Source: Auriscalpium vulgare
Lineage: Eukaryota > Basidiomycota > Agaricomycetes > Russulales > Auriscalpiaceae
Length of the DNA stretch: 64,000 nt
Reading direction: 5' to 3'
Assembly: GCA_019915015.1 (NCBI GenBank)
Contig: JAHBBC010000060.1
Coordinates: 1 to 64,000 of the forward strand
A model generated the notes under the pieces. That model did no database searches and was not told the origin of the DNA. It saw only the letters and a list, made by a program, of their open reading frames with translations. Below, in pieces: positions 1 to 64,000 of the stretch. Position numbers and translations under genes: made by a program. Position 1 is the stretch's first letter. Every line of letters begins with the position of its first letter.

Positions 1-870
1 TTTTATTGTACCAATTTCTGCTAATATTTTAATATAAATATTCCATCAAAATTGGCAAAGGTTATGTAATAGACCTTATAATTATCGTATTTTTTTAATT
101 GCAATACTTTTTATTGCAGTAATTATCATTGAATTACTATCAAAAAATCAGCTAAATAATACGATTTCTGATTTTTACCATCAAAGTACAATAGAATAAG
201 GGGTATGAATATTATTATATAATATAGTTTCTATGTCCATAGTTAAGAATTTTTCATTAATAGTTTTCTTTGTAGAAAGTTTACTAATGAATTTACCTGT
301 TTTATCAACTGTTATAACTAGCTGATTATCTACGAAGATAAAGGTTTTAGTACCAATTTTTCTAATAAATGTATTTATTTTTCCTCTATTAATGTATCAG
401 TATAACTAAAAATAATATCTCCAAGTCTATATATTACCACATAATTATTTGAGTATTATTCTCAACTTTAGTTTCAATAAGAACTGTATTTCTATTATTA
501 ACTTGAATAAAATAAGTTCCTTCTACGAATCGGATTAATTTTCCATATTCTAAAGGATTAAATGTTATAGGTAATTTAAAGATGATAAGTTTTAAAATTA
601 GTAGTTGGTGTTATTTCAGTTTTATCTTCTTTCTTTTCTAAAGCACCATCTTTGATACTATAGGCAAAATCGATTGAAATTACTGCTTGTTCACTATAAT
701 ATTCACTTTTGTCTTCTATTGTGATAAAATAACTTTAATAAATTAGTTTTATCTAATTTACTTAATTTCTGAAGACGACCTATCGTTGCATAACCACCTG
801 TAAACCATTGAATTCTAAATAATATAACAAATGTTTATCCTTAGGAATATTACTTACTATATTTTTTCTT
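1..870 (-). pseudogene. dpo: Degenerate family B DNA polymerase (dpo), N-terminal exonuclease part
   Basis: The minus strand keeps recognisable pieces of a protein-primed, plasmid-type family B DNA polymerase, spread over different frames with stops between. The Exo I motif TMDIET is encoded near 226-240, and the Exo II motif FANFDGIF near 20-50. Upstream fragments, such as one reading FTGGYATIGRLQKLSKLDK, match the pre-exonuclease region only loosely. Known: such polymerases in fungal mtDNA usually come from integrated linear mitochondrial plasmids. The polymerase domain would lie to the left of position 1, so the copy is cut by the window edge as well as broken. It cannot encode an active enzyme as written. 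Confidence 0.75.
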
Positions 871-1398
871 TTCAAAAAAAAGGTATTAATGTATGTTTCT
901 AGATTATCTCTAGTTAATAAAATATTATTTGTATTTATTTTATAATTATGTCAATTTTTCATATTTTTATATTTAGTATGCAATTGCTTAATTTATGATA
1001 GTTAATAATCAAATTAAATACAATAAATGATAATACTTCTAACAATGTAGAATTAGCTTTTTTAAAACTAATATAGTATTTTAATACAGTTTTAATACTG
1101 TATGCACAATCTTAATCAATTATTTCATATAGTTATTTAAAATAAATATTTAAATCTTTACCATTTGTGTAATTTTTAGTCACAAAAAGGTATTTTGTTG
1201 TTGTACTTCTTTAATGAAGATCATTTTGTAACACCATAAAAGGGTAACTCACTCCTGAGTTCACAATATGAACGATCTGATTCTTAAGATATTTTAAGTA
1301 ACTTATATTTTATCATTAATTACATTCATTTATTTAATTTTTATGGCTCCGCCGGCTCGCTATACCTTATTTATTTTAATATTCATATTATAAAAACT
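871..1398. other. Intergenic, dpo remnant to trnM
   Basis: This is AT-rich sequence with no convincing ORF. A short GC-rich patch near 1345-1362 is of the kind scattered across the genome. Nothing else is visible. Confidence 0.5.
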
Positions 1399-1470
1399 AG
1401 CTGAAATAGTTTAAAAGGTTAAACATACATTCATGACGGTAACCAAAGGTTCGATTCCTTTTTTTCGGCT
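1399..1470 (+). tRNA. trnM(cau): tRNA-Met-like (CAU)
   Basis: A 7-bp acceptor stem (AGCTGAA with TTCGGCT), a D arm (GTTT/AAAC) and a T arm (AAAGG/CCTTT) are all good. The anticodon would be CAT. The anticodon stem pairs badly: only one Watson-Crick pair when a 7-nt loop is placed around CAT. It lies about 75 nt upstream of rnl and could be a decaying or edited tRNA. Two better CAU tRNAs exist at 49696 and 60852. Confidence 0.6.
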
Positions 1471-1524
1471 TTACAATTTATTTAAATAAATATAAATAAA
1501 TAAAATAAATATTAAAAAAAAAAT

Positions 1525-1545
1525 AAAAAAGATAGTTTAAAATTT
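1525..1545 (+). promoter_or_regulatory. Element shared by the 5' flanks of rnl and rns
   Basis: The stretch AAAAAAGATAGTTTAAAA occurs here, just ahead of the first recognisable rnl sequence. It occurs again at 37591-37612 ahead of rns. A role as rRNA promoter or processing site is inferred from position only. Confidence 0.4.
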
Positions 1546-4500
1546 TAATAACATATAAAAGTATCGATGACAATTAGTATAAACATCAAATAGTATTTTA
1601 AAGGAGTTATTAAGGATAACTAGCAATTTATAAAAAAGGAGGAATTATCCAATGCCACAAATTATATATAATAAAAAATAAAAATATTAAAAATTAATTT
1701 GCCTAAGAATAAATTAATTTTATGATCATTTTGGGGTTAATGGTTTAAAAGCCATTAGTCGTCTGTTTATTATAAAAAAATTAAAAATTGTGGCGATCCT
1801 AAGGGAAACCTTATTTATATATACTTCCTGAAGCAAAACATTGTATTAGGAAAGGAAAGGAAATCAACCGAGACTCCGAAAGTAATGGTGAGTGAAATCG
1901 GATTAGCCAAAAGATTAAAATAATTTGAAATAATATATATAATTCTATTTGAAATGGGTTGGAATACCATTAATTATAGAAATTATTTATATTAATAATA
2001 AATTAAATAATTTTTTATTTAATAATTATTATTCAAAGAAGGTATTCAGTCCTGTAGAATTATTAAAATTTTATTTAAAAGTACGACGAGAGAAAACTTG
2101 TCGGAATATAGGGGTACCATCCTCTAAGGCTAAGTATTATAAATTTAGCGATAGTGAAAAGTACTGTAAAGGAAAAGTTGAAAAAGTGAGTTGTATAACG
2201 AAATGAAATAGACTTGAATTAGTAACTCTATAAGCAGTCGAAGTTTTAATTATAAAATGACGGCGTACCTTTTGCATAATGGGTCAGTAAGTAATGGGAG
2301 TAGCAAGGTTAAAAGCCCTAGCGAAAGCGACTGGACTATTAGTATAAAAAGAATTTAATTTTTATTTTCTTTTATAAATATTTTATTTATTTTAAATAAT
2401 AATAGAATTATCCCTTATTTTTTTTATTTTAATTAAAAAAACTAAAAATATAAGTGATTTATTTACTTTATATAGTGTTGGGTTAAGTTACTTCTATTAG
2501 ACCCGAAGCCAGTTGATCTTTCCAAGACCAGATTATAATGGATCGAACGGTTGAATGTTGCATAATTCTCCGAAGAGTTTTGGAAGCGGTGAAATGCCAA
2601 TCTTAACTGGTGATAGCTGGTTTTCTACGAAACATATTTAAGTATGACATCTATACAAAATTTATGAAGGTACAGCACGGCAATTCCCAATTAATTTTAG
2701 AATAGTAAAATTTAAAAAGTTACTATATCTATTAAGCGTTTAGGTTGCGGGACCTCGAAAATCTTACCAATGGAAGCGAAACTCGGAAGTACATAAATTG
2801 ATGATAGATATTCAGACTGCTCATGATAAGTTGGGTAGTCAAGACGGAAACAGCCGAGAACATGGATCAAGGTCCCGAATGATTATTAAGTGAAATTAAG
2901 GAAGTAACACATTGAATGCAGCTGTAAAGTGAGCCTGGTAGTCGCTATCTTTTAATGACCGTTGTAACAACGTAGCAGCCTTTAGATTGTTGCACCGAAA
3001 ATTTAACGGGTCTAAATAATCAACCGATATCCTGTTGATTAAAAATATTTCTTTTTAATATTTAATTATTTAATTATTTAATTATTAAATTCTCTTATTT
3101 TTAATTTAGGTAGTAGAACATTCAGTATAACTATTGATAAACAGTGTTTCATTGTTTGGAAGTAACTGAAGAGATAATGCTGACATGAGTAACGTAAAAA
3201 GAAGTTATAATACTTCTCGCCGAATACGAAAGGGTTATAAGGAAAGGTTAAACCGCCTTATGTTAATGCGGCCTCTAAGGTTCAAAACCAATGTTTTGAC
3301 TGATGAGTAGTATACTGAAAGTCCATATGGTAAATATAATGGACCAGGAAAATTAAGTATATTAATTTAAATTATTTTTTTCATTATATAATTTTTATAT
3401 TATATTGATTTAAAGTATTAGTTGTAATTTTTATTGAGTAAAATTAATTTAAATTATCTTTATATAATTTTTATTAAATATAATTATTAATATTATATAA
3501 TTAAATAGTTATAATTTATTTTTTAAATTAAAATTATTTAGCCTATTGGTCATTTTGTTAAATATTCTCGGCCTAGCCACTAATATTTAATCTTAAAAGC
3601 CGGAGCCTGAAATGGTGCCAAGATAGATTAATAATTTTTTATTAAATGGTCTTTAATAATTAATTTTGATCAAAAAAATAATTTAAATTAAGATTAAAAC
3701 TACCGTACCCTAAACCGACACAGGTTCGTAAGTAGAGTATACTAAGGCGTAGAGCTAAAAGTTGTTAAGGAACTCGGCAAGTTCTCCTCATAAGTTTGAC
3801 GATAAGAGGAACCGTTAATATTTTTATTAGCCATAATTTAAATTAATTATACGGTATAATAAAATCGGAGGCCCCGACTGTTTACTAAAAACACAATTCA
3901 GAGCAATGATTAATATCATAGTATTCTGAATGAAATTTGCCCAATGCCATTAATATAAGAGAGGTAATAGGAAACTGTTACTAATCGAAAGTCTGGTTAA
4001 TAGCGGTCTTAACTATGAGGATCCAAAGGTAGCAAAATAAATTGGCCATTAAATGTGGTCCGGTATCAATAATGTAACGATGGTCTCACTGTCTCTACAA
4101 CTTGCTCAGTGAAATTGAATTACCCGTGCAGATGCGGGTTACCTCCAGGGGGACGGGAAGACCCTATGCAGCTTTACTGTAGTTAGTTATCATGTTAATA
4201 AAATTCTTAGTTAATAGTAATTAGGGAAGTCGATAGACAATAAATGGAATACCTTAAAGCTAAGATTTTATCAATGTTTACCTTATAAGTTTTTATATTT
4301 ATTTAAAAATAAAGGAGAGTTGACTAATTGGCAGTTTGACTGGGGCGGTCGTCTTTAATAGAGTAGCAAAGTACATCCAAATATTTTAATTTTAATAATA
4401 ATATTTTAGCAATTTAATATTCAGACAGAAACATAGATTTTAAATAATAAATCAATTAATTATAAATAACTTTTTATAAAGGTATGCTAGAAATTGAATG

Positions 4501-5450
4501 GAGATCAATCAACCAGTGAAGGGTTATGTAGGGCGTAATGGCGGAAAGCATGCTTAACTGAAAGACTTAGAAGTCGCACAGATACGTAAGTAGGGCATAG
4601 TGACCCCTCGTTATTTTATGGAATAGACGGGGATCAATCGATAAAAGTTACGCTAGGGATAACAGGCTGATAGCCGGCGAGAGTACACATTGTCCCGGCT
4701 GTTTGGCACCTTAACTAAAATTTACATTAAATCTTTTTTTTTTGTAGATTTCAAATCAGATAAGATTTCAAATCAGAGAATTTGTTTTTAATAAAAATTT
4801 ATAATACATCGGGGATTTTAAATAATAATGTTTAATTAGAAGTTGGCTATAGGCTGGAACACCCTTAGAGCTTTAAATACTATACAGTGAGAAGATTAAT
4901 AGTTAAAATTTTAAAGATTGGGCAATCAGCAGGGAAGTTATTTAGAATAGGTAATAGCTACTGTAAATTAAAACTATCTAACCCCTCAACGACTACACGC
5001 CAACATCCAGCTGCTTCATTAATTGTATTCTTAATGCTGGATGAAGATATAGTCTAAACTTAACTGAAAAGTTAAGAATTTTAATAATTTTTTTAAATTT
5101 AAATTAATTCTTAAAATAAAATGCGATGTCGACTCATCCTATCCTCCGGGGGAAGAAGCTTGGAAGGGTTCGGCTGTTCGCCGATTAAAAGGGTACGCGA
5201 GTTGGGTTTAATACGACGTGAGTCAGTATGGTCCCTATCTTCTGGAGGGACAAATAGTAAAAAGGGGCAGACCTTCTAGTACGAAAGGATCAATAGGCTG
5301 TGTTTCTCTAGTGTACCAATTGTTGAAATAAATTTTTTATTTTGTTGTAATTAATTATAAGTATGCATAGTTGGGTAGCCACAAACATAATAGATAAGCG
5401 CTGAATGTATATAAAGCAAGAAACTAACCCCTAGATACTATCTTCAGATT
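1545..5450 (+). rRNA. rnl: Large subunit ribosomal RNA
   Basis: Conserved blocks occur in order. The domain II stretch reads CCGAAGCCAGTTGATC, and the domain V block near 4140-4190 includes GGGGGACGGGAAGACCC. The peptidyl-transferase segment near 4645-4690 includes GTTACGCTAGGGATAACAGG. The alpha-sarcin/ricin loop near 5275-5290 includes AGTACGAAAGGAT. Long AT-rich expansions interrupt variable regions (about 3360-3540 and 2350-2480). One group I intron (4712-5123) interrupts the peptidyl-transferase loop. An ATGATCAT palindrome lies in the 5' domain near 1720. Ends are estimated from conservation, to within roughly 30 bases. Confidence 0.93.
4712..5123 (+). mobile_element. Group I intron in rnl at the L2500 site, no ORF
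   Basis: The exons join as ...GGCACCT / CGATGTCG..., which recreates the conserved E. coli 2494-2510 sequence, with the break after U2500. The upstream exon ends in T and the intron ends in G, as group I introns require. R- and S-like core elements are visible: AACGACTACACGCC near 4987-5003 and GAAGATATAGTC near 5042-5053. At 412 nt there is no room for an endonuclease ORF and none is seen, so it is immobile or dependent on help in trans. Confidence 0.85.
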
Positions 5451-6273
5451 TCTCTCCTTTACTCTTTTTTTTTAAAATAATAAAGGTTATAATTTTTAAA
5501 TTCTTCCAAAATTTAAAGATAAAAGAGAATAATATCTGAATTTATAAGAAATAGAACATTTCTAAATAGGATGCAAATGAAAGTATTGTAAAGTATTAAG
5601 TTTAGCATTACTAATTTATTAAATAGACTTGATGTTTAAATTGTTTAAATAAATTTAATTAAAATAAATAACAAAAATAAATAAGCCTATATATTTATTT
5701 ATTTTATGGTCCGTATTTTTCCTACTTTCAATTCTATTTAATTATTTTTAAGTAGGTAAGTAGGACAAGGATATAAAATTTATATCTTAAGTATTATTTT
5801 AGTCTTTTACTTATTGATTTAACTGTCTTTTCAATAATAGTTCATAATTAAATAATTTTGGTTTTTTTGTTGTTAGTATTTTATAAAGTTAAATAATAAA
5901 GTAAATAAAAAAAGTATAAAAAGCTAAAATTATTTTCTTATATTTTGTTATAATTTAAGAATCGTTTGTTTTCTAAGCATTAAAATAAAATAATAATGAA
6001 TAATAAGACTAACCACACACATTTTTTTTTAACTTTTACTTTTACACAAGAAAATAAATAAAAGGATAATAATAAATTTAATAATAAAATAACTTAACAA
6101 AAATATTATAAACAAAATAGTATCATTATTACTAATTTTTATATATTTTATATAGTATATTATTATATAATAATTTAATATTTTATTATTAAAATAATAT
6201 TAATTTAATGCTTGAATTAAGAATGAAGCTTAATTATATGATCATAAAATAACTCTTGTTTGTTGAACCGAAT
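5451..6273. other. Intergenic after rnl
   Basis: This is AT-rich with no gene. The part at about 6118-6246 is a shortened copy of the repeat that also lies at 12052-12328 and 41150-41443. It carries the TGCTTGAATTAAG...AAGCTTAATTATATGA segment and ends in an ATGATCAT palindrome. Confidence 0.5.
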
Positions 6274-6312
6274 TGTGACCATTGTGGCCATTGTGGCCAT
6301 TGTGGCCATTGT
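6274..6312 (+). repeat. 9-bp minisatellite (TGTGGCCAT)n
   Basis: There are about four tandem 9-base units, the first carrying one substitution (GACCAT for GGCCAT). The array is GC-rich against its AT-rich surroundings and follows the repeat copy at 6118-6246. Confidence 0.85.
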
Positions 6313-6512
6313 AAGGGGGAAGGTAAAATTTCGAATTTTTTAAATTCTAAGTCCTTTAATTACTATTAATTTTATTTATTTATAAATTTATAAATTTAAT
6401 AAAATAACAGTACTTAGGAGTATAGTATAGAAAAAATAATTTTTTATCATCTATAAAAAAAAAAGATAAGAGATGTACTTAACTTCGGATATTTTAAAAT
6501 TTATTTATTAAC

Positions 6513-6587
6513 TTAAATAGTTAATAAGGTATATATATTTCACAACACAGTAAGTGCTGTAACAGTATAAATAATTTTTGATAACAT
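6513..6587 (-). CDS. 24-codon ORF behind a copied atp9 leader
   Basis: A short open frame begins with ATG at 6587, begins MLSKIIYTV and ends at TAA. I do not recognise it. The interest lies in its 5' side: the bases ahead of its ATG (6588-6668) repeat the atp9 leader, and the start codon aligns with that of atp9. After the start Met-Leu the product does not resemble Atp9. It may be a chance frame left when a leader was copied. Confidence 0.25.
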
Positions 6588-6668
6588 ATTTTGTTTTATT
6601 GTTATTTTTTTTAAGATAGCGTCTAACATATACAATAATTTAAAAAGTATACTCTTTTATTATAATAT
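6588..6668 (-). promoter_or_regulatory. Copy of the atp9 5' leader
   Basis: About 57 bases (6612-6668) are nearly identical to 13409-13466, directly upstream of atp9, in the same orientation. The shared stretch begins TTAAGATAGCGTCTAACATA on the plus strand. It runs straight into a cox3-type leader copy (6661-6783), so the two leaders are fused here. Confidence 0.75.
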
Positions 6669-6783
6669 TATAAATAATAATTAAATTAATATTTATAATT
6701 ACTACATTATTATTAAACAAATTAACGAATTCGTATTATAGTTACTTAAAGAAAATAAAGATTTATATTAATTAATTTTATTT
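6661..6783 (-). promoter_or_regulatory. Partial cox3-type leader, copy 1
   Basis: This carries the diagnostic block AACGAATTCGTATTATAGTT and the flanking ACTACATTATTATTAAAC, as found in reverse complement upstream of cox3. The 3' third of the leader is missing and is replaced by the atp9-type leader. Confidence 0.75.
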
Positions 6784-7023
6784 AATTAATTTTATTTAAT
6801 TCTTTTGAAGTAAGGTGAAGATAAATATTTTTATTATTAATTAGGCTTATACTATTCTTTTTTTTTTTTAACAAAGACAAACATAAAAAGAGGTAGGGGG
6901 GTAGTTACAATATAAAGCTTCTTACTTAAATTAAAAAGATGTTTAACACTATAAATAAATAAATTAGAAGTATTAAAACAAAAATAATCAAGGTTTTAGA
7001 ATGAAGTGTAATTATATAATCTT

Positions 7024-7578
7024 TTAACTCAGGAATTTACTTATTCTATTAATATCTTCAATTTCATTTAAAATAAATTTAGGTCAATTTCTAGGAATAT
7101 TTTTAAATTCTAGTTCATAGAATAATTTATATTTTAAATATATTAAAAAGTATATAAATATAAAACATATAGCATATATTAGTATTAACCATTTAATAAT
7201 ATACATTTCTTTATAAATAACACTCATAATAGAAACAAATATTCTTAGAGGATAATTATACTTATCATCCAAGTTAAAATAATATTTTAAAATAAAACAC
7301 CAAATTTATATACAAATACTTGAATATTTAATCAACTTAAACCAATTAATATTATTATTTTTGAATATTTTTGTAATAAATCCTAAAAATAAAGATTTAC
7401 TTATATTGTTGTCTTTGTCTAAATTAGAAGAAGATGGAGTATTATCAGGTAGATCTATATCAGATGGTAAACCAATAGGACCTACTAAGAATAATATTAA
7501 CAATAATGAGAAAGAACAGAAAATATTAAAAATTAAGATTTGATCTTGAAAACTAAAGCTATTTAAAAATCTATTCAT
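7024..7578 (-). pseudogene. Broken copy of the orf453 C-terminal half
   Basis: From about codon 32 the frame parallels orf453. The shared segment DNTPSSSNLDKDNNISKSL is followed by a Lys-rich stretch, then by a tract reading EMYIIKWLILIYA with the conserved EFKNIPRN after it. Where orf453 has a TGA Trp codon, this copy has an in-frame TAA (7306-7308), which splits it in two. The N-terminal part differs from orf453. It belongs to the tandem segmental duplication (about 6.66-8.19 kb against 9.89-12.69 kb). Confidence 0.7.
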
Positions 7579-7805
7579 TGATTAAAAGCAGAAAGTAAGG
7601 CATCTAATATTGAGCTGTTAATTACATCATTACCTATTACACTGGAGACTGAATCATTTGATCCATAGTAGACAAAGGCACAGACACAGAAGTTAAGATT
7701 TTTAAGATTATAATAATTCTTAAGTAGTATTATATCTAGTAATGAATTAAAATATAAATCTTTTTTTTTTATTAATAAATTAATAATAATGTACCGAAAA
7801 GCCAA
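7563..7805 (-). pseudogene. Unrecognised ORF fragment upstream of the orf453-like remnant
   Basis: This is an 80-codon frame beginning MAFRYIIINL. It ends by overlapping the start of the orf453-like remnant by 16 bases in another frame. The pair looks like one former ORF broken by a frameshift. I do not recognise the sequence, and the middle part (SNDSVSSVIGNDVINSS) has no clear match in the window. Confidence 0.35.
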
Positions 7806-7849
7806 GTAACTAAATTCAAAACTATTGTATAATAAGTTTAATAAAAAAA

Positions 7850-8190
7850 TTTATTTATTTTTACTAATTTAATAATGGACTTTGGTGGACTTTTTTTTTA
7901 AGTCAAAATTCAGCAAATAGTTCTGGTTAGTTTTATTATTCAATCCCTATAACCTAATATTAACATATTTACTCTATTTGTCTCCCAGTCTTAGTAAGAC
8001 TAGACAAGAAAAAGCTCTACACACTACTCTCTTTTTATTCTGTTTGTGTTTAGATAAGATAATGCATAGAACATTCTTTACCTAAACTAATTTTTGTTTT
8101 ATTATAATAGTTTGTTTGGTTTTTAACTAAGAAATAGAATAAGAGTAACTATTATATTTAATAAGTTACTTTACTATATTTTTTTTGTAA
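7850..8190. repeat. Direct repeat, copy A (partner 12466-12693)
   Basis: Long shared runs include TAATAATGGACTTT, AAGTCAAAATTCAGCAAATAG, GATAATGCATAGAACATTCT and AATAGAATAAGAGTAACTAT, in the same order and strand at both sites. This copy has a 100-base insertion. Confidence 0.9.
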
Positions 8191-8337
8191 TGGGTGGAAT
8201 AGTTAAATTTTAATTCGCTTTATAAGGGGAAATTAAAATTTAAATAAGCTTTTGTTTATGATGTAAATTAAATTATATTATGATAAATTCTAAAGCTAAA
8301 TTGAGAGGCCAGTAGTAAATAAGTTGGTGTAACCAAA

Positions 8338-8440
8338 GATGAAAATTTATTTTATTTGATGAAAATTTATTTTATTTGATGAAAATTTATTTTATTTGAT
8401 GAAAATTTATTTTATTTTATTTTATTTTATTTTATTTTAT
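8338..8440 (+). repeat. Tandem repeat, 20-bp unit
   Basis: Three full units of GAAAATTTATTTTATTTGAT and one partial unit run on into an ATTTT-type simple repeat. Confidence 0.9.
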
Positions 8441-8543
8441 TTTTTTTTTTTAAGATTTAAAAATAAATATGTTCTATTGTTTTTTTTTAAAATATTAAGT
8501 TCTTTTTTGCTTATTCATTTAGAATAGTAAGACATATCATTTT

Positions 8544-9806
8544 TTAATAATAAATCTGCAATGAATTTATAATGATTAAAAAATGCCTGAGTATTATTAT
8601 TATTACTATTATTTTAGTATCTTTTTTTTCTTTTGTAGATTTAAGATTAATTACATAAAACCTAGGATATAAAATAAACAAACCTTTGTAATCGAAAAAA
8701 TAAATTCTATAAAATTGATTAGAGTACAATTTTTCAATTAAAAATGATAAATTGTATAAGCAATCTATATAATGATCTAAATATTTTTTCTCTTTTTCTT
8801 TCTTTTTATTTTTTTCCAAGTTTAGAATACTATTTTCTAATAAATAAATTATACCTAGAATATCTATTACTATATTTTTAGCTTCTGAAATGCTTTTCCA
8901 TTTAGCCGTAATAAAGTTATATCCTATCACATTTTCTTGATTATTCTTAATACTTTCCATTTTTTCTTTTTCTTTTAATTCAGGAGATGTATTATCTATT
9001 CTGGTTAATTCATCCATAAAGTTAAAGTTACCTGTAATAAAATTTAAGTATTTTCTTGATATAGTATTATCCTTAACCACATTTAATTTATGGGATTCTT
9101 GTATAATACTATTATTTAAATATAGATTATTAAGTAGTAATAAAAACTTTGTTAAATTAGTTTCTACAGTAGAGAGTAAATGCCGTTTTGTATTGTATCC
9201 CCCAAAAATTCTAATGTTTACACTTCTAAAAATAAAATTTATTACTGGTCAGGGAATTTCCTCAAAGATAAATATAAAATTTTGAAAGGGGTGATTATGA
9301 TTTAGAAATAGTTTTTCTTTTGAACCTCATCTTTCTTTTATTCTTTGCATGGCTAAATCATAGTGTTCCTCCTCTTTAATAGGGTCACTAAAATTGTAAT
9401 TAGGGTTAAAATTATCTATAGTATTTTTATAAATTACTCTGGCGTAATAGTCTTCCTTATTATTTAGAATATTTGTAATATAATCAAAAATATTTTCCCT
9501 ATAAAATTTTAAATGTGCGGTTTCAATTAGTCTTTCTCCACCTTTAGGTACTGGTTTTATCGTAAAATTAATTACAGTGAAGTTAGATTTTTTAAAAAAA
9601 TCTGTGTTACTTAGGAGATCGTAATTTGTTTTCAATTTTTGAATATCGATTTCATAGGGGTAGTTTGTAATAGAGCAGACAGCATTCGTTTTATTTAAAC
9701 TTTTTTTATCCAGTATATACTCTATCTTAGATCTATCATCGTCCTGACCTTTAACTCTTACGATCGAAGCGATGATTTGTAATTTTTTTTGTTTTAAATT
9801 TGTCAT
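8544..9806 (-). CDS. orf420, unrecognised hypothetical protein
   Basis: One open frame of 420 codons when TGA is read as Trp, beginning MTNLKQKKLQIIASIVRVKG. I do not recognise it. The N-terminal two thirds looks soluble and charged. A Lys/Glu-rich, probably coiled stretch follows (around residues 320-345), and the C-terminus (last 30 residues) is hydrophobic, so it may be tail-anchored. It has no LAGLIDADG or GIY-YIG motif and no polymerase motif I can see. Its ATG lies 35 bases from a complete cox3-type leader copy (9841-9992). Length and lack of frame damage suggest it is under selection or recently acquired. Confidence 0.6.
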
Positions 9807-9840
9807 TTGTTATTTTTTATTTTTGTTTTTTAAATTTTAT

Positions 9841-9992
9841 TTACACTATAGCTCTTAATGTATATTTAATCTCTTTATTAAGATCTTATATTATAAATAA
9901 TAATAAATTAATATTTATAATTACTACATTATTATTAAACAAATTAACGAATTCGTATTATAGTTGCTTAAATTAGATAAAGATTTATATTA
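9841..9992 (-). promoter_or_regulatory. cox3-type leader, copy 2 (ahead of orf420)
   Basis: In reverse complement this is almost identical to the leaders at 42914-43095 and 54094-54280. It includes AACTATAATACGAATTCGTT, AATAATGTAGTAATTATAAA and CATTAAGAGCTATAGTGT. It has the same orientation relative to the ORF as the authentic leader has to cox3. Confidence 0.9.
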
Positions 9993-10648
9993 TTATTTAA
10001 TTATTTTAATTTTTTTTTTTAAATAATATAAACTTATTTATTCTTTTAGTAATAATATAAACTTATTTATACTTTTATGTAAAAATGGAAGTTAAAAAAG
10101 ATGTTTAAACTATTTTTTTAATTCAATTACTTTTAATTATTTTGTGTGTAGGAACCGTAGGTTAGTATTAAAGTAGGAACAAAAGATAGGCTCCGTAGGC
10201 TCCGCAGGCCTTTGTATACTTAAAATAATCAGGGCTATTTTTGTTTTTTTTGTAGATAGGGGGACAAAGGCTTTTATTTACATTAAAAAAAAAAACAAAA
10301 AGCCGCCTACACATTACTTCTGTGGCACCTATGGGTTTATATATTAATTACCTAATGGTCAGGTTAAACTAGTTAAAAATACTTTTATTATTTTAATTGA
10401 TTCAAAAATTAATCTTTTAAAATATATATATATATTTATAGTCATGGAAGACAATGGTAAGTATGGTTCCGTATTTGTAATATAAATATTTATATTTATA
10501 TTTATTATTAATTAGGCTTAAACATATACTATTATTATTCTTATTCTTAGTCTTATTATTATTCTGATTAAAACAAACAAAAATAGGTAAATATTGTAAG
10601 TGGTAGGGGGAGTTATAATATGGAGCTTCTAACTTTATCAAATTATAA
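9993..10648. other. Intergenic, duplicated tail region
   Basis: This is AT-rich with no gene. About 10500-10648 parallels 6835-7000 (shared ATTATTAATTAGGCTTA and AACACTATAAATAAATAAAT), part of the tandem segmental duplication. A 9-bp-unit element lies at 10181-10232. Confidence 0.5.
10181..10232 (+). repeat. 9-bp-unit element (GGCTCCGCA type)
   Basis: Two to three imperfect 9-base units lead into GGCCTTTGTATACTTAAAAT and a CAGGGCT end. This is the same right end as at 20980, 35245 and 48660. Confidence 0.75.
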
Positions 10649-12010
10649 TTAAAAATATAACACTATAAATAAATAAATTAGAGTTAATAAACAATAAAAA
10701 ATAAATGTTCTATAATAAAGTGAAGTCAAAGGAATTTTTAATTCTGTTAATTTACTTTCTTTATTAAATTTTTCTATTCAATTTAAAATAAATTTAGGTA
10801 AATTTCTAGGGATATTTTTAAATTCAACTTCGTAGAAATATTTATATCTTAAATATACTAAAAAGCATATAAATGTTATAATAAAAGCGTAAATTAGTAT
10901 TAACCATTTAATAATATACATTTCTTGAGATATAAAATTTTTAATATAAAGAAATATTGTTAAAACATAATTATCCTTATCATCCAATTTAAAATAATAT
11001 TTTAAAATAAAAGTCCAAAGTCATATAAACAGACTTAAATATTTAAACCACTTAAACCAATTAATTTTATTATTTTTAAATATTTTTGTAATAAATCCTA
11101 AAAATAAAGATTTACTTATATTGTTGTCTTTGTCTAAATTAGAAGAAGATGGAGTATTATCAGGTAGACCTATATCAGATGGTACACTAATAGGACCTAT
11201 TTCTTGTGTTTGTGTTATTTCAATAATGTGTCTAGAAGGTCATTTGTCTTGTAAATAATACAAACCTCCCAATAAAACAGGTATAGCTATAAAGAAAACA
11301 GTATTTAATTTTTTATTATACTTATTAATCTGTAAATTTTGATGTTCTGTACTTGCATCTTTAGAAAATACTGGTGGTTGATGATACCTTATATAGGTAC
11401 TAAATAAGGCTCTAAACCCTAAAGTTACACTTACAAGACTAAACATTTGTATAGAATTAAAAATTACACCGCTTTTATCTAATATATTTATATTTGATTT
11501 ATTAGATTCAGCTATTAATTTAATAATATCATTAACTGAAATATTACTAGTATCCAGATTAATTGTAACATCCTTGGGAGTACTATCTATTATTTGTTGT
11601 CAACTAGAAATATTCAAAGTGTTTTGCATATAATTATCTAATTTGACTATACATTGTAATAGCTGATTTTTATTAGTTAAGCCACTTAGTAAATCATTTT
11701 TCCTACTTAATTGTATTCCCGCTATAATTCCATTTTCTTCTAATATTTCTACTGCACTTTTATAATTATTATTAGATAGTTCTATATCAGCTTTAAATCT
11801 TTTTTTAAAGTTATCTAAATGATTTTTAAAAAAAATAAAATTATCTTTTTCATCGATATAATTAGGAAATGATTCATTAAAAGTTGAAGTAGTGGCTTCA
11901 AATACTTCTGTAGCGGACATTGGTTCACTTTCTTTTTTTATTTGAGGTAAACCACTTAATAAGTTATTTATTTCTTGGTCTGTTAATTGTATGTTTCCTA
12001 TTTTTTTCAT
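10649..12010 (-). CDS. orf453, putative membrane protein, unrecognised
   Basis: A 453-codon frame, continuous only if TGA is Trp, starting MKKIGNIQLTDQEINNLLSG. Residues 1-185 look soluble, with Asn/Glu/Lys-rich helices. A hydrophobic segment at about 237-253 (TVFFIAIPVLLGGLYYL) is followed by a Ser/Asp-rich linker. Further hydrophobic stretches follow at about 365-385 and at the extreme C-terminus. I do not recognise the family. A damaged second copy of its C-terminal half lies at 7024-7578. Its upstream flank (12052-12328) is also present, inverted, at 41150-41443 ahead of another membrane-protein remnant, so leader and ORF type may travel together. Confidence 0.6.
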
Positions 12011-12051
12011 TTGTTAATTTGTAAATTTTTTTTTTTCAACAAGAGGTAAGT

Positions 12052-12328
12052 TATATATAATTAAGCTTGCACTCTTAATTCAAGCATTTAATTAATATTA
12101 TTAATATAAAAAAAATATATAAACAATATCCTATATAAAATATATAAAAATTAGCAATTATAATACTAATTTTGTTAATTAATAAAGCTTTACATAAAAT
12201 ATTATTCTATTCTTCTTCTTCTCTTTATAAATTTACACTAATAATAAGTAATAATAATATACCATTACTAGGTAAAATGATATAATGTAAAAGAAATTAT
12301 TAAAATTTAACTTCATCATGTTCTTTTA
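12052..12328 (-). repeat. ~280-bp inverted repeat, copy 1 (partner 41150-41443)
   Basis: In reverse complement this matches 41150-41443 along nearly its whole length: GAACAT.ATGAAGTTAAATTT, TTACATTATATCATTTTACC, then a GAAGAAGAAG tract, then AAATGCTTGAATTA. The partner has a longer GAA tract (about seven units). A third, shorter copy lies at 6118-6246. The opposite orientation makes it a candidate site for inversion of the 12.3-41.1 kb segment. Confidence 0.9.
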
Positions 12329-12465
12329 TTATATTAAACATCTTTTTCTTTTACTAAATAACCATGTGTTATTGTAATTTTAATAAATAAATAAAAAGAA
12401 AGGGTTAATTATTAATAAAAATGGCCAGATAATAGTTAACATAAATTTAATGAAGTTATTATGGT

Positions 12466-12693
12466 ATATTTTTACTAATTTAATAATGGACTTTTTTTAA
12501 TTAAGTCAAAATTCAGCAAATAGTTTTGGTTAGTTTTATTCTGTTTGTGTTTAGATAAGATAATGCATAGAACATTCTTCTATTACCTAAACTAATTTTT
12601 GTTTTATTATAATAGTTTGTTTGGTTTTAAACTAAGAAATAGAATAAGAGTAACTATTATATTTAATAAGTTACTTTATTATATAATTTTTTT
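12466..12693. repeat. Direct repeat, copy B (partner 7850-8190)
   Basis: This is the same sequence as 7850-8190 without its 100-base insertion. It borders trnI copy 1. Confidence 0.9.
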
Positions 12694-12707
12694 TTAATTA
12701 AATTAAT

Positions 12708-12777
12708 AAGCCCAAGAAGATTTGAACTTCTATAAATTTCTCATCAAGAAATCATTCTACCATTAAATTATAGGCTT
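12708..12777 (-). tRNA. trnI(gau): tRNA-Ile (GAU), copy 1
   Basis: Acceptor AAGCCTA/TGGGCTT, anticodon stem ATTTC/GAAAT around loop TTGATGA, and T arm AGAAG/CTTCT. It is identical over all 70 bases to 17805-17874, and about 15 bases on either side match as well. Confidence 0.92.
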
Positions 12778-13167
12778 TATTTAATATTTTATTTGCTCTT
12801 ATATAAAGAACAGAACTTAAAATTATATTAAATTTATGTTATATAATATTATTTTTTTTTTTTAATATTTATAAAAACTAAATTAATAATATCGTGTCCT
12901 TAGGAGCCTAAGGACAATTAGGTATCAAAGGTAAAGGCTAAGAAGTACGGTAACTATAGTAATTACAGTAGTATGGTAAATATGGTAAGTATGATAAGTA
13001 CGGGGAGGGGGGTTGATATAATTTTATATCTAATTTGTTTATTTAAAATAAAATAAATTTGATATAATTTTATATCTAATTTGTTTATTTAAAATAAAAT
13101 AAATTATAAATTAGAATTTTTAATTTGTTATTAAAATAACAAAATTATCTTATAATATATCATAAAA
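12778..13167. other. Intergenic trnI to atp9
   Basis: This holds a short GC-richer patch with imperfect 10-base units of AAGTATGGT type (about 12955-13005). It also holds a 45-base tandem duplication at 13014-13106. No gene is seen. Confidence 0.55.
13014..13106 (+). repeat. Tandem duplication, ~45-bp unit
   Basis: Two copies of a unit beginning GATATAATTTTATATCTAAT lie head to tail just downstream of the atp9 stop. Confidence 0.9.
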
Positions 13168-13389
13168 TTATGAATATAATAATAAGAAAGCAATCATTAA
13201 AGAGAATAAACCTGTAGCTTCGGCTAAAGCGAAACCTAAGATTGCGAAACTAAATAATTGACCTCTTATTTGAGGGTTTCTAGCTGTTGAAGCGATTAAT
13301 GAAGAGAAAATTAAACCAATACCGGCTCCTGCTCCAATTAAACCTGAGCAAGCTAAACCTGCACCAATGTATTTTGCGGCTGCTAACAT
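13168..13389 (-). CDS. atp9: ATP synthase subunit 9 (F0 c-ring)
   Basis: The 73-residue hairpin protein forms the proton-translocating c-ring of mitochondrial ATP synthase. Two hydrophobic helices flank the polar loop RNPQ (residues 37-40). The ion-binding carboxylate is Glu57 in [10 protein letters not shown]. The first helix carries the Gly-rich [17 protein letters not shown] pattern. Length is the family norm. There is no presequence, as expected for a mitochondrial gene. Its 5' leader (13409-13466) is copied at 6612-6668. Confidence 0.97.
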
Positions 13390-13470
13390 ATTAATAAAAA
13401 AAATTTTTTTAAGATAGCGTCTAACATATACAATAATTTAAAAAGTATACTCTTTTATTATAATAATATA
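13390..13470 (-). promoter_or_regulatory. atp9 5' leader
   Basis: The segment AAGATAGCGTCTAACATATA at 13411 onward is repeated at 6613 onward. Being kept at two sites next to an ATG suggests a role in expression or a recombination hotspot. Function is inferred. Confidence 0.5.
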
Positions 13471-13745
13471 ATAAAAAAAACCTAGTATAATAATAATTTA
13501 TTATTTTTATTATTTTTATTATTACACTAGGTTAAATAAATAGAAAAGTGTGTGTAAACATCTTTTTATGATTATTATATTTTTTGATAATAAATTCCAT
13601 ATTTAAAAGAACAAAACCCTTTGATTAAACATAAGGGATTTATAGATCCGATCGGTTAAATATAATATTTAAATATATATTTTTAGTTAAAATAAATCTA
13701 TAAACTTTTTTTTTTTTTTTTTTTTTTTAATAAATAGACTTAAAC
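13471..13745. other. Intergenic atp9 to orf194
   Basis: This is AT-rich. A hairpin near 13478-13535 pairs AACCTAGTATAATAATAA with TTATTATTACACTAGGTT, and the AAACATCTTTTT motif lies near 13558. No gene is seen. Confidence 0.5.
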
Positions 13746-14330
13746 TTAATTGGTGAATATAATATAATCCATAGCTATAGTAGTGAAAATTGTAATAATA
13801 ATTAACAATATATTTATAAATAAATAATATTGTTGGAACTTTCTTCTTATTCTAATAAATTTTCCTATTTTAGGAAATTTTTCTTCTATTTTTAAATAAT
13901 TTAACAAATATTCACTATAAATTATAGTAATAATACTTGTTAAACATAGAAAAATTAACAAAGAAGTTAATATATGAGATAAGGCATATAATTGTTCAAA
14001 CCTTAATTGAGGGATTAAGTCTTTTAAATTTTGTAAAAAATCATACATATCATCACTCCCAAATTTATTAACTCTAGTTACAGCATTTTCATATGTTTCT
14101 TTCCAGAATATCATTTTAGGTATAATACTATTAATTTTACTTAATATTAATAATAAAATATTACTATTTTTAGTAGTAAGATCATTATTAAAATCAAGTA
14201 TAGAATTAGATACACTATCATTTTCTGACATAGATTTAATTATTTGTTCTATTTTTACTATAAAAAGAATAAACATTAATATTAATCCATAAATAATATT
14301 AAGTAAGAAATTTTTTTTTTTGATTTTCAT
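13746..14330 (-). CDS. orf194, putative membrane protein, mosaic with orf204
   Basis: This 194-codon frame is hypothetical. Residues 1-25 (MKIKKKNFLLNIIYGLILMF...) and about 29-65 (QIIKSMSENDSVSNSIL...) are nearly identical to orf204 (43096). The ~100 residues between those blocks in orf204 are absent here, and the C-terminal half is unrelated. Two or three membrane segments are predicted by eye (7-25, about 118-142 and 165-190). The segment EEKFPKIGKFIRIRRKFQQ resembles a broken frame near 52800. It follows a truncated cox3-type leader (14331-14392). It is probably a recombinant ORF, and expression is unknown. Confidence 0.5.
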   Translation of the reverse strand: MKIKKKNFLLNIIYGLILMFILFIVKIEQIIKSMSENDSVSNSILDFNNDLTTKNSNILLLILSKINSIIPKMIFWKETYENAVTRVNKFGSDDMYDFLQNLKDLIPQLRFEQLYALSHILTSLLIFLCLTSIITIIYSEYLLNYLKIEEKFPKIGKFIRIRRKFQQYYLFINILLIIITIFTTIAMDYIIFTN

Positions 14331-14392
14331 AATTTTGTTGTTGTTTATTAACGAATTCGTATTATAGTTACTTAAATTAGATAAAGATTTAT
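14331..14392 (-). promoter_or_regulatory. Truncated cox3-type leader, copy 3 (ahead of orf194)
   Basis: This keeps both ends of the leader, AACGAATTCGTATTATAGTT and the AATTTTGTTGTTGTTT next to the ATG. About 110 internal bases present in copy 4 (42914-43095) are missing. Confidence 0.8.
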
Positions 14393-15013
14393 GTTTATTA
14401 ATTAATTTTTATTTAAATTATTTTAATAATAATATAAACTTATTTATTCTTTTATTATAAAAAAGTTCCATTTTTAATTAAGATATTTAATATTTTTGGA
14501 CTATAATTATTTCTGTTTATAGTAAAAATGGTCATACCAAGTAATGGTAGGAAAAGATTCTTTGTGTAAAATAAGTAGGTAAGTATCCGTAAATGGCAAA
14601 TAAGTAGATAAGGTAATTTTTAAATTATTTTAATTAATTGATATTTGTCTAGGTCTGCTATTATTACTACTTCCGTATGCTTCCATAATTAATTTATTTA
14701 TTTTTCTTATTCTTATTCTTATTCTTATTCTTATTTTTATTCATATTAAAAATCTATTAGTCTTTAGTATAAGGGGAGGGGAGGAATTATGATTTAGAGT
14801 AAAATATTATAGATTTATTATTAATAAAAAAATCTAATTTAGATAGTAGATAACTAACTATTAAATTATAAATATAATAATAAATTATAATACTAATAAT
14901 ATTATAGATTATTTTATTCTTTTCTGTTCTTATTAAAAATAAAATATCTTTTTTTTTGGTAGGGTTACAAAGGCCTTTTTTTTTTTACACCATAAAATAA
15001 ACTTAAATAAATA
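14393..15013. other. Intergenic orf194 to cob
   Basis: This is AT-rich. It contains simple TTATTC repeats near 14706-14745 and a degenerate ACAAAGGCC element end near 14965. No gene is seen. Confidence 0.5.
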
Positions 15014-17234
15014 TTAATTAGAATCTGTAGCAATATCCATTAAAGTATTTTCAATTATACCAATAGCAGGTACTATTACTAAAAATCAAGCAAAATAAAA
15101 AGCAGTAGAAATTTGACCTATTTCTAAATAAGGAGATTCAGGATGTTGAGAACCTATTCAAAGTAAAATTACAAAATTTACAATAAATGATCATTGAGCT
15201 AATTTCATTGCAGGTCTAAACTGACTACCTCTTATTCTAGAAACATCAGTTAAAGGTAAAATTAATAAAATTAATAATGAACCAAACATAGCCACTACTC
15301 CTAATAATTTATTAGGTATAGATCTTAATATAGCATAAAATGGTAATAAATCTTTAATATATATAATTATGGACTAATTTTATGATCATAACATATCTTC
15401 ATGCATAAACGGATATATGTGTTCTCTAACCTTATTCATACTTCCCTCTCAAATATAAATTCTATATCCTTTGGTGTGATTGTGAATAGTACATTTAAGA
15501 ATAAGAATAAGAATAAGAATAATAATAAGAATAATAATAAAATCAGGTAATAATAAGTTTTCTAAAGTACTTTTAAATAAGTTAACTTCTTCTAATGTAA
15601 AACCATAAGTTAACTTCTTCTAATGTAAAACCATAAGTACTTAAATGTAAACCTTTATTTTTTTAATTAGAGAACCATCGTCCATGATTCAATAAGCTAA
15701 AGCCCTATGAGTTAATAATTTACTAATAGTTTAAGATACTATTTTTTTGTTCTCTTTATTATAACAAAACTTCTATAATAATTAACACAAGGTAAGTTAA
15801 TGTAGCAAAAAACTGAACTGTAGGTATTGTAAGTTTGTTATCTACAAAGGTTTTAGGTTTAGGATCAAAATCTTGCGATAAAAAAGGTTTAAAAAAAGAT
15901 GTTTCACACCTGATAAAAATAATTTCATTGGTGTTTTATTAAACTACTCTTAAATAAATAAACCTAGAATTCGTATTTCTACATTGTAAATGACCCTCTC
16001 CTAATAATAAGCCAATTATTATCTCATTTATAGGACTAAGTATATTGATTTTTGATCTTTCGACTTTACTTAATTTTTTTGTAAGTACTTGCTAACTACT
16101 TTTTGTAGCTACTAAACTACTATAAGTTGTCAAATAAAATTTATAATTATATATATCCCTAATTTTTCAATTAAGGTTGGACTATATCTTCATCCTTAAC
16201 TAAGTTTTAAGGAGCCTCACGTATAGTCTCTGGGGATCCTACTCTTGCATTATACAATTTGGTTTCCTGCTGATTGCCCTTGTAATATCTTTAATATTTT
16301 TACTGCCATTAATCCTCATTTAGATAAGGATTAAAACTTAAAGCTTTAGGGGTTTCCAGCATATAGTGAAGTTTATTTTTCATAAGATTACTCTTAAGCA
16401 TGACATTTATTTTTATCATTCAGGTACAATAGATGAAGGAGTACTCATAGGATTAGCTGGAATATAATTATCACTATGTCCTAATAAATTAGGATAGAAG
16501 AAAACTATTACAGATAATGCTAAAAAAAATGCAAATATAGTTACAAGATCTTTAAATGTAAAATAAGGATGCATTGTATATCTATCTCCACTTGAAGAAA
16601 CACCATTTGGATTATTAGAACCATGTGTATGAAGAGCTAATAAATGAGCTACTACTAAAGCAGCTAATACAAAAGGTAATAGAAAATGAAGAGAAAAGAA
16701 TCTATTAAGTGTAGCATTACTTACACTAAATCCTCCTCAAATTAATTCTACTAAATCTTGACCAAATACTGGAACTGCTGATAATAAATTAGTAATTACA
16801 GTTGCACCTCATAGACTCATTTGACCATATGGTAATACATAACCCAGAAAACCAATAGCCATCATTAATATTAAAATTATTACTCCTATTGTTCATACTA
16901 ATACTCTAGGTGATTTATAAGAACTATAATATAATCCTCTAGCAATATGAACATAAACAAAAGTAAAGAAAAAAGAAGCTACATTAGCATGTGTATATCT
17001 AACAACTCATCCTGAATTAACATCTCTCATTATATGTTCTACACTATTAAAAGCAAAGTCTACATGTGGTTGATAATGCATAGCTAAAAATACTCCAGTT
17101 AATATTTGTAATACTAAACAAGTACCTAATAAAGAACCGAAATTTCATAAATAAGAAAGATTAGCCGGTTGAGGCGAATCTACAATATAAGAATTTATTA
17201 GTCTTAAGAATATATTGGTTTTTAATAATCTCAT
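15014..17234 (-). CDS. cob: Cytochrome b, two exons
   Basis: This is the central subunit of respiratory complex III, binding hemes bL and bH and the quinone sites. Exons are complement(16415..17234) and complement(15014..15351), giving 385 residues. The start is [16 protein letters not shown]. Exon 1 carries the heme-ligand helices, with His in [22 protein letters not shown] and [12 protein letters not shown]. The intron splits the conserved PEWY motif of the Qo site inside the Tyr codon (T / AT), leaving PSSIVPEW in exon 1 and [17 protein letters not shown] in exon 2. Many TGA codons fall on conserved Trp. Ends at TAA with no frame problems. Confidence 0.96.
15352..16414 (-). mobile_element. 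Group I intron in cob at PEW/Y
   Basis: The boundaries follow the group I rule: the upstream exon ends in T and the intron ends in G. On the minus strand the core elements appear in order: a Q/P-like AATCAGCAGGAAACC near 16270, an R-like CCAGAGACTATACGTGAG near 16230, and an S-like GAAGATATAGTCC near 16190. Most of the intron 3' of the core is a decayed homing-endonuclease gene. Confidence 0.85.
15370..16080 (-). pseudogene. Decayed LAGLIDADG endonuclease in the cob intron
   Basis: Pieces of a LAGLIDADG (type 2) endonuclease can be read in several frames: [15 protein letters not shown] (first motif), ALAYWIMDDGSL (second motif region), then GFTLEEVN and [15 protein letters not shown]. Stops and frameshifts lie between them. 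A 32-base tandem duplication (15575-15638, unit containing AAGTTAACTTCTTCTAATGT) further disrupts it. It is not functional as written, and the intron may now be fixed rather than mobile. Confidence 0.75.
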
Positions 17235-17384
17235 TATTTTTTTTTTTTTTTTTTTAATTTATTTTTGTTATTTTATTTATTTTTTTTACATTTTGATTTT
17301 AATTGTTTCAGGTTTTTAATTTCATTATCTTTTTATTTATTTGTTATTAAATTTTTAAAATATTATTAAATATTTATATTAAAT

Positions 17385-17700
17385 AATATTATCACAAATT
17401 TAATTTAAGCTATTATGATCATTCACTTATTCCATTATCTACTTTATACTTAGTTTCTTTTGGACAAAATAATAGAATAAGATCACACTTTCCATCATTG
17501 TATTTTGGATTCATAGGTATTACTATTGGTAATACCATTTTAATTGTTCTGGTATTAGTTAAAGGTGGTCATCCCAGGCTTTACATAATTCATATTATCA
17601 ATTATTTTATCGGCCATTTAAGAGACAAAATACATTTTTTTTTTTCAAATTTTATAATTATCCTTCTATTTCTTTTTTTTTTACTGCATGTACTATAAGA
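17385..17700 (+). pseudogene. Open stretch of unknown origin (no ATG)
   Basis: About 105 codons are open without a good start codon. They contain STLYLVSFGQNNRIRSHFPS, then a hydrophobic run (FIGITIGNTILIVLVLVKGG) and a C-terminal hydrophobic tail. I do not recognise it. It is antisense-adjacent to cob and may be a remnant of a membrane-protein gene, or chance. Confidence 0.25.
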
Positions 17701-17804
17701 TAATTGAGCTATTATTAACAACAAAATGCTTATATGTTTAAGGAATATTGTAACAAGAAAAAAATTTATTTATAATTTATATAATTTTTTAAGTATTAAT
17801 TAAT

Positions 17805-17874
17805 AAGCCCAAGAAGATTTGAACTTCTATAAATTTCTCATCAAGAAATCATTCTACCATTAAATTATAGGCTT
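17805..17874 (-). tRNA. trnI(gau): tRNA-Ile (GAU), copy 2
   Basis: This is identical to 12708-12777 over the whole tRNA, including the loop TTGATGA. The shared block reaches roughly 15 bases beyond each end (TTTAATATTTTATTT on the right side). Confidence 0.92.
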
Positions 17875-18459
17875 TATTTAATATTTTATTTACTGTTATT
17901 AAAGTTCAGTATTTTAAATCTAAAATTTCTTTTTTTTTTGGTAGGGGACAAAGGAACCGAAGGAACCGAAGGAACCGAAGGAACCGAAGGAACCGAATGC
18001 CTTTATTATTTTAACTATTCAAAGGCCGAAAAAGTTTATTTATCTTATTAGAAAACTTACATAAACTGACCATAGTATTCGTAGGTAAGTAATAATTGCT
18101 GATTATTAACAACAACAACAACAAAAACAAAAAAGTCCATTAGAAATTTAAAATTGTTTGCAAAGGCTGAAAAATGCAAATTGACCACTTACCTAAGGAT
18201 ATATTATTCGTTCTACTTACCTACTTACCTACAGGGCCAAAGAATAAATAAAAAATTTTTATTTATAAGTTAAAATCTTAAAATCTTCAAATCTTAAAAT
18301 ATTAAAATATTAAAATATTAAAATATTAAAATATTAAAATATTAATAGGGCAAATTAGTAAATTAGGTTATATCTTTAAGATAAGTATGGAAAGTAGGTA
18401 TAACTGTAAGTACGGGGGGAGTTAAACATAATTTTGATTATAGTTAATAAATATTATAA
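17875..18459. other. Intergenic trnI to nad1
   Basis: This holds the 9-bp array at 17938-18010, an 8-bp AT repeat (AAAATATT) at 18296-18345 and a short AAGTAGGTATAACTGT-type GC patch. No gene is seen. Confidence 0.5.
17938..18010 (+). repeat. 9-bp array element (GGAACCGAA)5
   Basis: Five units lie at 17953-17997, preceded by GGTAGGGGACAAAGG and followed by TGCCTTTATTATTTTAAC. The ends are the usual ACAAAGG and a degraded CCTTTGT. Confidence 0.92.
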
Positions 18460-19476
18460 TTAATAAGGAGCTATATCAAAACCAATTAAAATACTAGGAA
18501 CTAAAATAATAAAAGCTACAGCTACTGGTAATAAATTTAATCAACATAATTCAATTAAAGCATCATATCTCATTCTAGGTAAAGTAGCTCTAAACCAAAC
18601 AAACATAAAACAAAAAATACATGTTTTAATACCTAATATTACAGATTGTAAATTAATAAATGATTCATTTACAAATAATTCAGGCATGTGGTAACCACCA
18701 AGGAATAAAATAGCTGTAATACAACTAAATAAAACAATGGAAGTATATTCTGCAAGGAAAAAGAAAACAAAAGGAACACTAGAATGTTCTGTAAAAAAAC
18801 CAGCAACTAATTCAGATTCAGCCTCTTGTAAATCAAATGGTGTACGAGATGTTTCAGCTAAAATAGAAATAAAATATAATATAAATACAGGTAATAATGG
18901 TACAATAAATCAAACAGCTTGTTGACTTTCTATGATGGTAGTAAAATTAAAGGATCCAGTTAATAATATTATAATTAGAATAGCACTACTTAATATTAAT
19001 TCATAACTAATCATAGCTGCTGTACTTCTTAAAGAACCTAAAAATGCATATTTAGAATTAGCAGATCAACCTGCAAATAATACACCATATACACCTAAAG
19101 AGGATAAAGCTAAAGTATATAATATACCTAATGAAAAATCAGAAAGACTTAAACCTTGTCCTAAAGGTATTACACCTCAACCTAGTAAACTAAAGATTAA
19201 AGTAAATATAGGAGCTAAATAAAATAATACTTTATTAGATTGAGATGGTATAACTGTTTCTTTAACTATTAATTTTAAAGCATCACTAAAAGGTTGTAGT
19301 ATTCCATAATAACCTGTAGTATTCGGTCCTACTCTTCGTTGATGAGCAGCTAATTGTTTTCTTTCTATAATAGTCATGAAAGCAACTGCTAATAAAATAG
19401 GTAAGACTAATAATAATACATCTATTAAATTTATTAATATATTTAAAATTGTTAATATTAAATTATTTGTTGTCAT
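18460..19476 (-). CDS. nad1: NADH dehydrogenase subunit 1
   Basis: This is a membrane subunit of complex I at the quinone-tunnel junction. It has 338 codons, with no intron and no internal frame problem once TGA is Trp. Family signatures are AFMTIIERKQLAAHQRRVGP near residue 32 and LAETSRTPFDLQEAESELV in the middle, the conserved quinone-site loop. Around eight hydrophobic helices are visible. ATG at 19476 gives a normal N-terminus, and the C-terminus ends SILIGFDIAPY. Confidence 0.97.
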
Positions 19477-20553
19477 AATTTTTATCTTTATACTTTTTTT
19501 TTCAAATATTTATATATAGTTAAAATTAAATTATTTTTATTTTTTTATTAATAAAATATTTAAATTAGTATATATAAATAAATGATTTATTTACGTTATT
19601 TAAAAATAACAACATAGCCTAAATTAATTATTTTTGTTTATTAGTTAAAAAAAAAACAACAAAAGGTTGAATCAGCTAATTCTACAATGGCTTATTTATT
19701 TGGTATAAACATCTTTTTATGATTATTATATATTATATATTATATATTATATATTATATATTATATATTATATATTATATATTTATACCAAGAATAAAAT
19801 AAGGAAGCGAAGCATATTATATGTGTTATATTATAAGTATCATATACTTTATGTTAAAAGACTTTAACCTTGAATAATAGTAGACTTTGAAAATAGTTTA
19901 ATAATAGTAATATCACAATTACTTAAATTAATAATAAAATATCTTAGGGGACAAAGGCCTGCGGATCCTGCGGATCCTGCGTATTATATTTTTATAACAC
20001 AACAAAACAATCAGAGCCGCAATAAAATTTAGTTATTGATTTATTTAGCTGATAAAATAAGTACTATTAAGTTATTATTGGTTAAAATCTAACTTATTAC
20101 CATTACCGTTAATAAGTGAAGTAAGGTAATTATGGCTTACAGTTAATTAAGGTAAGTACTTACAGTTAAGTAAAGCAGGTAATATATACCTAAACCTAAT
20201 AATATAATAAATAGTAAAAATACATTGTAACAAAAAAAAGAAATTCGCATCTCCGTACTTACGTAATAACAAAATTCCTTCAGATACATATAAAGAAATA
20301 TTAATCTATATATTAATGATCATAAAAAAAGAATGATCATAGTTTTAGACTATCGGTAAGTACAAGTAAGTTATTATGGTAAGTAAGAGATGTAAACAAG
20401 GCAAGCTAAAATTTAGACCTATAATTAAGTAACTTAACTATTTTAATTTAATAAACAAATTTTAGTTATTATAGTTTATATAAACAAAATGGTCTTAATA
20501 TTAAAAAATTAGTGCCAAACAGCCTTTGCAAATAAATTAATTATTTAGCCTTT
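19477..20553. other. Intergenic nad1 to trnR
   Basis: This is AT-rich without a gene. It holds a TATATTA simple repeat (19727-19785), a 9-bp element (19933-20016), several GTAAGTA-rich patches (about 20110-20170) and two ATGATCAT palindromes (20318 and 20335). Confidence 0.5.
19933..20016 (+). repeat. 9-bp array element (CCTGCGGAT type)
   Basis: The left end AAAATATCTTAGGGGACAAA runs into GG and two units of CCTGCGGAT, and the right side ends ACAATCAGAGCCGCAA. The left half is almost identical to 20929-20970. Confidence 0.88.
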
Positions 20554-20623
20554 ATTCTCTTTTGGAGTCGAACCAAAATTAACATTTTAGAAGAATGCTG
20601 TTCTACCATTAAACTAAGAGAAT
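20554..20623 (-). tRNA. trnR(ucu): tRNA-Arg (UCU)
   Basis: Acceptor ATTCTCT/AGAGAAT is perfect. The anticodon stem GCATT/AATGT holds loop CTTCTAA. It decodes AGR, the main Arg codons used in this genome. Confidence 0.93.
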
Positions 20624-20708
20624 TTATTTTTCTTTTTTCTTCTTTTTATTATTGTTAGTACAAGTACAAAAAAGATGTCAAATTTAGTTTTATTTATTTT
20701 TTATAATA

Positions 20709-20805
20709 AATTATTAAATTATCTCTTTTGTTGGTATTTAACAGAGGAAAAGCAGGAAGGATACCAATGACAAAATGACCCAATGACCCAATGACACAAT
20801 GACAG
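20709..20805 (+). repeat. Dispersed ~95-bp repeat, copy 1
   Basis: ATTAAATTATCTCTTTTGTTG is followed by GGATACCAATGACAAAATG and copies of ACCCAATG. It is nearly the same as 46522-46613, and the 3' half recurs at 48597 and inverted at 40480. Confidence 0.9.
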
Positions 20806-20928
20806 CAGTCGATCATTAAGAGCCTTGTGGATAATAACAGTAAAGTTTTTTTTATGATCATTAATTTTATTACTTTTATTATATTCAAGGATTAATGTAA
20901 AAATATATTAAATAACTGATACTTTTAA

Positions 20929-21012
20929 ATTATCTCTTAGGGGACAAAGGCCTGCGGATCCTGCGGATCCTGCTTACCTTTGTATAGTTAAAAATAATCA
21001 GAGCCGCAATGT
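20929..21012 (+). repeat. 9-bp array element (CCTGCGGAT type)
   Basis: ATCTCTTAGGGGACAAAGG is followed by two units of CCTGCGGAT and then CTTACCTTTGTATAGTTAAA and a CAGAGCCGCAA end. It shows the full left and right ends of the family. Confidence 0.92.
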
Positions 21013-21080
21013 TTTTTTTAATTATCTTCTTTGGTAGTTTTTCATTACATATACTATAATTAAAATTATAAAATTTTAAG

Positions 21081-21153
21081 AGTTAAGAGGGAATTGAACC
21101 CTTAGAAAGATAGACTTTGCAGGTCTACTACAGAACCATCTGTAAACTTAACC
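21081..21153 (-). tRNA. trnC(gca): tRNA-Cys (GCA)
   Basis: Acceptor GGTTAAG/CTTAACT (one G-U), anticodon stem TAGAC/GTCTA around CTGCAAA, T arm AAGGG/CCCTC-like. Confidence 0.9.
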
Positions 21154-22278
21154 CTTTGTACTATCTTTTTTTTATTTATTTTAAATATTATCAAATGGTA
21201 TATGATATATCTAATTTATTATTTATAATAATAATATTAATTTAACTTAGCTTAAATATTTAATATATTATACTCTTTTAGAATTAAACAACACAGCAAA
21301 AGGAATAATATAAGCTGCCTCTGCTGCCTCTGCTGCCTCTGCTGCCTCTGCTGCTTATGCTGCCCCTGCTGCCCCTGCTGAAAGGCATTAGTATAATTAT
21401 TACTATATATTAATATTATCCTGTATAATTAAAATAGTGTTAATTATTTATATTTAAGATTGATTTTGGGTTTTTGTTGTCTGTTATATCTAACAAAAAT
21501 TCCTTATCTGTTGGTTACTTTAAGATAATAAAAAAAAAACAGTAATTTAATACTTTTATTTTATGTATAATTATTTTTTTAATATACCTAAATAATAAGT
21601 GCCCCTACTTAATCTTTTTATTACAGGTTTTGTTTTTTTTACATAAGACAAAAGAAAGAAAAAAATAATCTTAAATTGTATAAAAGAGAATAAAGTTTGA
21701 CTTTATTCAGTTTCTCGGTGCAAATATTAATTTATTTGTAACGACAATCTATAGGATACCATGTTACCTAATAGATTCAATATTTATTTGTTAGTTAATC
21801 TATTTATTTAGAATAAAATAAATTTTAATTAAAAATAATATTTTTTTATATACCCAAATGATATTATTCCCTTTCCATAATGGAATTGGATACTGGACCT
21901 TGTTAACTACTTATGCGGAAACAAAAAAGGTGTAAGCGAATCCGGTAATTGGAATAAAATCTATATTTCTAGGTTAAACCTACTTAATTTTTATTTTAAT
22001 ATAGGAGTTCCGTACTATAAAAATAATTAATGATCATAACAAAAATGATCCTTAATTACTACTTTATGATCATTTAATGATCATAATATTAAAAATAAAA
22101 TATATATATTAAGTTTATAGCCTTAAATCGTTCTTTTTTTTTATTTAATTAACAACAAACAAAAAAAAATAGATCGATCATTATAAGTTTATTATCTACG
22201 GTAAGTACGGTAAATACTTAAATTGAGAATTTACAACAAAAATAGTGAAGGCTTTATTTATTACATTTATAATCATTA
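21154..22278. other. Intergenic trnC to nad6
   Basis: No gene is supported. It holds a 9-bp array at 21314-21380. A GC-richer stretch around 21855-21960 reads in one frame as FHNGIGYWTLLTTYAETKK, which I cannot assign. ATGATCAT palindromes occur near 22033 and 22078. Confidence 0.5.
21314..21380 (+). repeat. 9-bp array (GCTGCCTCT)n
   Basis: Seven 9-base units: four GCTGCCTCT, one GCTGCTTAT and two GCTGCCCCT, then a partial unit. Homogenised blocks of variant units suggest slippage. Confidence 0.92.
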
Positions 22279-22887
22279 ATGACACATTTTTTAATCGATA
22301 TAATAGCTTTTACAACTCTTCTTTCTAGTGTATTAGTTATAACTTCAAAGAATCCTGTAATAGCTGTAATTTTTTTAGTTTCTGTTTTTGTAAATGCTGC
22401 TGGATATTTAATCTTATTAGGTGTTGGATTTATTGGAATTTCTTATATAATTGTATATGTTGGAGCTATTACTGTGTTATTTTTATTTGTAATTATGATG
22501 ATTAACATTAAGTTAACAGATATTTTAGAAACTGGTTCACAATATACTAAAAATTTACCTTTAGCCTTATCAGTAGCTTCTTTATTTATATATGAAATAT
22601 TTACTATAATGCCTTTCAGCTTTAATAATGTTTCGGGTATCTTTGCATTATTAGACATTTTAACTAATTTTAATAGTCTATTATTAAATTCAGAAATTTC
22701 AACTTTCCTTACTGTAAATACGACATTTAATCCTAATATCGCAGATACTACATTTCTAAATTTTTCACAATTACAATCAATTGGACAAGGACTTTATACT
22801 TATGGAGCTTTTTGATTAATAATATGTAGTGTAATATTATTGCTTGCTATGGTAGCCCCTATCTTTATAGCAAGAAAATCAAAATAA
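22279..22887 (+). CDS. nad6: NADH dehydrogenase subunit 6
   Basis: This membrane subunit of complex I has 202 codons. The signature AVIFLVSVFVNAAGYLILLG is followed by the third-helix region GISYIIVYVGAITVLFLFVI, which carries the pi-bulge typical of Nad6. It ends with a helix and ARKSK after a TGA Trp at about residue 180. Start MTHFLIDIIAFTTLL. Confidence 0.96.
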
Positions 22888-23550
22888 GACCTTTATAATG
22901 TCTCGGCTCGCTGAGCCTGCTTTGCCTGCTTACCTTTGTATAGTTAAAATTAATCAAAGCAAAGTACCGCCTTATAATAAATAATTAACAATATTTAAAC
23001 CTTGGCTCTTTATAATTATAATAATTTGTTTTGTAATAATTTAATAATTATTATTATCTCTTTGTTGGTTTTTTAGTCTACCAAAGCCTTTGGTTATTAA
23101 AAGATTTACAAAATAAGATAATAAGCGCAAGCAAATATTATAACAAAAATCACAAAAATACTTCAGTATTTTACAGCGTTAGTTGACTTTATACACTATT
23201 TAAAAAAGCAATCTAAACTTATAGTACAGTTATTGGTCGAATAATCAAACAGATGTATAAGAAAAAAAAAAGAATTTTTTTAAGTATTATATTTTTGCTT
23301 TTGCTTAAGAGAAACAGATTATTTGTAACTGTACTATCCATTAGTATCTCTATGTATTGTTTAATTCAATATAATTGATATTTTCATGTATAACATTTAT
23401 ATAAATATTAAATATTAAATATTTAATATTAAAAATTTAAAAAAAATGGTTAGGACTATATTACGCTTTATTTTTAATTACCAAATTTATTAAAGTAATA
23501 ATATAGTACAATTAAAGAAACACAAACAAAATTAAGAAAGCAAGATATAT
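22888..23550. other. Intergenic nad6 to orf366
   Basis: This holds a 9-bp-type element end at 22899-22965 (GCCTGCTTTGCCTGCTTACC then TTTGTATAGTTAAAATTAAT). Just before orf366 lies an atp6-like leader at 23500-23550. No gene is seen between. Confidence 0.5.
23500..23550 (+). promoter_or_regulatory. atp6-like leader ahead of orf366
   Basis: The sequence AATTAAAGAAACACAAA occurs 37 bases before the orf366 ATG. It occurs again about 32 bases before atp6 (25999-26032). The preceding TATAGTAC / TATTAGTAC is also similar. Confidence 0.45.
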
Positions 23551-24651
23551 ATGTTAAAAATATACACACAAATACATAATGATGTTAATCATATTTTATT
23601 TACTATTAGCCGCTATTGAACGCAGGCTCCGCAGGCTCCGCAGGCCGCACATAATTTATTTTTTATTTATGCTATTATACTTGTTCTTTGGACTAGTATA
23701 ATAAAAGCAGTAAATATTATTAGAGTGATTTTATTTTCTTATTATTCTTATTGTTCTTATTGGACAAATACAATAAGAAAAGAGCAATTGAATAATTATT
23801 TAATTGTAGAAATAGAAAGAAATCGATTAGTAATATTAAATAATAATAATTTTTTATTGTATTTATTAATAATAACAACTTTGTACTATTATATAATAAT
23901 AACTTTAAGTACATATTTATTTTTTTCTATTATATTTATTTTAATATTGAAAGGTTTTGCTGGTAAATTTTTATTATTAAAATTTAATAATTTAAGTAGT
24001 CAAAAATTAAGTATATTAATAATAATAATTAGCTTTTTATTATTATATTTTACATATGTTGCTTTAATAAGTAATTGTTTATATTTAGATACAGATATTT
24101 TAACTCTTTATAAAAATATTTATGTTAAGGGTTTAAAATCTATTGCAGATAATTATGGAGATTTAGTTGCTTATGCCGTAGGAGTTAAATTAGCTACTGT
24201 GTATTTACAATTGATGCCTACTGATCCTATATTTTATTTCTATATAGGGTTAGGTGTAGGACCAAATGCTACTATAACTGTAGAACAAGAAATATTTCCT
24301 TCTAATGGTATCAATTTTAGTAATCAAGATTACATTCTATTAAAATTACAATCAGTGGAAGAACATACTGATTTTTTAAAAGATATGGTACCTTCTAATT
24401 ATAAAGAATTTCAGGTAAATAAAATGACGAATTTTGATACTAATACTACTATACTAAGCGGTAATGCTGATACAGACGTTACTAGACTTAATTGTCCTTT
24501 AGAAATAGGGGAAAATACTAATAATTTTTCTTTATTCTCTATTAATCCAATGGAATTTATTTATTCAATCACTACTTATTTTATTATTATATTTATTATT
24601 TTTATTATTATTTATATTTATTTATATCTAAAAAAATCCTCTAAAAAATAA
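23551..24651 (+). CDS. orf366, putative membrane protein with in-frame 9-bp repeat
   Basis: From ATG at 23551 there are 366 codons, starting MLKIYTQIHNDVNHILF. I do not recognise it. Residues 23-36 carry a Gln-Ala-Pro repeat (TQAPQAPQAAH) encoded by a CAGGCTCCG 9-bp array, the same unit as intergenic minisatellites. Hydrophobic helices lie at about 38-60, 105-140 and 150-175, with one at the C-terminus (about 335-360). The ~160-residue region between 180 and 335 is soluble, with LATVYLQLMPTDPIFYFYIG then acidic stretches. An internal GTG at 23725 would remove the repeat, and the ATG is preferred because of the atp6-like leader. Confidence 0.55.
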
Positions 24652-25230
24652 AATTTAAATACCAGTTATTTTGGTTTAAAATCAAACCACTGGTATATCT
24701 GATCATTTTAATGAATCTAAGGTATTAATACTATTAATTTTGTCCATAAGGTAAAGTTATTAACATATTTATTTTAATTATCTATTTAAGTATGGTAAGT
24801 ATGGTAAGTATGGTAAGTATAATCTTACTTTTTCAAGTCCGAATTTACTACCGTTATTTCTTTTTCTTATTATTATTAGTAACTAAACAAAAACAACCAG
24901 AACCAGAACAACAAAAGTTTTATTTTGTTTTGGAATAGTGCATAGTAATACCTTATTTTTATTTTAAATATATCTAAATTTTTCCCTACCCCCTTACATA
25001 ATGATCATAAAATTTATAAACTAAAAGTTTATTACTATTACTTACAAAAAAAAAACAAAATTTTTAAATTTATAATTTAAAAAGATAAAAGGTATAAAAG
25101 AATCTTTTTTTTTTCCCACTTATATATTGTTTTTTTTGTGTTACAAAACAAAATAATAAAATTATTTTATTTAATTTTATGAGTTATCTATTATTTAAGC
25201 CTACAAATGAAAGTTTTGTAATATTTAGTA
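24652..25230. other. Intergenic orf366 to trnG
   Basis: A terminator-like inverted repeat (ACCAGTTATTTTGG...CCACTGGT) follows the orf366 stop (24661-24695). A 10-base AAGTATGGT array lies at 24788-24822, and an ATGATCAT palindrome near 24999. No gene is seen. Confidence 0.5.
24788..24822 (+). repeat. 10-bp tandem repeat (AAGTATGGTA)n
   Basis: Three and a half units. The same decamer occurs singly at 12965, 20380 and 47460. Confidence 0.88.
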
Positions 25231-25301
25231 ACGAGTATAGTTAAGTTGGTATAGCATCTACCTTCCAAGTAGAGATCATCAGTTCGAATCTGATTACTCG
25301 T
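25231..25301 (+). tRNA. trnG(ucc): tRNA-Gly (UCC)
   Basis: Acceptor ACGAGTA/TACTCGT is perfect, anticodon stem TCTAC/GTAGA around CTTCCAA, T arm ATCAG/CTGAT. Confidence 0.95.
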
Positions 25302-25439
25302 ACATAATTTATAAAGAGAAATAAGTTTAAACATATTTTAATTTAATTACTGATTTATAAGATCTCTAAAATTTTTTTTAGAAGAGAGCCGCAATTTTTT
25401 AGTCCTAAATTAATAAAAATACAAGAAATTTGCTTGTCT

Positions 25440-25540
25440 AGTCTTAGAATAGAAGGCTCTGATTATTTGTATACTTACAAATGCCTGCTTACCTTCCTGC
25501 TTACCTGCTTACCTGCTTACCTTTGTACCCCCAAGATAAA
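25440..25540 (+). repeat. 9-bp array element (CCTGCTTAC)n
   Basis: About four units of CCTGCTTAC end in CTTTGTACCCCCAAGATA, which is the left end of the family in reverse. The start overlaps a GTCTAGTCTTAGAATAGAAG element. Confidence 0.88.
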
Positions 25541-25584
25541 TCTAAGGATATTAAGGAAATTTTAAAAAAATTAAAAGATTTTTT

Positions 25585-25656
25585 ACATCTTTAGCTGAAT
25601 TGGTACAGCGTTTGCCTTCGAAGCAATTGTTTATTGGTTCAAGTCCAATAGGATGT
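25585..25656 (+). tRNA. trnR(ucg): tRNA-Arg (UCG)
   Basis: Acceptor ACATCTT/AGGATGT (one G-U), anticodon stem with loop CTTCGAA, T arm ATTGG/CCAAT. It decodes the rare CGN codons, which here are seen mainly in intron ORFs, rRNA-adjacent ORFs and a few core sites. Confidence 0.9.
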
Positions 25657-26032
25657 TTATGATCATATTAAGGTTATAAACCATTTAAAATCTTTTAATT
25701 TTCTGTTTATTATTGTATTGTAATATAATTAAACTTATTAAAAAAAAAAATTATAAATTCCTTTTCTTGTGTATTTTGTTAGTAGTAATTAAGTGACTTA
25801 AAAAACAACAATAAAAAGAACAAAGTGATTTATTAAAATATAAAATAAAAATAAAAATAAAAATAAAACATAATAACTAAACATCACAAAATATTAGGAT
25901 TTATATTCTTAATATTATTAACAATAATAATTTAAAAAACAACAAACAACAAACAAAAGTTTAGTGACTATTTAAATTAAAAAAAAATTTATATTAGTAC
26001 TAATTAAAGAAACACAAAAATAAATAAGCATT
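25657..26032. other. Intergenic trnR to atp6
   Basis: AT-rich with an ATGATCAT palindrome at 25660 and the atp6 leader AATTAAAGAAACACAAAAAT at its end. No gene is seen. Confidence 0.5.
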
Positions 26033-26818
26033 ATGTTGATAAATTCAAATATAAATACATCTAATTTATTTATAAATTCTCCATTAGAACAATTTGAAGT
26101 AAGTAGTTTAATAAGTATAAATGCTCCTATATTTGGTTATTTAAATTTAACTTTAAGTAATTTAGGATTATATTCATTATTAATTTTTATTTTAATAATT
26201 GGAATACACTATATGGGAAATAATGAAACAAAAATTTTACCTTCAAAATGAAGTATATCATTAGAAAGTGTATTTGTAACAATAAATACAATGGTTAGAG
26301 AACAATTAGGTAAAGAAATTTATTTACCATTAATTTATTCTTTATTTTTTTTCATTTTAATAGCTAATTTATTAGGAAATATTCCTTATTCATATACTAT
26401 AACTACTTCTATTATAGTAACAATAGGTTTATCATTTACTATACTTACTGGTGTTACTATTCTTGGTTTACATATACATAGATTACATTTTTTTTCATAT
26501 TTTGTACCATCTGGAACACCTTTAGCTTTAGTTCCTTTATTAGTATTAATTGAAACAGTGTCATATTTAGCTAGAGCTTTATCTTTAGGTATAAGATTAT
26601 TTGCTAATATGGTAGCTGGTCACTCTTTACTTAAAATATTATCTACTTTCTTATATCAAATGTTTAATAGTAGTTTAATTATAGCTGTATTTACTTTAAT
26701 ACCTTTTGCTTTCTTCCTTGCATTATGTGGTCTAGAAGTTGCAGTTTCTATAATTCAATCATATGTATTTGTATTATTAGTAATATCTTATATCAAAGAT
26801 GCTATTTATTTACACTAA
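26033..26818 (+). CDS. atp6: ATP synthase subunit 6 (F0 a subunit)
   Basis: The a subunit forms the proton half-channels against the c-ring. It has 261 codons, starting MLINSNINTSNLFINSPLEQ, where processing after the first ~10 residues is typical of fungi. The essential Arg188 lies in LGIRLFANMVAGH, preceded by SYLARALS. Five to six hydrophobic helices are visible, and the C-terminus ends SYIKDAIYLH. One TGA Trp occurs at residue 73. There is no neighbouring atp8: that gene sits 33 kb away at 59991. Confidence 0.97.
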
Positions 26819-27377
26819 AATTATAAAACTATAAAAATTATTAAAATATAAAATTATTAAAATATAAAATTATTAAAATATAAAATTATAAAATTATAAA
26901 ATTATAATTTAAAGTGTCTATCTGACGTAAAATAAAAAAATGTTTAATTTATTTTATATTTTATTTTAAAATAGAGTAAATTTCTATGTCTAAATAAAAA
27001 CAAAAATAAATCCCCTCCCCTTATTCTTAATTAATGTAAGTAGCATAAGTAGTAAGTAACAACAGATGTTTAATTTTTCTAAGCAAACAAAACAAAAGTA
27101 TATTATTATTTTTGATAACTCTATTTCTTATTTATTTTATTGTGTAAAATAAACCACGCCTTTATGATCATTAAGAGACGCTCTAAGCACGTATGTTATT
27201 TTTAATTAAGTAATTAATTACTTAATTTAAACGATTTAGATAAACTAATTATATTTAAATCTTAATATTAAGTTCTTTTTTTAATTAGAAATATACTTAT
27301 ATAATAACAAAAGAAAAAAAAATTAATATATTAATTTATATTACTAATACTTATTAGTTTATAATTTAAAAGTAGGA
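26819..27377. other. Intergenic atp6 to trnS
   Basis: Starts with a tandem AT repeat (ATTAAAATATAAA, 26828-26908), then AT-rich DNA with a short TAATTAATTA palindrome near 27210. No gene is seen. Confidence 0.5.
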
Positions 27378-27457
27378 GGAATAGTCTACATTGGTAAGTT
27401 AAGACGATTGCTAATTGTTCGGGTAATTCCCTTAGGTGTTCGACTCACCTCTATTCC
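27378..27457 (+). tRNA. trnS(gcu): tRNA-Ser (GCU)
   Basis: Acceptor GGAATAG/CTATTCC is perfect, anticodon stem GACGA/TTGTT around TTGCTAA, T arm AGGTG/CACCT. It has a long class II variable arm (CGGGTAATTCCC). Confidence 0.92.
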
Positions 27458-28024
27458 GTATTATTTAATTTATCTTGATTACATCTTTGTACAATAAAAA
27501 AAAACAAAGGCAGTTGTACCAAACCAAAGCCTTTTGTAGCCAAGATAACCTTTTTTTTTAACCATTATTATTTTTATTTTTAATTTAATTAAAATGTACG
27601 GCGTGCGGGCCAAGTGGCTCTTAATGCTCATAAAGGCCTTCTGTTCCTGCTTTTCCGCAGTTACTTTTTTTTTTAAACAAGACAACAGATAAACAAGAAT
27701 CTCGGTGGACAAACTGCATTAAAAATAAAAAACAAGAGATGTACTCAAATTAGTAAAGGTAACCTTTATAGAATTAGATTAGTAGCTAGCAGCTTAAATT
27801 ATTAAAAAACTAAATAAATTTATTTATTAATTTAAATGTGTACTACTTGGGCACTTAGCCTACTTTGTCTACTCTTAGCAAAATGGTACCAAAATTATTT
27901 AGTGCTTGTACTAGTACTAGAGCTTGTACCAGAGCTCTTTTCTAGTCTTACTTAACTAAGGCTGGTATACAAATATTTAAAGTAGATGAAGATATAGAGT
28001 AAATATGTCTAAGTTAGTGGATAT
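27458..28024. other. Intergenic upstream of cox1
   Basis: No gene is seen. It contains fragments of the dispersed elements (ACAAAGGCAG near 27502, CTAGTCTTACTTAACTAAGG near 27942) and GTACTAGTACTAGAGCTTGT-type short repeats near 27906-27930. The segment GAAGATATAGAGT near 27988 resembles a group I S element but has no partner. Confidence 0.45.
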
Positions 28025-35122
<7,098 letters not shown>

Positions 35123-35162
35123 TTTTAATTTCCCCTTATTGCAACAAAGACACTTTAATCTT

Positions 35163-35263
35163 CAAATGAATCTAATTAAAATATCTTGAGGTACAAAGGA
35201 ACCGAAGGAACCGAACGAACCGAAGGTACCGAAGGAACCGAAGGCCTTTGTATAGTTACAAAT
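35163..35263 (+). repeat. 9-bp array element (GGAACCGAA)5 with inverted ends
   Basis: This is the clearest member. AAAATATCTTGAGGTACAAA, then five 9-base units at 35198-35242 with point variants (CGAACCGAA, GGTACCGAA), then GGCCTTTGTATAGTTACAAA. ACAAAGG (35193-35199) and CCTTTGT (35245-35251) are inverted repeats able to close a hairpin around the array. Confidence 0.95.
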
Positions 35264-35272
35264 AATGATCAT

Positions 35273-35320
35273 ACAAAGGTAAGCAGGCTCCGCAGGCTCC
35301 GCAGGCTCCGCAGGCCTGGT
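35273..35320 (+). repeat. 9-bp array element (GCAGGCTCC)3
   Basis: ACAAAGGTAA precedes three perfect units at 35283-35309, followed by GCAGGCCTGG. It abuts the previous element, separated by an ATGATCAT palindrome. Confidence 0.92.
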
Positions 35321-36403
35321 ATGATAAATAATTTTGGTACTGGCACTAATTTCAATTAAGAACCCTACCCACCTTATGGTAAGTAGTAATAGAATTTATT
35401 TTTAGTATATTCTGTTTACTTTTTATTAAATTACTTAGTTTGTTATATTATATTTATACTAGTTATACTTCTAGTTAGTAAAAAAAAAGTAATATTATTA
35501 TTTTCTTATATATTTATATAAGTTTTTATAATAATAATCACACGTCTTATTATTCAGCTTTAGGTTAAAAAAAAATTATAAAATTAAATATTTTATATAC
35601 AATTGACTAAAAAAAAAATAATATATGATTAAAAAATCTCTTGAGGGACTAATGACTAAAAAAAGATGTCAGAGCCGCAAAAAAGAAACGCTACTTCCAG
35701 TACTTATTAGAATTGGACGTTTCGTTAAGATTTAAATAGTTATTTATAATTCTAATTTTATAAATAAATAACTATATGAAATAATTGATTAAGATAAATC
35801 TTAGTATACTTTCGGCTTTTCAACTCTATTCTGATATCTTTTTTATGGTTACCGATAACTACTACTTACCTAAGAAAAAAAAGAACATAATTAAATTATC
35901 CTTTATGGAAAGGACAAGTAGTAAGTAAGGTAAGTAGAACAAGTAAGACAAGTCCATGTAAAAGTTTTTAATTAGTAGACGTAGAAAAAAGAATTAATTA
36001 ATTGCTTGATCAATGCAATAAATATTTATAATTACTTATGTACTTGTTCTGTATAAATAAATATAGGATAGGATCAAAATAATTAAATATTTTTTTAAAG
36101 TTTAAGATCAGGCAAAAATAAAAATATATGTTTATTAAAATAAATAAGTACATGTTATGCATGGCTTATGATACTTACAGTCCTTACAGTTATTAATTAC
36201 CTTAAAAGAGTTACGGAGGGAAGGTAGACCGAACGTATAAATAATTAACTATAAAGGTTAATAATGTTTTATATTTAAATTGCTAACATAATTTAAATAT
36301 ATCCACTTATCTATTTATTTAATAGAAGCATAGTAAATAACTAAGCTATTTTGTTAAAATAAGGATGTGGAAAAATCTAAGAGATACTATTTAACTAATA
36401 AAA

Positions 36404-37159
36404 ATGTTTAATACTATATCAATATTTAATACTATATACAACGATGCACCGCAACCATGAGAAATTGGATTTCAAGATAGTGCTACACCAGGATTTACTG
36501 GAATTGTAGAATTACACAATACACTTTTTTTTTATTTAATTGTAATATGTGTAGGTGTGTTTTGAATTTTAGGTTCAGTTATTTTTTACTATAATTCAAA
36601 TAATTCTCCTATTGTTCATAAATATCTTAACCATGGTACTTTAATTGAATTAATTTGAACTATCACACCTGCATTTATTTTAATTGCAATAGCTTTCCCT
36701 AGTTTCAGATTATTATATTTATTAGATGAAGTAATTTCTCCTACAATTACTATTAAAGTAGTAGGTCATCAATGATATTGAAGTTATGAATATTCTGATT
36801 ATGTAACTGAAAGTGGAGATTCTATAGAATTTGATTCATATATGATACCTGATTCTGATTTAGAATTAGGTCAATTTAGATTATTAGATGTAGATAATAA
36901 AGTTATTATACCTGTAGATTGTCATATTAGATTAATTATTACTGGTGCTGATGTAATTCATTCATTTGCAGTGCCCTCATTAGGACTTAAATTAGATGCT
37001 GTACCTGGACGATTAAATCAATCTTCTATCTTAGCTGAAAGAACTGGTACATTCTACGGTCAATGTTCAGAAATATGTGGAGTATGACATGGATTTATGC
37101 CAATTGTAGTAGAAGCTGTTTCAGTACAAGACTACTTATCTTGAGTAGATTCAGTTTAA
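36404..37159 (+). CDS. cox2: Cytochrome c oxidase subunit 2
   Basis: This is the CuA-bearing subunit of complex IV that takes electrons from cytochrome c. It has 251 codons, starting [20 protein letters not shown]. Two N-terminal membrane helices precede the aromatic patch VGHQWYWSYEYSDY. The CuA ligands lie in [16 protein letters not shown] (about Cys221, Glu223, Cys225, His229, Met232) and in [14 protein letters not shown] encodes conserved Trp in HQWYW and GVWHG. No intron. Confidence 0.97.
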
Positions 37160-37590
37160 TTTAATTTTAGCTCTTTTTTACTTAATATTAAAAAAAAAAT
37201 AAAATATTCTAGAAAACTTATGGTATACTTCCACAGCCATTTATTATCTATTACTTAATTAATACTTGTATTGCCTACAAATACTTAATTATAATTAGAA
37301 TTAGAATTGTAATTGGAATAATATTTGGATATGTATCCAACTTGCGGCTTGGCCGATATAGTTCAAAAGATAATATTATTTTTTTTTTAATATACCAAGA
37401 AAATTGCCTTTTAACTTCCCCTTATTGCGACAAAGACAACTTAAAAGAATTTTATTGTTGTTTGTCTAGTCTTATTTAACGAAGGCTATTATTATTTTTG
37501 TAGTTAACCTACAAAAACCAATAAAAAGATAGAATTTTAAATATTTATATAAAAATAATAAATATAAAAATAATAAATATAAAAATAATA
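37160..37590. other. Intergenic cox2 to rns
   Basis: AT-rich. It holds a GTCTAGTCTTATTTAACGAA element near 37462 and a tandem TAATAAATATAAAAA (37550-37590). No gene is seen. Confidence 0.5.
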
Positions 37591-37612
37591 AAAAAAGATA
37601 GTTTAAAAATTA
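37591..37612 (+). promoter_or_regulatory. Element shared by the 5' flanks of rns and rnl
   Basis: AAAAAAGATAGTTTAAAAAT, matching 1525-1545 upstream of rnl. I see no other copy of the GATAGTTTAAAA core near a gene start. Confidence 0.4.
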
Positions 37613-37699
37613 AATCTATTATTAAAAGAGTTAATAATTATTGCAAAAAGCATATAAAATACAATAATAAAATAAATTAATTAAAAATTAATAAGTTTT

Positions 37700-39955
37700 A
37701 TTGTTAAAATACTAGGAAGAATTTAATTTTGGTTCCGATTGAACGTTTTTCAGTAGTTTTAAGACATGCGAATCGTTTATTTCCCAAAGTCTTATTATAG
37801 GTTTAGATTTCCGATTAGCAGAAAGGAATATAAATATAAATAATTATGTACAAAAATATGTATATTTATTACATAGTATATAAGAAAGTATAATATTATG
37901 ATTAAGAGGTAAAGGTGTAAAGGTGAGGATAGATAAATAAGATACCCTAAAGTCCCCGTAAATAGGAGATATTTTTTTAATATTAAATTTTATTTTTGAA
38001 GTATTTTTAATTATTTTTTGAAAGCTTATTTCTGCCCAAATAATCTAAAGTTTAAAAAAAGTTGTGTTGTAACATTAGAAATAAATAAAAAATAAAAAAG
38101 AACTTAAAAAAAATAAATAAGCTGTATTTATAATAAAGGAAATTTTCTGCTATAGGATTCTATTTATTTTGATTAGGTAGTTGGAAGGGTAATGGCCTAC
38201 CAAGCCGACGATCAATAGCCATGCTTGACAGAGCAAATGGCCACATTGGGAATGAAATCTCCCAAGTAGTATTAATCTACCAGCAGTCAAGAATATTAGT
38301 CAATGCTCGCAAGAGTGAACTAGCTAACTGAAATCAATGTAAATTTATAGATTGATAACGTAAGGGAAAATAATGATGTTACCTTACTAATAGTGTTGTC
38401 CAAAACTGGTGCCAGAAGACTCGGTAAGGCCAGAAACGCAAACGTTAGTCGTCTTAATCAGGCGTAAAGGGTTTGTAGGCTGCTTTCAAATTCTCCTTTA
38501 TTATATAGCTTTCGTCTAATAGATTGACTTAAATTAAATTTTAAGTAACATCTTATAGATATTGAATAATAAAGGAGGAAACTAAAAGCTAGAATCAAAT
38601 AGAGGATATATTAAATAATACTTAGAGGAGGTCTGATATCCTTAAATACTAAGTGGAATATTAACGGCGAAGGCTTTTTTTCCATTAATGATTGACGCTG
38701 AGAAACGAAGGTGAGGAAAGGAAATAGGATTAGATACCCAAAATACCCCTCTCTGTCAACGATGAATGGTGGTTGCTAGTATAAATTATTAGTGGCGATG
38801 TTAACACGATAACCATTCCGCCTTGTGAGTACGACTGCAAAGTTGAAAACAAAAAAATTAGTCGGTCTCGAAGCAAACGAAGTGAAGCATGTTATTTAAT
38901 ACGATAATCCGCGTACAACCTTACCAGTTCTTGCATATAAACTTTAATTATATTAATAATTAAGGGAGTGTATTTAATTTATAAAATTTATTAATTTTAT
39001 GATCATAAAACACTCATTACAGGTGTTGCATGGCTGTCTTCAGTCCGTATCGTGAGAAATGAGGTTAATTCCGCTAACGGACGAAATCCCTGTTGTTAAT
39101 TAAAAAAGATGTTTAAGAGATATTTAAAACTTAACAATTAATGATTCTGATAGAGTTTCATTTGGGGCTAAGACAAGTCGTTATGGCCCTCATGTACTGG
39201 GCTATAGACGTGCCACAAGAGCTTTTACAAAGTGATGCGATACTGTTCCTAAATAGATCTTATTAGATCGCTAAATTTAAGGTTTTCTTATTTTTTTTTT
39301 TATTCCCTAAATAAAATCAATTTTGTTTTACTTATTAATTTTTTGAGAGCTTGAATTGATTTTTGTTAAATAGTTATTTTTAATTTCTATTTTTCTAAGG
39401 TTTAACTATAATTTTATAAGAATTTTTAGATTTAGTAATACTTACCCTTAAAAAAAGAATAGTATAGGAAATAAGGAGGAGCTAATCATTAAAAAAAGTT
39501 AAAATATTAAATAATTAGTCGGATTGTCGTCTGCAATTCGGCGGCATGAAGAAGGAATTTCGAGTAATCGTTGATCACTAGGCGCAACGGTGAAAATAGC
39601 ATTCGTGATGAACTAACTGTCTGTCGCTGGGAAGAAGCTTATAATGGAGGAAACTATAACGAGGTTAAGCTTTTTTCATAGAAATACAATCACTTGTTAA
39701 TTAGTGACTTGGGTATTTATATTTGTAAATATTCAGTGTAGTTTTAGGCTAGGTTAATGTTAATTAATATTTAATCGTATTAATAATAAATATTAATTTA
39801 GTCCTTAATAAAAAAAGAATTATTTAATTCTAAGACTAAAGTAATAAAAATCAATAAAACTTCTATGTTAAGCTAATTAGTTCTACTTAATCCATTTGAG
39901 TAACATCTCAAAAGTCATAGCAAGGTAGCCGTACTGGAAAGTGCTGCTGGAAAAT
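37700..39955 (+). rRNA. rns: Small subunit ribosomal RNA
   Basis: Conserved blocks occur in order: GGTTCCGATTGAACG near 37731 (5' domain), GGCCACATTGGGAATGAAAT near 38240, the 530 loop GTGCCAGAAGACTCGGTAAG near 38410, GGATTAGATACCC near 38727, GTACAACCTTACC near 38914, GCATGGCTGTCTTCAG near 39028 and the decoding-end CATAGCAAGGTAGCCGTACT near 39915. Dispersed motifs have entered variable regions: TTTTATGATCATAAAACA at 38995 and AAAAAAGATGTTTAAGAG at 39103. The 5' end is estimated. Confidence 0.92.
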
Positions 39956-40208
39956 AAAAACAAACTAACCCCCCTTAGCTTAAGACTTAAAATTTTAGCT
40001 TAAATAGTTAGTAGGTGAAGTAGTAAGTACGCTAAGTAATTACCTAAAGAAGCTAACTTTTTTATTTATTTACCTTACTTATTACATTACTTATTTAACT
40101 TACTTTTCTACCTTACTTTTCTACTCTACTTAAGACAATAAATATTTACGCTTTATTTTTGTTTTAAGTTTACTATTATTATTAATATTAATATTTTTAG
40201 AGGATAGA

Positions 40209-40278
40209 AAGGGGTTAGCTGAGTGGTTTAGCAGTAATTTTACACATTACAGACAGGGTTTCGATTACTCTACTCCTT
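40209..40278 (+). tRNA. trnV(uac): tRNA-Val (UAC)
   Basis: Acceptor AAGGGGT/ACTCCTT (one G-U), anticodon stem GTAAT/ATTAC around TTTACAC, D arm GCTG..TAGC. Confidence 0.9.
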
Positions 40279-40401
40279 ATTTAACATATTATATTTTTTC
40301 AAAAAAAAAATTTAAATATTAAAAAAAAAAAGATACTTTTCCTACTTAAAATACTATAATTATAGAAAATAAAATAATTATAGTATGGAGCGGCTTTTAT
40401 T

Positions 40402-40482
40402 ATTTTTTTAACTATACAAAGGCCTGCGGAGCCTGCGGAGCCTGCGGAGCCTGCGGAGCCTGCGGATCCTAATCCTACCATT
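40402..40482 (-). repeat. 9-bp array element (GCCTGCGGA)5
   Basis: Five perfect units lie at 40422-40466. In this orientation the right end comes first (TTTAACTATACAAAGG), so the element is inverted relative to those at 20.9 and 35.2 kb. It lies directly beside an inverted copy of the CCAATGAC repeat (40480-40531). Confidence 0.93.
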
Positions 40483-40531
40483 TGTCATTGGGTCATTGGG
40501 TCATTTTGTCATTGGTATCCTTCCTTTTGTC
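40480..40531 (-). repeat. Dispersed GACCCAATGAC repeat, inverted copy
   Basis: ATTTGTCATTGGGTCATTGG then GTCATTTTGTCATTGGTATCC is the reverse complement of the 3' half of 46522-46617. Confidence 0.9.
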
Positions 40532-40573
40532 ACCTAGACAAAGGTACACATATTTTATTTATATATCTATCTA

Positions 40574-40656
40574 GCGAGTATGCCGAAATTGGTAGCCGGG
40601 TAAATCTTAGGAATTTATGGTTTCATTATCTTAAGAGTTCAAGTCTCTTTACTCGT
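40574..40656 (+). tRNA. trnL(uag): tRNA-Leu (UAG)
   Basis: Acceptor GCGAGTA/TACTCGT (one G-U), anticodon stem TAAAT/ATTTA around CTTAGGA, class II variable arm, T arm AGAGT/..CTCTT. Confidence 0.93.
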
Positions 40657-41149
40657 AAAAATTATAACCTAAAATAATATAATTAATAAAAATGTTCATA
40701 TCTGGATAATCTTCTTTTTTATTTTATGACCATTTTTTTAAATCTCTAAAAAAATCCACCTATTACTGTGTTTGTTTTAATATTTTGATTTTAATTTACT
40801 AAATTAGGTATTTTTTTTTTACAAACACAAACATTTTTTAATTTACTAATTGCTTTTCTATGAGTATTATAATTTATTTCTATTTCTTTCACAAAAAAAA
40901 ACAAAAATAAGATTTTATTTTTAACTTTCCTGTATTATTAGTTAACTACCATTTTTATTAATGATAAATTAAATTCATTTTTTTAATTACAAATATAAAA
41001 TATATAAAAGAATTTATGTATATGATTGTAATTTAATGAAAAAATATTTTCGATATTTTTTTCAATTAAGATCATTCATATTAAACATCTTTTTTTTTTT
41101 AACATCTTTAAATAAATCTAGGTTATATTAAATCTACATTCATTATTTA
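40657..41149. other. Intergenic trnL to inverted repeat copy 2
   Basis: AT-rich with poly-T runs and two AAACATCTTTTTT motifs near 41087. No gene is seen. Confidence 0.5.
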
Positions 41150-41443
41150 AAAGAACATAATGAAGTTAAATTTTAAATTTTCTTTTACATTATATCATTT
41201 TACCTGGTAATGGTATATTATAATTACTTATTTTTGGTGTAAATTTATAAATAGAAGAAGAAGAAGAAGAAGAAGAATAGAATAATATTTTATTTAAAGC
41301 TTTATTAATTAAAAAAAGATTATAAAAATTAGTATCATTATTGCTAATTTTTATATATTTTATATAGGATATTCTTTATATATTTTTTTTATATAAATAA
41401 TATTAATTAAATGCTTGAATTAGAGTGCAAGCTTAATTATATG
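41150..41443 (+). repeat. ~280-bp inverted repeat, copy 2 (partner 12052-12328)
   Basis: Matches 12052-12328 in reverse complement with scattered differences and a longer GAA tract. It lies ahead of a broken membrane-protein frame, as copy 1 lies ahead of orf453. Confidence 0.9.
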
Positions 41444-41532
41444 AGGATAAAAACTCTAAAAATTTTAGCACTAAAAAAGTAAACTATTTAAAATAAACAA
41501 AAATATATTATGTTAAATTAACTTAAAAATAA

Positions 41533-42490
41533 AATTTAATAAATTTATTAAATAAATTTGATTATATTAATATTAAAACTATAATTAATTATATTGATTA
41601 TTTCCTTTTAGTTATTGTAATTTTTTCTTTATTAGATAATTTTATTTCTATTCTAACATCTTTAAATAATCATACAATAGATTATTTAAATTATAATTAT
41701 AGTATTTTAGATTATGTAAGTTTGCTAAATGATTCTACTAATCCAACTAATAATACTACTAATAATACCACTACTACTACTATTATCCATGATGATGGTT
41801 CTTGAAGTAATACAATTATAAGTATTTTTATATATGGTTCAGGTGCTTTACGATGATATTTGTGTGTGTTAAAATTAAAAAAAATGGTAGTCCTGGTACT
41901 AAAGCTTTTATAATGGGTATTACTTTACTTGTGGATCTTACAAGTAGAGTTATTGTTAAGGCAATAAATGATCCTGATTTTTTTATCCTATCATTATAAA
42001 TCTTTTAAGTTTATGTGAAATATATTTCAAAGGGTGAAGTAATGTCTGAGATAGAACCTGATACTTTATTATAATCGTAAGGTCTTCTAATAATACTAAT
42101 AATCTATTAGATGGTGGTGATAGCATTACGATCCTTACATGGAAAAATTATTTGGATTTGTAAGTCATATGGATTTTTTGGAGACAACCAGTACAAGTTT
42201 ATTACTCTAATTAATTATTAGCAAGTCAGATATATCATGTAAGTATTTTATTATTTGTAAGCTCTGTGCTTATTACTGGTTTAATAGTAGTTTTATTATT
42301 TAATATGTTTATACTACTTAATACTGATAGAATATTAAATTTCTTCACTAATAAATATATTAGATGGTATATAACTTTTAATAAAAACATTATGAGTATA
42401 GAATTATTTTTATTAGGAAGTAGTATATTATTTTTTATGTTTCCTACTGGAATTCTATTTATTGCATTGCATCCAATATCCATATCTTAA
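41533..42490 (+). pseudogene. Broken membrane-protein ORF
   Basis: Fragments in shifting frames: a start-less frame with IINYIDYFLLVIVIFSLLDN and a Thr/Asn-rich tract (TNNTTNNTTTTT) ending after GSGALRWYLC, a shift near 41870, then GSPGTKAFIMGITLLVDLTS to 42000, a gap, and from about 42228 a frame with VLITGLIVVLLFNMFILLNT to GILFIALHPISIS and a stop. Two or three former membrane helices are apparent. I do not recognise the family. It is damaged by at least two frameshifts and has no start codon. Confidence 0.55.
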
Positions 42491-42913
42491 TAAAGAATAT
42501 TTAAAATATAATATGAATTGTTAATTTTCATAACTACCATTTCGCTAGTTATAATTATAGTTAATATAAAAAACTAAATTCTCCTATAAACCTACCATTA
42601 ATAATTATCCCCTAAAAATAAACTTTTAGAAAGTAGTAATTGAGATAGAAAAAAATCTTTGATTATGAGGATAAGAACAACAATAACAACAGTTCAATTT
42701 TAGGGAAGTTTATATACTTTGTTATTAATTTTTATATCTCATTTTTTGTATTACCATTTTTATGTTTGTTGATATTAGAAGGTACTCATTTTATTCTTTT
42801 TTTTATTTTATTTTATTTTTATTTTAACAAAAAAAAATATTTAAAAGTATGAATAAATTTATATTTTTTAAATAATAAATTAATTAAATAAAATTAATTA
42901 AATAAAATTAATT
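42491..42913. other. Intergenic before the orf204 leader
   Basis: AT-rich with no gene. Its right part (TAAATAAAATTAATTAAAT) resembles the sequence left of the other cox3-type leaders. Confidence 0.5.
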
Positions 42914-43095
42914 AATATAAATCTTTATTCTAATTTAAGTAACTATAATACGAATTCGTTAATTTGTTTAATAATAATGTAGTAATTATAAATATTAATT
43001 TATTATTATTTATAATATAAGATCTTAATAAAGAGATTAAATATACATTAAGAGCTATAGTGTGAATTTATTAAAAACAAAACAACAACAAAATT
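42914..43095 (+). promoter_or_regulatory. cox3-type leader, copy 4 (ahead of orf204)
   Basis: Nearly identical to 54094-54280 over ~180 bases, with AACTATAATACGAATTCGTT, TAATAATGTAGTAATTATAA, CATTAAGAGCTATAGTGTGA and the AAAACAACAACAAAATT next to the ATG. Orientation relative to the ORF is as at cox3. Confidence 0.93.
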
Positions 43096-43710
43096 ATGAA
43101 AATCAAAATAAAAAATTTCTTACTTAATATTATTTACGGATTAATATTAATGTTTATTCTTTTTATAGTTTATTATTTAAATTTAGGATATTATTTTTTA
43201 AATTTATTTCTTTGTATAATTGTTTTCTATAATATATTTGAAAGATTTAAATATTCTGATATATTATTAATAAGATGATTACAAAAAGTTATTTTATATA
43301 GTATATGTGTATATTTATCTTTTTATTTAATGAGCACATTAGACGGTATTTTAATTCTTGATAACCATTACGTAAGTGCAAATGATTGGAAGCAGTATTT
43401 CAAAGTACTAATTAATGAACTAGTACAAATAATTAAATCTATGTCAGAAAATGATAGTGTATCTAATTCTATACTTGATTCTAATAATGATCTTACTACT
43501 AAAAATAGTAATATTTTATTATTAATATTAAGTAAAATTAATAGTATTATATCTAATAGCATTAAATTTTTATTAAAATGATTATTGTTATTACTATTAA
43601 TCATGAGAGTTTTAGGATTTAAAAGTGTTATTGAAATTACTAATAATATTTTATATGTAAAAATGGTGGTAGGTACATTATTTATTTTTGTAATATTTTA
43701 TTTTTATTAG
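43096..43710 (+). CDS. orf204, putative membrane protein, unrecognised
   Basis: 204 codons starting MKIKIKNFLLNIIYGLILMF. It has about five hydrophobic segments (7-50, 62-80, and three in the last 50 residues) and a soluble loop (residues 80-150) containing SMSENDSVSNSILDSNNDL. The N-terminus and that loop are shared with orf194. A further frame, open from 43708 to 43904, reads DIYLSILFSNKDIKISKLLP and onward to IIILIFILLL. It looks like the former C-terminus cut off by a one-base shift in a T-rich run, so the ORF may be a truncated ~270-residue protein. Confidence 0.5.
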
Positions 43711-43904
43711 ATATTTATTTAAGCATTCTCTTTAGTAATAAAGATATAAAAATATCTAAATTATTACCATCATTTATACAAAATTGATTAAAGGACTATG
43801 AGCTAATAAATAGTGATGAAAGATTTCTTAAATCATATCTAAGTATGATGTATAAATCCTTGTTTATTTATATTATAATCTTAATATTTATTCTTCTATT
43901 ATAA
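43708..43904 (+). pseudogene. Detached C-terminal frame downstream of orf204
   Basis: About 64 codons without a start, ending TAA. It contains SFIQNWLKDYELINSDERFL and a C-terminal hydrophobic helix. It abuts the orf204 stop in the next frame. Confidence 0.4.
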
Positions 43905-44123
43905 ATTATTTAGTCCACCTATTTTATTAAATTATTATAAAAAAAAAAATAAAAGTTTTCCCTTAGTCACATACACATCTTTTTCTATTTATTTAACCTA
44001 GTGTAATAATAAAAATTATTATTATATGTAAAAAAAAAATGAAAAGAAAATTATTGCTTGTCACTAATAAAAAAGGATGTAGATCTTAAAGCCACAAGAA
44101 AGCTATAATATGATCATAAAAGA
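43905..44123. other. Intergenic orf204 to nad2
   Basis: The stretch AACCTAGTGTAATAATAAAA near 43994 matches the hairpin arm downstream of atp9 (13478-13535). An ATGATCATAAAA palindrome lies at 44111, just before the nad2 ATG. Confidence 0.5.
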
Positions 44124-45905
44124 ATGATCTTCTTAAGTATTTTAATTTTAATTGTAGCTATCGCGCTACCTTCTATTAATAAACACATTTCCTCCATTTT
44201 ATATGTTAGAATAACATCTATAATTTTTATTTATGCCGGAGCATTATCTTTTAATGCTTTTTATATTCAGCCAATTGGATCAGGTATAGGTATTTATAGT
44301 GGATTATTCCAAGTAACCAGCATCTCACAATTATTTGATATTTTTATAGTATTTGTTGGTTCACTAATTTTAGTAGCTTGACCTATTAATAATAACAAAT
44401 CTTTATTATCTACTTCTCATAAGTCTAATTTAGATAATAACACTGTTAATATTTCAAGATTAGAATCCGTAGTATCCGTAGGACCAGTAGCGCATAATAA
44501 TAATGTAATATCTATTAATAATTATCCTATAGAATATTCATTAATTTGTTTAATATCTACTTTAGGTTCAACATTATTAATATCATCTTCAGATTTAATT
44601 TCTTTATATTTAAGTATAGAATTACAATCTTTTGGTGTATATATACTTGCCTCTCTTTATAGAAATTCAGAATCTGCTATTTCAGCAGGTTTAAAATATT
44701 TTTTATTAGGTGGTTTATCTTCTTGTATAATATTATTAGGTAATGGTTTAATTTACACATTTACAGGTTTAACATCTTTAGAATCAATATATAGTTTAGT
44801 ATCTGTTTCAGATAATAATAGTATAACAGAAGGTTTAAGTTTAGGTTTAATATTAATATTTATAGGTTTATTATTTAAAATAGCAGCAGCTCCTTTACAT
44901 AATTGAGCACCAGATGTTTATTCAGATAGTCCCACAATAGTAACTATCTGATTAACAATAATGCCAAAAATTTCAATATTAATATTATTATTAGAATTAC
45001 AAACACAAATTGGTTTAATAGAAAATAATTTATTTTTAGCTGACAATTCTAATATTGAAATATTACATAATATTATTTCATTAGATAATATTTTAAATAA
45101 AGAATGAGTTATAAGTGACAAAACTTTATATATATTAAAAAATTTATTATTAATAAGTTCTTTATTATCTTTATTAATAGGAACAATAGTTGGATTAGCT
45201 CAATCTAAATTAAAAAGATTATTAGCTTATAGTACTATTTCTCATATTGGATTTTTATTATTAGCTTTAGCTATTAATACTGAACAATCTATTGAATCTT
45301 TAATTTTTTATATTATACAATATTCATTAACTAATTTAAATTCATTTTTAATTGTAATTGCATTAGGTTTAATTATTCATAGTAATTACAAAATAAATTC
45401 TGTTGGACAAGTAGGACAAGTAGGTATAGAAAAAGATATAATAAATATTGAAGAATCTAAAGGTACTGAAAATGATATAAATTATATTTCAGAATTAAAA
45501 GGTCAATTTTTTTCTAATCCTTTATTAAGTATAAGTTTAACTATTAGTCTATTTTCTATGGCTGGTATTCCTCCTTTAATTGGATTTTTTTCAAAACAAT
45601 TTGTATTATATTCTGCTTTACAAAGTGGTTATTATTTTATGTCAATTGTTGCTATATTAGTAAGTATAATTAGTGCTTCTTATTATTTAAAAATTATAAG
45701 AATTTTAAATACTGAAAATACTATAATAGAAAAATCAGATAATAATAATTTAACAATTAATGAAATAAATGAGGAATTAAATATTAGTAATTTCCATAGT
45801 TTTTTAATCTCTACTTTAACACTTTCTATTTTATTTTTTATATTAAAACCTTCAATTATTTTAAATAGTACAACATTACTTTCATTATCTTTATATAATT
45901 TTTAA
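44124..45905 (+). CDS. nad2: NADH dehydrogenase subunit 2
   Basis: This is a proton-pumping membrane subunit of complex I, antiporter-like. It has 593 codons, starting [18 protein letters not shown]. Core motifs are [20 protein letters not shown], the lysine-bearing [35 protein letters not shown], and [19 protein letters not shown] near the C-terminus. Two loops carry 9-bp repeat-derived peptides: [10 protein letters not shown] (44466-44485) and [10 protein letters not shown] (45402-45428). The stop shares its last A with the nad3 ATG. Confidence 0.96.
44463..44488 (+). repeat. 9-bp repeat units inside nad2, loop 1
   Basis: ATCCGTAGT, ATCCGTAGG and a partial unit in frame, encoding SVVSVG. 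The same unit (GGATCCGTA) makes the array in orf377. Confidence 0.7.
45402..45428 (+). repeat. 9-bp repeat units inside nad2, loop 2
   Basis: GTTGGACAA, GTAGGACAA and GTAGGTATA in frame, encoding VGQVGQVGI in a hydrophilic loop between membrane helices. Confidence 0.7.
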
Positions 45906-46267
45906 TGAATAATTTATTAATGTTATTTATATTTGCTCCTATTTTAACTATTGCATTACTAGGATTAAATGTTCTATTAGCTGTACATAGACCGGATGAA
46001 TCTAAAGTATCTGCTTATGAATGTGGTTTCTCAGTTATTTATGGACAAACTAGATCTAATTTTCAAATTCATTTTTATGTAGTAGCTATGTTATTTTTAA
46101 TCTTTGATCTTGAAATTTTACTATTATTCCCTATAGCTGTTACTTTATTTCAAGTAAGCACTTTTGGATTTTCAATTGCATTAATTTTCTTTATTGTGTT
46201 AACAATAGGTTTTGTATTAGAAATTGGTTCAGGTGCTATTTCTTTATCTAATTCTAATGATCTTTAA
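45905..46267 (+). CDS. nad3: NADH dehydrogenase subunit 3
   Basis: This complex I membrane subunit is 120 codons, the usual fungal length. It holds ESKVSAYECGFSVIYGQTRS with the conserved Cys of the deactive-state loop, and FLIFDLEILLLFPIA with the conserved acidic pair. It overlaps nad2 by one base (TAATG), so the two are read from one transcript. Confidence 0.97.
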   Translation: MNNLLMLFIFAPILTIALLGLNVLLAVHRPDESKVSAYECGFSVIYGQTRSNFQIHFYVVAMLFLIFDLEILLLFPIAVTLFQVSTFGFSIALIFFIVLTIGFVLEIGSGAISLSNSNDL

Positions 46268-47180
46268 ATAAAATTCTTTAAAAAAAAAAGTATGTTTATT
46301 GACTAAAGCTTTAAATATACCCTATAAATAAAAGATTTTAATTAACTATTTATCATTTACTCCCCCCATCTACTTATCTACTACATACTTAAGTACCTTA
46401 ATTTTTTTTTTTGCGTTCCGCGTTCTGCGTAAAAAGCTGCGTTCCGGCCTATAATATTTTAATAAACGCACAGCTTTTTAATACTTTATAATAATAATTA
46501 AAAAAATATAATTATGATCATTAAATTATCTCTTTTGTTGGTATTTAACAAATGAAAAGCTGGAAGGATACCAATGACAAAATGACCCAATGACCCAATG
46601 ACACAATGACAAATGGTAGGTAGGTAGGTAAGCAGGCATTTTAATACTTACAATAAAATAAGAGCCTTCTATTCGTAAACTAGACAAGCAAAAAGATGTT
46701 TATTAATTTATAAAATAATTTAATAAATAAAATAATAATAATATTAAAAGAATCGAATATTTTAAGGCCGATATAAGTTATTAATATTCTATTTCATCCC
46801 AAAAACAAACCAAAGACCATTAACTTAAAGAATACATTAGAATCACTAATTTTGTTAGTAACAATAACAAGTTATATCAATAAAAAATCTCAATAACTAT
46901 AAAAGAAATATAAAAATTGCTTGTCGGCCGATAATAATAATTATATTTGCTTGTTGTTTTTTCTTATTATTATTAGTAACAAAACAAACAAAACAAACAA
47001 AAGTAAATATTTTATTTTAATTTATCTACTTACCTACTTAACTTATTAAACTTACCTAACAGTTCTAACTTTTAACTTAACTTAGCCTACTTAACTTGTC
47101 TTAGCTATTTCTTTCTATAAAGACAAGACAGAATAACTAACCTTTTCAAATTTAAATTTCTTTCTGTACTTTAATAACAA
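46268..47180. other. Intergenic nad3 to trnA
   Basis: No gene. It holds a GC-rich patch with GCGTTCCGCGTTCTGCG units (46417-46450), the dispersed ~95-bp repeat (46522-46617), an AGCCTTCTATTCGTAAACTA element near 46665, and AT-rich DNA. Confidence 0.5.
46522..46617 (+). repeat. Dispersed ~95-bp repeat, copy 2
   Basis: Same as 20709-20805: TAAATTATCTCTTTTGTTGG, then GGAAGGATACCAATGACAAA and alternating ACCCAATG / ACACAATG units of 8-9 bases. Confidence 0.9.
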
Positions 47181-47250
47181 GGGGGAATCTGATAATGGTA
47201 ATCAGTTGTATTTGCATTACAAATATGATAGTTCGACTCTATCTTTCTCC
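47181..47250 (+). tRNA. trnA(ugc): tRNA-Ala (UGC)
   Basis: Acceptor GGGGGAA/TTTCTCC (two G-U), D stem CTGA/TCAG, anticodon stem TTGTA/TACAA around TTTGCAT, T arm GATAG/CTATC. A slipped fold would give another anticodon, but this one keeps normal spacing. Confidence 0.85.
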
Positions 47251-47522
47251 AATAGATCTAATATAATATATATTCTTGGTTTACTCACCATATTTTAAAG
47301 TAGGCAAAGTACGGATATTTAATATTAGCTCAGAAGTCTTCAACTTAAGATTTGTATAATCTAAGCGTAAAATAATTATAACAAAATAAAGTCCTACTTT
47401 AAATACTTATCTAGGTATTAAATAAAAAAAAATAAAAAAAAAAATAAAAGTATGTTCCGTATGGTAAGTATATTAAGTAAATAAAAATAATTTATTTATT
47501 TATTTCCTTCAACAAAAATACA

Positions 47523-47593
47523 GCCTCGATTGCTTAGTGGTCAAAGCGCTATTCTGAAGATATAGAGATGTGAGTTCAATTCTCTCTCGAGGC
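47523..47593 (+). tRNA. trnF(gaa): tRNA-Phe (GAA)
   Basis: Acceptor GCCTCGA/TCGAGGC is perfect, anticodon loop CTGAAGA on stem CTATT/TATAG, T arm GTGAG-type. Confidence 0.9.
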
Positions 47594-47645
47594 AATAATA
47601 ATTAAAGTAACTATATTAACAAAAATTTAATAATAATATTTAAAC

Positions 47646-47716
47646 GCCGGAATAGTTTAATTGGTAAAACGAATTCCTTGTAAGATTTTAATATTGGTTC
47701 AAGTCCGGTTTCTGGC
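47646..47716 (+). tRNA. trnT(ugu): tRNA-Thr (UGU)
   Basis: Acceptor GCCGGAA/TTCTGGC, anticodon loop CTTGTAA, D arm GTTTAATTGGTAAAAC. Confidence 0.9.
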
Positions 47717-47926
47717 AATTGTATTACTTAACAAAATAATAACAGAGTTTTTTTAATTTTATGATCATAAAAGAGATAATAAAGTTAATCTAAAAATATT
47801 TTTGTTTTTTCTACAAATATATTTTAATTATTAATATCTCTTCGATTTTATTATGTTATAATTTATTATAATTAAAACAAAAATCTCCGCAAAAAAAGTA
47901 AAAAAAAAGTATAAGTATATTTTTGA

Positions 47927-47999
47927 TGAGTTGTAGTTTAATTTGGAAAAACACCATTTTTTGGTAATGGCTTATATCAGTTCAAATCTGGTCAACTCA
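47927..47999 (+). tRNA. trnQ(uug): tRNA-Gln (UUG)
   Basis: Acceptor TGAGTTG/CAACTCA, D stem GTTT/AAAC, anticodon stem CCATT/AATGG around TTTTGGT, T arm ATCAG/CTGGT. Confidence 0.92.
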
Positions 48000-48221
48000 G
48001 TTTAGTATTTACCTTTTAATTAATCATTTATAGTAGCTACATATTTGTTACATCTTTTTCTACAAATATATTTAAAAGAAATAGGAATTAAGAAATAAAA
48101 TTATTAATCTACTTAATTTTTAATTTTAATAACAGTTTATAATTTATCCTAACGTTTTTTGAATTTGTCATAGATAATAAAGGTTCTTTCTAAGAAAAGA
48201 ATTTATACACCCACATACATA

Positions 48222-48293
48222 GGAAGCAGAACTCGATTGGTTGAGTGTCTCCCTTTTAAGGAGAAGGTTATTGGTTCGATCCCAATTGTTTTC
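48222..48293 (+). tRNA. trnK(uuu): tRNA-Lys (UUU)
   Basis: Acceptor GGAAGCA/TGTTTTC with G-U pairs, D stem ACTC/GAGT, anticodon stem TCTCC/GGAGA around CTTTTAA, T arm ATTGG/CCAAT. Confidence 0.92.
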
Positions 48294-48422
48294 AATAATT
48301 TTATTTTATAAAAAAAAAATATAAAAGTTTTATATGTATATAATATTTTATTAATACTATTCCTATTGCTGAAAGCCTCAAATAAATTAAGTATTTTTAA
48401 ATTCCCCATATAATTATAATAA

Positions 48423-48504
48423 GGGCAGGTGATCCGATTGGTAATGGTGATTCTCTGTAAAAGAATTGGTTAACACCGTAAAAGGTTCGATTCCTTTACT
48501 GCTC
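48423..48504 (+). tRNA. trnY(gua): tRNA-Tyr (GUA)
   Basis: Anticodon stem ATTCT/AGAAT around CTGTAAA, class II variable arm (GGTTAACACC), T arm AAAGG/CCTTT. Six of seven acceptor pairs form. Confidence 0.92.
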
Positions 48505-48848
48505 AAAGGTTTTTAATATTAAAAATGGCCCTAAAAATAAAACAAAATATTTAGGGCCATCTGCTAGTATAAGGGCTCGGTAGGACTACAAAAGAAGGAT
48601 ACCAATGACCCAATGACACAATGACCCAATGACAAATGGAAGTATACGCAGGCTCCGCAGGCCTTTGTATAGTTAAAATAATAAAAGCAAAGTTCCGCCG
48701 CAACCCCAAAATTATTAAATAAATCTAGCAAAATATTTATTTAATTATAATAGTTTCCAGATTTTATTTTTAATTATTTTTTTAACAAAAACAGTAATTA
48801 AAAATAAAATAATCCTTTTCCCTACTTAAAATAAAAAATAAAATAAAT
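48505..48848. other. Intergenic trnY to trnP
   Basis: Holds GCCCTAAAAATAAAAC...ATTTAGGGCC, a hairpin (48530-48561) just after trnY. It then holds the CCAATGAC repeat (48597-48638) and a GGCTCCGCAGGCCTTTGTAT element (48650-48690). No gene is seen. Confidence 0.6.
48597..48690 (+). repeat. CCAATGAC repeat fused to a 9-bp element end
   Basis: GGATACCAATGACCCAATGA with alternating units is followed within 15 bases by CGCAGGCTCCGCAGGCCTTT and TATAGTTAAAATAATAAAAG. The same two families are adjacent at 40402-40531, in opposite orientation. Confidence 0.88.
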
Positions 48849-48919
48849 GGTAGATGACAAATTTGGTTCGTCGCTCCCTTTGGGTGGGAGACATATAGCG
48901 TGTTCGAGTCGCGCCTACC
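48849..48919 (+). tRNA. trnP(ugg): tRNA-Pro (UGG)
   Basis: Anticodon stem CTCCC/GGGAG around TTTGGGT, acceptor GGTAGAT/GCCTACC with one mismatch, T arm GTGTTCGAGTCGC. Confidence 0.92.
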
Positions 48920-49185
48920 ATATTCAGCAAGAGCAAACATTAAATTAAAAAAAAAAGATTTTTTTTTTTATGATCATTGTCTAATTGGTAGAAATAAAGT
49001 TAATTATATTTCAAGCCTATTGTAGGTAAGTAGTATAAAAATAAAATATTTGGATTTTAGCTCCAGTCTTCGTTATCTTTATCTACAAAAAAAAAAAGAT
49101 ACAAGCTCTAAGCACTAATTTAGGTCATAATTGTTATTAAGATAGATAGATTAATTATTGGATTTTAGTCCTTATTTCTATAATC

Positions 49186-49259
49186 AGGTGTCATGGCAGA
49201 GTGGTTAATGCGGGGTACTGTTAATACTTTTCTCAGAGGTTCAATTCCTCTTGATACCT
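49186..49259 (+). tRNA. trnN(guu): tRNA-Asn (GUU)
   Basis: Acceptor AGGTGTC/GATACCT, anticodon loop CTGTTAA on a G-U-rich stem (GGGTA/TACTT), T arm AGAGG/CCTCT. Confidence 0.88.
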
Positions 49260-49543
49260 TATATTTTGGATAATTCATTAAAGAAAAGAATTAACAACAA
49301 AAACAAAAAATTAAAAATATAAAAATTTTAAATTTATAAAAGAAATAGAAATAGATATATTTTATTTAATTAACAAAAAAAAACAAAAGTAAGCTAATTT
49401 AGAATAAATAATAAATTTACTTATTAATACCGTGTAGTTTAATTTATTTCCTATTTTAACTTTAATGCTTACTACTTAACTACTAAATATTTTATTAATA
49501 AAATAATATTAATAATAATAATAATAATAAAATATTATTATAA

Positions 49544-49626
49544 GCGAACATGTTGAAATTGGTAAACAATCTCTTCTTAAGCAGGAGTGGAAGTAATTCC
49601 TTAAGAGTTCAAGTCTCTTTGTTCGT
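49544..49626 (+). tRNA. trnL(uaa): tRNA-Leu (UAA)
   Basis: Acceptor GCGAACA/TGTTCGT, anticodon stem CTCTT/AGGAG around CTTAAGC, class II variable arm, T arm AGAGT. It decodes TTA, the dominant Leu codon. Confidence 0.93.
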
Positions 49627-49695
49627 AATTGTTTCATTGATAGTGTAAAAATAATTTCAATTAATTAATTTTTTTTTAAAATTAATTAGTTACAA

Positions 49696-49765
49696 AGCGG
49701 TTAAGTGTAATGGTTGCACGACAGTCTCATGATCTGTTAGAGTAAGGTTCGATTCCTACGCCGCT
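49696..49765 (+). tRNA. trnM(cau): tRNA-Met (CAU)
   Basis: Anticodon stem ACAGT/TCTGT around CTCATGA, D arm GTG..CAC, acceptor AGCGGTT/CGCCGCT with one mismatch. The T stem is imperfect. It is one of three CAU tRNAs. Which is initiator, elongator or Ile(AUA) cannot be told from sequence alone. Confidence 0.85.
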
Positions 49766-49848
49766 ATTTTTCTTTTGTTATTATTATTAGTAACAAAACT
49801 ACAAAACTAAACATACATATTATAAATTATAACATTACACCATTCCCA

Positions 49849-49918
49849 GGTCTTTTAGTATAATGGTCGTACAGCTACCCTTCAAGTAGCTAGTGTCAGT
49901 TCAATTCTGATAAAGACT
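49849..49918 (+). tRNA. trnE(uuc): tRNA-Glu (UUC)
   Basis: Anticodon stem GCTAC/GTAGC around CCTTCAA, acceptor GGTCTTT/AAAGACT, T arm GTCAG/CTGAT. Confidence 0.93.
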
Positions 49919-50199
49919 ATATTATAAATAATATATAAGTATTTTCCCCTTATAAATAATTAATAAGGGTAGGGGGGACGTAAAGTTAAAAAATGAAGAA
50001 GAAGAAGAAGAAGAAGAAGAAGAGCCGCAAAAAGATGTAACTTGCTTATATCTGTTTTAATAAACCAAAGCCTTTTGTAACATACCAAAAAATAAAAGAA
50101 AAAGCAAAAAGATGTAAAAATATTTTATCCTTATAAATAAAAATAAAAATAAATATCCGCAAAAAGATGTAAATAATAAATATCCCAATAAATAAAATA

Positions 50200-50279
50200 A
50201 TGATTGTAATTTAATTGGTAATATAAGTTTAGACTATTCAAGACTAAATTTAAAAGTCAGTTCAAATCTGACCATTCAT
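50200..50279 (+). tRNA. tRNA-Glu-like second copy or decayed tRNA
   Basis: Acceptor ATGATTG/CATTCAT (one mismatch) and T arm GTCAG/CTGAC are good, and the D loop AATTGGTAATAT is typical. The anticodon stem TAGAC/GACTA has an internal A-A mismatch around TATTCAA, which would read UUC (Glu). The variable region is long (about 9 nt). Possibly a diverging tRNA. Confidence 0.45.
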
Positions 50280-50649
50280 ACAAAATTAAAAGTTTAATAA
50301 ACTTTTTAATTCTATAGAAGGTAGAACCTAAAATTTTATCTCTCTGAATAGATTTATAATTAGTAATTATTAATAATAATTTCTACATATTATTGAAGTA
50401 TAATAATAACTTATTTACTTCTTCCTTTCCTTACTTAGGACTAGAATATTTTATAAATCCCTAATATAACTTTTATATTTCTTGTGTTGGTTCTTTGTTC
50501 TTTTTTTTTTTAATAAATATAATAAATATAATATAATAAAAAAAAGAATAAACAAATAAAGTATATAATATTTAATTAGTTGCCTTGTTACATTTACGTT
50601 TTTTGCTTATTAAACTAACAAAAAATAATTAAAAAAAAAGAATTAGGAA
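50280..50649. other. Intergenic upstream of rps3
   Basis: AT-rich with no gene. It has no copy of the cox3-type leader. Confidence 0.5.
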
Positions 50650-51765
50650 ATGACAAATACTGCCAAAAATATTAATTCAGTGAAATTAAGTCCAGTAATA
50701 GCTGTACCTTTATTTAACAGAAATAAAGAAATATCTGGTGGAGCTGCTTCGCTTCAGTCTCAATCGTTTCCTAATTTATCTTTACATTCATTATTAGAAA
50801 ATTCCACAGATATGGCTATGCCCACTAAACCAATAATTTCAAAAAAAATATTAAATAAAAAATTAAATTCTATAATAGAAAAAAGTGCAGAAATAGTATT
50901 AAATTCTAAACAAATAAATAATACTTCTACTATTATTTTAAATGAAAAATCAAAAAATTTAAGTATGCTTAATATAGACTCTTTATCTTTAAGACCATTA
51001 CCATTAAATAGTGGTAATGATATGATAAAAAATAAAAAGGTAGAGATAATGAAAAAAAATAGATATATAAAATCAATTACACCATTTAATTCAGAATTAG
51101 CAAGCTATACAAATATTGTTTATAATTTTTCATTAAGAAGTAATAGTAGAATTAAAAATATTTATTCTATTTTATCTTCTTCATTTTTATCAATGTCTAG
51201 TTTAATTAGTAAACCTGTATTTATTAATACTCCTATGAAATTAAAAATTCAATTATTTTTCTTTTGGCATCCTAAAAAAAAAAGATATAAATATTCTAAA
51301 ACTTTTTCTAAATTTTTAATTTTAAATAAAAATAAATTACAAATTTTACTTGGTAATTTAAGTAAATTATTAAATAAATCTGTAGAACTTGATTTAACTA
51401 GATTATATTATCCACATTATGATAGTAATATTTTAGCTAATCTTTTTGGATTAATTACTAATTTTTTTAAATTTAGAAATATTAGAAAAAGATTATTTAG
51501 AACTGCTAAAATTAAAAACCCAAGTAAAATGACTAGAAAACTTAATCATAGTAAAATCCCTTCTTTCTTATCTGGTATTAATTTAAAATTAGCTGGACGT
51601 ATTTTAACTACAAATTTAAATAGAAGAGTTAAAAGTAAAATTATTCAAAGAGGTAGTTTAGCTAGAACTAAAGCTAGTTTAGTTACTTCTTCTAGATTTA
51701 CTAATAAAAATAAAAGAGGTGCTTTTAGTATAACTGTAAGTACTGGACATTTAGTTATAGAATAA
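50650..51765 (+). CDS. rps3: Ribosomal protein S3 (mitochondrially encoded)
   Basis: 371 codons of very basic, Asn/Lys/Ser-rich protein, of the length and composition of fungal mitochondrial Rps3. The recognisable core is KPVFINTPMKLKIQLFFFWH near the middle, followed by SKFLILNKNKLQILLGNLSK and LTRLYYPHYDSNILANLFGL. The C-terminus has the KH-like, strongly conserved GINLKLAGRILTTNLNRRVK then GAFSITVSTGHLVIE. The N-terminal ~150 residues are poorly conserved, as usual. It is free-standing, not within an rnl intron as in many ascomycetes, which hints at a non-Pezizomycotina fungus. Confidence 0.92.
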   Translation: MTNTAKNINSVKLSPVIAVPLFNRNKEISGGAASLQSQSFPNLSLHSLLENSTDMAMPTKPIISKKILNKKLNSIIEKSAEIVLNSKQINNTSTIILNEKSKNLSMLNIDSLSLRPLPLNSGNDMIKNKKVEIMKKNRYIKSITPFNSELASYTNIVYNFSLRSNSRIKNIYSILSSSFLSMSSLISKPVFINTPMKLKIQLFFFWHPKKKRYKYSKTFSKFLILNKNKLQILLGNLSKLLNKSVELDLTRLYYPHYDSNILANLFGLITNFFKFRNIRKRLFRTAKIKNPSKMTRKLNHSKIPSFLSGINLKLAGRILTTNLNRRVKSKIIQRGSLARTKASLVTSSRFTNKNKRGAFSITVSTGHLVIE

Positions 51766-52500
51766 TTATAGCAAAAATAAAGAATATAATTTACCTATTA
51801 CTTCTAATTAAAAAAATTAATAAATCTTAATATTAATATAATATCAACCCCCTTAAATACCTACTTAAATAAATAAGTTTATTTTTTGTAATTTAAATTA
51901 TCTGTAAAAAAAAAAAAAATAAGTTATATTTGATTTCGCAAGGTAGGTGGAACAGAAAATATACCTTCTATTTATGTTACTGTTCTACTACCTAAATTAA
52001 AATATAATAGATAATTTATAACTATCCATAGGCTAAGTACTTAATAAATATTTTGGTAGTTTATTTTTTATGATCATTAATCTATCAGTTTTATTTTAGT
52101 AAAAAAAAAAAATAATGAGGCATATTGTAAATAATGTGTAATTATTATTTTTATTAACTAATTTTACTTACATAACACATAACACAATAACCTAACATAA
52201 CACAATATTATATATTACAAAATATTAATATTTTATTTTTATTATTAAGTTAGACTCCTAATATAAAATAAAAATTATATTAGTTCAAAATAAAGTAACA
52301 CAAAAATAATTAAGTCCTTTCTATGATATCAATAGAATAATGCACCAAGTTGCATGCGTGTTATACCAGCGGGAATGCGGGAATGCGGGAATGCGGGAAT
52401 GCGGGAATGCGGGAATGCGGGAATGCGGGAATGCGGGAATGGCCGCTCATCAATATTACTTATCAATGACTGATAGATTGACTTTAAATAGAATTAAATA
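51766..52500. other. Intergenic downstream of rps3
   Basis: Contains an inverted repeat (AGGTAGGTGGAACAG...CTGTTCTACTACCT, about 51940-51992) able to form a hairpin, and ATGATCATTAA at 52070. It also holds the 8-bp array at 52370-52441. No gene is seen. Confidence 0.5.
52370..52441 (+). repeat. 8-bp minisatellite (CGGGAATG)9
   Basis: Nine perfect tandem units, bounded by ACCAG on the left and GCCGCTC on the right. Its unit is 8 bases, unlike the 9-bp arrays elsewhere. Confidence 0.95.
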
Positions 52501-52960
52501 GCAAAAGAAAAAGTTGTAGAATTGAGTAAGTCTGATAGTAGTAATAATTTATCATTTGTAAGAGGTCAGGGATCAGGTGACTGATCTAATATTATTACTG
52601 ATCTTAGTCTTTATTATGAGAAGTTCACAGAACATTTTCAATCTTTTCTTTAAGTACTATGGAAATAGCTGCTATCTTTCACATTATAGTACAAATATCT
52701 ATTATTTATTCTTTGCGGCTCGGCCGATATCAGTATAATAGGTATATTCTATGGAGAGATTATAAATAGTTATATTCTATGGAGAGATTATAAATAGGTA
52801 ATTTTAACTTAGAAATAAGATATCCTAAACTTGCGAAATTAATAGCGATTCGACGTAGATTACAACAATGATCATTACCTCCTATGAAATGTATCCTACA
52901 TCATGGTTATATCCTTAGTTTCAATTTTTTTAGATATATTAAACATCTTTTTTTAATTTG
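52500..52960 (+). pseudogene. Remnant of an orf194-like membrane-protein gene
   Basis: One frame reads VELSKSDSSNNLSFVRGQGSG then SNIITDLSLYYEKFTEHFQS before a stop. Further on another frame reads LEIRYPKLAKLIAIRRRLQQ, which parallels LKIEEKFPKIGKFIRIRRKF in orf194. A 27-base tandem duplication (TATTCTATGGAGAGATTATA..., 52742-52796) lies between. It is broken by stops and shifts. Confidence 0.5.
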
Positions 52961-54093
52961 CAAACACATTATTACTCCTAGAGTAAAAAATTAGATTAAT
53001 ATTTAGAGCATAATTACAATAATACAATAGGCTTTATTATTACACTAAATTATAATAACTTATCTTAGTTTCCATTATATAGTATGTATCGAAATATTAA
53101 CAAAGGTATTTTTTTTTTTAGGGCCATCTTTACCAAAGATAGGTTTACCTGCATTATAATTAAAGTGTTTAATAATTAAACACAGTAAAGTGATATTCTA
53201 CTGTTTTTAATTTAAAATAAGATATATAGTTAATTACTTCTTTTTTGTAATATATCTTAATTTTATAAAAATTTAACTTCCCCTTACATTAAAACTCAAA
53301 TAAATTAATTATAGAATCGTAATTAATATAAATACATTTATTCCTAAGCCAATTATAAAATAAAAAATGATCAGAAAACTTTTTTTTCAATAACTATCCT
53401 CATCTTAAACTGGTACAATTCCTCTATAAATTACTATTTTTTAATTTTTCGTTTTAACCCCCTCCGCAGTGGCGCAGTGGCGCAGTGGCGCAGTGGCGCA
53501 GTGGCGCAGTACTTGTAGTAATTAATAGATCAGGAATAAACCTAAATTATAAGTTTTTTTAATCTGATTAATCACATAAATTTATAAATTTAATATATAA
53601 ATTTAAACATTTTATTATAAATATTTTAATTTATTAATACTTTTTCTAATTTTATAAGTTAAATTTAATTTATAGATTCAGTTTAATAAGTACCTAAAAT
53701 ACCAATACCTGTAAAAAGAGTAGAGTCTACCTCCTCACCTTATCTTACTTGTCCTACTTATCTTACTTTGCTTACTTTGCCTCTCCTTCTAATTTGCTAA
53801 TTTGTTAATTTATTAAGGACCTAATAACCTAATTTGTTAATTTGTCCGTAGGTAAGTAGGAGATAAACTAACTTAATTTTTAAATCTAATACCATTAAAA
53901 GATTATTTTACCTAGCCCTTCACATTAAAAAGTAATAAAACTAAGAAAAGTAAGAATAGTAACAAAGTAACAATAATCACAAAGAACAAATAAAAGAATA
54001 AATAAATTTATATATATTATATATATAATAAATTAATTAAAAAAAAATTAATTAATTATATATAATAAATTAATAAAATAAAAACTAATTAAT
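52961..54093. other. Intergenic before the cox3 leader
   Basis: No gene in 1.1 kb. It holds the 8-bp array at 53465-53510, CTTACTTTGCTTACTTTGCC-type patches (53740-53775) and palindromic AATTAATTAAT-rich DNA at the right end. Confidence 0.5.
53465..53510 (+). repeat. 8-bp minisatellite (CGCAGTGG)n
   Basis: Five full units and one partial, all perfect, between CCCCCTC and TACTTG. Confidence 0.95.
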
Positions 54094-54280
54094 TAATATA
54101 AATCTTTATCTAATTTAAGTAACTATAATACGAATTCGTTAATTTGTTTAATAATAATGTAGTAATTATAAATATTAATTAATTATTATTTATAATATAA
54201 TATCTTAATAAAGAGATTAAATATACATTAAGAGCTATAGTGTGAATTAATTAAAAACAAAAAAACAACAAAAGTATAAA
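54094..54280 (+). promoter_or_regulatory. cox3 5' leader (likely source of the copied leaders)
   Basis: The ~185 bases before the cox3 ATG are those repeated at 42914, 9841, 14331 and 6661. They hold AACTATAATACGAATTCGTT, an EcoRI-site palindrome region, CATTAAGAGCTATAGTGTGA and an A-rich end. A role as leader or promoter is inferred from its fixed position ahead of four reading frames. Confidence 0.7.
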
Positions 54281-55099
54281 ATGACAAATTTAACAATAAA
54301 AAGAAATCAATTTCAACCTTTTCCTTTTCATTTAGTTGATCCATCTCCTTGGCCAATATTAGTAAGTTTTTCATTATTAAGTTTAACTTTAGGAGCTGTA
54401 ATGTATATGCAAGGTTTTGCTCACGGTAATTCTTTATTAAGTTTAGGATTTACTTTAACTTTATTTGGTATGATATTATGATTTAGAGATATAATAACAG
54501 AAGGAACTTATTTAGGAAATCATACTACTCAAGTTCAAAAAGGATTAACATTAGGTGTAGTGTTATTTATTATAAGTGAAGTTTTCGCTTTTTTAAGTGT
54601 ATTCTGAGCTTTTTTCCATTCTAGTTTATCACCAGCTATAGAAATAGGAGGAGTATGACCACCACAAGGTATTACACCTTTAGATCCTTTTGCAATACCT
54701 TTATTAAATACTATATTATTATTATCCTCAGGTGCATTTGTAACATATGGTCATCATGCTTTAATACAAGGAGATAGAAGAGGAGCAATATTAGGAACAT
54801 TATTAACAATAATCTTTGCAATAATATTTACAGCTTTACAATATTATGAATATTCAGAATCAGGATTTACAATAAGTGATTCAGTATATGGAACAGTATT
54901 CTATGCTTCAACTGGATTACATGGAATCCATGTAATAATAGGAACATTATTCATTTTAGTAGGATTTATTAGAATAATCAATTATCATTTAACTGATACA
55001 CACCATCAAGGTCACGAAGCAGCTATTTTATATTGGCATTTTGTTGATGTAGTTTGGCTTTTTTTATTTATTTCAGTATATTATTGGGGTGGAAACTAA
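54281..55099 (+). CDS. cox3: Cytochrome c oxidase subunit 3
   Basis: This seven-helix subunit of complex IV is 272 codons, without intron. The start [20 protein letters not shown] is followed by the family's conserved [10 protein letters not shown]. Conserved blocks are [33 protein letters not shown] and the C-terminal [23 protein letters not shown] codes conserved Trp at several sites. Confidence 0.97.
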
Positions 55100-55167
55100 A
55101 AGAAAAATATTTATTTTTAGTATACTGATTTAAATTATTTACTATAAATTCTCTAATTTTAAAATAT

Positions 55168-56301
55168 ATGAAAATAAACTCAATAATAAAAATAATAAAT
55201 TATTTATCTTATCTAAACAAAAGATTTACGATATTTATTATAGTACAATTACCAATTTTTAAATTTTATTTTTTAATTTGTTATCTTTTTACTTTTTTTA
55301 TATTCGTATTTCTACATTTATCTGAAAATTTTATATTTGTACTTGATAAATATGCTGCTAATAATATCTATTCTTTATTTATAATTCAAACGGAAGAAAA
55401 AGTTAATTTAATAAATTTTGGATTAAATTATATGGATAATTTTGATTTTTTTCAGATGTCCAATTCTATTAATTTGTCTATTACGATGGATGCTGATTTT
55501 GATTCTGATAAAGAATCAATGATCCTAGTAAAAAGTAATAATATTTTAAGTTCAGGATACCTTAAAGGAGAAGAATTATGACAACCAAATAATCCTAATC
55601 CTAATCCTAATTTTCCTAATAATAATCCATTAGAAATATCTTTATTTAATGAAAATAATGAATCTAATGATAATGAAAATAATAATTCATCCGCATTAGA
55701 TATCGTAGAATTAGAAACGGATCATATTCCATTAATAATAGAATCAAGTAATTTTAATGGAGAAGGATCCGTAGGATCCGTAGGATCCGTAGGACAAAAT
55801 GATAATACTATTCAAAATAAACCATTTCATACAGTTAGAGGAGAATGATTATATGGTTGATCATTATATCCTGAACCTTTAGGAATAGTGTATATGCCTA
55901 TTTATTTTGATTTTAATTATAATCAATTAATTTTTACTGACAATGGTGATATTTTTTATCCAGGTAATTCTTATGGATTTTTTGGAGATTATTATATAGA
56001 ACGGGATTTAAATGGTAATATTATTTCAGATACTATTCATCGAGAAGTTGATGGTAATATAATTCCAGAAAGTAGAATTAAACATAATATTAGACCTACT
56101 AGATTTACAGGAATAACATATGGTCCTCCTTATAGTCCACATAATAAACCAGATATTATTATGGCAAATTTAAATACAAATACAAGTATAAATACTTCTA
56201 AAATTAGTAAAGTCCTAAAACCTTTAAAAAAAATAGGAAATACAATAATTAAAAGTACTAAAAAAATAAATTCTAATATAATAAATTTATTTAAAAAATA
56301 A
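55168..56301 (+). CDS. orf377, putative membrane protein with in-frame 9-bp repeat
   Basis: 377 codons beginning 68 bases after cox3, so probably co-transcribed. I do not recognise it. One or two membrane helices lie near the N-terminus (about 17-50). An acidic Asn/Asp-rich region follows, with a PNPNPNFPNNNP tract at about 140-151. Residues 199-210 (GEGSVGSVGSVGQ) are encoded by a GGATCCGTA 9-bp array. The C-terminal part holds beta-hairpin-like FTDNGDIFYPGNSYGFFGDY and RDLNGNIISDTI, then a Lys-rich tail. The open frame across several TGA codons argues that it is, or recently was, a gene. Confidence 0.6.
55765..55794 (+). repeat. 9-bp array (GGATCCGTA)3 inside orf377
   Basis: Three perfect units plus GGAC in frame, encoding GSVGSVGSVG. 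Confidence 0.9.
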
Positions 56302-56925
56302 CTTAATTAAAGTATAAAACAAGAAATTTTTAAGTTATTGGTTAAATATTTTTATTATTGATTAATTATTTAGTTTAGTTAAAGATTAAATTTTATTATA
56401 AAAATAAAAAACACAAAACACAAAACAAAATGATACTGATTTAAAGTATATCTAATTAATAATATCACTTGTAAAAAAAAAAAAAAAAAAAAATAATAAG
56501 GGATCGGCCGAGCCGATCGGCCGAGCCGCGCCCAAACATTTTATTGTTAGTTTTTATCTTCTAGCAATGGACCAATAGATCATTGGTCCAATGGATGGAT
56601 TGAAAATATCATAATCTATTTATATTTTACCTACCCCCTTATTGCTTTGCTTACATAAGAAATATTGGTATCTCAGCCTTCTATTCGTTAGAATAGACAA
56701 GAGAGACTCTAAGCAGCAAATTAATAAATTATTTTTATTATTATTATTAAAAAAAAAAAATATATAAAAAAAAAATATATATAATATAAAAAATATATAA
56801 TATAAAATATATAAAATATATAAAAATATAAAATATAATAACAAAAATATATAAAAGTATCGGCTAAAGCCGATACATTACACTTAACACATTTACCCAA
56901 AGGATTATTACAATTTACAAACACT
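56302..56925. other. Intergenic orf377 to nad4L
   Basis: No gene. A GC-rich inverted repeat GGATCGGCCGAGCCGATCGG (about 56502-56527) and a hairpin GGACCAATAGATCATTGGTCC (56569-56589) stand out. An AGCCTTCTATTCGTTAGAAT element lies near 56676, and a long A/T tract near 56740-56850. TATCGGCTAAAGCCGATA (56857-56874) is a perfect hairpin about 50 bases before nad4L. Confidence 0.6.
56857..56874 (+). promoter_or_regulatory. Hairpin upstream of nad4L
   Basis: TATCGGCTAAAGCCGATA is self-complementary with a short loop, in an otherwise A/T-only tract. It may be an RNA processing or terminator structure. Confidence 0.4.
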
Positions 56926-57192
56926 ATGAATCTTTCATTATTTTTATTTTTAATAGGTATTTTAGGTTTTATTTTAAACCGAAAAAATATTATATTAATG
57001 ATTATTGCCATAGAAATTATGTTACTAGCTGTAACTCTATTAGTGTTGATATCTAGTTTTAGTTTTGATGATGGTATAGGTCAAATATTTAGTATATTTA
57101 TTATATCTTTAGCTGGAGCTGAATCTGTGATTGGTTTAAGTATTCTTGTAGCTTTTTATAGATTAAGAGGGAATATTTCATTAAGATCATAA
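56926..57192 (+). CDS. nad4L: NADH dehydrogenase subunit 4L
   Basis: This three-helix complex I subunit is 88 codons. It contains GFILNRKNIILMIIAIEIML with the conserved Glu of helix 2, and SLAGAESVIGLSILVAFYRL with the second conserved Glu. The stop overlaps the nad5 ATG by one base (TAATG), a typical fungal pairing. Confidence 0.97.
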   Translation: MNLSLFLFLIGILGFILNRKNIILMIIAIEIMLLAVTLLVLISSFSFDDGIGQIFSIFIISLAGAESVIGLSILVAFYRLRGNISLRS

Positions 57193-59198
57193 TGTATTTA
57201 TCAATATTAATTTTACCTTTATTAGCTTCTTTAGTATCAGGTTTTATGGGAAGAAAAATAGGAGTAAGTGGTTCACATTTAATTACATGTACTTGCTTAA
57301 TTTTATCTTCTATTTTAGCTTCTATAGCTTTTTACGAAGTAGGAATTTGTGGTTCTCCAGTTAAAGTATCTTTAAGTAGTTGGATAGATTCAGAATATCT
57401 TTCTATATCTTGAGAATTTCTTTTTGATCAGTTAACTGTTTCAATGTTCATACCTGTATTATATATTTCATCATTAATACATATTTTTTCTACTGATTAT
57501 ATGGCTGAAGATCCTCATAATCAAAGATTTTTTTCATATTTATCTTTATTCACTTTCTTTATGTTAATCTTAGTCTCTGGTGCTAATTATTTTGTTATGT
57601 TTGTCGGTTGAGAGGGTATTGGTATTGTTTCTTATTTATTAATTAATTTTTGATTTACTAGAATACAAGCCAATAAAGCCGCAATATTAGCTTTAACAAT
57701 GAATAGAGTAGGTGATATGGGATTAAGTATAGGATTTTTTGCATTATTTGCTTTATTTGGATCTTTAGACTATGCTAGCATTTTTAGTATAGTACCTTTT
57801 ATGAATGAAACTGCTATAACAATTATAGGCTTATTACTTTTAAGTGGTGCTATGGCTAAATCTGCTCAAATTCCTTTACACTCTTGATTACCTGGAAGTA
57901 TGGAGGGTCCTACTCCAGTTTCCGCTTTAATTCATGCAGCTACTCTAGTAACAGCTGGTTTATACTTATTAGTAAGATCTTCACCATTATTAGAATATAG
58001 TAGCACAGCATTATTAGTAATAACATTAGTTGGAGCCTCAACAGCTTTCTTTGCTGCAACATGTGGTTTAGTGCAAAATGATTTAAAAAGAATAATTGCC
58101 TTTTCTACAATAAGTCAATTAGGTTATATGGTGATGGCAGTAGGTCTTAGCCAATACAATGTTGCATTAATGCATGTAATTAATCACGCTTTCTTTAAAG
58201 CATTATTATTCTTAGGAGCTGGAGCAGTAATTCATAGTTTTTCAGATCAACAAGATGTAAGAAAATTAGGAGGATTAATAAAATTTTTACCTTTTACATA
58301 TACAGCAATGTTAGTAGGATCTCTATCCTTATTAGCTACACCTTGATTAACAGGATTTTATAGTAAAGATTTAATTTTAGAATTAGCTTATGGTCAGTAT
58401 AGTTTTACTGGTACTTTTGCATTTATTTTAGGAAGTATAACTGCTGGTTTAACAGCATTTTATTCTTTCAGATTAATATCATTAGTATTCTTAACTGTAC
58501 CTAATGGACCTTCACAATCTTATTTAAATTCTCATGAATCTAACATATCTGTAATAATACCATTATTTATATTAGCTTTATTTAGTATCTTTTTTGGTTT
58601 TGTATTTTCTGATTTATTTGTAGGTATGGCTACAGATTTTTTTGGTAATTCTATATTTATTAAACCAAATAATATTTCTTTAATTGAAGCTGAATTTAGT
58701 TTACCTATATTTATTAAATTATTACCTGCTATTTTTTCTTTTTTAGGTGCTAGTCTAGCTATTTTATTATATCATAAAAGTCCAACTTTTATTATTGAAT
58801 TAACTGATAATTATATAGGTAAAAATTTATATACTTTTTTTAATGGTAAATATTTATTTGATATTATATATAATAATTATATTATTACTAAAGGTTTAGA
58901 ATTAGGTTATACTATTTCTAAAGTATTAGATAGAGGTATAATTGAAATGGTTGGTCCTTATGGTTTAAGTAATACATTAAGTAATACAGGTAATAATATT
59001 AGTAAATTAGATACTGGTATAATAACTACTTATTCACTTTATATTACTTTATCTTTACTTTCTTTATTATTTTTAGTATTTGCTCCTATTTTATTAGATA
59101 CTTCTTTAATTATTGAAATTAGATTATTTATTATATATTTAGCTACTTTAATTATAGTGTTATCTTCTTCTACTGTTAATACCAGCAACTCTAATTAA
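57192..59198 (+). CDS. nad5: NADH dehydrogenase subunit 5
   Basis: This is the largest antiporter-like membrane subunit of complex I, 668 codons with no intron. The start is [20 protein letters not shown]. Core motifs are [51 protein letters not shown], the Lys-bearing [18 protein letters not shown], and the [11 protein letters not shown] region. The C-terminal lateral helix and tail ([20 protein letters not shown]) are present. Confidence 0.97.
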
Positions 59199-59990
59199 AA
59201 ATACAATTTTAATTCCAATCCCAACTCTTGCCCTAAACTAATTTTATGTTTTAACTAAATATATATTAGCTAATCAATATTAAAACTATTTAATAAATTT
59301 ATTATATACTACTCCCATTTAATTACCTAATTACCTACTTACATACTAAAATGGAATTAGTATTTTAATTGGGATTCCAATTCTAATTGGAAAAGGTTAA
59401 TAAAATTAAATTATATTTAATCTACTTCAAATTTTACATCTCTCCCCCTAATTACTTTTCTACTTATCTATTTATGTACTTATATTTATTATTTATTATC
59501 TATTTAGGAACTTATATTTGTATTCTATTTATATACTTACATACTTATGTACCTACATAAGACTTTTTGTTACTATGACCATTTGGTGATATTTTTAATT
59601 AATAAGATAAATAAAATCAATAAATTTAATTATATTTAAAAGATAATAAGTTTTAAATAAAATAAAATTATATTTAAAAGATAATAAGTTCCGTTTATAT
59701 TATTAATTAAAAATATAAGGTAGATAATAAAAAAATATATAAATTTATAACTTTTAGCTTATTATTCAAATATTAACTTATCTAAGTCTTAAATTAATAA
59801 TTTAATACCTCAATGTCTCATTTTTTTAAAAGATTAAACTGTTTAGTCCTATCCATATGATAACTATAATTAGTATTATAAGTATGGAAGGATTAAAATA
59901 TCTTTTTTAGTTGCTTATTTATAGCAGAGACAGTTCTTGTGTTATTAATTTAATAAAATATAAAGAGCCTAGTAAAAATTATATAAAATA
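59199..59990. other. Intergenic nad5 to atp8
   Basis: No gene. Pyrimidine-rich ACTTACATACTTATGTACCT-like patches lie at 59455-59555. A direct repeat of TATTTAAAAGATAATAAGTT lies at 59632-59692. Confidence 0.5.
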
Positions 59991-60149
59991 ATGCCTCAAT
60001 TAACACCTTTTTTTTTCGTAAATCAATTTTCATTTTCATTTTTAACATTACTTGCTTTAATTTATATTTTTTCTAAATATGTATTACCTTTATTTACTTT
60101 CCAACAAGTAATTAGAATGTATATTACTAAATTGAGTAATAAATCTTAA
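59991..60149 (+). CDS. atp8: ATP synthase subunit 8
   Basis: 52 codons, starting [20 protein letters not shown], the family's MPQL start. A single N-terminal helix follows, and a short basic C-terminus ([12 protein letters not shown]) that lines the peripheral stalk. Ends TAA. It lies between nad5 and the trnW/trnM/trnS group, far from atp6. Confidence 0.95.
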
Positions 60150-60593
60150 ATTATTAAGCACACTTAAAATTATATTATTATCCCCCCCCCCCTACCTATC
60201 TACTTACCTACCTATATACTTACTTAATTACCTACTTACTTAATTATCTAATTACCTACTTATCTAATTACCTAATTACCTACTTACCTAATTACCTATA
60301 TTTATTATAATTACCCTACTTCTTTGTTACTTATTTAATAATTAGGTAATTTACTATTTACTTAATACCTTAATTTACAGATACTGTAAATACTTACTAT
60401 AGTTTCCTATTATACCATAGAGAACAGACAGAATAATTATATGCTTATGATACAAATTTAATCCTATCAGTATGATTAGTATTGAAAGGCAAAGTAGGTA
60501 ATTAATTAAAGAACATCTGTTTGTTTTTTTTTAAGTACTATATCTGTCGCAGGCCTTTGTAGCATACCAACCAAAAGAGATAATTATTTAATT
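60150..60593. other. Intergenic atp8 to trnW
   Basis: A 10-12 base poly-C run (about 60182-60193) is followed by ~110 bases of degenerate ACCTACTTACCTAATT repeats (60195-60300). Near 60546-60562 lies a CGCAGGCCTTTGTAGCATAC element end. No gene is seen. Confidence 0.55.
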
Positions 60594-60610
60594 ATGGTGA
60601 TCTCCAAAAT
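60594..60610 (+). repeat. Partial duplication of the trnW anticodon arm
   Basis: ATGGTGATCTCCAAAAT lies immediately before trnW(cca). It matches the ATGGCGATCTCCAAAAT inside that tRNA (60635-60651), including the CCA anticodon. Confidence 0.85.
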
Positions 60611-60682
60611 AAGAGCGTAGTATCAATGGTTAGTATGGCGATCTCCAAAATCATCGGTAGGTGTTCGAATCACCTCGCTCTT
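60611..60682 (+). tRNA. trnW(cca): tRNA-Trp (CCA)
   Basis: Acceptor AAGAGCG/CGCTCTT is perfect, loop CTCCAAA, T arm AGGTG/CACCT. It differs from the copy at 63553 at only two of 72 bases: T to C in acceptor position 6 and T to C in the wobble base. As written it reads only TGG. Confidence 0.88.
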
Positions 60683-60851
60683 GTACAATAAAAATTAATT
60701 TAGATATTTTATTATTTTAATTTAAAAGAAATACTATTATTAATAATTATTAATAATTATAAATTTAAAATAAATTAATTTAAGCCACAAAAATAAAAAA
60801 TATCTTTTGTTAGTTCTTTCGGCTATTTAGCTTTATTTTAGTTAAAAAAAA

Positions 60852-60924
60852 AAGACTGTAGCATAATTGGTTAATGCAGTTCGCTCATAATGGATATTAT
60901 AAGGGTTCAATTCCCTTCGGTCTT
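60852..60924 (+). tRNA. trnM(cau): tRNA-Met (CAU)
   Basis: Acceptor AAGACTG/CGGTCTT, anticodon loop CTCATAA on a G-U-rich stem (GTTCG/TGGAT), T arm AAGGG/CCCTT. It is the third CAU tRNA and might be the AUA-reading Ile species or the initiator. Confidence 0.88.
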
Positions 60925-61182
60925 ATTACATTAATTTTGTCCATAGGGAAAAGGTGTATACATATTTAATTATTTTATAGTATATTTATAAAATAATGAT
61001 CATATATTAATATATTATTATGATCATTAAGGTGTGGGCTTCCATCCTCAGGTAAATAGGTAAGCAAGTAATTAAGTAAATTATGAAAAAGTAGGGGAAG
61101 TAAGTGAAGTAAACAGGTGGAGTCCAGTCCCTTATAACAAAATATCTGCCTTTGTATAGTTAAAATAATAATTAAGCAAATA
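60925..61182. other. Intergenic trnM to trnS
   Basis: Two ATGATCAT palindromes (60995, 61021). A degenerate element end AAATATCTGCCTTTGTATAG lies at 61140-61172. No gene is seen. Confidence 0.5.
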
Positions 61183-61266
61183 GGGCATTTGGTCGAGTGG
61201 TTTATGGCGCTCGTCTTGAAAACGAGTACTTCAAAAAAAGTCGTGAGTTCGAATCTCACAATGCCC
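61183..61266 (+). tRNA. trnS(uga): tRNA-Ser (UGA)
   Basis: Acceptor GGGCATT/AATGCCC is perfect, anticodon stem CTCGT/ACGAG around CTTGAAA, class II variable arm, T arm GTGAG/CTCAC. Confidence 0.95.
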
Positions 61267-61867
61267 GAAAACTAAGTTTATTTATCTATTAAAATTAAAA
61301 AAAAACGTTGCAATCTCGGCTTTATTAAAAATAAAGCCGCAGGAGCCGCAGGATATATTTAATTTTTTTAATTTAAATAAGTGCTTATACAAGACAAATA
61401 AACTTAAATAAAAAAAAATCTCCTTTATCTCTTTACTTTTTTACTTTTGATTTCATAAATCTGAATATTTAATAGATCAAAATAAAAAAATGGAATAATT
61501 CTTATAATAAATAATAAATTTAAATAAATAAAAATCTTAAACTAGTGTGTGTTGACTTCTTTTTTTTTATAAGAATACAAATACAAGCTAGTAAAGCACT
61601 AGATAATTATTTTAAAATTAAATATGATTAAATTATAAGAATTATTTATTTATTCTTGCGGCTCTATAAAATAGAATATTCTATTTTATTTGTTTTATAA
61701 TAAATATAAATAAGGCCTTCGGTTCCTTTGTTTATAAAACAGATACTACCAATAAGAGCCTTCGTTAAGTTATAAATACAAGCAATATCTTGCGATAGCA
61801 AAGAATAAATAAAATCTAGCTTAAACATTCGTATGGCTTTTCCTTTAGCCTTAAACCCAAATCCACT
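61267..61867. other. Intergenic trnS to nad4
   Basis: AT-rich. It holds AAAGCCGCAGGAGCCGCAGG (61331-61351), GGCCTTCGGTTCCTTTGTTT (61713-61733) and an AGAGCCTTCGTTAAG element near 61755. A 15-codon frame MAFPLALNPNPLW overlaps the nad4 start in another phase but ends soon after. No gene is seen. Confidence 0.5.
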
Positions 61868-63310
61868 ATGATTACTTTACTATTACTTATCCCTATTATA
61901 GGTTCTTTATTATTAGCTACAATCTCCGAAAATTCGGCCGACAAAATGAAAAAATTAACATTAATTACAATGATTATAAACTTTATATTTTCCTTGTATT
62001 TATGAGTAGAATTTGATTCAAGTACTAGTCAATATCAATTTGTATATGAATTCGATCAATTAAGTTTTTGTCATTTTAATTTAGGTATAGATGGTATATC
62101 TCTTTATTTTGTCTTATTAACAACATTTGTGAGTCCAATAGCTATCTTATCAAATTATAATAGCATAACAAAAAATTTAAAATATTTTTTAATATCTTTT
62201 TTAATATTAGAAACTTTACAAATTGGAGTATTTGTAGTATTAGATTTATTTTTATTTTATATTTTTTTTGAAAGTGTATTACCTATATTATTTTTAATAA
62301 TAATTGTATATGGTTCAGGAGAAGCTAGAATAAGAAGTGCATTATTATTTTTTTTATATACATTAGCAGGTTCTTTATTTATGTTATTAGCTGTACTTCA
62401 AATATATAATTATGTAGGCTCAACTGATTTTCAATTAATTTCTTTATCTGAAATAAATTTAGAAAGTCAACAAATTTTATGATTAGCTTTTTTTTTAGCT
62501 TTTGCAGTAAAAACTCCATTATGACCTTTAACTGGATGATTATATAGAGCTCATGCTGATAGTCCATTAGCTGGTTCTATTTTATTAGCTGCTACAATTT
62601 TAAAATTTGCTACTTATGGTTATCTTAGAATTTTAATTAATTTATTACCAGATGCTTCTAATTATTTTTCTCCTTTAATACAAACTATTGCTATTATTAC
62701 TTTAATTTATGCTTCATTAGCTACAATTATTCAACAAGATACTAAAGCACTTATAGCTTATTCAAGTATTGCTCATATGAGTGTAGTAATTTTAGGTTTA
62801 TTTTCTAATACAATTCAAGGAATTGAAGGAGCTATTTTATTAGCTTTAGCTCATGGTTTTGTTTCTCCTGCTTTATTTATTTGTGTAGGTGGTGTTATTT
62901 ATGAAAGAACTGGTACAAGAATTATTAATTATATTAGAGGTTTAGTTACATATATGCCTGTATTTACTATACTATTTTTTGTTTTTACATTAGCTAATAC
63001 TGGAATACCTTTAACTCTAAATTTCTTAGGTGAACAATTATCTTTAATTGGTATATGAAATAGAAGTCCTATAATTGCTGCTTTTGGAGCTACTGGTATT
63101 GTATTATCTGCTATTTATTCTATTTATTTATATAATAGAATTTCTTATGGTGTATATTCACCTCACTTAAAACCAGTTAAAGATATTTCTAGAAGAGAAT
63201 TTAATTTATTAATTGCTTTATTAATTCCTACTGTTTTATTAGGTATTTTCCCTAATGTTATTTTAGATTCTTTACATATGTCTGTAACTAATTTACTTTT
63301 CAATATTTAG
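61868..63310 (+). CDS. nad4: NADH dehydrogenase subunit 4
   Basis: This antiporter-like membrane subunit of complex I is 480 codons, starting MITLLLLIPIIGSLLLATIS. Motifs are LGIDGISLYFVLLTTFVSPI, the FESVLPILFLIIIVYGSGEA segment with its conserved Glu, AFAVKTPLWPLTGWLYRAHA with its Lys, IAYSSIAHMSVVILGLFSNT and ALAHGFVSPALFICVGGVIY. It ends TAG, the only core gene here that does not use TAA. Confidence 0.96.
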
Positions 63311-63552
63311 CTTTTTTTTATATTTAATATTTAATATTTAATACTTAATATTTATATTAATCAATAATTTTATTTAAATAAAACCTTTAAATATAATAAA
63401 TAATATTTATTACTTATTATATTTGTTAAATTATATCATTCCCCCTTATTAAAATTAAAAAATAGTTTACTTATAATTCTTTCTTATTAAAAAAATAAAA
63501 AACCAAACAAAAAGAGGTTAAATATAACTTTAAATATTTATAAGAACAAAAT
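63311..63552. other. Intergenic nad4 to trnW(uca)
   Basis: AT-rich with TTTAATATT repeats. The part just before the tRNA (AACAAAATAAG) resembles that before 60611. No gene is seen. Confidence 0.5.
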
Positions 63553-63624
63553 AAGAGTGTAGTATCAATGGTTAGTATGGCGATCTTCAAAATCATCGGT
63601 AGGTGTTCGAATCACCTCGCTCTT
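63553..63624 (+). tRNA. trnW(uca): tRNA-Trp (UCA)
   Basis: Loop CTTCAAA gives anticodon UCA, which reads both TGA and TGG, as the genetic code here demands. The rest of the molecule matches 60611-60682 except one acceptor base. The 3' flank (AAAAGAAATACT.TTATTAATA) is also shared. Confidence 0.93.
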
Positions 63625-63769
63625 GTATAATAAAATAATTTAATGTAGTAATTTTTTTTTTTATTTTTTATTTTTTATTTTTTATTTAAAAGAAATACTC
63701 TTATTAATAATTATTAATAATTAATAATTAAAAAAGATGTTTACGGCTCTTACATCCTTTTTTTTTTAC

Positions 63770-63818
63770 AAAGACAAAGGCATTCGGTTCCTTCGGTTCC
63801 TTTGTCCCCCAAGATAAT
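63770..63818 (-). repeat. 9-bp element (CCTTCGGTT type)
   Basis: ACAAAGGCATTCGGTTCCTT then CGGTTCCTTTGTCCCCCAAG is a short member in reverse orientation, with ACAAAGG and CCTTTGT ends and the left-end CCCCCAAGATA. Confidence 0.85.
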
Positions 63819-63876
63819 TTAAAATTTATTACCTTCGATACGAAGGATACTTCGGATTTTTAGTCCTAGAAGCAAA

Positions 63877-63948
63877 GAGCCCTTAGCTTAATTGGTAGAG
63901 TCCCTGATTGTCATTTAGGAAGATACCAGTTCGAATCTGGTAGCGCTC
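63877..63948 (+). tRNA. trnD(guc): tRNA-Asp (GUC)
   Basis: Acceptor GAGCCCT/AGCGCTC with one mismatch, anticodon stem CCTGA/TTAGG around TTGTCAT, T arm ACCAG/CTGGT. Confidence 0.92.
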
Positions 63949-64000
63949 GTATAAAATTTTTGTATACTTTTTTTTTAATTACATTACTACAAAAAAGAAA

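Follow-up and report, generated by a model that had tools for sequence, protein, structure and literature searches.

Copies of the cox3 leader precede accessory reading frames of two families in the mitochondrial DNA of Auriscalpium vulgare

The 5' end of cox3 is duplicated elsewhere in the mitochondrial DNA (mtDNA) of Auriscalpium vulgare: there are four further copies of its leader, and three of the four precede an intergenic ORF in the sense orientation. On balance it is probable that these accessory ORFs took over the duplicated cox3 leader as an expression signal, and that a core of 146 nt was kept for that role. The orderly reuse of the leader is real, and a function for it is plausible. 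The copies are homologous, and most of the flanks have changed more than the core; that cox3 was the donor, that recombination was the route and that the core acts in expression is what we infer.

The window, by which we mean the whole stretch of DNA analysed, is the first 64 kb of a mitochondrial contig (C60) of 91,315 bases, which covers a circle of about 66.3 kb roughly 1.38 times. Translation with code 4 shows respiratory-chain ORFs in the window. Pfam confirms cox3 and atp9, and recognition of translations gives the genes that we take to be nad, cob, cox1, cox2, atp6 and rps3; rRNA genes and 23 tRNA genes are also annotated. Between its two laps the contig shows 109 differences over about 25 kb, and therefore reading frames need care; orf420 is 420 aa long when read from the first lap and 456 aa long when read from the second. 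In the doubly covered leader stretches that were checked, the laps agree for orf420, orf194 and the orphan of a second leader-like family, and single-base differences, one each, occur at 6858, 12309 and 13404. The cox3 and orf204 leaders, as well as the stretch at 41.5-42.5 kb, are covered once by the contig. Other features of this mtDNA include a duplication of tRNA-Ile with its flanks (12679-12823 and 17777-17919, 91% over 145 columns) and short GC-rich repeats scattered in AT-rich spacers (17936-18013, 35172-35258, 19956-21004, 10179-10229 and 48632-48682; families D1, D11 and D15). A relic of a family B DNA polymerase of the mitochondrial-plasmid type, with internal stops, lies at contig positions 65454-66395 (-) and reaches about base 93 of the window (PF03175, 205.7 bits).

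The repeated block measures about 290 nt, and not about 180 bp as given in an earlier reading of these letters (the sequence-only reading). It is composed of a 22-nt box, an AT spacer, the 146-nt core and a short UTR (Table 1). The order of the elements is common to the cox3, orf420 and orf204 leaders, with spacers of 84, 37 and 52 nt (that of orf420 measured from the nearer of its two boxes) and UTRs of 37, 36 and 32 nt, respectively. The 22-nt box has five matches in the window at up to 2 mismatches, all in leader copies (two of them in tandem before orf420), with 0.06 expected; likewise, a 19-mer from the core has five matches at up to 3 mismatches, each within a copy, with 0.27 expected. 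A deleted form had been described before orf194, and it is present: box and first 46 nt of the core, the latter identical to the cox3 core, are followed by a gap of about 116 nt relative to orf204 (our own count), and the homology rejoins 16 nt before the ATG, as before orf204. The orphan, which had been placed at 6661-6783, exists and extends over 6661-6801. Inside the core there is an ATGTAG, a start codon with a stop immediately after it, at 54157-54162, and the same bases occur in the orf420, orf204 and orphan copies.

Table 1. Leader copies, the reading frames behind them and other leader-like stretches. Positions are those of the window.
Feature	Position	Strand	Anatomy or remark
cox3 leader	53992..54280	+	box 53992-54013, AT spacer 54014-54097, core 54098-54243, UTR 54244-54280
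cox3, 272 aa	54281..55099	+	Pfam COX3, E=1.2e-115
orf420 leader copy	9807..10076	-	tandem boxes 10055-10076 and 10026-10047, spacer 9989-10025, core 9843-9988, UTR 9807-9842
orf420	8544..9806	-	first 13 bases as in cox3; C-terminal end uncertain
orf204 leader copy	42843..43095	+	box 42843-42864, spacer 42865-42916, core 42917-43063, UTR 43064-43095
orf204	43096..43710	+	product rich in hydrophobic stretches; no Pfam match
orf194 shortened leader copy	14331..14453	-	box 14432-14453, spacer 14393-14431, core part 14347-14392, then 14331-14346
orf194	13746..14330	-	two stretches in common with orf204, remainder differs
Orphan part-copy of cox3 leader	6661..6801	-	without box and without last part of core
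atp9 leader copy fused to cox3-leader orphan	6606..6673	-	98.5% to 13404-13471
Second leader-like family	12038-12328	-	before orf453
Second leader-like family	41148-41457	+	before 41.5-42.5 kb, which holds no long ORF
Second leader-like family	6048-6260	+	orphan

All five blocks were found close to where the sequence-only reading had put them, and their similarity is far above chance (pairwise blastn, E=4e-94 to 2e-27 for the pairs with cox3). Compared with the cox3 leader, the orf204 copy shows 90.3% over 258 columns (E=4e-94), the orf420 copy 83.6% over 317 (E=2e-86), the orphan 92.0% over 137 (E=1e-49) and the orf194 copy 83.8% over 111 (E=2e-27). The orf420 copy matches that of orf204 at 86.1% over 259 columns (E=2e-80) and that of orf194 at 88.4% over 112 (E=1e-31); orf194 against orf204 gives 81.1% over 122 (E=2e-23). 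The orphan is nearest in sequence to the orf204 leader (97.1% over 138 columns, E=8e-59), with 82.0% over 200 columns to orf420 (E=7e-47) and 87.3% over 79 to orf194 (E=3e-19). A leader search of the 51.6-Mb assembly, which skips very common words, gave nine matches, all on the mitochondrial contig; of these, three are repeats from the second lap, and in one the cox3 leader pairs with its own reverse strand.

The copies before orf420, orf204 and orf194 all lie in sense, as had been claimed, with ORF starts at 9806 (-), 43096 (+) and 14330 (-). The chance that a random block ends 0-60 nt before the start of a same-strand ORF of at least 190 aa is about 1%, taking the 20 such ORF starts in the window, core genes included. 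It had further been said that the identity stops close to the ATG. This describes cox3 and orf204, where it runs almost to the ATG (29 of 32 UTR sites alike, 5 gap columns) and where the ATG of orf204 aligns with cox3 positions -6 to -4, at which cox3 has ATA; it does not describe orf420, where near-identity ends 36 nt before the ATG.

The three accessory ORFs are not unrelated, as the sequence-only reading held them to be. Since orf204 and orf194 have coding DNA in common (98% over a stretch of 90 nt that includes 74 coding nt, and 97% over 139 coding nt), the three ORFs make up two families, and orf194 looks like a fusion. None of orf420, orf453, orf194, orf204, orf366 and orf377 has a Pfam match at E 0.1, and hence none matches the plasmid DNA or RNA polymerase families. 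No relative of orf420 or orf453 was found in a large protein collection at E<=0.001 (7998 and 7995 candidates scored), nor any match of orf420 or orf204 to PDB sequences at E up to 1. An NCBIfam search with the six ORFs gave one match, to orf194 (E=0.052, 14 of 60 bits), which lies far under the cut-off and was discarded. One of the six, orf377 (55168-56301, +), starts 68 bases past the cox3 stop and could be on the cox3 transcript.

The stretch around the orphan is connected with 9.9-12.7 kb by four collinear matches (6665-6861, 6888-7484, 7856-7937 and 8033-8191), the orphan being at the low end of the run. To judge by this collinearity the stretch is a decayed duplicate of that region, although in sequence the orphan is nearest to the orf204 leader. 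No ORF of at least 45 aa lies behind the orphan at 6.66 kb. A frame of 24 codons at 6513-6587 (-), which may be due to chance, stands directly behind the fused cox3/atp9 leader orphan. Given the kinship of orf194 with orf204 and the place of the orphan in a duplicated stretch, independent captures are fewer than the number of copies suggests. As for the capture of the leader by accessory ORFs, the idea put forward at the outset, it thus stands on orientation, position, the first codons of orf420 and the Cox3 tree, with the number of independent events reduced: the leader is carried by two ORF families, and the remaining copies may be secondary spread.

Among the three full copies the core reaches 98-99% identity, with 3 substitutions per 146 sites between cox3 and orf420, 2 between cox3 and orf204 and 1 between orf420 and orf204. 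In the same order of pairs, the UTR shows 12 of 36, 3 of 32 and 13 of 32 sites substituted, and the spacer 10 of 37, 7 of 52 and 5 of 37, with 47, 32 and 15 gap columns; the AT spacer aligns poorly. With core limits set post hoc from the alignment, Fisher tests give p=2e-7, 0.041 and 2.4e-10 for core against UTR, and p=7e-6, 0.0014 and 0.0014 for core against spacer. Every one of the three pairs shows the upper edge of the core. A clear lower edge is confined to the two pairs that include orf420, because the cox3/orf204 UTR is nearly as alike as the core; the orf420 UTR may have been replaced rather than diverged. Within the one genome compared, the pattern fits constraint on a functional element and also fits local gene conversion limited to the core. 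The low rate of change in the core gives indirect support for a role in expression, more weakly so for the cox3/orf204 pair.

Based on these observations, the leader copies could have arisen as follows. The cox3 5' region, beginning near -290 and reaching the start codon at least, would have been copied to other places in the mtDNA and there become linked to accessory ORFs. The join to orf420 would have kept the cox3 start codon and first codons. In the orf204/orf194 family the leader homology stops near the start of cox3, and the ATG that belongs to the ORF itself aligns with cox3 positions -6 to -4. Later duplications and exchanges would have spread and trimmed the copies. Throughout, the 146-nt core would have been kept as a cox3-type expression signal, be it a promoter, an mRNA 5' end or the binding site of a message-specific factor, and through it the ORFs would be expressed in a cox3-like way. 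In favour of such a role, orf194 has lost most of the leader yet retains the first 46 nt of the core unchanged; against it, the orphan keeps part of the core with no long ORF behind it.

The latter observation is also what would be expected if the copies were passive repeats, that is, by-products of recombination in a rearrangement-prone region, with conversion keeping the core alike and the ORFs playing no part. There are many other duplicated stretches in 6-18 kb, and the flanks are mosaic: the orf194 box equals an orf420 box exactly, and the orf194 coding part matches orf204. However, three copies face ORFs in sense at a short distance, at about 1% for each random block, and the two pairs that involve orf420 agree on both edges of the core. 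This reading keeps an appreciable, minority chance of being correct.

If the core is an expression signal, it does not appear to be a general one. When the core was compared with 20 other upstream regions (two-base block shuffle, 100 per region), none exceeded the maximum of its 100 shuffles and 4 exceeded the 95% level, where 1 is expected. The idea of a general mitochondrial promoter was rejected on this result. Since no other upstream region tops the best of 100 shuffles, the core is specific to cox3 in this mtDNA, and a cox3-specific element seems the simplest view. A more daring proposal is that a nucleus-encoded factor reads the core as a control element specific to cox3, and that capture of the core put two new ORF families under cox3 control as a small regulon; we offer it tentatively, as a rather doubtful extension of leader capture.

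Several other signals were sought in the core and in the upstream regions. A stable RNA fold of the core was rejected (relative to shuffles, the three full copies score z 0.82, -0.15 and 0.36); the core sequence contains no GC-rich palindrome, nor is it a compact folded palindromic unit of the kind seen in GC clusters and double-hairpin elements. The yeast-like promoter word shows no excess (8 matches against 5.7 expected; 27 of 100 shuffles reach 8). The 10-mer ATAAAGAGAT occurs in 6 of the 20 upstream regions (1.0 expected), but it is the best of 143 ten-mers tried and its places form no clear pattern. With one mismatch allowed, the word AAAGATGTTTA is matched 19 times where 9.4 are expected; the matches fall on both strands, for example at 12335-12345 (-) and 46692-46702 (+). 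The core patterns have no exact match in viral contigs or genome contigs.

The direction of copying can be approached from the start of cox3 itself. The two genes orf420 and cox3 are identical over 13 bases from the ATG (Met-Thr-Asn-Leu), whereas orf204 and orf194 share no first codons with cox3; going by base composition, we roughly estimate that chance would match the ten bases that follow the ATG in fewer than one in ten thousand trials. Among the Cox3 sequences listed in a protein search, the best are 93-94% identical, those named being Lactarius, Russula and Lactifluus, followed by Hericium at 90%. In a tree of the query and 69 of the 120 sequences listed, the query is placed, without strong support, beside and outside a group of 40 that holds Lactarius, Russula and Lactifluus. 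Judged by this one gene, the mtDNA is probably that of a Russulales species that lies outside Russulaceae. The sequences that branch just outside the query's group start with MTNI, MTSL or MTTI and have, like the query, a length of 272 aa. For this reason MTNL is most simply the old start of cox3, copied into orf420, and the shared codons together with the Cox3 tree favour cox3 as the probable donor. A Cox3 search of viral contigs gave no relative; in genome contigs, the 80 listed of at least 584 confirmed loci bear bacterial titles, with no fungal locus among the matches listed.

The opposite direction, in which the leader of an accessory or plasmid-derived element replaced the cox3 leader and first codons, has to be considered because the Cox3 sequences closest by identity, among those listed, have a different and shorter start. 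This start, MNKIN, is the commonest one listed and belongs to the shorter, Russulaceae-type sequences; the query starts with MTNLTIK. The plasmid-type DNA polymerase relic also lies nearby. Against a replaced start stand the MT-type starts of equal length just outside the query's group and the lack of any Pfam plasmid-family match in orf420, orf204 and orf194, and we consider it unlikely. Least probable is that the core is a self-multiplying origin of replication or recombination, as proposed for small promoter-bearing Neurospora mitochondrial elements (Hausner 2006, as described in PMC10234125): the copies are indeed dispersed, but three of them face ORFs and the core has neither a GC-rich palindrome nor a stable fold.

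The cox3 leader is not the only one shared in this mtDNA. In the second leader-like family (Table 1), the two copies that were tested fold better than their shuffles (z -2.20 and -2.72), and no core gene carrying this family was found. An exact stretch of 28 nt lies upstream of both atp9 (13516-13543, -) and a nad2-like gene (43985-44012, +), in sense in each case (2 matches, 0 expected); by eye, the atp9 copy is part of a long inverted repeat. Leader sharing thus recurs, as this second family and the 28-nt stretch indicate.

In plant cytoplasmic male sterility, chimeric ORFs use the 5' regions of core genes, and both their expression and the phenotype are known. Leader capture in A. vulgare would be alike in that a respiratory gene lends its 5' region to new mitochondrial ORFs. 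It differs in that plants are another kingdom with a much larger, recombining mtDNA.

Closer parallels come from fungi. The yeast COX3 mRNA leader is bound by the activators Pet54, Pet122 and Pet494 through an element at -480 to -330, and the review that describes this system lists no orthologs of the activators outside Saccharomycetes (PMC3978653). A gene-specific cox3 leader directing translation in a similar way would explain why the core stands before cox3 only among the core genes. Partial core-gene duplication is described in other fungal mtDNA, as partial nad2 copies in Stemphylium lycopersici (PMC5626475) and Heterobasidion irregulare (PMC4201751); going by these descriptions, a coding part of nad2 was copied and not a leader common to several ORFs. 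A large inverted duplication is described in Phlebia mtDNA (PMC4019555).

The main idea is already in print for a related genus. According to PMC10234125, the mtDNA of Heterobasidion annosum s.l. (Russulales) carries the 5' ends of nad2, cox3, atp8 and two unknown ORFs in front of cox2 and of intergenic ORFs, and the authors of that paper propose that the 5' copies (PA_nad2, PA_cox3 and PA_atp8) may keep the intergenic ORFs expressed. Both cases concern core-gene 5' ends, including that of cox3, duplicated upstream of intergenic ORFs in a Russulales fungus. As far as that description allows a comparison, the block in A. vulgare differs from the Heterobasidion 5' gene copies in that it consists largely of non-coding leader and holds no more than four codons of cox3. 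The present case is therefore a further one of leader reuse. For the question of how new ORFs in fungal mtDNA gain expression, the defined, reused core gives a concrete element. A second Russulales mtDNA beside that of Heterobasidion suggests that leader capture reaches beyond one genus.
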